The notes under the pieces were generated by a model. It was not told the origin of the DNA. It did no database searches and was given only the letters and a program-made list of their open reading frames with translations. This document shows positions 1-37,889 of a DNA stretch of 37,889 bases, piece by piece. Location of the stretch: positions 1 to 37,889 of IMG/VR virus record IMGVR_UViG_3300047585_000028; one strand, given 5' to 3'. The stretch is from a virus. The position numbers and the translations under genes were made by a program. Positions within the stretch are counted from its first letter, which is position 1; each line of letters starts with the position of its first letter.

Positions 1-156
1 GTCGCAGCCCTGGTCGCATCCCAGGTCGCAGCCCTGGTCGCAGCCCTGGTCGCAGCCCAGGTCGCAGCCTCGGTCGCAGCCCTGGTCGCATCCCAGGTCG
101 CAGCCCTGGTCGCAGCATCGGTCGCAGCACTGGTCGCAGCACTGGTCGCATCCCTA
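1..156. repeat. 12-bp tandem repeat array (13 units)
   Basis: Thirteen consecutive 12-bp units run without interruption from the window edge. The first six to eight bases are nearly fixed (gtcgca, then g or t, then c) and the last four vary. Read on the minus strand in the frame of the surrounding gene, each unit encodes a tetrapeptide X-(A or D)-A-T, where X is R, S, D, W or E. The unit length is a multiple of three, so gain or loss of units keeps the frame. The array continues beyond the window edge. Confidence 0.95.
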
Positions 157-422
157 GATGGTTTTTTCTTCTTTCGCAGATACCAAATGGCTGCGGCAAA
201 GCCACCGGCAAACTTCATGATAAATGGGGATGAGACAAAGACGATTCTATGATCAGGAGGTGGTTTTAGATTGGCTGCCTCATATAAACCACGGATCGCC
301 TTTCTCGTTTCTTCCCTATCATGATCATCCATAGGCTTTGTCGACATCGCATTAGCGATCCATTTATCTGCCCATGGCTTTAATTGAGCCCTATGTTCTT
401 CAGTCAGTTCATACTTCTTCAT
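1..422 (-). CDS. Partial tetrapeptide-repeat protein with conserved N-terminal region
   Basis: The frame is open from an ATG at 422 to the window edge, so the C-terminus is missing. The first ~90 residues are non-repetitive: a charged N-terminus ([20 protein letters not shown]), a [13 protein letters not shown] stretch, a short glycine/alanine-rich segment ([12 protein letters not shown]) and a lysine run. The rest is X-A-A-T or X-D-A-T tetrapeptides, with X drawn from R, W, S, D and E. I recall similar phage and metagenomic proteins with a conserved head followed by period-4 repeats; their function is unknown. The start overlaps the upstream stop by four bases (ATGA), so translation is probably coupled. 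Confidence 0.8.
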
Positions 423-739
423 AACTTTCCAATCAGTATCATCGTGTGGTCCTCATTATTGACCTGGTCCAAAAGACGAATCACCAAAGAGTCCGCTTCT
501 GGCATATACCAAACCCAGGCCGCCTCTTCGAAAAGAGACGTCACGTCCAGATTCATAGTCTTTCTCCGGTCTCTTTGATATTCCAAATCTCTATTGCCCG
601 GCATAAGCCTCCTTTTTTTGGCATTAGCCCTTTTTCTAGACAATCTCTCTTCACGCTCCTCTGGAGTTTCCCTTTCCAGAAGAGCGCGATTCCAATAGCG
701 TTGATAATCCCTATTATCTTCTTTATTTCTTATTGGCAT
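419..739 (-). CDS. Small basic protein of unknown function
   Basis: 106 aa. The ATG at 739 is preceded by a good Shine-Dalgarno (CGAGGA, about six bases away). The first half is highly charged and arginine-rich (RETPEEREERLSRKRANAKKRR), likely helical and possibly nucleic-acid binding. The second half is more hydrophobic and ends in ILIGKL. The gene begins inside the last 17 bases of the ParB-like gene and its stop overlaps the repeat-protein start, so the three form one operon. I do not recognise a family. Confidence 0.75.
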   Translation of the reverse strand: MPIRNKEDNRDYQRYWNRALLERETPEEREERLSRKRANAKKRRLMPGNRDLEYQRDRRKTMNLDVTSLFEEAAWVWYMPEADSLVIRLLDQVNNEDHTMILIGKL

Positions 740-1643
740 CGAGAGTCCTCGAAAGCTTATCCTTAAGCACCTTAATCTTCCCAGCCTTCTCGCCAGTTAA
801 AATAGCGATGCAGTAGGACTGAATAGATGAAAATGGTCCATGCTGAATAAACTTTGCCCAAATGGAGTCATACTCATCCTGAGAGATAAAGAGCTGAACC
901 CTCACCCTTTTTATTGGCTTTACCTTATCAAGGAAATCTTCTTCTCCGTGGGCGATGGCCTCAATGTAGCGAGGCAAGGCTTCTGGCCTAAACTTCTTTG
1001 AAGACTTAGCGGCCCTAAAGAGCTTTCTTCCCTGCTGCTCATTAATGAGCCCATCTTTGGTGGCATTGATAATGGTCTTGGCTGTTAGAAGAGAGATCTT
1101 CCCGGCTGCAACATTAGTATTGGTTCCCTCATATCTAGTGGCCAGGGCGGCTTGAAACTCTTTTGGGATATTATTAAAAGCCATAAGGGCTTGCTTCACA
1201 TATTCCCCATTCACGCCAAGCCTAATGGCCGCTTCTTTATTCGAAAGACCTTGGGCTTCTAAAATGCCAATATACCTGCCCACCTCTGCTAGAGAGATAT
1301 TTCTCCTCTGCACGTTCTCCGTCAGGTTCTTAATGTCCACATCAGATTCGCTTTTCTTCTTATGAATAATGGCGGGGATGGTGGCAAGGCCCAATTTGGA
1401 AACAGCCAGAAACCTCCTGTTGCCATAACAAACCTCATACTTTCCATTCGTATCTTCAACCAAACCGATTGGCTGCAAAAGCCCGCCATCTTTGATCGAA
1501 GCCATTAACCCAGCTAGCTCTTCTGGATCAATATTGAGCCTGCTATTCTTATTAAGCTTGATCTTATTTAGTGACACGTTTGCGATATGAACTTTAGACC
1601 CCGGTCTAGACATTGGCATTCCTTCCATAATCAGTTCCTCCAT
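723..1643 (-). CDS. ParB-like N-terminal domain DNA-binding protein
   Basis: 306 aa from the ATG at 1643, chosen because AAAGGAGA lies seven bases upstream; an in-frame start ten codons earlier has no such site. ParB signatures are in order: box I GNRRFLA at about 74-80 (GxRRxxA, the CTP-binding motif of the family), box II ENVQRR at about 109-114, then a helix-turn-helix near 133-155 (LSNKEAAIRLGV). The C-terminal 140 residues are less conserved. Canonical ParB binds palindromic parS, uses CTP to slide, and works with ParA in segregation. No ParA is in the window, so this may instead be a phage regulator or DNA-organising protein. A parS-like palindrome lies at 6030-6045. Confidence 0.85.
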   Translation of the reverse strand: MEELIMEGMPMSRPGSKVHIANVSLNKIKLNKNSRLNIDPEELAGLMASIKDGGLLQPIGLVEDTNGKYEVCYGNRRFLAVSKLGLATIPAIIHKKKSESDVDIKNLTENVQRRNISLAEVGRYIGILEAQGLSNKEAAIRLGVNGEYVKQALMAFNNIPKEFQAALATRYEGTNTNVAAGKISLLTAKTIINATKDGLINEQQGRKLFRAAKSSKKFRPEALPRYIEAIAHGEEDFLDKVKPIKRVRVQLFISQDEYDSIWAKFIQHGPFSSIQSYCIAILTGEKAGKIKVLKDKLSRTLDANKK

Positions 1644-2013
1644 TTGTTTTCTCCTTTGGTTTGTGTGGATCAAATAACCTAATTCCCTTAATAGTCAACC
1701 ATTCGTCGCATTCATGCTCTTCGCCTTCGTGCAATGCCCTCCTTATGACATCTGCCAGATAGCCATCAAGATCTGGCAGATGACTTCTTATTTCTCCCCA
1801 GGTCAGAAGAATATTGCGGCCGATAACGGTCCTTGCGTGGAACGCCTTGTCGTAAGCATCGTTTACTGGAAGCCCAATTTTTATCTGAACTCCCGTATGT
1901 TCCTTACAGCAAGCATTTTCCCCACACATGAAAAAGGAGCCGGGCTTATACCCAACTCCTTTTATAAACTCCTTAACTTGTTTTAATAGATCTTTATTTG
2001 TCGTTTCCGCCAC
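1606..2013 (-). CDS. Hypothetical protein, 135 aa
   Basis: I place the start at GTG 2013, about eight bases after AAAGGA. The same frame extends upstream to 2190, but that part is the shadow of the gene at 1994-2194. The protein has a cluster of cysteines (MCGENACCKEH) about 30 residues in, and a further Cys/His pair (EHECDEW) near residue 103, which could bind a metal; this is inference. It overlaps the ParB-like start by 38 bases and the upstream gene by 20, which points to tight coupling. Not recognised. Confidence 0.65.
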   Translation of the reverse strand: MAETTNKDLLKQVKEFIKGVGYKPGSFFMCGENACCKEHTGVQIKIGLPVNDAYDKAFHARTVIGRNILLTWGEIRSHLPDLDGYLADVIRRALHEGEEHECDEWLTIKGIRLFDPHKPKEKTNGGTDYGRNANV

Positions 2014-2194
2014 TTTTATGTTCCTTTCTCCATGTTCTAATGAACTGCCTAACTTCGAAACTGCTTTCGATAAAATACGCAGCAGCAATAAGAAGTCCAA
2101 GAGTAATGGCCTTAGCCTCGGAAATCTCATAGGCGTGAAATCCCACCATGCCTGCATGCGCTGCAAAGAGGAAATACTTATCAACTTCATCCAC
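1994..2194 (-). CDS. Small membrane-associated protein, 66 aa
   Basis: The start is GTG at 2194, just after a purine-rich GGGGGAG tract. Near residues 30-45 there is a hydrophobic stretch (ITLGLLIAAAYFI) that could span a membrane, followed by a basic tail (RTWRKEHKSGG). It sits between two unknown small genes in the leftward operon. No family is recognised. The GTG start and the overlap with the downstream gene make it less certain than its neighbours. Confidence 0.55.
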   Translation of the reverse strand: MDEVDKYFLFAAHAGMVGFHAYEISEAKAITLGLLIAAAYFIESSFEVRQFIRTWRKEHKSGGNDK

Positions 2195-2205
2195 CCTTCT
2201 CCCCC

Positions 2206-2610
2206 TTAGTTAACAGCCGCAGGATTTGCGCGAGCATCTTCAAGTTCGGAAAGGACTTTGATCTTTTCTTTGATAGCCATCTTGGCAAGACCCTCTAAAA
2301 AAGCTTTAAATGAGCCGGCCCGCATCTGGATCTTTATGGTCCCGTTTTTTTTGTCCAGATAAAGCGAATGGGCATCATAATCAGCATCCTGCTTAATAAC
2401 CCCGTCTTGCTTTAAGGCTTCAAAAATAGCTTTCCACCTGGCATCCAGCTCGCTTTCGAGTATCTCTTTTCTTGATTCAATCGTCGCAAGCTCTGTAGAC
2501 ACATAGCTTTGGAATTCAGCCATATCGGCAACAGCTAAACTCAAATTATTATACTCAGAAAACTTTACGGACTTTGGTTTGTTCGAATCCTTTAACTCTA
2601 GCATGTTCAT
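2206..2610 (-). CDS. Hypothetical protein, 134 aa
   Basis: The ATG at 2610 has a strong AAAGGAGA site upstream. The middle (about residues 25-70) is a likely helical, coiled-coil-prone region (ELATIESRKEILESELDARW), followed by a short beta-like part (SLYLDKKNGTIKIQM) and a charged helix. It is the first gene after the terminator hairpin at 2640-2668, so it may be expressed by read-through or from a promoter I cannot define. Function unknown. Confidence 0.75.
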   Translation of the reverse strand: MNMLELKDSNKPKSVKFSEYNNLSLAVADMAEFQSYVSTELATIESRKEILESELDARWKAIFEALKQDGVIKQDADYDAHSLYLDKKNGTIKIQMRAGSFKAFLEGLAKMAIKEKIKVLSELEDARANPAAVN

Positions 2611-2632
2611 TTCTGTCTCCTTTGGTTTTGGT

Positions 2633-2668
2633 TAAAAATCAGGCCCCAGATAAAAACACTGGGGCCTG
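2633..2668 (-). terminator. Intrinsic terminator, minus strand
   Basis: A perfect 10-bp inverted repeat (CAGGCCCCAG at 2640-2649 and CTGGGGCCTG at 2659-2668) with a 9-nt loop. On the minus strand it is followed by ATTTTTAA. It lies 12 bases after the stop of the 2680-3057 gene and separates it from the rest of the leftward genes, so it would end or attenuate that transcript. Confidence 0.85.
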
Positions 2669-2679
2669 GGGGGATAGGA

Positions 2680-3057
2680 TTATAGAAGATCTCGCATCGG
2701 TCCTTCGCCACTCAGCAGTTGAGCAAGTTCACTCTCGGCTGCCATTGGGCAATAGGATTTTGATACGAACCGGATTTCATGAAGAACCCAATTGAATTGC
2801 AAAAAGCCGTCTTCAAAGTTGATCGTCTTTGGAATAGCCCCGGCCTGCTGGCACATGTTAAAAATAACCCTGTGGTTGGCTATAACCTCTGGGTTGGTAA
2901 TGCCTGCGAGCTCGTCGTCCTGGTGAGAAACAATGTACTTCTCAACTCCTGGCACAACGTCCATGTCAAATGCCTCAACCAAGATATTCTCGTTTGTGGT
3001 CTTCCCATTGCGATGCAGGCCAGTTATTTCCTTTTTAACTAGTTCTTTGGCGATCAT
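2680..3057 (-). CDS. Hypothetical protein, 125 aa
   Basis: The ATG at 3057 follows TAAGGAGA with good spacing. The protein begins with a lysine-rich helix (AKELVKKEITG) and has an acidic stretch around residues 45-52 (SHQDDELAG). No motif is recognised. It has its own terminator directly downstream and a candidate promoter about 300 bases upstream, so it is probably the main product of a short leftward transcript. Confidence 0.75.
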   Translation of the reverse strand: MIAKELVKKEITGLHRNGKTTNENILVEAFDMDVVPGVEKYIVSHQDDELAGITNPEVIANHRVIFNMCQQAGAIPKTINFEDGFLQFNWVLHEIRFVSKSYCPMAAESELAQLLSGEGPMRDLL

Positions 3058-3083
3058 GTTAATTCTCCTTAGTCAGTTTTTAT

Positions 3084-3188
3084 TTAATGAAAGTAGTAAA
3101 ACTCTTGGTCTGCGTTTATCTCTGCTAAGAACTCATAGATCCTCCATAGTTTGTTTGGCTCCTGATCATTCAGGATTGCCTTCACCAT
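3084..3188 (-). CDS. Possible small ORF, 34 aa
   Basis: A short open frame from ATG 3188 to TAA at 3084, 26 bases upstream of the next gene. The translation looks protein-like (NKLWRIYEFLAEINADQEF), and the same frame stays open upstream for about 60 codons without a normal start codon. The ribosome site is weak (GGGCGGGAA). It could be a real micro-protein, a leader peptide, or the remnant of a longer gene. Confidence 0.3.
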   Translation of the reverse strand: MVKAILNDQEPNKLWRIYEFLAEINADQEFYYFH

Positions 3189-3320
3189 CTCAATTCCCGC
3201 CCTCTCACCCGCGTCCAGTAACGAATCATGCAGAATACAAAACCCCCGTTGTTTGGTTTTCGGTTTTTCGGTGCGGCAAAAAATTCCAGCAAAAATCGGG
3301 CCGACGACCCAGACAATTGC

Positions 3321-3371
3321 GTGGTGGCGAAATGCGTCAAAATGTGAATTTTTTATATGGTGGTGGCGAAA
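3321..3371. promoter_or_regulatory. Paired 12-bp direct repeats (candidate operator)
   Basis: GTGGTGGCGAAA occurs at 3321-3332 and again at 3360-3371. The second copy lies exactly between the -35 and -10 of the candidate leftward promoter, and the first lies just downstream of its expected start point. This is the usual layout for repressor sites. The binding protein is unknown; the ParB-like protein is one candidate. Confidence 0.45.
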
Positions 3372-3380
3372 AATTTACAA
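3352..3380 (-). promoter_or_regulatory. Candidate sigma70-type promoter, leftward
   Basis: On the minus strand, TTGTAA (3380-3375) and TATAAA (3357-3352) are separated by exactly 17 bases. They match the -35 and -10 consensus at 4 and 5 of 6 positions. Transcription would start near 3345 and read the 3084-3188 ORF and the 2680-3057 gene up to the terminator at 2640-2668. This was found by eye only. Confidence 0.45.
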
Positions 3381-3405
3381 ATCAAGGGGCGCTGGAAAGC
3401 ATCCC

Positions 3406-3528
3406 CTATTTTAGATAAAAGTGGGTGGCAATAAGAGATGCAATGATTGAGATATAAATCACATGGGTCAAAATCACCCCACTATATCCAACCATCACCC
3501 CAAGAAGAAATGAATAAAACCTATCCAT
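3406..3528 (-). CDS. Micro-protein with transmembrane segments, 40 aa
   Basis: ATG at 3528 to TAG at 3406. Almost the whole peptide is hydrophobic (FLLGVMVGYSGVIL, then VIYISIIASLIA), enough for one or two short membrane helices. Its start overlaps the stop of the tiny ORF before it (ATGGATAG), so translation may be coupled; there is no clear Shine-Dalgarno. A holin-like or regulatory role cannot be told from this length. Confidence 0.4.
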   Translation of the reverse strand: MDRFYSFLLGVMVGYSGVILTHVIYISIIASLIATHFYLK

Positions 3529-3589
3529 TGGCGCCATCAATCTGCTTGTTGATCTTCGTCTCAACCTGACCAACCATCTTATTCATCAT
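3521..3589 (-). CDS. Possible micro-ORF, 22 aa
   Basis: Starts at ATGATG near 3589 and ends in the start of the 40-aa membrane peptide. The peptide is MMNKMVGQVETKINKQIDGA plus two residues. The frame is open about 19 codons further upstream without a standard start, and that part (VDGAFKEKLR) also looks coding, so this could be the end of a decayed longer gene. Confidence 0.25.
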   Translation of the reverse strand: MMNKMVGQVETKINKQIDGANG

Positions 3590-3738
3590 AACCCTAAGCT
3601 TTTCCTTAAAGGCACCATCGACTATTGGTGTTATAGGGAAAATATTCTAGAAAAATGAAACGGATGGGTGGCGCAGGGTAGGCTAATGGCTAGGCGGCTC
3701 TAATCAGCCCCCCCCTGGGTAGGGTATCCCCCCTTCTA

Positions 3739-3829
3739 GATTGAACATTGCTTATTCTGTCTGGACTAATCTGCTCGAGATTGAACATTGCTTATTCTGT
3801 CTGGACTAATCTGCTCGAGATTGAACATT
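3739..3829. repeat. 40-bp tandem repeat, 2.3 copies
   Basis: Two identical 40-bp copies (3739-3778 and 3779-3818) are followed by an 11-base partial copy. Each starts with GATTGAACAT and ends with CTGCTCGA. Each full copy holds a weak promoter-like pair, TTGAAC and ACTAAT 18 bases apart. It could be a doubled promoter, an iteron-like binding site, or a simple duplication. Confidence 0.9.
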
Positions 3830-3840
3830 TGCGAATGAAA

Positions 3841-3876
3841 TCAACAACATAGCACTGTGACTTATAGTTATAAGTC
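3841..3876 (+). promoter_or_regulatory. Palindrome with embedded -10-like element
   Basis: GACTTATA-GT-TATAAGTC at 3859-3876 is an inverted repeat of eight bases per arm. TATAGT (3863-3868) inside it resembles a -10, and TCAACA (3841-3846) lies 16 bases upstream as a possible -35. This would be a rightward promoter for the 4141 gene with an operator overlapping its -10. Because of the symmetry, the minus strand also carries a TATAA core. Confidence 0.3.
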
Positions 3877-3961
3877 TGAGTCATACAGCGTTAAAGGACA
3901 TAATCATAGGTTTGATCGCGCGCTATGGGCGAGCTGAGCGATGAATAGCAGGGTGATCGCG

Positions 3962-3981
3962 GTGCCGTTTTTCGTCACCGA
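3962..3981. repeat. 20-mer direct repeat, copy 1
   Basis: GTGCCGTTTTTCGTCACCGA matches the sequence at 5136-5155 at 19 of 20 positions. The two copies are in the same orientation and flank the small plus-strand genes 4141-4971. Looser relatives (GCCGTTTTTGTGCG near 5231, GCATTTTTTGTCAC near 4017) lie nearby. Confidence 0.7.
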
Positions 3982-3994
3982 CGCAATTTGCGTC
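3980..3994. promoter_or_regulatory. 15-bp palindrome
   Basis: GACGCAA-T-TTGCGTC is a perfect inverted repeat that abuts the 20-mer repeat. It is a possible dimeric-protein binding site about 150 bases before the 4141 start. Confidence 0.4.
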
Positions 3995-4140
3995 ACTCGA
4001 CCACGATTTCGACAGCGCATTTTTTGTCACTCCCAATGATTTCAAGCACTTGCGACTTGGCACCGTGTTCGCACTTGTGTTTTTGCAGCTGCAATAAAGC
4101 GGCACCGGCAAGACACCGGCAACTAACCTTGGAGGTTAAC

Positions 4141-4458
4141 ATGTCTAACACAGTAACGGGTAATGCCCAAACAACCATCGCTGAGACGCCAGAACAAACC
4201 ATTCAACGCCTAATGGCTGAATTAGCTGCATCTAAGGCTAATGCCGCTAAGCCTAAGAAGGAAACATTCCCTCTTGGCAACGGTCTGAGCTGTGCTGTTA
4301 GTGATAAGGGTGCTATTAGCATCTACGGGCTGGGACGCTTTCCAGTAACTCTCTATCGGCATCAGTTAGAGCGTTTGTTCCCAGTTATCGCACAGTTGAA
4401 CAGCTTTATCATGGCTAATGCGTCTAAGCTTAGTGTTAAACCAGCCGTAGTAAAGTAG
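4141..4458 (+). CDS. Hypothetical protein, 105 aa
   Basis: The ATG at 4141 has a strong TTGGAGGT site. The first 40 residues are Ala/Thr/Gln-rich and probably flexible. The second half contains a compact segment (LSCAVSDKGAISIYGLGRFP, then VTLYRHQLERLF) that I recall from other phage genomes, without a known function. It is the largest gene of the rightward cassette and is followed by a good hairpin, so it can be its own transcription unit with high translation. Confidence 0.85.
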   Translation: MSNTVTGNAQTTIAETPEQTIQRLMAELAASKANAAKPKKETFPLGNGLSCAVSDKGAISIYGLGRFPVTLYRHQLERLFPVIAQLNSFIMANASKLSVKPAVVK

Positions 4459-4473
4459 TACGAGTTATGCATG

Positions 4474-4500
4474 TAGGCCCGGACGCATTGTCCGGGCCTA
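4474..4500 (+). terminator. Probable terminator after the 105-aa gene
   Basis: Eleven-bp inverted repeat TAGGCCCGGAC / GTCCGGGCCTA with a 5-nt loop, 15 bases after the stop. The following TTCTGG is a poor T-tract, so termination may be partial and let the small genes downstream be read. Confidence 0.65.
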
Positions 4501-4552
4501 TTCTGGATCACTTAACCACCTTCAAGGATTGAGTATTTCGATTGGAGTTTGT

Positions 4553-4660
4553 ATGCGAGATGCCATTGATAACCTGATTATATTTATGTGTTTCTGGGGG
4601 TTTGTATTGTTTGTGATTAGCTCTGTGTGTTGGTTGATGACACAGGGAGCGTATTTATAA
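4553..4660 (+). CDS. Small membrane protein, 35 aa
   Basis: ATG at 4553 with TTGGAG five bases upstream. A single hydrophobic helix covers most of the peptide (LIIFMCFWGFVLFVISSVCW), flanked by a short acidic N-terminus and a polar C-terminus. It lies in a row of three tiny genes. No function can be assigned. Confidence 0.5.
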   Translation: MRDAIDNLIIFMCFWGFVLFVISSVCWLMTQGAYL

Positions 4661-4699
4661 CCAGCCCATTAGACGTGGGCATAACAAAGCGAGGTATGC

Positions 4700-4831
4700 G
4701 TGAAGCATATTATTTTAGCCGCGATAGTTGCGGCATGTTTTTCAGGACTGATAGCCATGGCTGGATCTATGGCTGTGACTTCTAACCAGATCCGTGTGGT
4801 GTATATGGCCATGCATGGGGGTGGGAGATGA
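4700..4831 (+). CDS. Small exported or membrane protein, 43 aa
   Basis: GTG at 4700 with GAGG four bases upstream. The N-terminus (KHIILAAIVAACFSG) looks like a short signal sequence; VAAC fits a lipobox, though the n-region is very short. The remainder is 30 residues, many of them small or hydrophobic. An overlapping ATG at 4696 in another frame is less likely because its ribosome site would be too close. The stop overlaps the next start (ATGA), which supports this frame. Confidence 0.45.
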   Translation: MKHIILAAIVAACFSGLIAMAGSMAVTSNQIRVVYMAMHGGGR

Positions 4832-4971
4832 AAGCGGCATTGCTGGAGCAGCTGCAGTACTGGGTGGATTGGTACGAGGTTAACTATGGCCATATTGGAG
4901 ATTCACCCGGCCGAGAGCTTTGGGAGGAGACTAAGTATTTGATTAAGTATATTCAAACGCAGCAGGATTAA
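4828..4971 (+). CDS. Small hypothetical protein, 47 aa
   Basis: ATG at 4828 follows GGTGGGAG and overlaps the previous stop. The peptide is rich in Trp, Tyr and Glu (QYWVDWYEVNYGH) with a helical C-terminus (ELWEETKYLIKYI). It is soluble-looking and not recognised. A GC-rich hairpin follows directly. Confidence 0.55.
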   Translation: MKAALLEQLQYWVDWYEVNYGHIGDSPGRELWEETKYLIKYIQTQQD

Positions 4972-4974
4972 TCG

Positions 4975-5002
4975 CCCCGCACAGGCCTCGCTATATGCGG
5001 GG
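4975..5002 (+). terminator. Possible terminator, rightward
   Basis: CCCCGC / GCGGGG with a 16-nt loop begins a few bases after the stop of the 47-aa gene, followed by TTTCC. The stem is short and the T-tract poor. Confidence 0.4.
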
Positions 5003-5135
5003 TTTCCACCCATGAGTCTACTGCCACAGCAGGATGGGTGAGATAGCTGGATCTAGCTGTGGATAGGTCCAGCGTTTTTCATTCGCCACCCATTCAAGCC
5101 ATTTCCTTAAAACCAGTTTAGAAAACCTTCACGTT

Positions 5136-5155
5136 GTGCCGTTTTTTGTCACCGA
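5136..5155. repeat. 20-mer direct repeat, copy 2
   Basis: GTGCCGTTTTTTGTCACCGA, one base different from copy 1 at 3962-3981 and in the same orientation. It lies downstream of the plus-strand small genes and downstream of the minus-strand HTH gene, so it is not obviously a promoter for either. Confidence 0.7.
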
Positions 5156-5270
5156 TTTAAACGCCCTGCATTGCAATTCGCTGCCGTTTTGGTGCCTCGG
5201 TGTGCATTTTCGATTAAAACTCAATGGCGGGCCGTTTTTGTGCGTTTAATCGGCCACTGGGCCGGCCGCA

Positions 5271-5786
5271 TCAACTCGCATCGTCATCGTTTTTGATCGA
5301 TCTGGCTGAATCGATAGCTATGACATTGCTTATATTCGATTCCAGCACTCTTCTTTCTGCGCGGTCTAGGCTACCTGAGATGTCTACGGTAACTTGGATA
5401 TCGTGTTGGAATTTAGGGCTATAGCGTTTTGGGTTTCGGTATTCGAGGATTTTCATAATGTTTGTGGAGAGTTGTTTGGCTGTATCTGAGTCATATCTAG
5501 TCGGCAGGTCTAGGAGCATATCTTCTAGATAGTCGCAGTAATCATTTCGAGCTGCTTCTAGTTTATCATTGAATTCGGGGAAGTTTTTGCGGTAGGTGAC
5601 GAACTCGTATCTGGAAAAACCTATGAGTTTAGAGATGTCTATGAGTTTACTACCCTCTAAGACCTTATCGAATATAACCTGTTCTTGTTCTTGAGATAGT
5701 CTAGTCGTTGATTTTCCAGCCATGATTATTTTTGCCTTGTTTTTGGGTGATTTGTAAACTAGAGGTTTGGGTAGGTTTTGGTCCAT
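5271..5786 (-). CDS. Terminase small subunit-like HTH protein
   Basis: 171 aa. After a basic N-terminus comes an HTH-like part (KLIDISKLIGFSRYEFVTY, about 49-67), then FPEFNDKLEAARNDYCDYLE and a C-terminal NPKRYSPKFQ. The order HTH, PEF-helix, K/R-Y segment resembles small terminase subunits, which recognise phage DNA and regulate the large subunit. The gene stands alone about 25 kb from the large terminase, which is unusual, so a transcriptional role is an alternative. The start is uncertain: neither ATG 5786 nor the in-frame ATG at about 5723 has a good Shine-Dalgarno. Confidence 0.5.
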   Translation of the reverse strand: MDQNLPKPLVYKSPKNKAKIIMAGKSTTRLSQEQEQVIFDKVLEGSKLIDISKLIGFSRYEFVTYRKNFPEFNDKLEAARNDYCDYLEDMLLDLPTRYDSDTAKQLSTNIMKILEYRNPKRYSPKFQHDIQVTVDISGSLDRAERRVLESNISNVIAIDSARSIKNDDDAS

Positions 5787-5814
5787 TCTTAGTCAGTTCT
5801 GTTTTCTCTTTTAG

Positions 5815-5863
5815 GCCCAGCGGCTGTTTAAACTAGGTGATACGGGTCTACACACCGCTGGGC
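5815..5863. other. Long-range inverted repeat in divergent intergenic region
   Basis: GCCCAGCGG (5815-5823) pairs perfectly with CCGCTGGGC (5855-5863) across a 31-nt loop. It lies between the divergent HTH gene and the glycosyltransferase operon and would form in the leader of either transcript. TTATTTATA follows on the plus strand. It could be a terminator for read-through or a structured leader. Confidence 0.5.
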
Positions 5864-5892
5864 TTATTTATACCACGCATCAATAAATCATG

Positions 5893-5921
5893 TTGTCTCT
5901 GTAAAGATCCTATCGTGTAGT
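5893..5921 (+). promoter_or_regulatory. Candidate promoter giving a leaderless transcript
   Basis: TTGTCT (5893-5898) and TGTAGT (5916-5921) are 17 bases apart, each matching consensus at four of six positions. The -10 ends seven bases before the ATG at 5929, so the RNA would begin at or next to the start codon. This fits the absence of any Shine-Dalgarno there. Confidence 0.35.
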
Positions 5922-5928
5922 TCATTCA

Positions 5929-6858
5929 ATGAACTTTCATTTATTCAGCATGTTTTGGGGCGCTCACCATCTGGACCTATTCAAGCGAGCTTGTTTTAGG
6001 TCCATGAATTGGCCACTCAATCAAGCTAGTGTTCCACGTGGAACAAAGTGGAATATCTATACCAAGAGAGAGCACTTTGAGGAGCTAGACCAGCTATTTA
6101 AAGATTCACACTTCACTCTGCAGCTATTCGAGATGGGTGAGGCGATGAGGGTTGCTGGGTGTGGAATGGTTAAGACTAGCCAGTGTGATGGCGGGGTGGT
6201 GCTTTTAAATGGCTTACGTGACCAGATTGCTTATTCGATTCAGAACAAGTCTAAGATGCTTTTTTGCCCACCCGACACTGTCTTTGGCGATGGAACTATT
6301 CCTGGCCTTCTTGGGGTTGGCAGCGATCCTGGCACTTGTGTTTCTGTTGCTCATCCGCGTGTTCTTCCCGCTGTTATTGAAGAGATAGAAACGTTTGGTG
6401 CGACCCGTGGAGCTTTAACCAATCCGCAACTTGTTACACTGGCGATGAGATATGCGCATGATTCGTTTAAATTGGCGGAAATTGGTTGTGAGCGAAATAA
6501 TTCTTTCATCGGAGGGATTGCGTGGAAAGAGCTATCTCGTGGGCTTTATTCTATTCAACACCGCCTCCCTACGGTCTACCTGGCCTCGTTCAATGAAACT
6601 GATTGGGATTTCTGGTGGGGACAAGTTTCTTTTGGGGCTTGGGATCATAGATGGCCGGCTGAGAATCTTATCAGACAAGAGAGGCAACGCTATGTTGGAT
6701 CATCGGACGCGTGCTTCATAGTCGAGATCACAGACCGCGACAAGAACGTGCCCCCCGTGGCAGTGGATAATACGGCTCAGCCACCCGATTCTTATTGGAA
6801 TAATCACTATCATAATTCTATTAACCGGCAAGTAAACGTTATCTGGAGGGGTGAGTGA
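5929..6858 (+). CDS. Putative glycosyltransferase-like protein
   Basis: 309 aa, first gene of a rightward operon with two better-supported glycosyltransferases. The N-terminus (FSMFWGAHHLDLFKRACFRS) and a central LFCPPDTVFGDGTIPGLLG segment near residues 117-135 resemble glycosyltransferase-like proteins seen in sugar clusters, but I cannot point to a catalytic DxD with confidence. The C-terminal part is rich in Trp and Asn/His. The ATG at 5929 has no Shine-Dalgarno. Codons 34-39 contain a perfect 16-bp palindrome like parS. Functional call rests largely on context. Confidence 0.5.
   Translation: MNFHLFSMFWGAHHLDLFKRACFRSMNWPLNQASVPRGTKWNIYTKREHFEELDQLFKDSHFTLQLFEMGEAMRVAGCGMVKTSQCDGGVVLLNGLRDQIAYSIQNKSKMLFCPPDTVFGDGTIPGLLGVGSDPGTCVSVAHPRVLPAVIEEIETFGATRGALTNPQLVTLAMRYAHDSFKLAEIGCERNNSFIGGIAWKELSRGLYSIQHRLPTVYLASFNETDWDFWWGQVSFGAWDHRWPAENLIRQERQRYVGSSDACFIVEITDRDKNVPPVAVDNTAQPPDSYWNNHYHNSINRQVNVIWRGE
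6030..6045. promoter_or_regulatory. parS-like perfect palindrome
   Basis: TGTTCCACGTGGAACA is a perfect 16-bp inverted repeat. The chromosomal parS consensus is TGTTTCACGTGAAACA, and the CACGTG core plus both GTT/AAC arms are kept here. It lies within the coding sequence of the glycosyltransferase-like gene, as many parS sites lie within genes. The window also encodes a ParB-like protein at 723-1643. Whether that protein binds here is inference. Confidence 0.5.
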
Positions 6859-7724
6859 GTGAGAGACCATTTCGTGTGCTGATTGGGACACCGGCCGGTG
6901 GTGGCAACGTGTCTCTGCAGTATATGCTATCGCTATTTGATATCTTTCAAAAAGTCCATGACATGAAGAAGAACGTGTTTATTAGAAACAATCTTCGCAT
7001 CGGTAAAGAGCAGGGCCTTATCTCAGAGCACCAATTAGCTTATTTAAATCAACTAGAAGCAATGAATCTAGTGGATTATGAGATTGGTTTATATACTCTG
7101 GCGCAAGAATCTTTGCTTGGCCGTGGGAGAAATCACATTGCAGCCGTAGCCATAAGGCAGGGCTGGGATAAGCTATTCTTTATTGATGCGGACGCTAGGT
7201 TTACTTGGGATCAATTCAGATCCGTGCTTCATGCGCCTTATGACATCGTAGCCGGCGCGTGTCCTGTTAAGGTGTTGCCTATTTCGCTTAATTATTTGCC
7301 CTTTCAAGATGATGAGCACTTCTATAAAGACCGGATCAGGTCGGTGGATAGCCTTCTTAAGATGAGAGAAGGCCATAAGTCACAGTTTGTGCCTGTTGGG
7401 TTTATTGGGACTGCGTTTATGTGCCTATCTAGAAAGCTATTGCTAGCCTGTGCAGCTGAAACAGAAGAATATCAATATCCAAATCCAGCCACCGGACACC
7501 TTCACACCCATTGGGACATGTTCGATACCAAACCAATGTATAAAAAATACATGAGTGAGGATTGGAGCATGTGCGAGCGAGCCCGCAAGCTTGGTTTCCC
7601 AGTTATGCTCGACACCAATGTCATTATTTCACACGTAGGCAGTATGGTTTACACACCAGAGATGGCGCAAATCACGCATATACCTAAACAAGATGGCGTA
7701 TTTACAGATGGGATTGGCGCATGA
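6855..7724 (+). CDS. GT-A type glycosyltransferase
   Basis: 289 aa from GTG 6855, which follows GGAGGGGTGA and overlaps the previous stop. Residues 6-15 (FRVLIGTPAG) form a typical first strand. RGRN at 90-93 and the FFIDADARF stretch (DxD at 111 and 113) are the nucleotide-sugar and metal-binding pattern of GT-A enzymes of this kind. A late DWSMCERARKLGFPV segment (near 236) fits the acidic catalytic region seen in GT2-like proteins. It should transfer a sugar from a nucleotide donor; acceptor unknown. There is no signal peptide or membrane helix, so it is probably cytoplasmic. Confidence 0.8.
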   Translation: MSERPFRVLIGTPAGGGNVSLQYMLSLFDIFQKVHDMKKNVFIRNNLRIGKEQGLISEHQLAYLNQLEAMNLVDYEIGLYTLAQESLLGRGRNHIAAVAIRQGWDKLFFIDADARFTWDQFRSVLHAPYDIVAGACPVKVLPISLNYLPFQDDEHFYKDRIRSVDSLLKMREGHKSQFVPVGFIGTAFMCLSRKLLLACAAETEEYQYPNPATGHLHTHWDMFDTKPMYKKYMSEDWSMCERARKLGFPVMLDTNVIISHVGSMVYTPEMAQITHIPKQDGVFTDGIGA

Positions 7725-8437
7725 TTCTTCTTCCAACACTAAATAGGCCCCATTTACTAAAGCGATTCTTTGAGTCTTATAAGGCTACGAATGCGACAGT
7801 TGCTGGTTATGTGCTGATTGATCATGAGGATATGGCAAGGAATCGGGCAGAGTATGAAACGATTAAGATGGCGCATATGCCGGGTGATTGGATCATGCGT
7901 GATACTGGTTCTGCTGTTAGTATGGGTGATAAGTGCAGGTTCGTGTGGCGTGAGCTTTCAGATACGAACAAGTGGATTGGTTTACTCAATGATGACCATG
8001 TTTGCATAACTAACGAGTGGGATAAGCGTGCGGAAGAGATGCTTGACGGCACTAATATGCTTTCTACTAACGATGGCAGCTGGAACTTTGGCTATCGAAT
8101 AGTGGGCCTTACGGCCTGGTCTAAGCCCTTGCTTGATATTGCCAGGTTTCCTATTTTTCCTCGTAACCTGCAGCATTACTTTATTGATGATCTCTGGAAG
8201 GCGATAGGCGAATCGACTGGTTGCTGGCTTGAGACGATGAAGATCAACATCGAGCATAGGCATGTGCTAAATGGCAAGATGCTTGCTGATGATACGTTCC
8301 GCAAGGTCAATGACCCTAAAGCAAATCAGTATGACGAGAAAGAGTTTAAGCACTTCATGGAGCAGGATTTTAAGGATCTCTGTTTGAAGATCGTAGAGTT
8401 TAGATCTAAGCAAACGGCCGGGGCCAAGTTTGTATGA
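7721..8437 (+). CDS. Second glycosyltransferase-like protein
   Basis: 238 aa; ATG overlaps the upstream stop (ATGA). The N-terminus MILLPTLNRPHLLKRF is the classic opening of GT2-like enzymes, and LLNDDHV at about 88-94 provides the acidic motif equivalent to DxD. A GAxxD-like acceptor motif is not obvious. It is shorter than most full GT2 enzymes, so it may be a minimal catalytic domain. Tight coupling with the gene before suggests the two act on the same glycan. Confidence 0.7.
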   Translation: MILLPTLNRPHLLKRFFESYKATNATVAGYVLIDHEDMARNRAEYETIKMAHMPGDWIMRDTGSAVSMGDKCRFVWRELSDTNKWIGLLNDDHVCITNEWDKRAEEMLDGTNMLSTNDGSWNFGYRIVGLTAWSKPLLDIARFPIFPRNLQHYFIDDLWKAIGESTGCWLETMKINIEHRHVLNGKMLADDTFRKVNDPKANQYDEKEFKHFMEQDFKDLCLKIVEFRSKQTAGAKFV

Positions 8438-8742
8438 ACTATGTGAGGAAGATTAAGCGGTCCATAAAGAGTGAGATCGCCCGGGCTGAAGGAAGGCTTG
8501 GCAGGCCAAAGATGACGCCAGAAGAGCATTTAGGCAAGGGCCGGGGATTTGTCGAACCCCCCGTTGATAAGGTTTCTTACCAAGAGGCCCGCGAAGCCAT
8601 TATCCAGCTCTATGAGATCAAAGGACCAACCGCTGCAGAAGATTTGATTAGATCTTTCGGCGTCTATAGGCTATCAGAGCTAGATGAGAAGCATTATCAT
8701 TTAGTGGTTGATCGGGTCAGATCTAAGCTTAATCCGGCTTAA
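8434..8742 (+). CDS. Hypothetical protein with phage-type C-terminal helix motif
   Basis: 102 aa, overlapping the previous stop by four bases. The N-terminus is basic (RKIKRSIKSEIARAEGRLGR). The C-terminal half (AREAIIQLYEIKGPTAAEDLI, then FGVYRLSELDEKHYHLVV) follows a pattern I recall from several phage proteins: a helix, a G-x-x-A-A, then a short 'lsel...Y' segment. Its role is unknown. Its end overlaps the convergent RusA-like gene by 14 bases, leaving no room for a terminator. Confidence 0.7.
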   Translation: MNYVRKIKRSIKSEIARAEGRLGRPKMTPEEHLGKGRGFVEPPVDKVSYQEAREAIIQLYEIKGPTAAEDLIRSFGVYRLSELDEKHYHLVVDRVRSKLNPA

Positions 8743-9097
8743 AGATCCTGACTTTTACTCTCACTTCTTTTCTCGAGGCCTTTTCCCACTTAAACGTGGG
8801 GCTGCCGATGACGGATGGTTTATCATCGATGATGACCTTAGCCATCACCAGACCATCCATGACGTGTTTAAAGCTGCTGGCTAGGTTATCAAAGTCAGGC
8901 TCTCTGCTTGAGATCCTCGTAAACTCCAGCTCTGCTTTATGAAGCCTCATGTCAACAAGTCTATGATAAACGCATTGTTCAAGGACTAGGTACTTCCAGA
9001 GCTTGGCTTCTTTGGCTTTAATGGCCCAGTGCGCCCGGCCGATCTGGTTGATGGTTCTAGGCAGGCCAGAGATCTCAAACTCACCCACGAGGATCAT
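8729..9097 (-). CDS. rusA: RusA-like Holliday junction resolvase
   Basis: 122 aa, close to the ~120 aa of E. coli RusA. The key segment is EPDFDNLASSFKHVMDGLV with D68, D70 and K77, followed by IIDD (D91/D92). This matches the catalytic D70, D72, K76 and D91 arrangement known for RusA. The enzyme cuts four-way junctions as a dimer and would resolve recombination or replication intermediates made with the help of the ERF-like protein encoded 0.8 kb away. The start (ATG 9097) lacks a strong ribosome site and overlaps the upstream gene by 17 bases, suggesting coupling. Confidence 0.88.
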   Translation of the reverse strand: MILVGEFEISGLPRTINQIGRAHWAIKAKEAKLWKYLVLEQCVYHRLVDMRLHKAELEFTRISSREPDFDNLASSFKHVMDGLVMAKVIIDDKPSVIGSPTFKWEKASRKEVRVKVRIFKPD

Positions 9098-9293
9098 AGG
9101 GCCTAATAAAATCCATTTTAATGCGCCTAATTGGGTCTCTAGAAGCTTTTAGGGAGATGGTGCCATCTTCATGCACCCTTTTGACGACAGCGGTCCTGCG
9201 AGGCCTGGGAAAGCCCTGTGCTTTATTCTGTGGCATCCAGAAAACTATCTCACCAGCTTCGGGTATCCAGGGGCTTTCTTGGTTCTTTTTCAT
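9081..9293 (-). CDS. Small hypothetical protein, 70 aa
   Basis: Open frame between two overlapping neighbours. It has a proline/tryptophan start (SPWIPEAGEIVFWMP) and a beta-rich, basic middle (RRTAVVKRVHEDGTISLKA), which resembles a small SH3-like barrel; this fold guess is weak. No clear Shine-Dalgarno precedes ATG 9293, so it probably relies on coupling with the upstream gene, which it overlaps by 44 bases. Function unknown. Confidence 0.6.
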   Translation of the reverse strand: MKKNQESPWIPEAGEIVFWMPQNKAQGFPRPRRTAVVKRVHEDGTISLKASRDPIRRIKMDFIRPYDPRG

Positions 9294-9441
9294 ACGTCAT
9301 TCGTAATACGTCAGCTAGGGCACGTTCAAGTGAATCTATGTGCTCTAGGATTTCTTTGAGCTGCTCAACTGGCATCTCCACGTACCCAGACTTGCCGTAA
9401 AGCTTATCCTGTAAAGCTTGCAAATAGGCCTGAATCATCAT
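9250..9441 (-). CDS. Small hypothetical helical protein, 63 aa
   Basis: ATGATG at 9441 preceded by ACGAGG at suitable spacing. Mostly helical, with QAYLQALQDKLYG and a central EQLKEILEHIDSLERALADV that could form a coiled coil. It opens a three-gene leftward operon ending in the RusA-like gene. The long overlap with the next gene slightly lowers confidence. Confidence 0.6.
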   Translation of the reverse strand: MMIQAYLQALQDKLYGKSGYVEMPVEQLKEILEHIDSLERALADVLRMTYEKEPRKPLDTRSW

Positions 9442-9897
9442 AAGGCCTCGTCTCTGAATTTATGACACCTTGGTTCAATAAGTCAATGAGAAGAGTTTTC
9501 AATTAGAAGGTTCCACCCAAGGAAGGATTGACTCTTCAGACATGGGTGGCTAAGTTTGGATTGCTGACAAACTCGAATCTAGGAATACATTCCAATTAGA
9601 CTCGAGTCAACAGCCGGTGGCCAAGATACCCCAATTAACGGTTTAAAGATCCGATGGCATGGGGGAGGGGAAATAGGCGTGGTCTGTACGCTACACGCAC
9701 CGGGTCTAAGTCCAGGCTTGTCCTAAGACTTAGACCGAACTCGTTAAGACAAACAGATCTAAACGGGGGGAACTCAGGGAAAGAGAGAAATCTTTCTTGA
9801 GCCAGTTTAGTAATAGGGCAACTATCCATGGGGGTAGGGGGCACCCTATTGCTTAAAGGGAATCTAGGGAAAGAAACTAATTAAGGGAGTTGGATAA
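9442..9897. other. Non-coding divergent region before the ERF gene
   Basis: 456 bases without a credible gene. It separates the leftward RusA operon from the rightward ERF gene and so should hold promoters for both, though none stands out. Visible structures are a 10-bp palindrome GACTCGAGTC near 9600-9609, a 9-bp stem hairpin at 9704-9735, and purine-rich G tracts (GGGGGAGGGG near 9661, GGGGGTAGGGGG near 9830). The end carries AAGGGAG, the ribosome site of the ERF gene. Confidence 0.6.
9704..9735. other. Hairpin in the ERF leader region
   Basis: GTCTAAGTC (9704-9712) pairs with GACTTAGAC (9727-9735) across a 14-nt loop. There is no T-tract, so it is not an obvious terminator. It may be a protein-binding site or structured leader element. 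Confidence 0.45.
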
Positions 9898-10731
9898 ATG
9901 AAAGATCTAGTTACAGCACTTGCTAAAGCACTGCATGAGATTAAACCACCCGTTAAAGATCGTAAGGTCGACTTCACTTACAATGGCCAGAGAACTAAAT
10001 ATGCTTATGCTGACCTATCTAGCGTGATTGAAGCTGTGAAACTTCCTCTTGCCACCCAAGGCTTAATTATAACGCACTCTCTTCAAAGTGATGAGCACAA
10101 GGGATTTGGCCTGATTACGACTCTTATGCACACGAGTGGAGAAAGCATTCACACTTGGTATCCTATGGCGGATCCTTCAACAGTTAAGCCCCAGGCATTT
10201 GGTTCTGCCCTAACTTATGCAAGGCGCTATTCAATCTCTTCGCTAATAGGCATTACCAGTGACGAAGATGACGATGGTCAGGCTGCAGAGGCTCCAAAAG
10301 CACCGATGCCTAAAGAGGTGTTCGATAAAGCTCGTAAAAGCCCCGATGGCAGCTTTTCAGTCACAAACCTAGTCAAAGCCAAGGCTGAGCTAGACGCTGA
10401 ACCACAAGCCTTTAAAGACGCCAGGATCGCAAGAGAGCGGGCTGAGATTGAAGCCTCTAAGATCGCCTATCCGCCATCTGGGCCGGTTGATGATCCGCCC
10501 TGGCCGGAAGCTGCTAGCGAACATGGTAATGCCATTAAATCCCCGGCCGACTTTCTGAATCCTGCTGATTATAAGCTTGGCTTTGGTAAACACACCGGCA
10601 AAAGCCTTAAAGAACTTGGCCCCGCGCAGGTTCAATCTTACATGGATTGGGCTATGACTAAGCAGCCACTTTCTAAGAAAATGCGGGATTTTGTAGATTA
10701 TGGAAGGCTATATCTGGACTCTCAACCATGA
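9898..10731 (+). CDS. ERF-family single-strand annealing protein with DUF3820-like tail
   Basis: 277 aa; ATG 9898 follows AAGGGAG. The ERF core shows TKYAYADLSSVIEAV (about 34-48) and ALTYARRYSISSLIGI (about 102-117) followed by an acidic DEDDDG, all typical of ERF proteins such as P22 Erf. These form rings on ssDNA and anneal complementary strands. After a Pro/Ala-rich linker (about 125-215), the end carries LGFGKHTGKSLKEL and a Y-x-x-W, matching the DUF3820/exonuclease-X C-terminal domain found after several phage nucleases and recombinases. It probably acts with the nearby RusA-like resolvase. Confidence 0.9.
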   Translation: MKDLVTALAKALHEIKPPVKDRKVDFTYNGQRTKYAYADLSSVIEAVKLPLATQGLIITHSLQSDEHKGFGLITTLMHTSGESIHTWYPMADPSTVKPQAFGSALTYARRYSISSLIGITSDEDDDGQAAEAPKAPMPKEVFDKARKSPDGSFSVTNLVKAKAELDAEPQAFKDARIARERAEIEASKIAYPPSGPVDDPPWPEAASEHGNAIKSPADFLNPADYKLGFGKHTGKSLKELGPAQVQSYMDWAMTKQPLSKKMRDFVDYGRLYLDSQP

Positions 10732-10756
10732 AGAAGATCACTGCAAGGGAGATTGC

Positions 10757-10948
10757 ATGGCTCAAATGAATGAGGACGAAAAGAAGATTCTGAAAGATTT
10801 CGAGAAGACCATCAAAGAAGCGGCGCACATACTTCATGAAGTTTGCGCCGTTGAGGTTTCTGAGAAGCTTCTTTATTTTGGCGGATTCGCCATCAGACTA
10901 TGCTTTCGTCTCAATGATAATTTGTATGACGACAAGGTGGAGGGCTAG
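10757..10948 (+). CDS. Small hypothetical protein, 63 aa
   Basis: The start is ATG 10757, six bases after AAGGGAG; the open frame reaches back to 10700 inside the ERF gene but has no ribosome site there. The peptide has an amphipathic helix (DEKKILKDFEKTIKEAAHIL) followed by a more hydrophobic part. It lies 25 bases after the ERF stop and is probably co-transcribed. Its stop shares a CTAG with the stop of the convergent late operon. Confidence 0.65.
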   Translation: MAQMNEDEKKILKDFEKTIKEAAHILHEVCAVEVSEKLLYFGGFAIRLCFRLNDNLYDDKVEG

Positions 10949-11364
10949 TCCACAGTAAGTACGAATGAATTAAGTCCTTCTTGAAGCGCTATAAACTTAT
11001 CAAACGTCCTTTGCGAGTTAAAGATAATCTGAGCGCCGTTCTCATTAGGATTTTGCCCGATCATCTCACCAACACACACACAACCATTCGAATCGTTATT
11101 GAAGTTTCCGACATGAAATAAGATTCCTGTATGTCCAGGAACGTTCATGATCTCAAACGTGATAAAGGGCTTATACATGCCTTCGAGCCGGTGTTCTCCA
11201 CGCTCACAGACATAAACCCCGTCCGGCAGTTTGGGCTGAAAACCATGCCCATTTTGTGGATAGGCGTGTTCAATGGTGACACAAAATTGTTCCCCGTCAT
11301 CTTTTAATAGCTCTGAGAAGATGCCGTCTTGCCTATACTGAAGCCTTCTTAATGTCAGATCCAC
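10945..11364 (-). CDS. DUF5675-family protein, candidate lysis enzyme
   Basis: 139 aa. MDLTLRRLQYRQDGIFSELL at the start and PGHTGILFHVGNFNNDSNGC followed by VCVGE (near residues 80-105) match the DUF5675 family, whose His-x-Gly and Ser/Asp-x-x-Gly-Cys pattern resembles the active site of L,D-transpeptidases. The gene is the last of the late operon, next to several small membrane proteins. A peptidoglycan-directed role such as endolysin is therefore plausible but unproven. No other endolysin is recognisable in the window. Confidence 0.75.
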   Translation of the reverse strand: MDLTLRRLQYRQDGIFSELLKDDGEQFCVTIEHAYPQNGHGFQPKLPDGVYVCERGEHRLEGMYKPFITFEIMNVPGHTGILFHVGNFNNDSNGCVCVGEMIGQNPNENGAQIIFNSQRTFDKFIALQEGLNSFVLTVD

Positions 11365-11367
11365 CTG

Positions 11368-11652
11368 TCACCTATGAAGCTGTGCCTGAATGACCATGCC
11401 GCCTAATATTCCCAAAATCAAAGCGCCGGTTAGATATGTCCAATCGATCTCATCTGCTACAATAGCCTTCACGTTCTCTAAAGACTTGTGGCATTGATCA
11501 TTCTGCTCAAATGCGATCTCTATCTGCTCTTTCTCAGCCCTCGTTAGACACTTAAAATCGGGCCTTGGAAGATCATCTCCCCAGGCGTTTAGAGAGATCA
11601 GCGTCAAGCTTAGCATCAGACTCCACATGAACCTTCTGGGTGACCTCATCAT
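11368..11652 (-). CDS. Exported protein with C-terminal membrane helix
   Basis: 94 aa, ATG at 11652 after AAGGAAAG. A signal peptide is clear (basic MMRSPRRF, then LMLSLTLISLNAWG, likely cut near residue 25). The mature part has two cysteines (FKCL and DQCHK) and a helical region, then a second hydrophobic segment (YLTGALILGILGGMVI). It overlaps the upstream TM/coiled-coil gene by 80 bases, as spanin pairs often do, but lacks a lipobox, so it is not a standard outer spanin. It belongs to the lysis block. Confidence 0.65.
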   Translation of the reverse strand: MMRSPRRFMWSLMLSLTLISLNAWGDDLPRPDFKCLTRAEKEQIEIAFEQNDQCHKSLENVKAIVADEIDWTYLTGALILGILGGMVIQAQLHR

Positions 11653-11773
11653 CGCTTTCCTTTTGTTCTAGCTTGGCTATTTTGACCTGAGACTTGTTAA
11701 AACGTAAGACCAAAATCCCCACCCAAGCAGCCAGAACACCAATGCCTATGCTTAAAACCTTACTTAAGTCCAC
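11573..11773 (-). CDS. Small membrane protein, inner-spanin-like
   Basis: 66 aa with one N-terminal membrane helix (VLSIGIGVLAAWVGILVLRF) followed by a charged helical tail (SQVKIAKLEQKESDDEV). A single N-terminal helix plus coiled-coil tail, in a gene overlapped out of frame by a secreted protein, is the layout of Rz/Rz1 inner spanins. It is shorter than most spanins. An alternative is a holin partner. Confidence 0.5.
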   Translation of the reverse strand: MDLSKVLSIGIGVLAAWVGILVLRFNKSQVKIAKLEQKESDDEVTQKVHVESDAKLDADLSKRLGR

Positions 11774-11948
11774 TTGCAGCCTTAGGAAATATCTTTGACC
11801 AGATGTATTTTAATGGGTGCTCTAAAACCATGCCGATGGTTGATCCAAAATTGGTCTTTCCCATCACATATTCCCACGCAAATGTGAGAACGATTATTGC
11901 AAGGTGTATGCTGGGTGGCAGAGTGCTGCAAATATTCATCAGGTTCAT
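11760..11948 (-). CDS. Small membrane protein of the lysis block, 62 aa
   Basis: One hydrophobic helix (IHLAIIVLTFAWEYVMG) followed by KTNFGSTIGMVLEHPLK. I recall the EYxxGKT motif after such a helix in small proteins next to phage lysis genes. It overlaps both neighbours by 4-14 bases. A holin-like function is possible; one helix only, so this is uncertain. Confidence 0.5.
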   Translation of the reverse strand: MNLMNICSTLPPSIHLAIIVLTFAWEYVMGKTNFGSTIGMVLEHPLKYIWSKIFPKAASGLK

Positions 11949-12268
11949 TTCTTTCCCCTCATCCGGTTCAAGGTCTTTATCTCGATTTGAAAGTGCATGA
12001 GCTCTTCAATCTTCTTATCGACAGAGTCCATCTTGTCGTTAAGAGAAATCGTCGTCTCCATGTAAGACGAGATAAGGGTAGAAAATCTTTCTAGTTTAAC
12101 CTCAAACTGATCAAACTTATTCTTTAGTTGGTCAAACTCCTTGGCGGACTGCTTAAAGCTCTCATCGGTTTTCTTCTCTTTGTCTTTCCAAAATTCTCTT
12201 ACAAGGTGCAGGGCCAGTATTAGCACTAACCCCAAAATGACGTGCTCACCCTTTAAGAGCTCCTCCAC
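11945..12268 (-). CDS. Membrane-anchored coiled-coil protein, holin/spanin-like
   Basis: 107 aa. An N-terminal helix (VILGLVLILALHLVREFW, about 10-27) is followed by ~70 residues of strongly coiled-coil-prone sequence (FDQLKNKFDQFEVKLERFST and onwards), ending in a basic RMRGKK. It is the first gene after the tail fibre. The architecture fits an inner spanin or XhlA-type hemolysin/holin component. Which of the four small genes is the actual holin cannot be decided from sequence. Confidence 0.55.
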   Translation of the reverse strand: MEELLKGEHVILGLVLILALHLVREFWKDKEKKTDESFKQSAKEFDQLKNKFDQFEVKLERFSTLISSYMETTISLNDKMDSVDKKIEELMHFQIEIKTLNRMRGKK

Positions 12269-12269
12269 G

Positions 12270-14579
12270 CTATTGGCCTAGATAAGACATGCTCACCCAG
12301 CTAAACGTTGAACCGGGCTGTAGCCCAGGCGCGGTGTTGGCGTTTAAAGTTCTAATTGTAATCTGATCGTTAAGGTTCAGGTTTTGCGTATCGTTAATCA
12401 AAACTGTTGCAATGGCCTGTCCTGTCGCAAGCTCATTTGTCATCACATTAACCTGGTTCCCATTCTTATAAATACCAATGGCAACGTTGTCCCCAGCAAC
12501 AGCAGTTTGTGTGTGCTGTATGCAAGCGGATATTTGCCACCGTCCAGCCCTATTAACAGTAATTATTCCACTAGATCCAGCCATCAATCCTAACGTGTCA
12601 TAGTCTAATGTCCGCCAAGAAACTGCCGCGAATGACCCGCTTATAACGCTTGATGCAGCAGTCCATCTCATGCCGGCCGGTTGATAGTTATAATTGGTTG
12701 ATTGCCACGAAGTTCCGTCAGAGACGAATTCCATCTCCTGGTACTGGCTAGTCATAGTTGGGCTTACAATAGGTCCGGCAAACAGAGCGTTGCTGCAAGT
12801 TACCGTTACAATTCCAGCCCCTGGGTCTGCCTTAATCGCCTTAAAAACGAAACCAGAGTTTCCAGACGGATTAAAGAGCTGGATATTGCATATTCCGCTA
12901 TTTGAAATCACCAGCTGCGTGGAGCTTCCAACGACATAGTTAGATGTTGTTATGGTCACAACATTTAAGTTTGCAACACTTGCAGCCAGTGATCCCCAGG
13001 TTAGTCCGCCAGAACCATTGTTAATTGGAACTGTATTTGCTCCCCCTTGCGAAGAGGGCCATACAATGCCGTAGCTTGCAGAAGATCCAGAAATAGTCTG
13101 AGTAAATATGTTTCCACTGGATGATGCCGTCATCACCAGATTTACGCCGCCAGTAAGCAGAAATGACGAAGCAGATAGAACTGCCCTTTGATGCGTCAAA
13201 AGCCTGCCGCCAACGTTAAAGCCTATATATCCAGAAGTAGCGTTCTCTGAGAGGAGAAATAGTGCTGATTGAAACGCTGTGGCAGAGACGTAGCTGCCGC
13301 CAGAAAAATAACCTGAGCTCAGGTTGGCAGCATTGCCTATCTCTGTCGCGTTATTGCCAGAAAACACACCATTCATAATCTGAAAGGCAGTGACTGAGTT
13401 TGGAGAAACACTGGCGTTGCCGTATTGGAATAACCCTACGCCGTTAAAGTTACCCTGAGCGGTAAATGGATTCGCATTCGTCGTGCCGGCAACTGTGTTA
13501 TAGCCAAAATTGACCTGGCCACCAGAGCACACAACCATCTGAATCCCAGCATTGCTGTTCTGGCTAAATACGACCGTTGAGGCAGAGATAGAAAAGCCCG
13601 TCCCTGGGCTTGCTGAAAAACTTATTCCAGGAAGGCTTGTTGTGCCAGACGGTAAAATAATCTGCTGGCCTGCCTGCACAGTCATTGTGCCAGCCGAGTT
13701 AACAAAAATGTTCTTATATTCAAAGCCAGTCCCAGCAGAATTCATGCCGTAAAGCTGAAAAGCCTGGCCAAAAGAACTATTCCCGGTGCCGCCGGCCGAT
13801 ACTTGTAAAACACCAGCAATAAAGCTTCCAGAGCCTATATTGGGCTGTAGCCAAACTGGCGGAGCACTCGATCCCTGACCAGTTAAAACATATCCAGTTG
13901 GCCCAGCCGGCGTTTCTCCCATTGCCATGGTTGATGCGCCATACATAACGCCATATTGAGTCAACGGCTGGTTCTGCCCAGTGCCGCCGTAAGTAACCGG
14001 CAGCGTGCCCGCATACGCAATAGCGCCGCTCTGGCCGGTCGCAACTAACCCAAGAGCCCAACCGTTGGCCCCGGAATTCACACACAGTGGGGCTCCACCA
14101 GAGACGCCAGGAAGGGCAATGGCCTGAGGAAGAACTGAGCTGAATTGAACGTTGCCAGTTACGAAGCCAAGCCCGTCTGGCAGCTGGATGCACTTGTTCA
14201 CATCGTCTTGAAGCCTCTGCACCAGGGCCGTTAGGTAATCAAACTGCTGGACTAGGGCTAAAGAGTTGACCGGACTATTTTGCTGCTGAGCGAAGTTCTG
14301 AACCGGGTTTGGGGATCTAACGATAATCAAAGACAAGTTGGTGGCAAGAGCAGAGGCCAGAATGACCGTTCCACCGGCCGGGTAAACGCCCTGCTGGTTA
14401 ACGGTGCCGCCCACCGTGTAGTTCGTATTTAGAACCTGCGGGTAGATGATCGATGAGCCGGTATCAAAGGCATAAACATCGAGATCTTGGGGATTAAAGA
14501 AGTAATAGGGAAATGAGAAGATGGTGGAGGAGCCGTCACCAGAATAAGAAACCCGATTTGTTGTGCTTGATAGTCCCAT
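12270..14579 (-). CDS. Tail fibre protein, T7 gp17-like N-terminus
   Basis: 769 aa. The first ~135 residues (VSYSGDGSSTIFSFPYYF, then YPAGGTVILASAL and LVQRLQDDVNKCIQ) match the virion-attachment domain of T7-like tail fibres. The central part is Gly/Ser/Asn-rich with YGGTGQN and SAGGTGNSS repeats, typical of fibrous trimers. The C-terminal ~130 residues (WRTLDYDTLG ... SWVSMSYLGQ) look like a C1q/jelly-roll-type receptor-binding head. It should contact the host surface, probably LPS or another glycan. It starts one base after the stop of the ejection-protein gene upstream. Confidence 0.88.
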   Translation of the reverse strand: MGLSSTTNRVSYSGDGSSTIFSFPYYFFNPQDLDVYAFDTGSSIIYPQVLNTNYTVGGTVNQQGVYPAGGTVILASALATNLSLIIVRSPNPVQNFAQQQNSPVNSLALVQQFDYLTALVQRLQDDVNKCIQLPDGLGFVTGNVQFSSVLPQAIALPGVSGGAPLCVNSGANGWALGLVATGQSGAIAYAGTLPVTYGGTGQNQPLTQYGVMYGASTMAMGETPAGPTGYVLTGQGSSAPPVWLQPNIGSGSFIAGVLQVSAGGTGNSSFGQAFQLYGMNSAGTGFEYKNIFVNSAGTMTVQAGQQIILPSGTTSLPGISFSASPGTGFSISASTVVFSQNSNAGIQMVVCSGGQVNFGYNTVAGTTNANPFTAQGNFNGVGLFQYGNASVSPNSVTAFQIMNGVFSGNNATEIGNAANLSSGYFSGGSYVSATAFQSALFLLSENATSGYIGFNVGGRLLTHQRAVLSASSFLLTGGVNLVMTASSSGNIFTQTISGSSASYGIVWPSSQGGANTVPINNGSGGLTWGSLAASVANLNVVTITTSNYVVGSSTQLVISNSGICNIQLFNPSGNSGFVFKAIKADPGAGIVTVTCSNALFAGPIVSPTMTSQYQEMEFVSDGTSWQSTNYNYQPAGMRWTAASSVISGSFAAVSWRTLDYDTLGLMAGSSGIITVNRAGRWQISACIQHTQTAVAGDNVAIGIYKNGNQVNVMTNELATGQAIATVLINDTQNLNLNDQITIRTLNANTAPGLQPGSTFSWVSMSYLGQ

Positions 14580-17500
14580 CTATTGCCCCGCCGTCTTTTT
14601 AGCCTTAGCCATTTCTGAAAACTCATCCATCTGAGCATTCCCAAACTTCGCGGCCGACACCATGTGATACATCATCGTATCAATAAGCTGCCTCTTTTGG
14701 ACTGGATTAATGCCCGGATCCTGATAGACCTTTTGAATCGCCATGTTCGTGTTCTGAATCGCTTTATCAATACCAACGAGTTTATCCATGTTAATCGAAT
14801 ACTTATCCATTAACCTTCTCGCCTCTACGATGTTCCCCTGCTGGGCCATGGCTTTAATGCTGGCCTGAACCTGGGACGCTTGTTTATAGCGATCTTCAAA
14901 GTCCGAAATGCTCTGTGGTTTCGCGTTTGGAAATCTGATCGTGAATTCTTTTACAAATGGAATATCGGAAAGCGTATCTACCGGCTTTACGACGTCAGGC
15001 GCAATGCCAGCAGCCCTTAGACCTTTGTCTATGACGTTAACGGCATAATATCCAAGTGTGCCACTCCATCCTCGAATGTAGTTTTCAAGAACCTGCGGGG
15101 AATCAAGCTTCGCATCTGATGGTCCGATGTCTCTAACAAGCGGAACATATGATAAAACCTTGCCCAAAGCTTTGGCTGTCTCAGATGTGTAGCGGTCATA
15201 CTGCATCTCAGGAAGTTTATTTTCCATCGACTGTCTCACCAGCGCCGTATTTGTATACATCTGCCGATTCACAGCCTGCTCAACTAGAGGCTGAACTGCT
15301 GTAGGCAAGGCATCTGGAATAAGAGATCGACCCACGGTCTTCACAAAGCTGCCAAATGCCCCCGGATCCTTCTTTTGAAAGGCCTCCATTGCAGCCTCAA
15401 TGCCAGAGCCAAATAGAATGCCATTAGTAAATGGCTTTTGGATCCTATAGATGGTCCCGTCATTCACCTGATGTGTGCCATCTGGCATAAGCCTATAGTT
15501 CGAAGGATATGCAGACTTCACACTCATGGCTTCTGCGAGTGAATTGGCCGGCCGCCAGTTAGCCATATGGATCTGCCAATAGTTATATTTCTGCCAATTT
15601 GGAGAATCCTTAAGAGCATCATCGTTAGACTGAGCAAGTGACAAGAGCACAGACGGCACAGTGATGTAGGCCAAATTCTTTGCAATATAGCCCGTGCCCA
15701 ATTGCTTAAGCGCATCCAATGGTGCAACGTCACCCTTTAAATATCCTTGCATGACCTTGGCATCTTGGCCAAGGGCCTGAAACATTCTAGATTGCCCCTG
15801 AAGATGGACGTTTAGGAAGGCCGTGATCTGAAGGAGAGCACTTCTTTGAAGCCCTTGCTTTTGAAAGTCAGGCAGCACTTCTCTGGCCGCAAAGGCAGCC
15901 TCCACCCGGCTAGCACCCTTATCAAGCATCCTGGAATATTCAGCAAACCTAATCATGTTATCGTGGCTTACAATAAGCATGTGGGAGAAGTCACCCACCC
16001 TTTTGGCCAGGTTCCATGCCTTATCTGTAAATGGAGCATCTTTGTTTAGCTCATAGATCTTGTTATCAAGATAGTTTTCAGCCAGTGGCTTTAAAGAGCT
16101 GACCGCACCACCATCGTAAAAAAAGTTTTGAACTTTATCCCCGCCCTTTAAAAACTCTGGCAGATAGGAAAAGGCCTGAAACATCTTAAGGCCCGTTTGC
16201 GAAAGCGTCGGGGCCGTGAGCTCCTGCCTCCATGCGTGCCTTGGAGCAAACAATGGGTTATCTACGGTGCCTATTCTTAAGGCAGTAGCGAATGGTTTAA
16301 GCAGGCTGGTCCAGGTTGAGATGGCTGGATCATTTCCGACCATTCGATTCAGAGACGCGGCCACTTCTTTAGGGACATCAAACAAGGTTCTTTTGCCGTT
16401 GTCCCAGTAAGCGACCTGAGTCTTTGGATCCATCGGCCCAGTTTGATTCTTCGACCTTCTAATCAAAGCATCCGGCTTTTGGGTATCCGTTTCTTCTACC
16501 TCACCACCTAATAGCGCCTGGCCGGGGACAGGCTCTTGAAGATGCTGCTGAAGATCTTCTCCCAGCATGTCAGAAATGTAAGTGTTATGTGCCTTAGTGA
16601 TATGGGCTAGCTCTATAAGGGCCTTAAGATCCTTCAAGCGAGAGAGGATGGGATCTTGTAGCTTTAAATCAGAGTCCCCAATCTTCTTTATAGCCCTTGA
16701 GCCACTGGGAGTAAGCCCAGTGATGGGATCTGGCTCAATGATCTTCTTAAAAGAGATGTGGCGCTGGTTGAGATCCTTGATGGCCTCGGCTGATTCTTGA
16801 GAATACCGGCCGGAAGCTGCGACGTAGTCAATAACCCTATTGCCAAAGTCCACGAATCTCTGAAAGAATGGTGCCACCTGTGGATTGTTGCGAAGAAACT
16901 CTCTATCGGCAGACTGCGCATCAGACCTGTTCTCTGTGCCCGGCTGATCCTTGCCACGAAGACCAAGCTCTAATGTCCGGGCTGCGATACCAAAGGCTTT
17001 GAAGTTATTAAGAAGAATGTCCCCGGTCTTTTGTTTATACTCTTGAAAAATATCCATGAGAGATTCGCCATTGACCTCTGCCGTATTGAAATCTCTCGTT
17101 CCCACATCTAAGAACTGTGCGACCTTATCGTTGACTGCCGCAAAGATACGCATAAGCACATGGGCATTTTCAGGATTGTCAAGTTTATCGCCAAGCGCCT
17201 CAATTTGATCTTTAACAGCTGTCGTATAATCGAGCCCATTGGCTACCGCAGAATCGATGCCATCTGAAACCGTATCTACTAGTGATTTTTTTGCAGGCTC
17301 TTTTTTCTCACCGATCCGTGATAGAATTTCATCACGGGCAGCACTGGCCCCTGGCTTTGTGTCTTCTTCTTTAGGGATCGTGGCGGGTACGTTAGAACCA
17401 TCCTCTGACTTTGTCTGATCCTCGGATGGCGGAGGGGGCTCAGACCCTTTCGCATCCTTGGGAATATCCTGATTCTCAGATAACAACTCACCCTTTAAGG

Positions 17501-18356
17501 CTGGATCATTGCTGGCTGCTTCAATCGTTTCATGAGGCAAGGCTCCTGTGTTCTTATAGATGTTCATTAGCTTTGGGGTTATGTAGCCAACGGCATGAAG
17601 CCCACCAATGGCAATGGCACCATTGATGAAATCATTCTTGCTTGGCAGATGGCCCTCTAGAGCGCTAGAGACTGTGGTTTGTGCGGCGATTTCTGCCGCA
17701 ACCCTTCCAGCTGTTCCAGCCAAAGCACCACCCAACCCACCGGTAAGCTCAGAAGCAACGCCAACCGTTGCACCCTTCATGGCCTCAATAGTAGCCTTGG
17801 TTATTCTGCTGGCCATTTCTCCAGCGCTGTCTATTCCACCAGGCTTATTATATTCATCCGTAAGCAGACTACGAATTGCTGGGGGGGCCGCAAAAGCAGC
17901 AGCAGCCATTCCAATGGGTCCTGTCTCAAAGGCTGCACCACCAGCAGCTAGCATTGTTGGAAAGTCTCCCAACATCTGGGCCGCAGAGGCTACAAAGTGT
18001 TGGCCATAACCAGCGTCAGGGCCCAAAACAGTATCAGGCTTTCCACCAACAAACATTCCAACGTTGCCCTGCTCCCAACCGGCCTTAGCTGCTTCAATCA
18101 GCCCCTTTGCCTCAATTGGCCCGGTGGGCGGCACATATCCATTCTTCTTTAAATTATCTGCTACCTTGCTCTTAAAACCTGACATATCAGGCTCTTTGCG
18201 GCCAAAGTATTGATTGATTTGGTCTGCCGAATATCCACCCTGCTGCAATTTTTGTGCAGTGGCTGATTTCCAATCATCGACCTGTTGATCAGTGTAGCCA
18301 CCAAACTTAAGTTGCTGTGCCTTTAAAAGGCCGGCCGGCTGCTGATCAGCGTCCAC
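14580..18356 (-). CDS. Large internal virion (ejection) protein, gp16 position, LPD38-like segment
   Basis: 1258 aa, in the T7 gp16 position directly before the tail fibre. The N-terminus has related short motifs (FGGYTDQQVDDW, QGGYSADQINQYFG). Ala/Gly-rich hydrophobic stretches lie at about 120-165 and 185-225, which could insert into a membrane. Residues about 700-900 include APRHAWRQELTAP and LPDFQKQGLQRSALLQITAF followed by LNVHLQGQSR, a pattern I associate with the large polyvalent-protein domain LPD38. No transglycosylase motif of T7 gp16 is seen. It is probably ejected into the host cell with the DNA. Confidence 0.72.
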   Translation of the reverse strand: MDADQQPAGLLKAQQLKFGGYTDQQVDDWKSATAQKLQQGGYSADQINQYFGRKEPDMSGFKSKVADNLKKNGYVPPTGPIEAKGLIEAAKAGWEQGNVGMFVGGKPDTVLGPDAGYGQHFVASAAQMLGDFPTMLAAGGAAFETGPIGMAAAAFAAPPAIRSLLTDEYNKPGGIDSAGEMASRITKATIEAMKGATVGVASELTGGLGGALAGTAGRVAAEIAAQTTVSSALEGHLPSKNDFINGAIAIGGLHAVGYITPKLMNIYKNTGALPHETIEAASNDPALKGELLSENQDIPKDAKGSEPPPPSEDQTKSEDGSNVPATIPKEEDTKPGASAARDEILSRIGEKKEPAKKSLVDTVSDGIDSAVANGLDYTTAVKDQIEALGDKLDNPENAHVLMRIFAAVNDKVAQFLDVGTRDFNTAEVNGESLMDIFQEYKQKTGDILLNNFKAFGIAARTLELGLRGKDQPGTENRSDAQSADREFLRNNPQVAPFFQRFVDFGNRVIDYVAASGRYSQESAEAIKDLNQRHISFKKIIEPDPITGLTPSGSRAIKKIGDSDLKLQDPILSRLKDLKALIELAHITKAHNTYISDMLGEDLQQHLQEPVPGQALLGGEVEETDTQKPDALIRRSKNQTGPMDPKTQVAYWDNGKRTLFDVPKEVAASLNRMVGNDPAISTWTSLLKPFATALRIGTVDNPLFAPRHAWRQELTAPTLSQTGLKMFQAFSYLPEFLKGGDKVQNFFYDGGAVSSLKPLAENYLDNKIYELNKDAPFTDKAWNLAKRVGDFSHMLIVSHDNMIRFAEYSRMLDKGASRVEAAFAAREVLPDFQKQGLQRSALLQITAFLNVHLQGQSRMFQALGQDAKVMQGYLKGDVAPLDALKQLGTGYIAKNLAYITVPSVLLSLAQSNDDALKDSPNWQKYNYWQIHMANWRPANSLAEAMSVKSAYPSNYRLMPDGTHQVNDGTIYRIQKPFTNGILFGSGIEAAMEAFQKKDPGAFGSFVKTVGRSLIPDALPTAVQPLVEQAVNRQMYTNTALVRQSMENKLPEMQYDRYTSETAKALGKVLSYVPLVRDIGPSDAKLDSPQVLENYIRGWSGTLGYYAVNVIDKGLRAAGIAPDVVKPVDTLSDIPFVKEFTIRFPNAKPQSISDFEDRYKQASQVQASIKAMAQQGNIVEARRLMDKYSINMDKLVGIDKAIQNTNMAIQKVYQDPGINPVQKRQLIDTMMYHMVSAAKFGNAQMDEFSEMAKAKKTAGQ

Positions 18357-20154
18357 GGTCTATTTCCCTATTTCTCTTCTTTCGTGCATCACTAATAGCT
18401 TTTTGCTCAGCATCGGTTTTATAACCAATGGCTGCTCCTATAGAGCTAATGTCATCGCCACTAGCGGCAGGTTTTGCTGTTAAAATTGGGGAATCCGGTA
18501 ACGCGATCTCTGTCCGATCGGGAGCCGCTGGAGCAGCCTTTGCGGCACCCTTCTTGGCTATTCTAGCTAGGTAATCCTCTAAAATTGGGGAATCCGGTAA
18601 CGCGATCTCTGTCCGATCGGGAGCCGCTGGAGCAGCCTTTGCGGCACCCTTCTTGGCTATTCTAGCTAGGTAAGCCTCTGGATCTTCTCCAGGCCTTGCC
18701 GCCTCTGGCACTGGAGTTGGGTTTGGATTATCGCCGGTTGTTTTATATCCGTTTGCTTTATCCACCCTGTCCTGCGCTTGGCCCTGAAGCTGATCCTGCC
18801 AATTCGTTCTGTAGTGAGAAACAGTTTGTGGTGTAGCGAAATAATCCTTGCTATTTGGATTAGCCGCATCGTCAGGATTGCCTCCGGCCGCTTTAATCTT
18901 CTGCCGAGCCTTAAAATAATCCATCATGAACTGTGTGGCCGCCGTATCATTCTTGGGATCAAAGTTACCAGTGAGTGGATCCTTGGCCCGTATTTGATTG
19001 GCCTGAATTAAAATGGCCTTAGATGCAAAGTCCTGAGCTTTTCCAAGATCTGTTTTCCCAAAGGCTTCAAGATATGAATTCATGTGCGTTGGTGGAATTT
19101 GTCCAGTGGCCACCTGTTGAAAAATCTGATCCTGGCTAGTAATCGCATCGGGAGCTTGCTGATCAAGGATACGGCGATAGAGATCTAATTGCTTTCTAGG
19201 ATCTGCTTTAAAGTCTTGCGCCGCTTGGCGCTTATTGATTTCGGTAAACCTGTCGGCCTGCTCCCAGCTGATTGTCCCATTTTTGGCAGCCTGGTTGATT
19301 GTATCCTGGCTCAGCGTACCCGATTCAAGAGCCTGAATATGAGCAGCCCCAAACTGATCAGACGTGGCCTTACGCTTAAGGTCTACCGCCCTTTGTGCCC
19401 GCTCTGCCTCTACGTTTTTAGAGTTTTCATAGTGATCAATCTTGCCCTGAATCTGTTCTTTTTGCTGGACGGTTAGGAATTGCCCAAGCCCGTCACCTTG
19501 AAGCATTCGCTGGGCCTTTGCAGGATCTTGCTGGGCATAGCCGATAAGGGCAGCCTCCGCATATTGAGACTGCATAGTGTCTATGGCTTTTTGCCGGTAC
19601 TTTTCTGGCAGGCCACCAGATTGAATCATCTGATCTACGGCCTCTAGGCCTTGATTGTGCACATCCTCAAATGATGTTGGATCTTGCATGAGGACAGATG
19701 AATTCTTGTTTACTGCGTCCTGCCATTGACCTTGTGATTCACGGGCTGCGATCTGTGCCTTGCCAGCCATCGCGGTTTGCAAAAGGTGGCCCTTAAGCCT
19801 GGCTTGCTGGCGCCCGAAGAAGTTCTTTCCCTGTGGGGTCGTTAGGTTTTGGCTGCCGTCTGTGGTGGAGTCGTCATACTCCTGCATGAATTGATCAACA
19901 TCAAGAGAGCCATCTTGTGTTTGCTGTTGAAGCTTTGCGGTTTGAAAAGCCCTTTGGTCAGCAAACTGAGCATACACATCGGCCGTTTCCTGCTGGGCTG
20001 TGCGCTCCCTTATATAGCCAAGACCTTGGGAAATGTCTTGACCCATTCGCTCTAGACCTCGCCCCATGGCTCCTGCTTGTTGGATGTCTGGAGAGACTCC
20101 GCCAACGGGGCCGGGTGATTCTATCTGGGGTGTGTACTCTTCAATCTGTGCCAT
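18346..20154 (-). CDS. Internal virion protein, gp15 position
   Basis: 602 aa, rich in Gln, Asp and Ala and predicted mostly helical, as T7 gp15 is. It lacks enzymatic motifs. The N-terminus (PGPVGGVSPDIQQAGAMG) resembles the starts of internal proteins of environmental podoviruses. Residues about 493-558 are a tandem 33-aa duplication, encoded by a 98/99 identical 99-bp repeat, in a low-complexity Pro/Ala-rich tail. Its end overlaps the next gene by 11 bases. It probably forms part of the inner core and DNA-ejection tunnel. Confidence 0.75.
   Translation of the reverse strand: MAQIEEYTPQIESPGPVGGVSPDIQQAGAMGRGLERMGQDISQGLGYIRERTAQQETADVYAQFADQRAFQTAKLQQQTQDGSLDVDQFMQEYDDSTTDGSQNLTTPQGKNFFGRQQARLKGHLLQTAMAGKAQIAARESQGQWQDAVNKNSSVLMQDPTSFEDVHNQGLEAVDQMIQSGGLPEKYRQKAIDTMQSQYAEAALIGYAQQDPAKAQRMLQGDGLGQFLTVQQKEQIQGKIDHYENSKNVEAERAQRAVDLKRKATSDQFGAAHIQALESGTLSQDTINQAAKNGTISWEQADRFTEINKRQAAQDFKADPRKQLDLYRRILDQQAPDAITSQDQIFQQVATGQIPPTHMNSYLEAFGKTDLGKAQDFASKAILIQANQIRAKDPLTGNFDPKNDTAATQFMMDYFKARQKIKAAGGNPDDAANPNSKDYFATPQTVSHYRTNWQDQLQGQAQDRVDKANGYKTTGDNPNPTPVPEAARPGEDPEAYLARIAKKGAAKAAPAAPDRTEIALPDSPILEDYLARIAKKGAAKAAPAAPDRTEIALPDSPILTAKPAASGDDISSIGAAIGYKTDAEQKAISDARKKRNREIDRGR
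18482..18679. repeat. 99-bp tandem duplication within the internal virion protein gene
   Basis: 18482-18580 and 18581-18679 are identical except for one base (TAATCCTCT against TAAGCCTCT), which changes Asp to Ala. The period is in frame (33 codons). Near-identity shows a very recent event, or an assembly artefact. Confidence 0.95.
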
Positions 20155-20712
20155 CTATACCGCCGCCAAGGCTTCATCGCCGCCAGTTGCATCTAAGGCC
20201 GTTGATTCGCCAGACCCGCTATTGACTTCATCAATCCCCTGCTCATTGCCTTCAGCATCAGCCCCATCAGAACTTCCACCAGACGAGTTTCCAATAGACT
20301 GCGAAACACCACCAAACATGGATCCTATAGCATTAAAGTAAGAAGCATTGAGGGCGTTGTTGCCGGCCACCTGATCAAGGCTGGCTTGGTTTTCATAGTT
20401 GATCGCCTTAACCTGACCACCATAAAGAATATTCTGCCGGTCTAGTTCCGCGTTGGCAGCAGATGAGGCCATCACAGACATCACTGATCCAGAATCACCA
20501 GTTACGCCACTTGCGCCGTATGCAGCCTTTGATGCGCCAATAGCTCTCGTGGCCGCCACAGATTGCTTCTGAGCATTAAGGGCTGCCGATCTAAGCGCCA
20601 AATTGGCGTTATTGGTCTGCACCTGGGCGTTATAGTTATAGAGCTGGCTCTCTTGTTGGCCCTGCTCTAGGGCTCCGGCTGCTTGAAATGGTCCTCCAAT
20701 GAATGAAGACAT
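20155..20712 (-). CDS. Internal virion protein, T7 gp14-like
   Basis: 185 aa. An Ala/Asn/Gln-rich helical core (QSQ-type segments, ALRSAALNAQKQSVAATRAI) with RQNILYGGQVKAINYENQA matches the phage virion core protein family that includes T7 gp14. The C-terminal 50 residues are Gly/Ser/Asp-rich and disordered. In T7 this protein forms a channel in the outer membrane during ejection. Position between the gp13-like and gp15-like genes supports the call. Its start overlaps the previous stop by one base. Confidence 0.85.
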   Translation of the reverse strand: MSSFIGGPFQAAGALEQGQQESQLYNYNAQVQTNNANLALRSAALNAQKQSVAATRAIGASKAAYGASGVTGDSGSVMSVMASSAANAELDRQNILYGGQVKAINYENQASLDQVAGNNALNASYFNAIGSMFGGVSQSIGNSSGGSSDGADAEGNEQGIDEVNSGSGESTALDATGGDEALAAV

Positions 20713-21152
20713 TATTCCCTCACCATCGAATAAAGAGCGCAGTCCTCACCGCTAGGCAGATACCTTCTCGCCCGCTCTACCTCTAGATGAAACCCCAGCA
20801 TCTCTGCCCTACGCTTGCCAACTAGAAACTGACACCCAACAGAGAGCTCAATTCTTTGATATCTGGTGCCGATTTCTTCTTTAAGCCATCGCCTGATCAC
20901 CCGGTACGTGGGCACAAAGTGATGCTTGCTTTTCTCAGAGAACATCGCCCACAATTGCCCCCGGCCGGCCCAGTATGGCGATATGCCGCCACTGACCATA
21001 AGCTCACCCTTATAGATAAAGCTCACAGAGCCGATCTTCTCCATGCGCTCAATGTCGCTATGTGAAAAATGTGGCGCCATGGACTTATTCATAGGCTCCT
21101 CTAAAAGCTTTAAGAGATGCCACCGTCTAAAGGGCACGAGCTCAGACATCAA
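20712..21152 (-). CDS. Internal virion protein, T7 gp13-like
   Basis: 146 aa. The sequence ELVPFRRWHLLKLLEE, the central YKGELMVSGGISPYWAGRGQ and the GCQFLVGKRRAEMLGF end resemble T7 gp13-type proteins, which have a GNAT acetyltransferase-like fold and are needed for virion assembly but not found as enzymes in mature particles. GRGQLWAMFSE corresponds to the acetyl-CoA loop region. It starts inside the last 11 bases of the nozzle gene. Confidence 0.8.
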   Translation of the reverse strand: MMSELVPFRRWHLLKLLEEPMNKSMAPHFSHSDIERMEKIGSVSFIYKGELMVSGGISPYWAGRGQLWAMFSEKSKHHFVPTYRVIRRWLKEEIGTRYQRIELSVGCQFLVGKRRAEMLGFHLEVERARRYLPSGEDCALYSMVRE

Positions 21153-23997
21153 ATTCCTCCAGAAATCTCACCACGGCCTGGACCATCCCTGGAAGTCCAG
21201 AGCTTTGTCTAAAGCACACCGGATCATCAAAGCCATAGTCAGATTCAATGCCGTCCCTGATAATCCCATTAAACAAGGGAACCATGGTATCAGCACTATT
21301 CACATCACCATTCACAAACTCTGCCGGTATTAGGCTAGTAAATGAGTTTCCAAAACTAAAGTCACCAACGTTATGGAGCATAAAGGCCACCCTATTAACC
21401 CTACGGGTGGATCCAATCGAGGTGCCTTGCGCCGATCCATCATGAGTCCTAAGCATCTTGGCATCACTGTTATAGGCATAGCCTACCTGCACAACAGCGG
21501 CCGGGAACGGCAGCCCAACGGTCCCCACCGGAGACACCGTCGTATTGGCACAAATCTTTCCATCACAAAGAAGGCTAACTGTTTCATTAGCAAGCCAGGT
21601 AACCCCTGAGATCTGAGACACCAGGGCTCTAACGATGGCGGATCCTATATAGGCACTGCAGGAGCCGGTATCGATGGTTTGGCCATTAAAGTTAAACGGC
21701 ACAAACGTGTTTGTCGTAGAGCTCTGCACCACAAAGGTTTGATAGTTAAATGCGTTAGAGGAATTGATGTTCCCATTCACGTCCGTATAGGAAATGTTCA
21801 TCCCGATGGTGTTATAAAATCTCACCACGCTCGAGTTAGCCAGTCCATGGTTTGGAGCCGTCACCGTACAGCCCGCTGTCGACTGAGTAAAGCCGGTCAC
21901 AATAATTGAGCTTTGATAGGTCACGCCAGCGTCAAAGTGATAGGCTAATTCCTGCGGAGTCACATCATCAAATGGCTTTGTGGTGTACTCGATAAAGCCA
22001 GCCTGGGCGCCATTCACAGATCTATTGGTCACCATCCAGAGCTCATCAAAGGTCGTATCACTAGATGGAATGGTCGCGATGCTTGTGATCTTTGGTGGCG
22101 TTCCTGATGTATCGCTCTGTCCGCCAAGCTTATGTCTGGCCCACGCAGCACCGGCCTCTAGGGTCACGTCGTCACGGTTATAGGTGAGAGAGATCAGGTT
22201 TCCATCTCCCTTAATCCCCCAGATCGTTGGATGAGGCTCCTTTTGATTCACAAGTTTTATGATAGAAGGAAGGGTAATCGTTTGAGAGAGCGTTGAGATG
22301 TCTGTGGATCTAAAGTTCGCCACCTGCCAGAAGTATAAAAGCTCTCTTACTTTTCTCTGGGCCCTTTGAATATATAAAGCAGCGTTGCCAGAAAGAATGG
22401 CGTCAGCATTGTAGCTGCCAAAGGCTGTGACCTGAGTTGCCTGGATAGAGGTTGGCGAAAGAGCCGTGTTCTGAGATGCCGAAGTTATAGCCCATTCCCC
22501 GGCCTGAGTCCCACACAAGAGCCCCTGCACATTGGACTTCATCCACTGAATGGAGTTTAAATCCTGAGAATTAAGGCTGAACTGTAAAGCATTGTTGGCA
22601 TTGACCTGTATGTTAGAACCGCTGGCAGAAAAGACCTCATAGATGCTTGTCATACTCGCATCTATCTCTTGTGGATAAGCCTGGGGGCCGTTAAATACCA
22701 GCCGGTCCTGATGAAAGCACGTAGCTGATGGAAAGCCAAGGGCAAGGTTATGAACACCCATCTGCCAGAATACGCTTGCCGCAATGGTCGAATTCACCAG
22801 CGGCAGGTTCTGACCCTGGCCCATTTCTACTGCGCAGTGAGCTGCATCATAGACCTGATTGATATGGCCCCAATAGCGGTTCCCGTTATTGATCAGGCCA
22901 ATGGTTCTTAAAGAAAGCTGGCTAGATCCAATCTGAACATCTTCCCAGGCGCTCTGGTTCACAACGCTTGATCCAATCATAACAACGCTTGAGGTCGTTA
23001 TGAGCTGAAAGAGAGCCGGTTGAACAATGCCAGAGCCAACGTAGTTATTAATGAATATTGAATTTGCTAGCTGTAAAGAGCTATTGGTTACAACGTTAAT
23101 CGCAGTCCAATAGGCCTGAGACGGAGAAGAGTTTGTAAACACAGGAGCTGCGGCACTGGTGACGTTGTTGGCCTCTGTGGTGCCAAACACTCCAGAGATG
23201 AAAACACGATCGCCATTATTAAACGTATGTCCAGGAGCATTGACCTGAATAAGGCCCAGCACATTTTGGGTGCTTGTTATACTATAGGCCGGCTCCGTGG
23301 TTAATGTTGAGAAACCGGCATTCACCGGCTGAAGGACGATGTTGGCAGAGTCTGCTATAGACGCATAAGAGTTAAGAGGCAGATACGGGCCATCTTGAAA
23401 GAGGATCTGTTTTAAGTCCCAGTAATTAAGCCCAGTCCGCTGAAGCTTTGCGGCCGGATAAGATGGGTGGGTCAGATAGATGGTATCTTGCTTCTGGGAA
23501 AACTTTATGAAGTTCAGATCGGCCCACGCATAGGGGCTTTGAAGCTCAAGCACAGAGCCGGTCGATAAGAAACTAGCTGAAGTTATAACTTCGCCAGGGC
23601 CAGGTAGAGCATTAACCCTTACGCCATTGAGCTGAAACTGTTGAAGCCTATCGGGCTGGCCATAAAGACCCTGCACCTGAAAGAAAACCGCAGAGGTGTT
23701 GCAAAGAACCTGGGCTTCGTTTTGGTAAAATCTAATATACTTATCGCCAAACTCCAGCATGAAGTTTTGATTCTGCGAGAATTGAAAAGGAATAAGAACC
23801 GGAGGCTTGGCCGGGTTCTTTACACTTGCCGCATACTTAGTTCCTGGCCTCCTGATCAATGGGCCTTGGGTAAGTGGGATATAGTTTATACAAGTATCTA
23901 GAGCGGTCTCGTAGCGTGGGTTATCGACCCGGCCCTTAGATTGGTTTGAGATCTCTCCAGTTTGAAACCCTGGCTGAAGCTTTGACTCTTTTGGCAT
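21142..23997 (-). CDS. Tail tubular protein B (nozzle), T7 gp12-like
   Basis: 951 aa, longer than T7 gp12 (~794 aa). The N-terminus PGFQTGEIS, the segment NYIPLTQGPLIRRPGTKYAA (about 38-57) and IPFQFSQNQNFMLEFGD (about 69-85) are the signature of this family, which forms the hexameric nozzle at the tip of the podovirus tail. The rest is beta-rich, as expected. It overlaps the gp11-like stop by one base and the gp13-like start by 11. Confidence 0.9.
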   Translation of the reverse strand: MPKESKLQPGFQTGEISNQSKGRVDNPRYETALDTCINYIPLTQGPLIRRPGTKYAASVKNPAKPPVLIPFQFSQNQNFMLEFGDKYIRFYQNEAQVLCNTSAVFFQVQGLYGQPDRLQQFQLNGVRVNALPGPGEVITSASFLSTGSVLELQSPYAWADLNFIKFSQKQDTIYLTHPSYPAAKLQRTGLNYWDLKQILFQDGPYLPLNSYASIADSANIVLQPVNAGFSTLTTEPAYSITSTQNVLGLIQVNAPGHTFNNGDRVFISGVFGTTEANNVTSAAAPVFTNSSPSQAYWTAINVVTNSSLQLANSIFINNYVGSGIVQPALFQLITTSSVVMIGSSVVNQSAWEDVQIGSSQLSLRTIGLINNGNRYWGHINQVYDAAHCAVEMGQGQNLPLVNSTIAASVFWQMGVHNLALGFPSATCFHQDRLVFNGPQAYPQEIDASMTSIYEVFSASGSNIQVNANNALQFSLNSQDLNSIQWMKSNVQGLLCGTQAGEWAITSASQNTALSPTSIQATQVTAFGSYNADAILSGNAALYIQRAQRKVRELLYFWQVANFRSTDISTLSQTITLPSIIKLVNQKEPHPTIWGIKGDGNLISLTYNRDDVTLEAGAAWARHKLGGQSDTSGTPPKITSIATIPSSDTTFDELWMVTNRSVNGAQAGFIEYTTKPFDDVTPQELAYHFDAGVTYQSSIIVTGFTQSTAGCTVTAPNHGLANSSVVRFYNTIGMNISYTDVNGNINSSNAFNYQTFVVQSSTTNTFVPFNFNGQTIDTGSCSAYIGSAIVRALVSQISGVTWLANETVSLLCDGKICANTTVSPVGTVGLPFPAAVVQVGYAYNSDAKMLRTHDGSAQGTSIGSTRRVNRVAFMLHNVGDFSFGNSFTSLIPAEFVNGDVNSADTMVPLFNGIIRDGIESDYGFDDPVCFRQSSGLPGMVQAVVRFLEEFDV

Positions 23998-24641
23998 TAA
24001 AATCTCGCAATAACGAAGCTATCCGTAGGTGGCTGGATAGGCCTGCCGTCAAAGGCATTTCTCTTCTTAGCCGTCTCTATCGCGTCTTCATAGATCTTCG
24101 CACAGGCCGCAAGCTTCGTATTTGACTGGGTGAGCTCCTCACAGCACATCGTAGCTAGCGCCGCCGAGAAGGCCTCATCAAAGCACGGGTCAAACATGGA
24201 CTCAGTCACAGCATTAGATATGTAGCGAATATTTAATGGACCAGCCTGATTCGAGGCGATCTGATTTCCCTCAATCAGCCAATCTGTAATCGGTGAGCCC
24301 GTGATAATGGGAGATCCAGATAAGATGCCATTGCCTATCAAATTTCCAATGCCACCCACCCCAAAGGTTTGATCAGGAGGAGCTATACATAAAAAATCCG
24401 GTGGCAGGGGAAAGTAGTTTGATGGCCCGAAGGTTGGCCCAACCGCAGCCTGTGGTAAAGAGGCTCTGACGGTAGCGAAGTTCCAATAATTCTTTCTAAG
24501 CTCTGAATAAAGCACCGGCTGATAGGCGCGGTTCATGGCCTTGGCGCCACGGGAGTTTTCTTGAATGGAACTGATTGGCTGATAGCCAACGATCTGAAGG
24601 GCTCTATTGGCAATGGTTGTTTGCGTTGTGGTAGAGCCCAC
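23997..24641 (-). CDS. Tail tubular protein A, T7 gp11-like
   Basis: 214 aa, close to the ~196 of T7 gp11. TIANRALQIVGYQPISSIQE, then AYQPVLYSELRKNYWNFA and the CCEELTQSN region are the typical helical pattern of gp11-like gatekeeper proteins, which form the dodecameric ring between portal and nozzle. Adjacent to the nozzle gene as in T7. Confidence 0.9.
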   Translation of the reverse strand: MGSTTTQTTIANRALQIVGYQPISSIQENSRGAKAMNRAYQPVLYSELRKNYWNFATVRASLPQAAVGPTFGPSNYFPLPPDFLCIAPPDQTFGVGGIGNLIGNGILSGSPIITGSPITDWLIEGNQIASNQAGPLNIRYISNAVTESMFDPCFDEAFSAALATMCCEELTQSNTKLAACAKIYEDAIETAKKRNAFDGRPIQPPTDSFVIARF

Positions 24642-24652
24642 TTTAAAGCTCC

Positions 24653-24976
24653 CTAGTATTGCACCGTAACCATCGCGGCATTAACGCCGATGACAGAGCT
24701 GGCGCTGTTATTTGCAAGGCGATAATTCCCGCGAGGGGCATCAAACGTAAACATCTGATCCGCCACAAAACTAGAAGCAATGTTCACCCAGTTTCCACCA
24801 GACGCACCAGCATTGCTAGAAGGTGCCTGGATCTGAAGCTGAAGACCGGGAGAGGCTTGGTAAACGAGAGCGCTAATAACTATAGCAGCCCGGCCGCCAT
24901 TCCACTGAAGGGCAGTGCCCACAGAGCTCTGCCCAATGAAACTTCCGCCAGCCAGTATTCCACCCTGTGACTGCAT
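24653..24976 (-). CDS. Small virion-region protein, beta-rich, 107 aa
   Basis: Lies between capsid and tail genes. Gly/Ser/Ala-rich with alternating hydrophobic residues (AAIVISALVYQASPGLQLQI), which suggests a beta-sandwich. No family is recognised. Possible roles are head decoration or a minor tail component; position is the only support. Confidence 0.6.
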   Translation of the reverse strand: MQSQGGILAGGSFIGQSSVGTALQWNGGRAAIVISALVYQASPGLQLQIQAPSSNAGASGGNWVNIASSFVADQMFTFDAPRGNYRLANNSASSVIGVNAAMVTVQY

Positions 24977-24979
24977 CGA

Positions 24980-25210
24980 TTAGCCCCAGTCTGACCCAGT
25001 GTCTCGGATAATATATTCTTCCAAAATGCGAATTGCCTGCTGAACCTCACTCTTTAGCGCCTGCCTGGTAGTGCCGTTATCACTAATAACGTTTGTTGCT
25101 GTATTCACAGTCAACGCAACAACGTAAGAGGATTGAATCGCGGCACCAACGCCTTCAACAACAGTCTCAAGGCTTCCGCCAGGACTAAATAGAAATACCT
25201 TCGTAGCCAT
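24980..25210 (-). CDS. Small virion-region protein, 76 aa
   Basis: ATG 25210 follows GGGGG at eight bases. VFLFSPGGSLETVVEGVGAA and a helical C-terminus (ALKSEVQQAIRILEEYIIRD) are visible. It is the first gene after the strong terminator at 25221-25249, so its expression depends on read-through or a nearby promoter. Unknown function. Confidence 0.65.
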   Translation of the reverse strand: MATKVFLFSPGGSLETVVEGVGAAIQSSYVVALTVNTATNVISDNGTTRQALKSEVQQAIRILEEYIIRDTGSDWG

Positions 25211-25220
25211 TTAAGGACCC

Positions 25221-25249
25221 CCAAAAACAAAGGGGAGATTTCTCTCCCC
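25221..25249 (-). terminator. Strong intrinsic terminator after the capsid genes
   Basis: On the minus strand GGGGAGA-GAAA-TCTCCCC forms a perfect 7-bp stem closed by a GNRA-type tetraloop, followed by TTTGTTTTT. It begins seven bases after the stop of the 178-aa gene. It would lower tail-gene transcription relative to capsid, as the terminator after T7 gene 10 does. Confidence 0.88.
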
Positions 25250-25255
25250 AGTGGT

Positions 25256-25792
25256 TTAGTACTGATAGGCGCACTTCAGGCCAACGTAGCCAGATGCACT
25301 ATTTGTCACCCGGACAGAAAATCCAAGATCAAACGGGATCTCAGGATCTGCCGTAAATATTCCAAGAACGTTCCAAAGCGGAGTCTCCTGGAGTGGGATC
25401 GAATAGTTTCCAGAGTTGTTCGTGATATCCGTCAAGGCATTCGATAAGCCAGCCGTTAGCCCTGCCGCAAAGATGCTTGAAGAAATCAAGATACCAGCAC
25501 ACGCCGATGGAATGAAGTTTGCCCCACCCTGAGGAATAGCCTCTGGGTAAAGAACCGCCACATCCAAGATACAGCTGTTTGACAAGGCCTGTGCCTGCCA
25601 CCAGAGCTGCGTCAGCCTTGCGTTTGAGGGCACAGATACCAAGCGGTAGTAAGTCCCGGCCGGATCCGAAGATCCGGTTAGAACACTGCCGATTGTTTGT
25701 GTAACCTCGCCACCCGCAAGCAGTCCATCTGTTAGAACTTTTGGGACAGCATCTCGGTTTGTGATCAGAGTTGATTTTAAAAATGTACTCAT
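25256..25792 (-). CDS. Putative head-associated protein, 178 aa
   Basis: ATG 25792 follows GGGGGATGA. It sits between the capsid gene and the terminator and so shares the highest-expression segment, as expected for a decoration or minor head protein. The sequence is beta-rich with few charges (TYYRLVSVPSNARLTQLWWQ; VLGIFTADPEIPFDLGFSVR) and ends in VGLKCAYQY. I do not recognise the family. Confidence 0.6.
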   Translation of the reverse strand: MSTFLKSTLITNRDAVPKVLTDGLLAGGEVTQTIGSVLTGSSDPAGTYYRLVSVPSNARLTQLWWQAQALSNSCILDVAVLYPEAIPQGGANFIPSACAGILISSSIFAAGLTAGLSNALTDITNNSGNYSIPLQETPLWNVLGIFTADPEIPFDLGFSVRVTNSASGYVGLKCAYQY

Positions 25793-25801
25793 GTCATCCC
25801 C

Positions 25802-26740
25802 CTAGTGTGCCCAAATCTGGACGACTTTTTTCTCTTCCAGACGGGTTCCACCAAATGTTCCTTTAACGTATGCCTGATAGGGCAGTCCTTGCAAATCTTT
25901 CCGCTGAGAGACATCCGTAAAGATATCGCCCCAGATGCCAAGATATGCACCAGACTTTACCCACATCGGCACCGCCGTTGAGACTCCGCCCTGATCATCA
26001 GTGCCTGTCTGAATGAGCTCTGTATGGACAAATGTGATGCCCATGAACTGCTGCACAAGGCCGTTTTCGCCAAGAACAGACCGGGAATTGAAGTCACTCG
26101 AAATCACCTGCACTTCAGAAAGAAGCGTGTCGTGGTTGATGCCGTTGATTGCGCAGTAGATCTCTGGCTGAGAGCTGAAATCAATTGCGTAGTTGGACAT
26201 CAAGATCTTCTTAGCAGCCCGAAGCTTAGCAACCGTCAGGTTGGTCGAGTTCGTAGCTCCCGTTTGAACACCCACCACCTGGCCTACGCCAGTCGGTCCA
26301 CCAGTTGTCGGAAGGGCCACCGAAGTGCCTCCAGAGTTTCCAGTGTTGTTGGAATTAATCAAACCATAAAGGATCTCTAAGTCCATCGCCCGGCCAAGTG
26401 CATACATCGAATTTGTGACATATGACGACATGGGGTCGATCAAAAGACGCAGTTTATCGAAACTATCTAGGAGCTGGTTGAGATCGTAGTCTTGGGGATA
26501 TACCCACCTGCGATCTGTCGGCGCATCAGTCCGGGGCATAGTGTTATACCGGCCGGTTACTTTGTTTGCGACGATTGCTCCGAATTGATCAACGGGTGAT
26601 GCCTGTTGACCCACATGCATTCCGCTCATCACGCACGACCTTAGCACAGAGCCCATCTGCTGAAGTTTCAGCTGGATGTTGCTCGAGTACTGGTTGACGT
26701 AAAATAGCGGGATGTTGCTATTCGCACCTGGCGATGCCAT
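25802..26740 (-). CDS. Major capsid protein
   Basis: 312 aa with a strong CGGAGGT ribosome site. FYVNQYSSNIQLKLQQMGS at the start, the VTGRYNTMPRTDAPTDRR part near 63-80, and RAAKKILMSNYAID with the QFMGITFVHTE segment are the pattern of podovirus HK97-fold capsid proteins. The position after scaffold and before tail-tube genes agrees. T7 gp10A is slightly longer (~345 aa). No slippery sequence for a gp10B-like extension is seen at its end. Confidence 0.85.
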   Translation of the reverse strand: MASPGANSNIPLFYVNQYSSNIQLKLQQMGSVLRSCVMSGMHVGQQASPVDQFGAIVANKVTGRYNTMPRTDAPTDRRWVYPQDYDLNQLLDSFDKLRLLIDPMSSYVTNSMYALGRAMDLEILYGLINSNNTGNSGGTSVALPTTGGPTGVGQVVGVQTGATNSTNLTVAKLRAAKKILMSNYAIDFSSQPEIYCAINGINHDTLLSEVQVISSDFNSRSVLGENGLVQQFMGITFVHTELIQTGTDDQGGVSTAVPMWVKSGAYLGIWGDIFTDVSQRKDLQGLPYQAYVKGTFGGTRLEEKKVVQIWAH

Positions 26741-26758
26741 TGCTGGTTTACCTCCGAA

Positions 26759-26775
26759 AAAAGTTTGAAACTTTT
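26759..26775 (-). other. Hairpin just upstream of the capsid ribosome site
   Basis: AAAAGTTT-G-AAACTTTT is a perfect inverted repeat with a one-base centre. On the minus strand it ends in TTTTTT and lies a few bases before CGGAGGT of the capsid gene. It could stabilise the 5' end of a capsid mRNA, be a processing site, or be a weak terminator for the scaffold transcript. The remaining 26776-26934 has no convincing gene, only a TTG-started 67-codon frame without ribosome site. Confidence 0.45.
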
Positions 26776-26934
26776 GTCACGAAGGGATTTTCCACCAATG
26801 GCGGGTCCGGCTTCTTCCTTAAAGAGCCTAAGGCTAGGCCTGAGTCTTTCCTCAGCAGTCACATCGGCCAAAAAGGTTATCGATGGTTCAAAGACATGAT
26901 CGGCTCATACCATAAACAAAATCAAGTCCTGATT

Positions 26935-27792
26935 TCAGGAGATCTGTTTTTCTCCAGGAGCTGCCAATTGATTAAGCTTAGTCCAGCGGTCAATGGCTTC
27001 TTTGGAGCCCTTGTTAAACTGCTTTTGGAACTTCTGGTCTGTCATGAGCTGCTTCATCTCTGCCTGTGCCTGCTCTTGAGTCAGCTCTGGTTTGCTGGCG
27101 CCACTGCCGTCAACGAATGTAGATTCTCCCACACCAACTCCTATCCTTTGAAGGGTTTTATATAAAGTCTCCCGGCCCTGAAGCATCTCTAGTGTGTCCA
27201 GGGTCTTGGCGTCCATGCCTAAAATCTTAGCACCTTGCTTTGCGAGATTCACATTCTGCTCATAGCTTGCGCCCCACTCGCCTTTAAGCTTTTCTTCAGC
27301 CTGCATGATGGAGTTCTGAAGAGCATTCGTTTGTGCTTGGCGCTGAGCCTGCGCGTATTCATCATAGGCCTTTTGCATTCCCTGAGCTTGGGCCTTAGTC
27401 AGATGGTTCTTATGAAACGTGCCCTCAGCCCAATCTAAGAACTTTGGATCCGAAGTCTTCTCATCGCGGGGAAGCTCATAGCCCTTGGGCTCTTTTGGCA
27501 TTCCAAGCTTTTCAAAGATCGGCCTTACAACGTCACCCTCAAGCTTTTCAGGAAGCCTAAGAAGCCTCTCGTCAGGAACGCCCTTCATCTTTTCGAGATT
27601 GAAATAGCCTGTTGCAAGCTCCTCCGGGGACTTAAACTTAGAAACTATGGTTCTGACTTCTTCGCTTTTAAAGTCATTAAACCAGGCTCCCGAGGGAACG
27701 CTTGCTAAATGAGATCCGGCCGAAGCCGGGGCTGGTGGTGCGGCACCGGCCCCTGGAGCTGCGGCGGCTGCGCCCGTTGCTGCTTCTGGCAT
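26935..27792 (-). CDS. Capsid assembly (scaffolding) protein
   Basis: 285 aa; ATG after AGGGGGAAA. A low-complexity Ala/Pro/Gly N-terminus (about 1-30) precedes a charged, strongly helical protein (FKSPEELATGYFNLEKMKG; LTQEQAQAEMKQLMTDQKFQ) ending in a basic region. This composition, length and position between portal and capsid are those of T7 gp9-like scaffolds, which direct prohead assembly and then leave. The LGMPKEPKGYELP segment near 95-107 is common in this family. Confidence 0.85.
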   Translation of the reverse strand: MPEAATGAAAAAPGAGAAPPAPASAGSHLASVPSGAWFNDFKSEEVRTIVSKFKSPEELATGYFNLEKMKGVPDERLLRLPEKLEGDVVRPIFEKLGMPKEPKGYELPRDEKTSDPKFLDWAEGTFHKNHLTKAQAQGMQKAYDEYAQAQRQAQTNALQNSIMQAEEKLKGEWGASYEQNVNLAKQGAKILGMDAKTLDTLEMLQGRETLYKTLQRIGVGVGESTFVDGSGASKPELTQEQAQAEMKQLMTDQKFQKQFNKGSKEAIDRWTKLNQLAAPGEKQIS

Positions 27793-27802
27793 ATTTCCCC
27801 CT

Positions 27803-28234
27803 CTAGAGAATTGCTTCTATCCCGGTCTTTTCCTGCTCCTTGGCCTTTGTCCACTTCATGGCCCACTTCGAAGCCTCTAAAGTCTTTTCAACAAATGGCG
27901 CAATGGCAGGCTTGCCGTCTAATGGAAAACCAATAAAATCCATATCACACTTAATCATGTACTGCTTCATCCAGTGAACTGTCCAAGGGCCGGCCAGTGG
28001 GCTATCCATATAGTTACAATCCGGATCAAGAAGCTTATTAAATAGCTGAACGTCTTGATCTAAAAGCTTCTTCATCTTTGCCGCAAATGACTCAATGTCT
28101 TTTTGAATCTCTGCGCAAAGAGCATCCCTTTTCTTTAAAAGGCCTGGGACTTTTGCGGCCTCTTCAAGCTTCTTCAGGTGTTGAGCCTTAAGCTGCTCTT
28201 TTCGTAAAGCCTGTTTTGCTTCTTGTTCAGTCAT
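27803..28234 (-). CDS. Hypothetical helical protein, 143 aa
   Basis: Charged helical N-terminus (KQALRKEQLKAQHLKKLEE, about 7-25), likely coiled coil to residue ~70, then a more globular C-terminus with several Trp (GPWTVHWMKQY; ASKWAMKW). It starts eight bases inside the Bbp19-like gene. It could be an assembly factor, but only the position supports this. Confidence 0.65.
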   Translation of the reverse strand: MTEQEAKQALRKEQLKAQHLKKLEEAAKVPGLLKKRDALCAEIQKDIESFAAKMKKLLDQDVQLFNKLLDPDCNYMDSPLAGPWTVHWMKQYMIKCDMDFIGFPLDGKPAIAPFVEKTLEASKWAMKWTKAKEQEKTGIEAIL

Positions 28235-28520
28235 TTATCGCCACCCTTGGAGAGGTTTCTCTGATCTTGTGAAGCTCATAAAGCTCATCAGGAGTCATTT
28301 GCAAATACTCCTGAATCTTTAACCAAACCTCTCGCCTGCCCTCTAACACAGCATGGGCTCTGGGGTCTGGCAAGAAGGTTGTGTGATGAGCCCTGCAGAA
28401 CCTGGCAAGATCTCTTAAGACGGTTTGGGCGTGGGGAGACTTGCGGTGAAAGACTTGGTTATAGGCATAGGCCTTGTGATGAACAAGCCGTCTATACTGA
28501 TCCACTAATTCTTTAATCAA
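28227..28520 (-). CDS. Bbp19-like phage protein
   Basis: 97 aa; TTG start overlapping the portal stop (TTGA), with GGAG four bases upstream. VLRDLARFCRAHHTTFLPDP followed by EGRREVWLKIQEYL matches the Bbp19-like domain found next to portal genes in podoviruses related to Bordetella phage BPP-1. Its molecular role is not known to me. Position after the portal gene supports the call. Confidence 0.78.
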   Translation of the reverse strand: MIKELVDQYRRLVHHKAYAYNQVFHRKSPHAQTVLRDLARFCRAHHTTFLPDPRAHAVLEGRREVWLKIQEYLQMTPDELYELHKIRETSPRVAIND

Positions 28521-30229
28521 GCTGCTCCACCCCCGGCCGCTGCCTTTGCCTTAATCACCCCGGCCATCGCAGGAGCGGCTTGAATAGCAGTCTGAGTCTG
28601 TTGGGCCTGCTGTTGGGCTTTTCTCATCTCCATCACCCTTTGTGGAGAATTCATCCACGCTGCAGGCACACCATTGGCTTCTGCAATGGCCGGCCCCGCA
28701 ACGTCGATATTGATCAGATGTAGGATAGATGGATCTTGTGTGGCCTGTGCATATTGCGTAAAGGCCTCCATGGTTCTCATGGCTCCAGAAACCTGATCAG
28801 CCTTCTGAGCCCTGGTGATCGGAGTGTCATAGATGATCTTATAGTGTCCCTTGGCCTGCTGTAAAAGCCTTGGCTGGGGAGGTAAAAGACCTTGTCTTGA
28901 TAAGATATCTAGTTCACGGTCGATCATTGGCCCCAGATACTCCGACTGCTGGCGACCTATGGTAGGGGCTAGCAAGATACCTTTCTCGCGGGTCCTCTCC
29001 ATCACTTCAGTAGCGGTCATCTCTGGGTTTTCTGTAAGAATCTGAAATAAGTTTACAAGGAAAGTATCATTGATCAGCTTTCGCTCATCTTCCATGAGCT
29101 CTTTGCCGTCAGGGATATTGCCAACCGGCAGGGGCTGAACTAAAAGCCTGCCGTCTTTGGTTATACCACCGGGGTTGATGCTGCCAGGATCCAGAGAAAA
29201 AGCGTCAATAACGCCGTCATCATGAGCAAGGAGCACAGGATCAAGAGCTCTGTGCCCAGCTTTAAGCATAACCTTTTTTTCTTCGTTGAGAGTCTTAATG
29301 GCCGGTAAAACGTCCATCGCTGGGCTTCGTCCATAAGCTTCATAAGGTGCCTGCCTGTATCTAGAGATCGCATACGGAAAAGTCCTATACCCGCCCTTAG
29401 CGACAATCTTCTTTCCTGAAATAGAAACGTAGTAAGACGCAAACGGCATCCCACGGTAATCTTTGCGGGCAGGCTCCCTGTCCTCGTTAGGCCCCACCCA
29501 GTGAATAAAGAAGAACTGGGTGTCGGGCAGGTTCTTTGCCATCGCTGTGATCTGCTCAGGACAAGCATCGCCAAACTTCTGAATAGCTTGTCTTGCAGTC
29601 ATGATGAAATAGCGAATGACCCGGTCCACCACGCCCTGGTGGTTTTCTTGGAGATAGAGCTGGCCTAGATGAATGTTCTTATAACGAAGGCCAGTATCAC
29701 CAGCAAGATCATCAATGAAAAGACTTCCTGTGCCATACGCTCCGAGGGAGAGGTATTGTTCTTGATTTTGAGAAGCAAAATTCGACCTCTGAGCATAGCG
29801 TTGGTCAAATAAGATCTGATTGACCTTATCGAACCACAGAGTGCACATCTTATCTCTTTGAATGATCGGATCATTTGCCTTTAGTTGATGCCAGAACTGG
29901 TTTCTAGGCGTCAAGAGAGAATCTAAAATAGCACCGAATCTTTGCAGGGCCAGGACGGCAGTCGAGTCGTAGATCTGAGTCATCCGCTTATCGCCCATCT
30001 GAGTGAGCTGCGAATAGTTTTGAAAAAGATACGAATGATCCGGATAAACTCTCTGTGCGATCTCAGTCCAATGAGAGTTCCAGTTTCCTCTAAGCCCAAA
30101 GAGATAATCAAAGTCATGAAGGATCTTTGAGGCCATCTCTTCTTCTTGGTCGGTTTCCTTGCCCATCCACGCGTGCCCGGTTGAGACGTTATCGATGCGG
30201 TCAAAACCTGTGGGCGCGTTATTTGGCAT
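28517..30229 (-). CDS. Portal (head-tail connector) protein, T7 gp8-like
   Basis: 570 aa, near the ~536 aa of T7 gp8. FDYLFGLRGNWNSHWTEIAQ and RVYPDHS at the start, the DSTAVLALQRFGAILDSLLT stretch (near 87-106) with PRNQFWHQLK, and the NDTFLVNLFQILTENPEMTA region with TEVMERTREKG (near 395-425) are diagnostic of the head-to-tail connector family. It forms the dodecameric ring for packaging and ejection. The Gln/Ala-rich C-terminal tail is probably disordered. Confidence 0.93.
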   Translation of the reverse strand: MPNNAPTGFDRIDNVSTGHAWMGKETDQEEEMASKILHDFDYLFGLRGNWNSHWTEIAQRVYPDHSYLFQNYSQLTQMGDKRMTQIYDSTAVLALQRFGAILDSLLTPRNQFWHQLKANDPIIQRDKMCTLWFDKVNQILFDQRYAQRSNFASQNQEQYLSLGAYGTGSLFIDDLAGDTGLRYKNIHLGQLYLQENHQGVVDRVIRYFIMTARQAIQKFGDACPEQITAMAKNLPDTQFFFIHWVGPNEDREPARKDYRGMPFASYYVSISGKKIVAKGGYRTFPYAISRYRQAPYEAYGRSPAMDVLPAIKTLNEEKKVMLKAGHRALDPVLLAHDDGVIDAFSLDPGSINPGGITKDGRLLVQPLPVGNIPDGKELMEDERKLINDTFLVNLFQILTENPEMTATEVMERTREKGILLAPTIGRQQSEYLGPMIDRELDILSRQGLLPPQPRLLQQAKGHYKIIYDTPITRAQKADQVSGAMRTMEAFTQYAQATQDPSILHLINIDVAGPAIAEANGVPAAWMNSPQRVMEMRKAQQQAQQTQTAIQAAPAMAGVIKAKAAAGGGAA

Positions 30230-30231
30230 AA

Positions 30232-30627
30232 TTAGTTTCCAAGCAGTGATGTGCCAGCAGTGGGAAGCATTCCCCTGCCAAAGCCGGGACCAAGCGTTGG
30301 CGAAGGCGATAAGAGCTGGGTGCCGGCCGTTCCACCAGATGGAGACGCTACGGCGGTTCTATTGATTGGCGATGCCGGAGCTCCAGAGCCCGCACTGCCA
30401 TTTGTCTGACCACCATAAAGAAGCGTGCTAGAAGCCCTCATCTGAATCTCTTGCTGAAGCTGTTGTTGAAGGGCCGTCATGGTGGCTTGATTCTGAGTGG
30501 GCGCCGCAGGAGGAGATGCCGGGGGAGTCATTCCGCCCCCACCTAAAGAGTTGGCTAGTGAATTATTTCCATTAAACACATCGCCAAATTCATTGCCAAC
30601 CTGGCTAACAACGGAATTTCCACTCAT
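30232..30627 (-). CDS. Low-complexity hypothetical protein between terminase and portal
   Basis: 131 aa, rich in Gly, Ser, Pro, Ala and Gln, with one helical part (ATMTALQQQLQQEIQMRASS). It lacks a clear Shine-Dalgarno at ATG 30627. It is probably disordered. The reading frame is clean and fits between the terminase stop and the portal start, so I take it as real. Confidence 0.6.
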   Translation of the reverse strand: MSGNSVVSQVGNEFGDVFNGNNSLANSLGGGGMTPPASPPAAPTQNQATMTALQQQLQQEIQMRASSTLLYGGQTNGSAGSGAPASPINRTAVASPSGGTAGTQLLSPSPTLGPGFGRGMLPTAGTSLLGN

Positions 30628-30649
30628 GCTGCAAATTATTCACTATTAA

Positions 30650-32218
30650 TCAATCAAAAACAATGTCCGAGTTCACGCCCTTGGCCTTGCGGTTTCCGCC
30701 AAACACAGATTTCTTCGCGGTGCGCCAATCTTTTCTAGAGATCTGGCAGTGGAATGTGACGGCCAGGGCGTCGGCGTTATCTGGCGATGGAAGGCTTCTT
30801 TTCTTCATCTTTTCCTTAGATTCAAGCTTCATCTTCTCTTCCCGGCCCATGAGCTCCCACTCCGGACCTACCAAATCTTCGCAAAGCTTTCGGTCCTCGT
30901 CGGACTCTTTTCCAAGCATCGCTCCACCCAGCCAGTCTCTCATTCTAGCCCATAGCTCTGTCCTATGGTCGTAGTACTGATCATCAGAGGCGGCCGATCC
31001 GAACTGGACCTCAAAGATCTTAAAGCCCATTTCCTTTAAGCGGTCTATGATGCCGGCACCGGCCCCTGAGTCGATAAATATTCCATCTGGATTATGCTTT
31101 TCAATAAGGTGGGCACACTTGTTTGCGACTTCCATATTGTCTGCACCCTTCATGACTACTGGAGGAATACTGCGGGCATCCCGGCCTTGTCGAAACCTGA
31201 TAACGGTTGAGTCATCTCCAAAACGCGCGGGATCGACTCCCATACATAGGGCAGCGTAATCATCGTAGCGCTCAAGTTGACGCTCATAGGCGTCAGCCAC
31301 AACTTCTCTTGAAATGAATTGCCGGTCGCCCTGCTTGGGAAACTCGCCCTTAACTTCAACGCGCGCTTCCCTGGAGTCTTCACCGTGCTTTTTAATGATT
31401 TCTTCATAGGTGTTCTGCGGGATCCCTTCTACCGTTCTGGCATCAATCTTTCTCGTTCTCCAAAACTCTCTGTGCTTGTGAAAACAATCGTAAAATGGAC
31501 CCGTGTTAGAGCGTGGGTTAGAAAACGTCAGAAAGAATTTGTAAGGAGTTTGCTCAGTGAATACGCCATCAGAGACGGTCCAGATAGGCTGTGGGATCCC
31601 GCTCGCCTCATCAAAGATTATAAGCTCACCATTCTCATTGTGAGCGCCGGCAAAGGCGTCCGGATTATCCTCATTCCAAAGCTCTCCCTTGATATACCAG
31701 TACTGAGAGTCAATCTTCCTAGCCTTCTTCATCCCGTCGCCCCACCAGGGAGCCGGGATAACGCCCTTTTGAAGCCTCTCAAACCAATAGGCATTTACAG
31801 CCATCGCTGCCCACTTGCCGATCTCTCCAAAGGTTTTATTGGTGAGCTGTGTGTCGGTATTGGCCGTGATGATGGTTGAGCTTCCAAGCTGACAAGACAT
31901 CATCCAAAGAGAAATGAAGGATACAAAGGCAGACTTTCCAGGCCCCCGGCCGGAGCTGATAGCAAGCTTATAGGTCTCGGTATCTTTACCGGCTAAGCGC
32001 CTAGCCTTATTTTCTTTAACGAACTGGGCAATGTTTAAAAGCTCTTCTTTTTGCCACTGCCTTGGACCCTTGACGCTTTCTAGGGGTGTGTTCTTTTCCC
32101 CCCAGGGAAACGCATACATCACCCAGGCGTAAGGATTATCTTTGATGTGAGGAGCAAGCATGTGCTCAATGAGCCGCTCTGTTTGCTTAGCCGCCGGTTG
32201 GTCCGCTTTCGTTGACAA
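30650..32218 (-). CDS. terL: Terminase large subunit
   Basis: 522 aa. ATPase: Walker A GRGPGKS at about 90-96, Walker B IIFDEA at 200-205 (D203/E204). Nuclease: GVDPARFGDDS with D329, GIFIDSGAG with D383, and NADALAVTF with D483, the usual acidic triad of RNase H-like terminase nucleases. It packages DNA into proheads through the portal. The start is TTG 32218, with GGGGAAG five bases upstream, and overlaps the upstream gene by 32 bases; a downstream ATG at codon 20 is the alternative. Confidence 0.95.
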   Translation of the reverse strand: MSTKADQPAAKQTERLIEHMLAPHIKDNPYAWVMYAFPWGEKNTPLESVKGPRQWQKEELLNIAQFVKENKARRLAGKDTETYKLAISSGRGPGKSAFVSFISLWMMSCQLGSSTIITANTDTQLTNKTFGEIGKWAAMAVNAYWFERLQKGVIPAPWWGDGMKKARKIDSQYWYIKGELWNEDNPDAFAGAHNENGELIIFDEASGIPQPIWTVSDGVFTEQTPYKFFLTFSNPRSNTGPFYDCFHKHREFWRTRKIDARTVEGIPQNTYEEIIKKHGEDSREARVEVKGEFPKQGDRQFISREVVADAYERQLERYDDYAALCMGVDPARFGDDSTVIRFRQGRDARSIPPVVMKGADNMEVANKCAHLIEKHNPDGIFIDSGAGAGIIDRLKEMGFKIFEVQFGSAASDDQYYDHRTELWARMRDWLGGAMLGKESDEDRKLCEDLVGPEWELMGREEKMKLESKEKMKKRSLPSPDNADALAVTFHCQISRKDWRTAKKSVFGGNRKAKGVNSDIVFD

Positions 32219-32480
32219 TGATCTTCCCCGCCTTGACGTTTTCTTCGTGTGCTAAGATCTCTGCCTTATGATCATGACACCACCTTAGAGCATCTTTCCA
32301 GTCATGGCCCTTAAAAGCAATAAGGTGTGCGAATTGAAACAGGAGCGGGTAGGGCTCAAGCTTTTTAAAGAGTGCCACATAATCGATAGAGATCTGCTGG
32401 CCCCGGAAATACTCGTCAATGGCCACTTTGCAGCGCTCAATCTGGATCTCTAGCTTTACGTCATCTTCTGTAAGGATCAT
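32187..32480 (-). CDS. Hypothetical protein upstream of terminase, 97 aa
   Basis: Starts with ATGA overlapping the upstream stop, after GAAGAGA. Helical and charged, with a Trp/His-rich part (FKGHDWKDALRWCHDHKAEI, about 57-76). It occupies the place where some phages have their small terminase, but I see no HTH and cannot call it that. It is probably translated together with the terminase it overlaps. Confidence 0.65.
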   Translation of the reverse strand: MILTEDDVKLEIQIERCKVAIDEYFRGQQISIDYVALFKKLEPYPLLFQFAHLIAFKGHDWKDALRWCHDHKAEILAHEENVKAGKIIVNESGPTGG

Positions 32481-32752
32481 GTCTCTTCGAAGATGTGAAC
32501 CATTCGAGAGCCAACCTCAGCTTTGTGCTCGAAGCTTCCTACATAGCTGGTCTTGTTCATCCGGTCTGAAATATCCTTACCCGCACCAACCATCACAAAG
32601 ATCCGCTCCATAGAGCGCTGGGTTGGATCGATGAGTGCCCAAAACCCCGGTCTATCGCCAACCAGTCCAAAGTGCAGGATCTCAGCATTAAAGGGAACAT
32701 CCAGTCTCTGCATGGGCTCTATCAAAAGATCAAAGCGTTTAATGATCTTCAT
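32477..32752 (-). CDS. DUF7352-like small protein
   Basis: 91 aa. MKIIKRFDLLIEP, then LDVPFNAEILHFGL and FWALIDP, then RIFVMVGAGKDI: this order of beta strands (P-x-x-A-x-I-L-H, W-A-L-x-D, G-x-G) resembles the small DUF7352 family common in phage genomes, whose function is unknown. It overlaps both neighbours by four bases (ATGA) and is embedded between the radical SAM gene and the terminase. Confidence 0.65.
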   Translation of the reverse strand: MKIIKRFDLLIEPMQRLDVPFNAEILHFGLVGDRPGFWALIDPTQRSMERIFVMVGAGKDISDRMNKTSYVGSFEHKAEVGSRMVHIFEET

Positions 32753-33882
32753 ATGAAGTTCAGATGCTCTGGCTTTTTGCCAAAAGGTTTCGCCACCGCA
32801 GCCCCCTTTTTAATGCCGTCCAAATACTCATTAACCTTGTGTTGCAAACAAATGGATCCACACATGCTCTGAGCATTGAAGTTCTCAGAAGCCAAATAGT
32901 TCACTACTTCCCAGTAGCGTTCTCCCTGGACCATTTCTTTAAAGCTCTCGTTAACGATGTTCCCAACGTGGAACTTTTTATATTGCTCGTTGAATAACAT
33001 CCCACAAGGAGCAACAAGCCCTGACCCAGAGATTTGTAAGAGGAAGGGTGGGCCATAGCACCTTTGATAGGAGCGTTTGCCCTTATCTCCAATCTTTGAC
33101 CATTTCGCACTAACTTGATACGCGTCCGTTGAGAGCGCTTCGGCTTCGTGCAAGACTTTGTATAATTCTTCATACCCTTCATAATTGACTCCTAGTGAAC
33201 CATCCTCGTCATCCGAGCAATGTTTAATTACTAAATAATCAGGTCCCAGCTCTTTTCCAAGCCGGGCAAGCGGCATGATCTGATCGCCAAACTCTGGCAT
33301 CAATACCATCTGGAGGCCAATGGTGCAAGAAAGGTTTAGCTCCTTCTTAACCCGAACCATTGTTCTAATGTTTTCACACACCTTCTCAAAAAATCCTTCA
33401 CGCACACCCATAATCTCTTGATAGCGCTTTGATTCGCCGGCCGTGATGTTATAGCGAAAATAAGTAAGGTGTGGGAGTATTGCTCTAATTCGGTCTTCGT
33501 CCAATAGATAGCCATTGGACCCAGACGCCATCGATATCCCTTTTGAAGCTCCGTACTGAATGGTGTGAACATAAGCCGGATTAAGAGTAGACTCGCCGTC
33601 AGATACAAGAGAAATTCCACGAACCCCAAGCTCAGCGGCGTCATCAATAAACCTCGTCATCACGTCTTTGGTAATCTTATAGCCCTGGTTGGTTTGCAAA
33701 ATGGCGTAGCAAAACTTACAGGCATAGTTGCATGTCTGCGTCAAAGCAAGATCAATGGTTATCGGTGCAATTCTCTCACCCCGCAGCCAGGCCTCAACGC
33801 GGTCATTGTGCCAGCCGATCTTTGTGCCATCGAGAATAAGCTTTTGAGTCAGGTCTGTGGCGAGGCTGGTGGGTTTTTCCAA
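32749..33882 (-). CDS. Radical SAM/SPASM-type enzyme
   Basis: 377 aa. C51, C55 and C58 (TCNYACKFC) are the CX3CX2C motif that holds the [4Fe-4S] cluster for SAM cleavage. SDGESTLNP near 93-101 is the GE motif. The C-terminus has further cysteines (RCYGPPF, PCGML, MCGSIC) as in SPASM-type domains with auxiliary clusters. The substrate is unknown; SPASM enzymes often modify peptides, while its sugar-gene neighbours suggest a sugar or surface-glycan substrate. The TTG start at 33882 follows AAAGGA and is embedded in the preceding gene by 34 bases. Confidence 0.88.
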   Translation of the reverse strand: MEKPTSLATDLTQKLILDGTKIGWHNDRVEAWLRGERIAPITIDLALTQTCNYACKFCYAILQTNQGYKITKDVMTRFIDDAAELGVRGISLVSDGESTLNPAYVHTIQYGASKGISMASGSNGYLLDEDRIRAILPHLTYFRYNITAGESKRYQEIMGVREGFFEKVCENIRTMVRVKKELNLSCTIGLQMVLMPEFGDQIMPLARLGKELGPDYLVIKHCSDDEDGSLGVNYEGYEELYKVLHEAEALSTDAYQVSAKWSKIGDKGKRSYQRCYGPPFLLQISGSGLVAPCGMLFNEQYKKFHVGNIVNESFKEMVQGERYWEVVNYLASENFNAQSMCGSICLQHKVNEYLDGIKKGAAVAKPFGKKPEHLNFI

Positions 33883-34163
33883 AGCACATTCCTTTGCTTT
33901 CGTTTGTTCTTATCCTCAAGCGGCTCAAGCCTTAAGTCAATCGGCCGCTTTTCCATGAGCTGTAACATCCGCTCTAGCTTTATCATATTCCTGCCAAAGT
34001 CAGGATGATTAGGGCTCTGGTCATATTCCAGCATCCACCTAAACCCCTTTGTGTGGATAATCTTTACGTCATCCTGAAGGCCTAAAAGCTTGCAGCATTC
34101 TTTTAGAGACTGCTGATGCCTTTCGTTTCGCTCTTCTAAGATCTGAGCACTTTCCTCACGCAT
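33849..34163 (-). CDS. Hypothetical protein between aminotransferase and radical SAM genes
   Basis: 104 aa, charged and helical at the start (MREESAQILEERNERHQQSL), with FRWMLEYDQSPNHPDFGRNM in the middle and a basic C-terminus. It overlaps the aminotransferase stop by eight bases and the radical SAM start by 34. It is not recognised. The close overlap on both sides suggests it belongs to the same pathway. Confidence 0.65.
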   Translation of the reverse strand: MREESAQILEERNERHQQSLKECCKLLGLQDDVKIIHTKGFRWMLEYDQSPNHPDFGRNMIKLERMLQLMEKRPIDLRLEPLEDKNKRKQRNVLWKNPPASPQT

Positions 34164-35268
34164 GCATAAACTCTCTCACCTTATCAATCGCAAAGTCTTG
34201 CTCTTCGCGAGAAAGGTGCTCATCCACCGGCAAGCTTACCACCCGGCCGGCCTGCTTATAGGCCACCGGGAAGTTTTCCCTAGAATATCCCATGTGCTCT
34301 AAGACTCCCTGAAGTGGGATCGGATAGTGGACCTTTGCCTCAATCTCGTTGTGGTTTAGGAATTTGACCAGATCATTTCTGATCATCTGGTCTACCTCAA
34401 ACATGTAGAGATGAAAACACTGCTTAACATGGAGCCTGCGGGGGGCGATGTAGATTCCTTCAATGGCATTAAGCTTTGAATCGTAGTAAAGAGCATTCTC
34501 CCGGCGCCTGCCGGTGGTCTGCCTCGTCTCACCGATCAGATAGTTTCCAACAATGGCCTGAAGGCTATCAAGCCTTGAATTGCATCCAAAGCCTGCAATC
34601 TCATCCCGGTTCTTTAGGCCGTGATTTCGATATAGCCTGATCTTATCGTAAAGGGCCTTGTCGTTGGTAGCGATCATTCCTCCGTCACCCCAGACATTCA
34701 GATTCTTTAGCGGGTGAAGCGAGAAGGCTCCCGTTGCGCCAAAGGTGCCGGCATATTTTCCCTTGTATTCCGCAAGCACTCCCTGACAGGCGTCTTCGAC
34801 TACGGGAATGCCGTGTTTGTTTGCCACATACATAACCTGATCCATTTCGACCGGCTCTCCAGTGAAATGGACTGGCACAATGGCCTTTGTTCTTGGAGTG
34901 ATGGCTTCTTCGAGAAGATCAGCGTCCATTGTGTACCAAGGTGCCATGTCAATAAAACTAGGAGTAGCAAATAGCTCATCGACCGCCCCAGCAGAAGCCA
35001 CAAAGGTGTTTGCTGCTGTAATGACCTCATCCCCAGGCCTAACGCCAACAGCCCGCAGGCCCAGTTTAATAGCGTCAGTCCCGTTAGCAACACCAATAGC
35101 ATACTTGGCTCCAATGAGTTGAGCGAACTTCTCTTCAAACTCCTCAACCATAGGTCCTAGCGTAAACTGTCCATTGGTTAAAAGAGCTTTCATGTTTTCA
35201 TAAATCGGATGGCCTGGCTCCAGGCATCCTTCAAACTTCTGCGGCAGATAGCTATAGCGGACCTTCAC
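34156..35268 (-). CDS. DegT/DnrJ/EryC1/StrS-family aminotransferase
   Basis: 370 aa; GTG at 35268 with AAGGAG upstream, overlapping the epimerase stop. GTDAIKLGL (63-71) binds PLP phosphate, VVEDACQG has D159 and Q162, and FSLHPLKNLNVWGDGG carries the PLP lysine K188. These enzymes transfer an amino group from glutamate to a nucleotide-linked ketosugar, giving amino sugars such as perosamine, viosamine or 4-amino-4-deoxyarabinose. Here the ketosugar could come from one of the two adjacent NAD-dependent enzymes. All catalytic residues are present. Confidence 0.92.
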   Translation of the reverse strand: MKVRYSYLPQKFEGCLEPGHPIYENMKALLTNGQFTLGPMVEEFEEKFAQLIGAKYAIGVANGTDAIKLGLRAVGVRPGDEVITAANTFVASAGAVDELFATPSFIDMAPWYTMDADLLEEAITPRTKAIVPVHFTGEPVEMDQVMYVANKHGIPVVEDACQGVLAEYKGKYAGTFGATGAFSLHPLKNLNVWGDGGMIATNDKALYDKIRLYRNHGLKNRDEIAGFGCNSRLDSLQAIVGNYLIGETRQTTGRRRENALYYDSKLNAIEGIYIAPRRLHVKQCFHLYMFEVDQMIRNDLVKFLNHNEIEAKVHYPIPLQGVLEHMGYSRENFPVAYKQAGRVVSLPVDEHLSREEQDFAIDKVREFMHA

Positions 35269-36224
35269 AAACCCAGCTCCTTCATTTGCTTGATATTGCT
35301 ATAGATGGGATTATTCATCGGGTCCTTCAGGTTTGGCAAATTGAATTGAATGCTTTGAATGGCCGTGGCGATTTCGTGCGCAGGAGCAAAGCCAGCCTCC
35401 ATAATTTTATCTGAGTTAACGCGGTAAGATCTAGTGTCTAGAGTCTTTTCGAAGCTCATGACGGCCTGTTGGTCAATTAATGCCCTTACGGTTGTCCCAA
35501 TTTCTATAAGGCTTAGATTCTCAAAGCCAACATTAAAGATCTGCTGATCAATAGCCCTCTCGTCAGCATTTAGAATAAAATCATAAGCCCCTACCATGTC
35601 CAAGATATTTATGTTGGGTCTCGTCTGATCTCCACCAAATATCCGAATGTGCCTATTGACCAGGGCCTGGATCGTTAGGATGTTCACCACCAAATCAAGC
35701 CTCATTCTTGGCGCATATCCACAAACAGTAGCAGGCCTTAAAATTGTCCAAACGCCGCCCATGCCGTAGGTTTGAAGCTCAATCTCACAGGCAAGCTTAT
35801 ATTTAGAATAATAGGTAAGTGGATTCTTTTGAGTGTCTTCGGTCACCTGCTTAAGATCAGAAACGCCATAGACGCTTGAAGAGGAGGCATAAATGAACCG
35901 GCCAACGTTCTTTTCTTGAAGAATCGTGAGCATGTCTTTAAAGCAAGCAAAGTTGATGCTTCTTCCTAGATCAGGATTCATATCAAAACTTGGATCATTG
36001 CTCACGCAGGCTAGGTGTATCACTGCGTCTTGGCCACTAAAGGCTGTTCTTAGGGTAGCCCTGCTTCTAATATCACCCACTAGTTTTCGAAGGTTTGGAT
36101 GTGCAGCAAGATGGTCGCCAAACCAGAAGGTGTCTAGGACCGTTACTTCGTGCCCCTTTTGTAATAGGATGGGAGAGAGAGCTGAACCCACATAGCCGGC
36201 CCCTCCAGTAATACAGATTTTCAT
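35265..36224 (-). CDS. NAD-dependent nucleotide-sugar epimerase/dehydratase
   Basis: 319 aa extended-SDR protein. GGAGYVGS at 7-14 is the NAD-binding glycine motif; VIHLACVSND follows; IYASSSSVYG gives the catalytic Ser; Y139-x-x-x-K143 (TYYSKYK) is the active-site pair. ILRPATVCGYAPRMR and LDMVGAYDFIL complete the family pattern. Enzymes of this class oxidise and epimerise, reduce or dehydrate nucleotide sugars; exact substrate unknown. Start and stop overlap both neighbours by four bases. Confidence 0.9.
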   Translation of the reverse strand: MKICITGGAGYVGSALSPILLQKGHEVTVLDTFWFGDHLAAHPNLRKLVGDIRSRATLRTAFSGQDAVIHLACVSNDPSFDMNPDLGRSINFACFKDMLTILQEKNVGRFIYASSSSVYGVSDLKQVTEDTQKNPLTYYSKYKLACEIELQTYGMGGVWTILRPATVCGYAPRMRLDLVVNILTIQALVNRHIRIFGGDQTRPNINILDMVGAYDFILNADERAIDQQIFNVGFENLSLIEIGTTVRALIDQQAVMSFEKTLDTRSYRVNSDKIMEAGFAPAHEIATAIQSIQFNLPNLKDPMNNPIYSNIKQMKELGL

Positions 36225-37222
36225 AAGTGTTTAAACCAAATTTCCGTAGCCTTTGCGATTGTCTCTGGAGTCCATAGAGGAGCGTCTTTGTAGTCATCGA
36301 GATGCCTGCGCAATTCTAAAACACCATCCTCAATCGCCATTGTGGAATACCAGCCTAGCATATCTTCAATGGCCTTTGTGTCGGCAAGAGTGACATCTGG
36401 TTCACCCGGCCGCTTAGGGATATGAATCGTGTTTCCCCCCAGTAGCTTTGCTAGATAATTGATCTTTACGGTTCGTCTGCTACCTACGTTTAGCGCCAGG
36501 CCGCTATAGTTTGAATTAGCGGCCCTTACGAAGGCATCCACCACATCGGTCACATACGTGAAGTCCCGCTCCTGATTGCCGTCTCCAACAACCGTAAGAG
36601 GCTTTCCATGAGCTAGTTGAGAAAGAAAAGTGCCAAACACAGCGCCGTAAGTGCCATTAGTCCGAGCTCTAGGACCATACACGTTGAAAAGACGGAGCGA
36701 GAGAGCAGGTAGCTTGTAAACCTTTGTCCAATGCATGACATACTGTTCTCCTATATATTTGGTTAAGGCATAAGGATACATGGGCCTTAATTCGGCCGTC
36801 TCTGATGTGGGAAATTTGTCTGGAATGCCGTAGCAAGATGATGAGGCTGCGTAGATGAATCTCTTGGCCCCAAGTGTTCTGGCGGCCTGAAGAACAGATA
36901 TTGTTCCCGTTACGTTAGTGTAATGATAGTCAACCGGCCTTTCAATGGACGGCACAATGTCGGCCTTGGCAGCAAGATGAAAAATCCAGTCAACCTTAGA
37001 CAATTCCGCATAGGACATCTGGTGAATCCAGCGCTTCAAATCCCCTGTGACCGAGCAGCCTTCCATAAAAAGAAACCGTGGCGACAGGATGCAAGCCTTT
37101 AGGTTCTTTAGACTGCCGCCGGAGAGATCATCAAGCCCAACCACCTCATGGCCATCAGCAATAAGCCTCTCGCAAAGGTGGCTCCCGATAAAGCCTGCGG
37201 CTCCAGTCACTAAACACTTCAC
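36221..37222 (-). CDS. UDP-glucose 4-epimerase-like NAD-dependent enzyme
   Basis: 333 aa from GTG 37222, chosen because it lies just after AGGTGAT and starts directly at the first beta strand; a TTG ten codons earlier (37252) is also possible. GAAGFIGSH at 7-15 binds NAD, YAASSSCYG has the catalytic Ser region, and Y151-A-L-T-K155 is the YxxxK pair. RLFNVYGPRA and GDGNQERDFTYVTDVVDAF are typical of GalE/WbpP-like epimerases. It is the first gene of the late operon, about 50 bases from the divergent isomerase gene. Confidence 0.9.
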   Translation of the reverse strand: MKCLVTGAAGFIGSHLCERLIADGHEVVGLDDLSGGSLKNLKACILSPRFLFMEGCSVTGDLKRWIHQMSYAELSKVDWIFHLAAKADIVPSIERPVDYHYTNVTGTISVLQAARTLGAKRFIYAASSSCYGIPDKFPTSETAELRPMYPYALTKYIGEQYVMHWTKVYKLPALSLRLFNVYGPRARTNGTYGAVFGTFLSQLAHGKPLTVVGDGNQERDFTYVTDVVDAFVRAANSNYSGLALNVGSRRTVKINYLAKLLGGNTIHIPKRPGEPDVTLADTKAIEDMLGWYSTMAIEDGVLELRRHLDDYKDAPLWTPETIAKATEIWFKHL

Positions 37223-37240
37223 GTCATCACCTGATTCCTT

Positions 37241-37269
37241 TTGACTTATCAATCCACCGTGTCGTTAAT
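37241..37269 (+). promoter_or_regulatory. Candidate promoter for the SIS-domain gene
   Basis: TTGACT (37241-37246) and GTTAAT (37264-37269) are 17 bases apart, matching consensus at five and four positions. The ATG follows five bases after the -10, so the transcript would be leaderless or nearly so. No Shine-Dalgarno precedes this ATG. Confidence 0.35.
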
Positions 37270-37274
37270 TTGTT

Positions 37275-37889
37275 ATGGCAAACGATATCCGCGATCGCAA
37301 CCAATATTTTAAGCACGAAGAGATCCACGCGTATTTAAAGCAATACACTGGAGCCCTGGCTAACGCACTAAACAAAGTTGACTACGATGAGCTCCAAAGA
37401 GCCAAAGATCTTATGAGGATAACTCAGGCTAGAAATGGCCGGATCTTCGTAGGCGGCAACGGCGGATCTGCGGCTATCGCGGATCACCTGACTTGTGATT
37501 TTGTAAAGGGAACATACTCTGAAAAAAGACCAGCCCTTAACGTCCAATCCTTAGTTGGAAATCAAGCACTTCTTACGGCCATAGCCAACGATCTTGGGTA
37601 TGAGCACATCTTCTCCTGGCAGCTCTTGGCCGCAAGAGTCTGTGGAAACGATCTTCTAATCCTTATTTCTTCATCTGGTAATTCAGCCAACATAATCGAT
37701 GCCACAACAGTGGCCCAATCCAGGGGGTGCCCAGTAATCGGTCTTACTGGCTTTGATGGTGGAATGCTTCATAAACTAGCAAATTCCAAGCTCCATGTGC
37801 CATTTAATAACTACGGCATCGTTGAGGATTGTCACCAGGCTATCATGCACATTTTAGCTCAATTCAACTACCAGAGTTACCATGCTAAA
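37275..37889 (+). CDS. gmhA: GmhA-like phosphosugar (heptose) isomerase, open at window edge
   Basis: 205 codons visible, no stop, so the C-terminus may be incomplete; E. coli GmhA has 192 aa, so little is missing. SIS domain: VGGNGGSAAIADHL (59-72), ILISSSGNSANIIDA (129-143), and a VEDCHQAIMHIL segment (183-194) that holds the catalytic Glu and His of GmhA. GmhA converts sedoheptulose 7-phosphate to heptose 7-phosphate, the first step to ADP- or GDP-heptose. It is transcribed away from the sugar cassette but only about 50 bases from it. Confidence 0.85.
   Translation, partial: MANDIRDRNQYFKHEEIHAYLKQYTGALANALNKVDYDELQRAKDLMRITQARNGRIFVGGNGGSAAIADHLTCDFVKGTYSEKRPALNVQSLVGNQALLTAIANDLGYEHIFSWQLLAARVCGNDLLILISSSGNSANIIDATTVAQSRGCPVIGLTGFDGGMLHKLANSKLHVPFNNYGIVEDCHQAIMHILAQFNYQSYHAK

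Follow-up and report, generated by a model that had tools for sequence, protein, structure and literature searches.

What is a SPASM-type radical SAM enzyme doing among sugar-nucleotide genes placed in front of a phage terminase? The question is raised by one end of IMG/VR record IMGVR_UViG_3300047585_000028, which belongs to an uncultured phage and was analysed over its full 37,889 nt (the window). The phage carries half of a ten-gene sugar pathway that is also present in many bacteria and for which no product seems to have been described. The locus is probably one half, cut off by the record end, of a mobile glycosylation system carried by phages, in which an activated sugar would be made and then transferred to virion or host glycans.

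The cassette in front of the terminase

The genes at the end of the record are as follows.

37275–37889, plus strand: SIS-domain sugar-phosphate isomerase, GmhA-like (Pfam SIS_2, 1e-19; 205 aa read)
36221–37252, minus strand: SDR1, GalE/LegB-like NAD-dependent sugar-nucleotide epimerase/dehydratase (Pfam Epimerase, YxxxK)
35265–36224, minus strand: SDR2, sugar-nucleotide dehydrogenase/epimerase (Pfam Epimerase; best solved relative 6vo6)
34156–35268, minus strand: DegT/DnrJ/EryC1/StrS sugar aminotransferase (Pfam DegT, PLP lysine K188; best solved relative 3uwc)
33849–34163, minus strand: u104, a free-standing 104-aa domain that in bacteria forms the C-terminus of a partner protein of the radical SAM enzyme (bacterial neighbour profile)
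32749–33882, minus strand: radical SAM enzyme, SPASM-type (Pfam Radical_SAM and SPASM; fold closest to DesII/BlsE)
32477–32752, minus strand: 91-aa small phage gene, DUF7352/phrog_3848 (Pfam/PHROG), within the overlap chain
32187–32480, minus strand: 97-aa open reading frame without a family, conserved in a sibling phage at 40% and not a pathway part
30650–32218, minus strand: TerL, terminase large subunit (PHROG_2, 1e-36), at the end of the overlap chain

A first-pass annotation had described five sugar-type enzymes upstream of the terminase, four of them co-linear with it through overlaps of 4–34 bases. The reading frames, coordinates, families and overlaps were confirmed, the latter being 4, 4, 8, 34, 4, 4 and 32 bp along the series SDR1, SDR2, DegT, u104, radical SAM, 91-aa gene, 97-aa gene and TerL. 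The description needs qualifying in that two small phage genes separate the radical SAM gene from TerL and the fifth enzyme, the isomerase, is divergent from the other cassette genes, its frame still open at the record end. The full order, including the divergent isomerase, is retained in the sibling phage, and the arrangement is therefore not a matter of chance. The cassette enzymes of the two phages are 60–79% identical, apart from the isomerase (51%; 204 aa in the sibling). The earlier reading of a nucleotide-sugar cassette in front of the terminase is supported. A DNA search with the whole cassette against 50,697 phage records gave no match.

The radical SAM enzyme

The enzyme matches Radical_SAM (2e-15) and SPASM (5.8e-6; 26.9 bits against a cut-off of 21.5). 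Its CxxxCxxC motif (C51, C55 and C58) is invariant in 62 aligned members, and the C-terminal cysteines C275, C293, C341 and C345 are at least 90% conserved in the alignment, as in radical SAM proteins carrying an auxiliary [4Fe-4S] cluster of the SPASM/twitch type. The structure model (pLDDT 93.6) has DesII as its best match of 999 chains (Z 25.6, rmsd 3.9 over 339 residues), with BlsE at Z 24.9; the substrates of both are sugar nucleotides or nucleosides. The peptide maturases SkfB and SuiB score Z 23.7 and 23.3, which counts against the preferred reading. Amongst sequence profiles SkfB comes first (2e-11), followed by DesII (7e-11) and BtrN (1.7e-9), and it is the carbohydrate enzyme BtrN that the auxiliary-cluster region matches. 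The protein lies far below the DesII equivalog TIGR04426 (30.5 bits against a cut-off of 450). The earlier proposal of an unusual SPASM-type enzyme is borne out, and its likely substrate is a sugar. Searching the 50,697 phage records by tblastn with radical SAM proteins returned only matches of 20–31%, so that no annotated phage among them has the sub-family.

The partner protein and its phage remnant

Two short genes had been suggested as possible pathway parts. For u104 the suggestion holds: in bacteria the radical SAM enzyme has a partner protein of about 350 aa, and the neighbour profile shows that u104 corresponds to its C-terminal domain; searches of Pfam, PHROG and NCBIfam gave no match. 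It does not hold for 32477–32752, a DUF7352/phrog_3848 phage gene outside the conserved pathway; a family search for DUF7352 over the relatives gave no match, not in the sibling either, although tblastn detects the gene there, and is uninformative. Phages keep the partner's C-terminal domain alone, encoded ahead of the radical SAM enzyme in 14 phage contigs, so that a domain fused in bacteria has become a stand-alone protein. From bacteria to phages the partner goes from 333 to 104 aa and the E1-beta subunit described below from 363 to 191 aa (median).

In a model of the bacterial partner, residues 111–242 adopt an IscU/SufU scaffold fold (Z 11.6; profile E 0.0013), and this domain is absent from u104. 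In the partner's majority consensus one cysteine appears in the IscU-like region; IscU/SufU scaffolds bind their cluster through three. The region corresponding to u104 is a small alpha/beta domain that aligns to RbfA/KH-like small domains at a modest Z of 8.2; a winged-helix RiPP recognition element was not seen. A BFVD fold search with the partner model gave nothing significant. u104 seems to be the minimum accessory domain that the radical SAM enzyme needs.

The isomerase, the SDR proteins and the aminotransferase

Both SDR proteins match Pfam Epimerase (2.6e-61 and 9.2e-35) and contain the Gly-rich NAD motif, Ser-rich strand and YxxxK of extended SDRs; SDR1 probably starts at a GTG near 37222. 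The relative of SDR2, 6vo6 (1e-31), we take to be Cj1427 of Campylobacter jejuni. The aminotransferase matches DegT at 1.4e-98 (331 bits, cut-off 19.8), with K188 in all 94 of the 94 aligned members having a residue at that site.

The isomerase had been called a heptose isomerase. It is GmhA-like, but specificity for sedoheptulose is not secure, since it scores 111 bits against a cut-off of 209 for the GmhA equivalog TIGR00441 and has an aspartate, Asp75, at the position of the catalytic glutamate. His187 is retained; the roles of Glu and His are presumed to be those of E. coli GmhA. The aspartate occurs in 46 of the 51 family members with a residue there, and on sequence the protein belongs to a divergent GmhA-like sub-group. 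The missed cut-off and the substitution are both counted against the preferred reading.

The rest of the pathway and its distribution

Because the record stops at the isomerase, the first-pass annotation viewed half of the pathway. In the sibling, beyond the GmhA-like gene, lie the E1-alpha (PF00676, 3.6e-44) and E1-beta (PF02779, 8.5e-27) genes of a two-subunit ThDP enzyme, and the sibling also has an HldE-like nucleotidyltransferase-kinase (CTP_transf_like plus PfkB). By analogy with the sibling and a clade-mate (L003), the window's phage would carry ThDP, kinase and nucleotidyltransferase genes outside this record.

The same genes, again led by this radical SAM family, are found in many bacterial phyla and in about 40 phage contigs. 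Across 80 bacterial loci the counts, which are lower bounds as contigs end, are 67 for the partner, 55 for PfkB, 54 for E1-alpha, 51 for DegT, 49 for the nucleotidyltransferase, 48 for SDR1, 38 for SDR2 and 37 for GmhA. These clusters are flanked by glycosyltransferases and, in some cases, by FliD/Maf. Of the 38 viral loci, 36 have a ThDP enzyme close to the radical SAM gene; it is PDH-E1-like in 30 and acetolactate-synthase-like in six, never both (Fisher P = 1e-8 over bacteria and viruses, the loci not being independent). Outside this record, the sibling and these 36 viral loci combine sugar genes with the ThDP types used for two-carbon sugar branches, the AviB1/AviB2 and YerE types (PMC4425429, PMC4753412). 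Many phages with radical SAM and ThDP genes are without DegT and the SDR proteins, so an amination–deamination sequence like that of DesI/DesII is not universal, a further point against the preferred reading.

Candidate glycosyltransferases

Near the other end of the window lie three glycosyltransferase-like genes.

5929–6858, plus strand: gt1, glycosyltransferase-like; of the phages tested, the window's own, G001, G002 and G026 have it
6855–7724, plus strand: gt2, DxD-containing, glycosyltransferase-like (phrog_1574); in G001 and G002, with one distant match in G016
7721–8437, plus strand: gt3, glycosyltransferase (phrog_14945); in G001 and G002

All three occur in each of the three phages that make up the window's radical SAM clade (SH-aLRT 98), which are the window's own phage and the two closest to it. 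One of them, G002, has a terminase with no detectable similarity to that of the window. A relative of gt1 at 30% identity adjoins the radical SAM gene in a bacterial locus (L044), and we infer that gt1 is cognate to the sugar pathway. Pfam and PHROG gave no match for gt1. Neither gt1 nor gt2 has a family assignment as a glycosyltransferase, which is also counted against the preferred reading.

Proposed pathway and alternatives

In the proposed scheme, the GmhA-like isomerase and the HldE-like kinase and nucleotidyltransferase would give an NDP-activated sugar, probably a heptose, which SDR1 and SDR2 would oxidise or epimerise to a keto sugar. The DegT enzyme would aminate the keto sugar and the ThDP enzyme would move a two-carbon unit to it from a 2-oxo acid. 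The DesII-like radical SAM enzyme, docked by u104, would then remove or rearrange a group through deamination, deoxygenation or dehydrogenation, after which gt1–gt3 may attach the product to a virion protein or a host surface glycan. The product would be an activated higher-carbon deoxy/amino sugar, possibly with a two-carbon branch. What is observed here is the content and order of the genes, their conservation, families and folds, the change of u104 from a fused to a separate domain and the joint inheritance of gt1–gt3; the substrates, the sequence of reactions, the two-carbon branch, the destination of the sugar and late expression are inferred. A more complete version, less likely than not as a whole, is that a pathway not characterised before, spanning many bacterial phyla and phages, makes an activated, two-carbon-branched deoxy/amino heptose; that the ThDP carboligase, the DesII-like radical SAM enzyme and its dedicated IscU-like partner are one module; and that phages shrank it to its minimal catalytic parts, built it into packaging/head blocks, paired it with their own glycosyltransferases and use it to glycosylate the virion.

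The radical SAM enzyme could instead modify a peptide or protein, such as a virion protein, with u104 as the recognition domain and the sugar-gene neighbours coincidental. The SPASM-type C-terminus, the leading SkfB profile match, SuiB and SkfB scores some two Z units below DesII, and radical SAM genes directly beside capsid or portal genes in two loci (L005, L126) all fit this idea, but wherever contigs are long enough the gene is accompanied by sugar or ThDP genes. The top structural matches and the BtrN-like auxiliary region also point to sugars, u104 is unlike the winged-helix element, and no conserved precursor peptide was seen among frequent neighbours (ORFs of at least 70 aa), all of which makes peptide modification unlikely.

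Alternatively, the pathway might supply sugar for hypermodified DNA bases, with gt1–gt3 as DNA glycosyltransferases co-inherited with it; some phages, Shewanella phage Thanatos for one, do make sugars for DNA. However, the window has no evident gene for a nucleotide hydroxymethylase or for base modification, the cassette sits among head genes, and the homologous clusters of bacteria have surface-glycan and flagellar genes on their flanks, not DNA genes, so this destination is very improbable. It also appears improbable that this is an ordinary heptose/LPS cassette boosting or altering host heptose supply without new chemistry. GmhA- and HldE-like genes do encode the classical ADP-heptose enzymes, and pelagimyophage cassettes with rfaE and radical SAM genes have been read as host LPS modification (PMC7029224), yet ADP-heptose is made without any ThDP, aminotransferase or radical SAM enzyme, whereas here these three recur more constantly than the other members, and the isomerase is of a divergent sub-group.

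Timing of expression

That the sugar would be made at virion assembly, and not early, was over-read by the first-pass annotation. The independent placement of the cassette inside the head operon in three other loci (L123, L124 and L126) favours co-expression with late genes. Half of the pathway, however, lies on the other strand: the isomerase here, and in the sibling also the HldE-like gene and the ThDP pair. Scanning the operon for sigma-70 promoters and terminators gave fewer promoters than shuffled sequences did and nothing usable. Late timing is a plausible conjecture.

Relation to known systems and significance

The DegT-family aminotransferase and radical SAM enzyme recall the DesI/DesII pair of TDP-desosamine formation. 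In contrast to DesII, the cassette enzyme has the auxiliary-cluster cysteine set and misses the equivalog, it acts alongside a ThDP enzyme and has a partner protein dedicated to it, and its sugar is probably not a TDP-hexose. Branched-sugar pathways (AviB1/AviB2 for avilamycin, Pau11/Pau12 for paulomycin and YerE for yersiniose) likewise employ a PDH-E1-like pair or an acetolactate-synthase-like enzyme (PMC4425429, PMC4753412), but on hexoses or pentoses for antibiotics or O-antigen, whereas here GmhA/HldE-like and radical SAM enzymes are added and the ThDP genes are those of the sibling and other phages. C. jejuni GDP-heptose modification by a Cj1427-type C4-dehydrogenase and its partners has in common with the proposed pathway the SDR2 relative 6vo6 and keto-heptose chemistry (PMC10680097), but it uses GDP-heptose and neither radical SAM nor ThDP enzymes; here the kinase and nucleotidyltransferase are of the HldE type. 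In the pelagimyophages, rfaE and radical SAM genes are found close to genes for host recognition, but that paper (PMC7029224) does not link them into a pathway, and the phages here resemble podoviruses and carry the cassette within or next to packaging/head genes. Apart from that paper, nothing was found in the literature on a phage radical SAM–heptose pathway, and the literature searched gave no description of the radical SAM/ThDP/partner core.

Phage sugar genes are usually read singly as 'LPS modification'. Here they can be assembled into a whole conserved pathway, and bacteria have its counterpart in settings of flagellar glycosylation and surface glycans. This offers a testable product, and the phages concerned can be examined for virions that bear a self-made glycan.

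The cassette and its phage relatives

The IMG/VR record is linear (37,889 bases) and the window covers it from end to end. All the sugar-enzyme genes that the first-pass annotation had placed ahead of the terminase are found among its ORFs, with the enzyme families borne out by profile searches and the catalytic residues intact in SDR1, SDR2 and DegT. The features are:

723-1673: putative ParB-like ORF, noted by eye
5271-5786: small-terminase-like gene (phrog_1482, 2e-6), 25 kb from the large terminase
5929-8437: glycosyltransferase-like genes gt1, gt2 and gt3, in the same order in the window's phage, its sibling and the L003 phage
minus strand: SDR1, SDR2, DegT, u104 (a 104-aa ORF), radical SAM, 91-aa ORF, 97-aa ORF, TerL, in that order
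divergent from this chain: GmhA-like isomerase gene, its frame open at the record end

Successive overlaps from SDR1 to TerL are 4, 4, 8, 34, 4, 4 and 32 bp. The likely start of SDR1 is a GTG near 37222, which leaves about 50 bp to the start of the divergent isomerase.

The sibling phage (IMGVR_UViG_3300032893_000102, loci L002/L021) has an identical gene order, with 60-79% identity in the cassette enzymes and 51% in the isomerase. Past its isomerase lie PDH-E1-like alpha and beta subunits and then a nucleotidyltransferase-PfkB fusion; the window record cuts off part of a larger system. Beside this HldE-like fusion gene, the sibling has paired JAB (PF14464) and ThiF (PF00899) genes (L021 1640-3278) that recall ubiquitin-like conjugation systems, and the 316-aa gene ahead of the pair had no match in a Pfam search. 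In a third phage, L003, one strand encodes DegT-SDR2-SDR1 and the opposite strand isomerase-E1alpha-E1beta-u104-radical SAM; PHROG profiles identify its large terminase, whose similarity to that of the window is undetectable by tblastn. L007, a more distant relative (TerL 51%, portal 58%), lacks the cassette, and its small terminase gene directly precedes TerL, whereas that of the window lies far away.

A pathway common to phages and bacteria

A family scan turned up relatives of the radical SAM enzyme at 266 bacterial genome positions, 80 of which were kept as the bacterial sample, and on about 40 viral contigs. The bacterial set, headed by the radical SAM gene and recurrent across many phyla, comprises SDR1, a nucleotidyltransferase, a PfkB kinase, a GmhA-like isomerase, SDR2, E1-alpha, E1-beta, two DegT and a partner of about 350 aa, nearly all in a single run in SAR116, Azospirillum, Rhodoplanes and Eremiobacterota loci. 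The window cassette is part of a conserved, apparently undescribed sugar pathway common to phages and bacteria.

Many clusters (L104, L106, L107, L114 and L128, and the bacterial L047, L059 and L080, among others) hold a second, distant radical SAM paralogue of 25-30% identity. DegT is rarer in such loci (Fisher P = 0.02), as if there were two alternative tailoring routes. In L006, another of the loci compared, a second radical SAM gene (7690-9978) has its CxxxCxxC motif split by an in-frame intein-like insert, which begins with Cys, ends in HN and is followed by Cys; it encloses a different-frame ORF (8114-8950) of homing-endonuclease-like appearance.

Of 38 viral loci, 36 encode a ThDP enzyme, PDH-E1-like in 30 and acetolactate-synthase-like in six, with both types in none. 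With bacteria and viruses pooled the two types are mutually exclusive, occurring together in one locus (Fisher P = 1e-8, although the loci are not independent), and direct reading of the ORFs of the L004 contig revealed a transketolase-like pair in place of the usual types. Since the literature names precisely these two ThDP types for two-carbon branches on sugars (PMC4425429, PMC4753412), we infer that the pathway may add such a branch. The phage subunits are short, with a median of 191 aa for E1-beta against 363 in bacteria and 230 against 329 for E1-alpha.

The radical SAM tree, built by a quick method and containing long branches, needs six label changes for the viral sequences, at least three of them forced by starred branches. 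Phages thus gained the family more than once, or passed it back.

The radical SAM enzyme and its partner

Among 62 aligned radical SAM members the CxxxCxxC cysteines are invariant and four C-terminal cysteines nearly so. The model (pLDDT 93.6) lies nearest to DesII (Z 25.6) and BlsE (24.9), followed by SkfB (23.7) and SuiB (23.3), and the sequence-profile matches are SkfB (2e-11), DesII (7e-11) and BtrN (1.7e-9). The substrates of DesII, BlsE and BtrN are all sugars, sugar nucleotides or aminocyclitols, and a sugar substrate is therefore favoured here, a peptide being less likely. The amino group on which DesII acts is installed in its pathway by the DegT-family DesI. DesII then removes it (PMC11434129) and, with DegT adjacent to the radical SAM gene in the window, the analogy suggests a similar amination-deamination; against this reading, DegT is missing in many of the phages that carry a radical SAM gene.

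In 65 of 76 bacterial and viral pairs, no more than 300 bp separates the partner gene from the radical SAM gene. The bacterial partner, in a model of pLDDT 92, combines an IscU/SufU-like middle domain (Z 11.6; sequence profile E 0.0013) with a small alpha/beta, RbfA-like C-terminal domain (Z 8.2). The partner profile matches u104 and like proteins in 14 distinct phage contigs, where they are stand-alone genes, mostly adjoining the radical SAM gene. As these matches are confined to the C-terminal fifth to quarter (model positions about 263-361 of 364), phages have stripped the partner down to the domain that probably contacts the radical SAM enzyme.

Timing of expression

The first-pass annotation had the cassette expressed late. 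Because the minus-strand chain runs through to TerL, the genes from SDR1 to radical SAM are likely co-expressed with the packaging genes. In L123, L124 and L126, which are relatives by their portal, the kinase-isomerase-E1alpha-E1beta-radical SAM genes have the portal gene on one side and a scaffold/protease-like gene on the other, another position within the head gene block, and in L005 the radical SAM gene is ahead of the portal and capsid genes. Counting against late timing are the divergent half of the cassette, the convergent terminase of L003 and a scan of the cassette operon in which no recognisable promoters were found. From gene arrangement, late expression is plausible.

Likely glycosyltransferases and possible targets of the sugar

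On the radical SAM tree, L003 groups with the window's phage and its sibling in a single clade (SH-aLRT 98). Outside these three phages, gt1 turned up in one and gt2, by a weak match, in one of the 24 further cassette phages tested, and gt3 in none of 19 others. A gt1 relative adjoins the radical SAM gene in bacterial locus L044 and gt3 matches a glycosyltransferase PHROG; gt1-gt3 are likely transferases for the pathway product. Around the bacterial pathway, glycosyltransferase and methyltransferase genes abound. FliD, recognised by family or by shared cluster, is alongside in four loci (L047, L075, L085 and L086), one of which (L047) also has a Maf protein, neighbours that indicate these loci are likely flagellar glycosylation islands. 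The virion or the host surface is a possible target of the sugar. The original observation of the cassette is sound, and its significance is greater than was then known, as it is part of a conserved sugar pathway.
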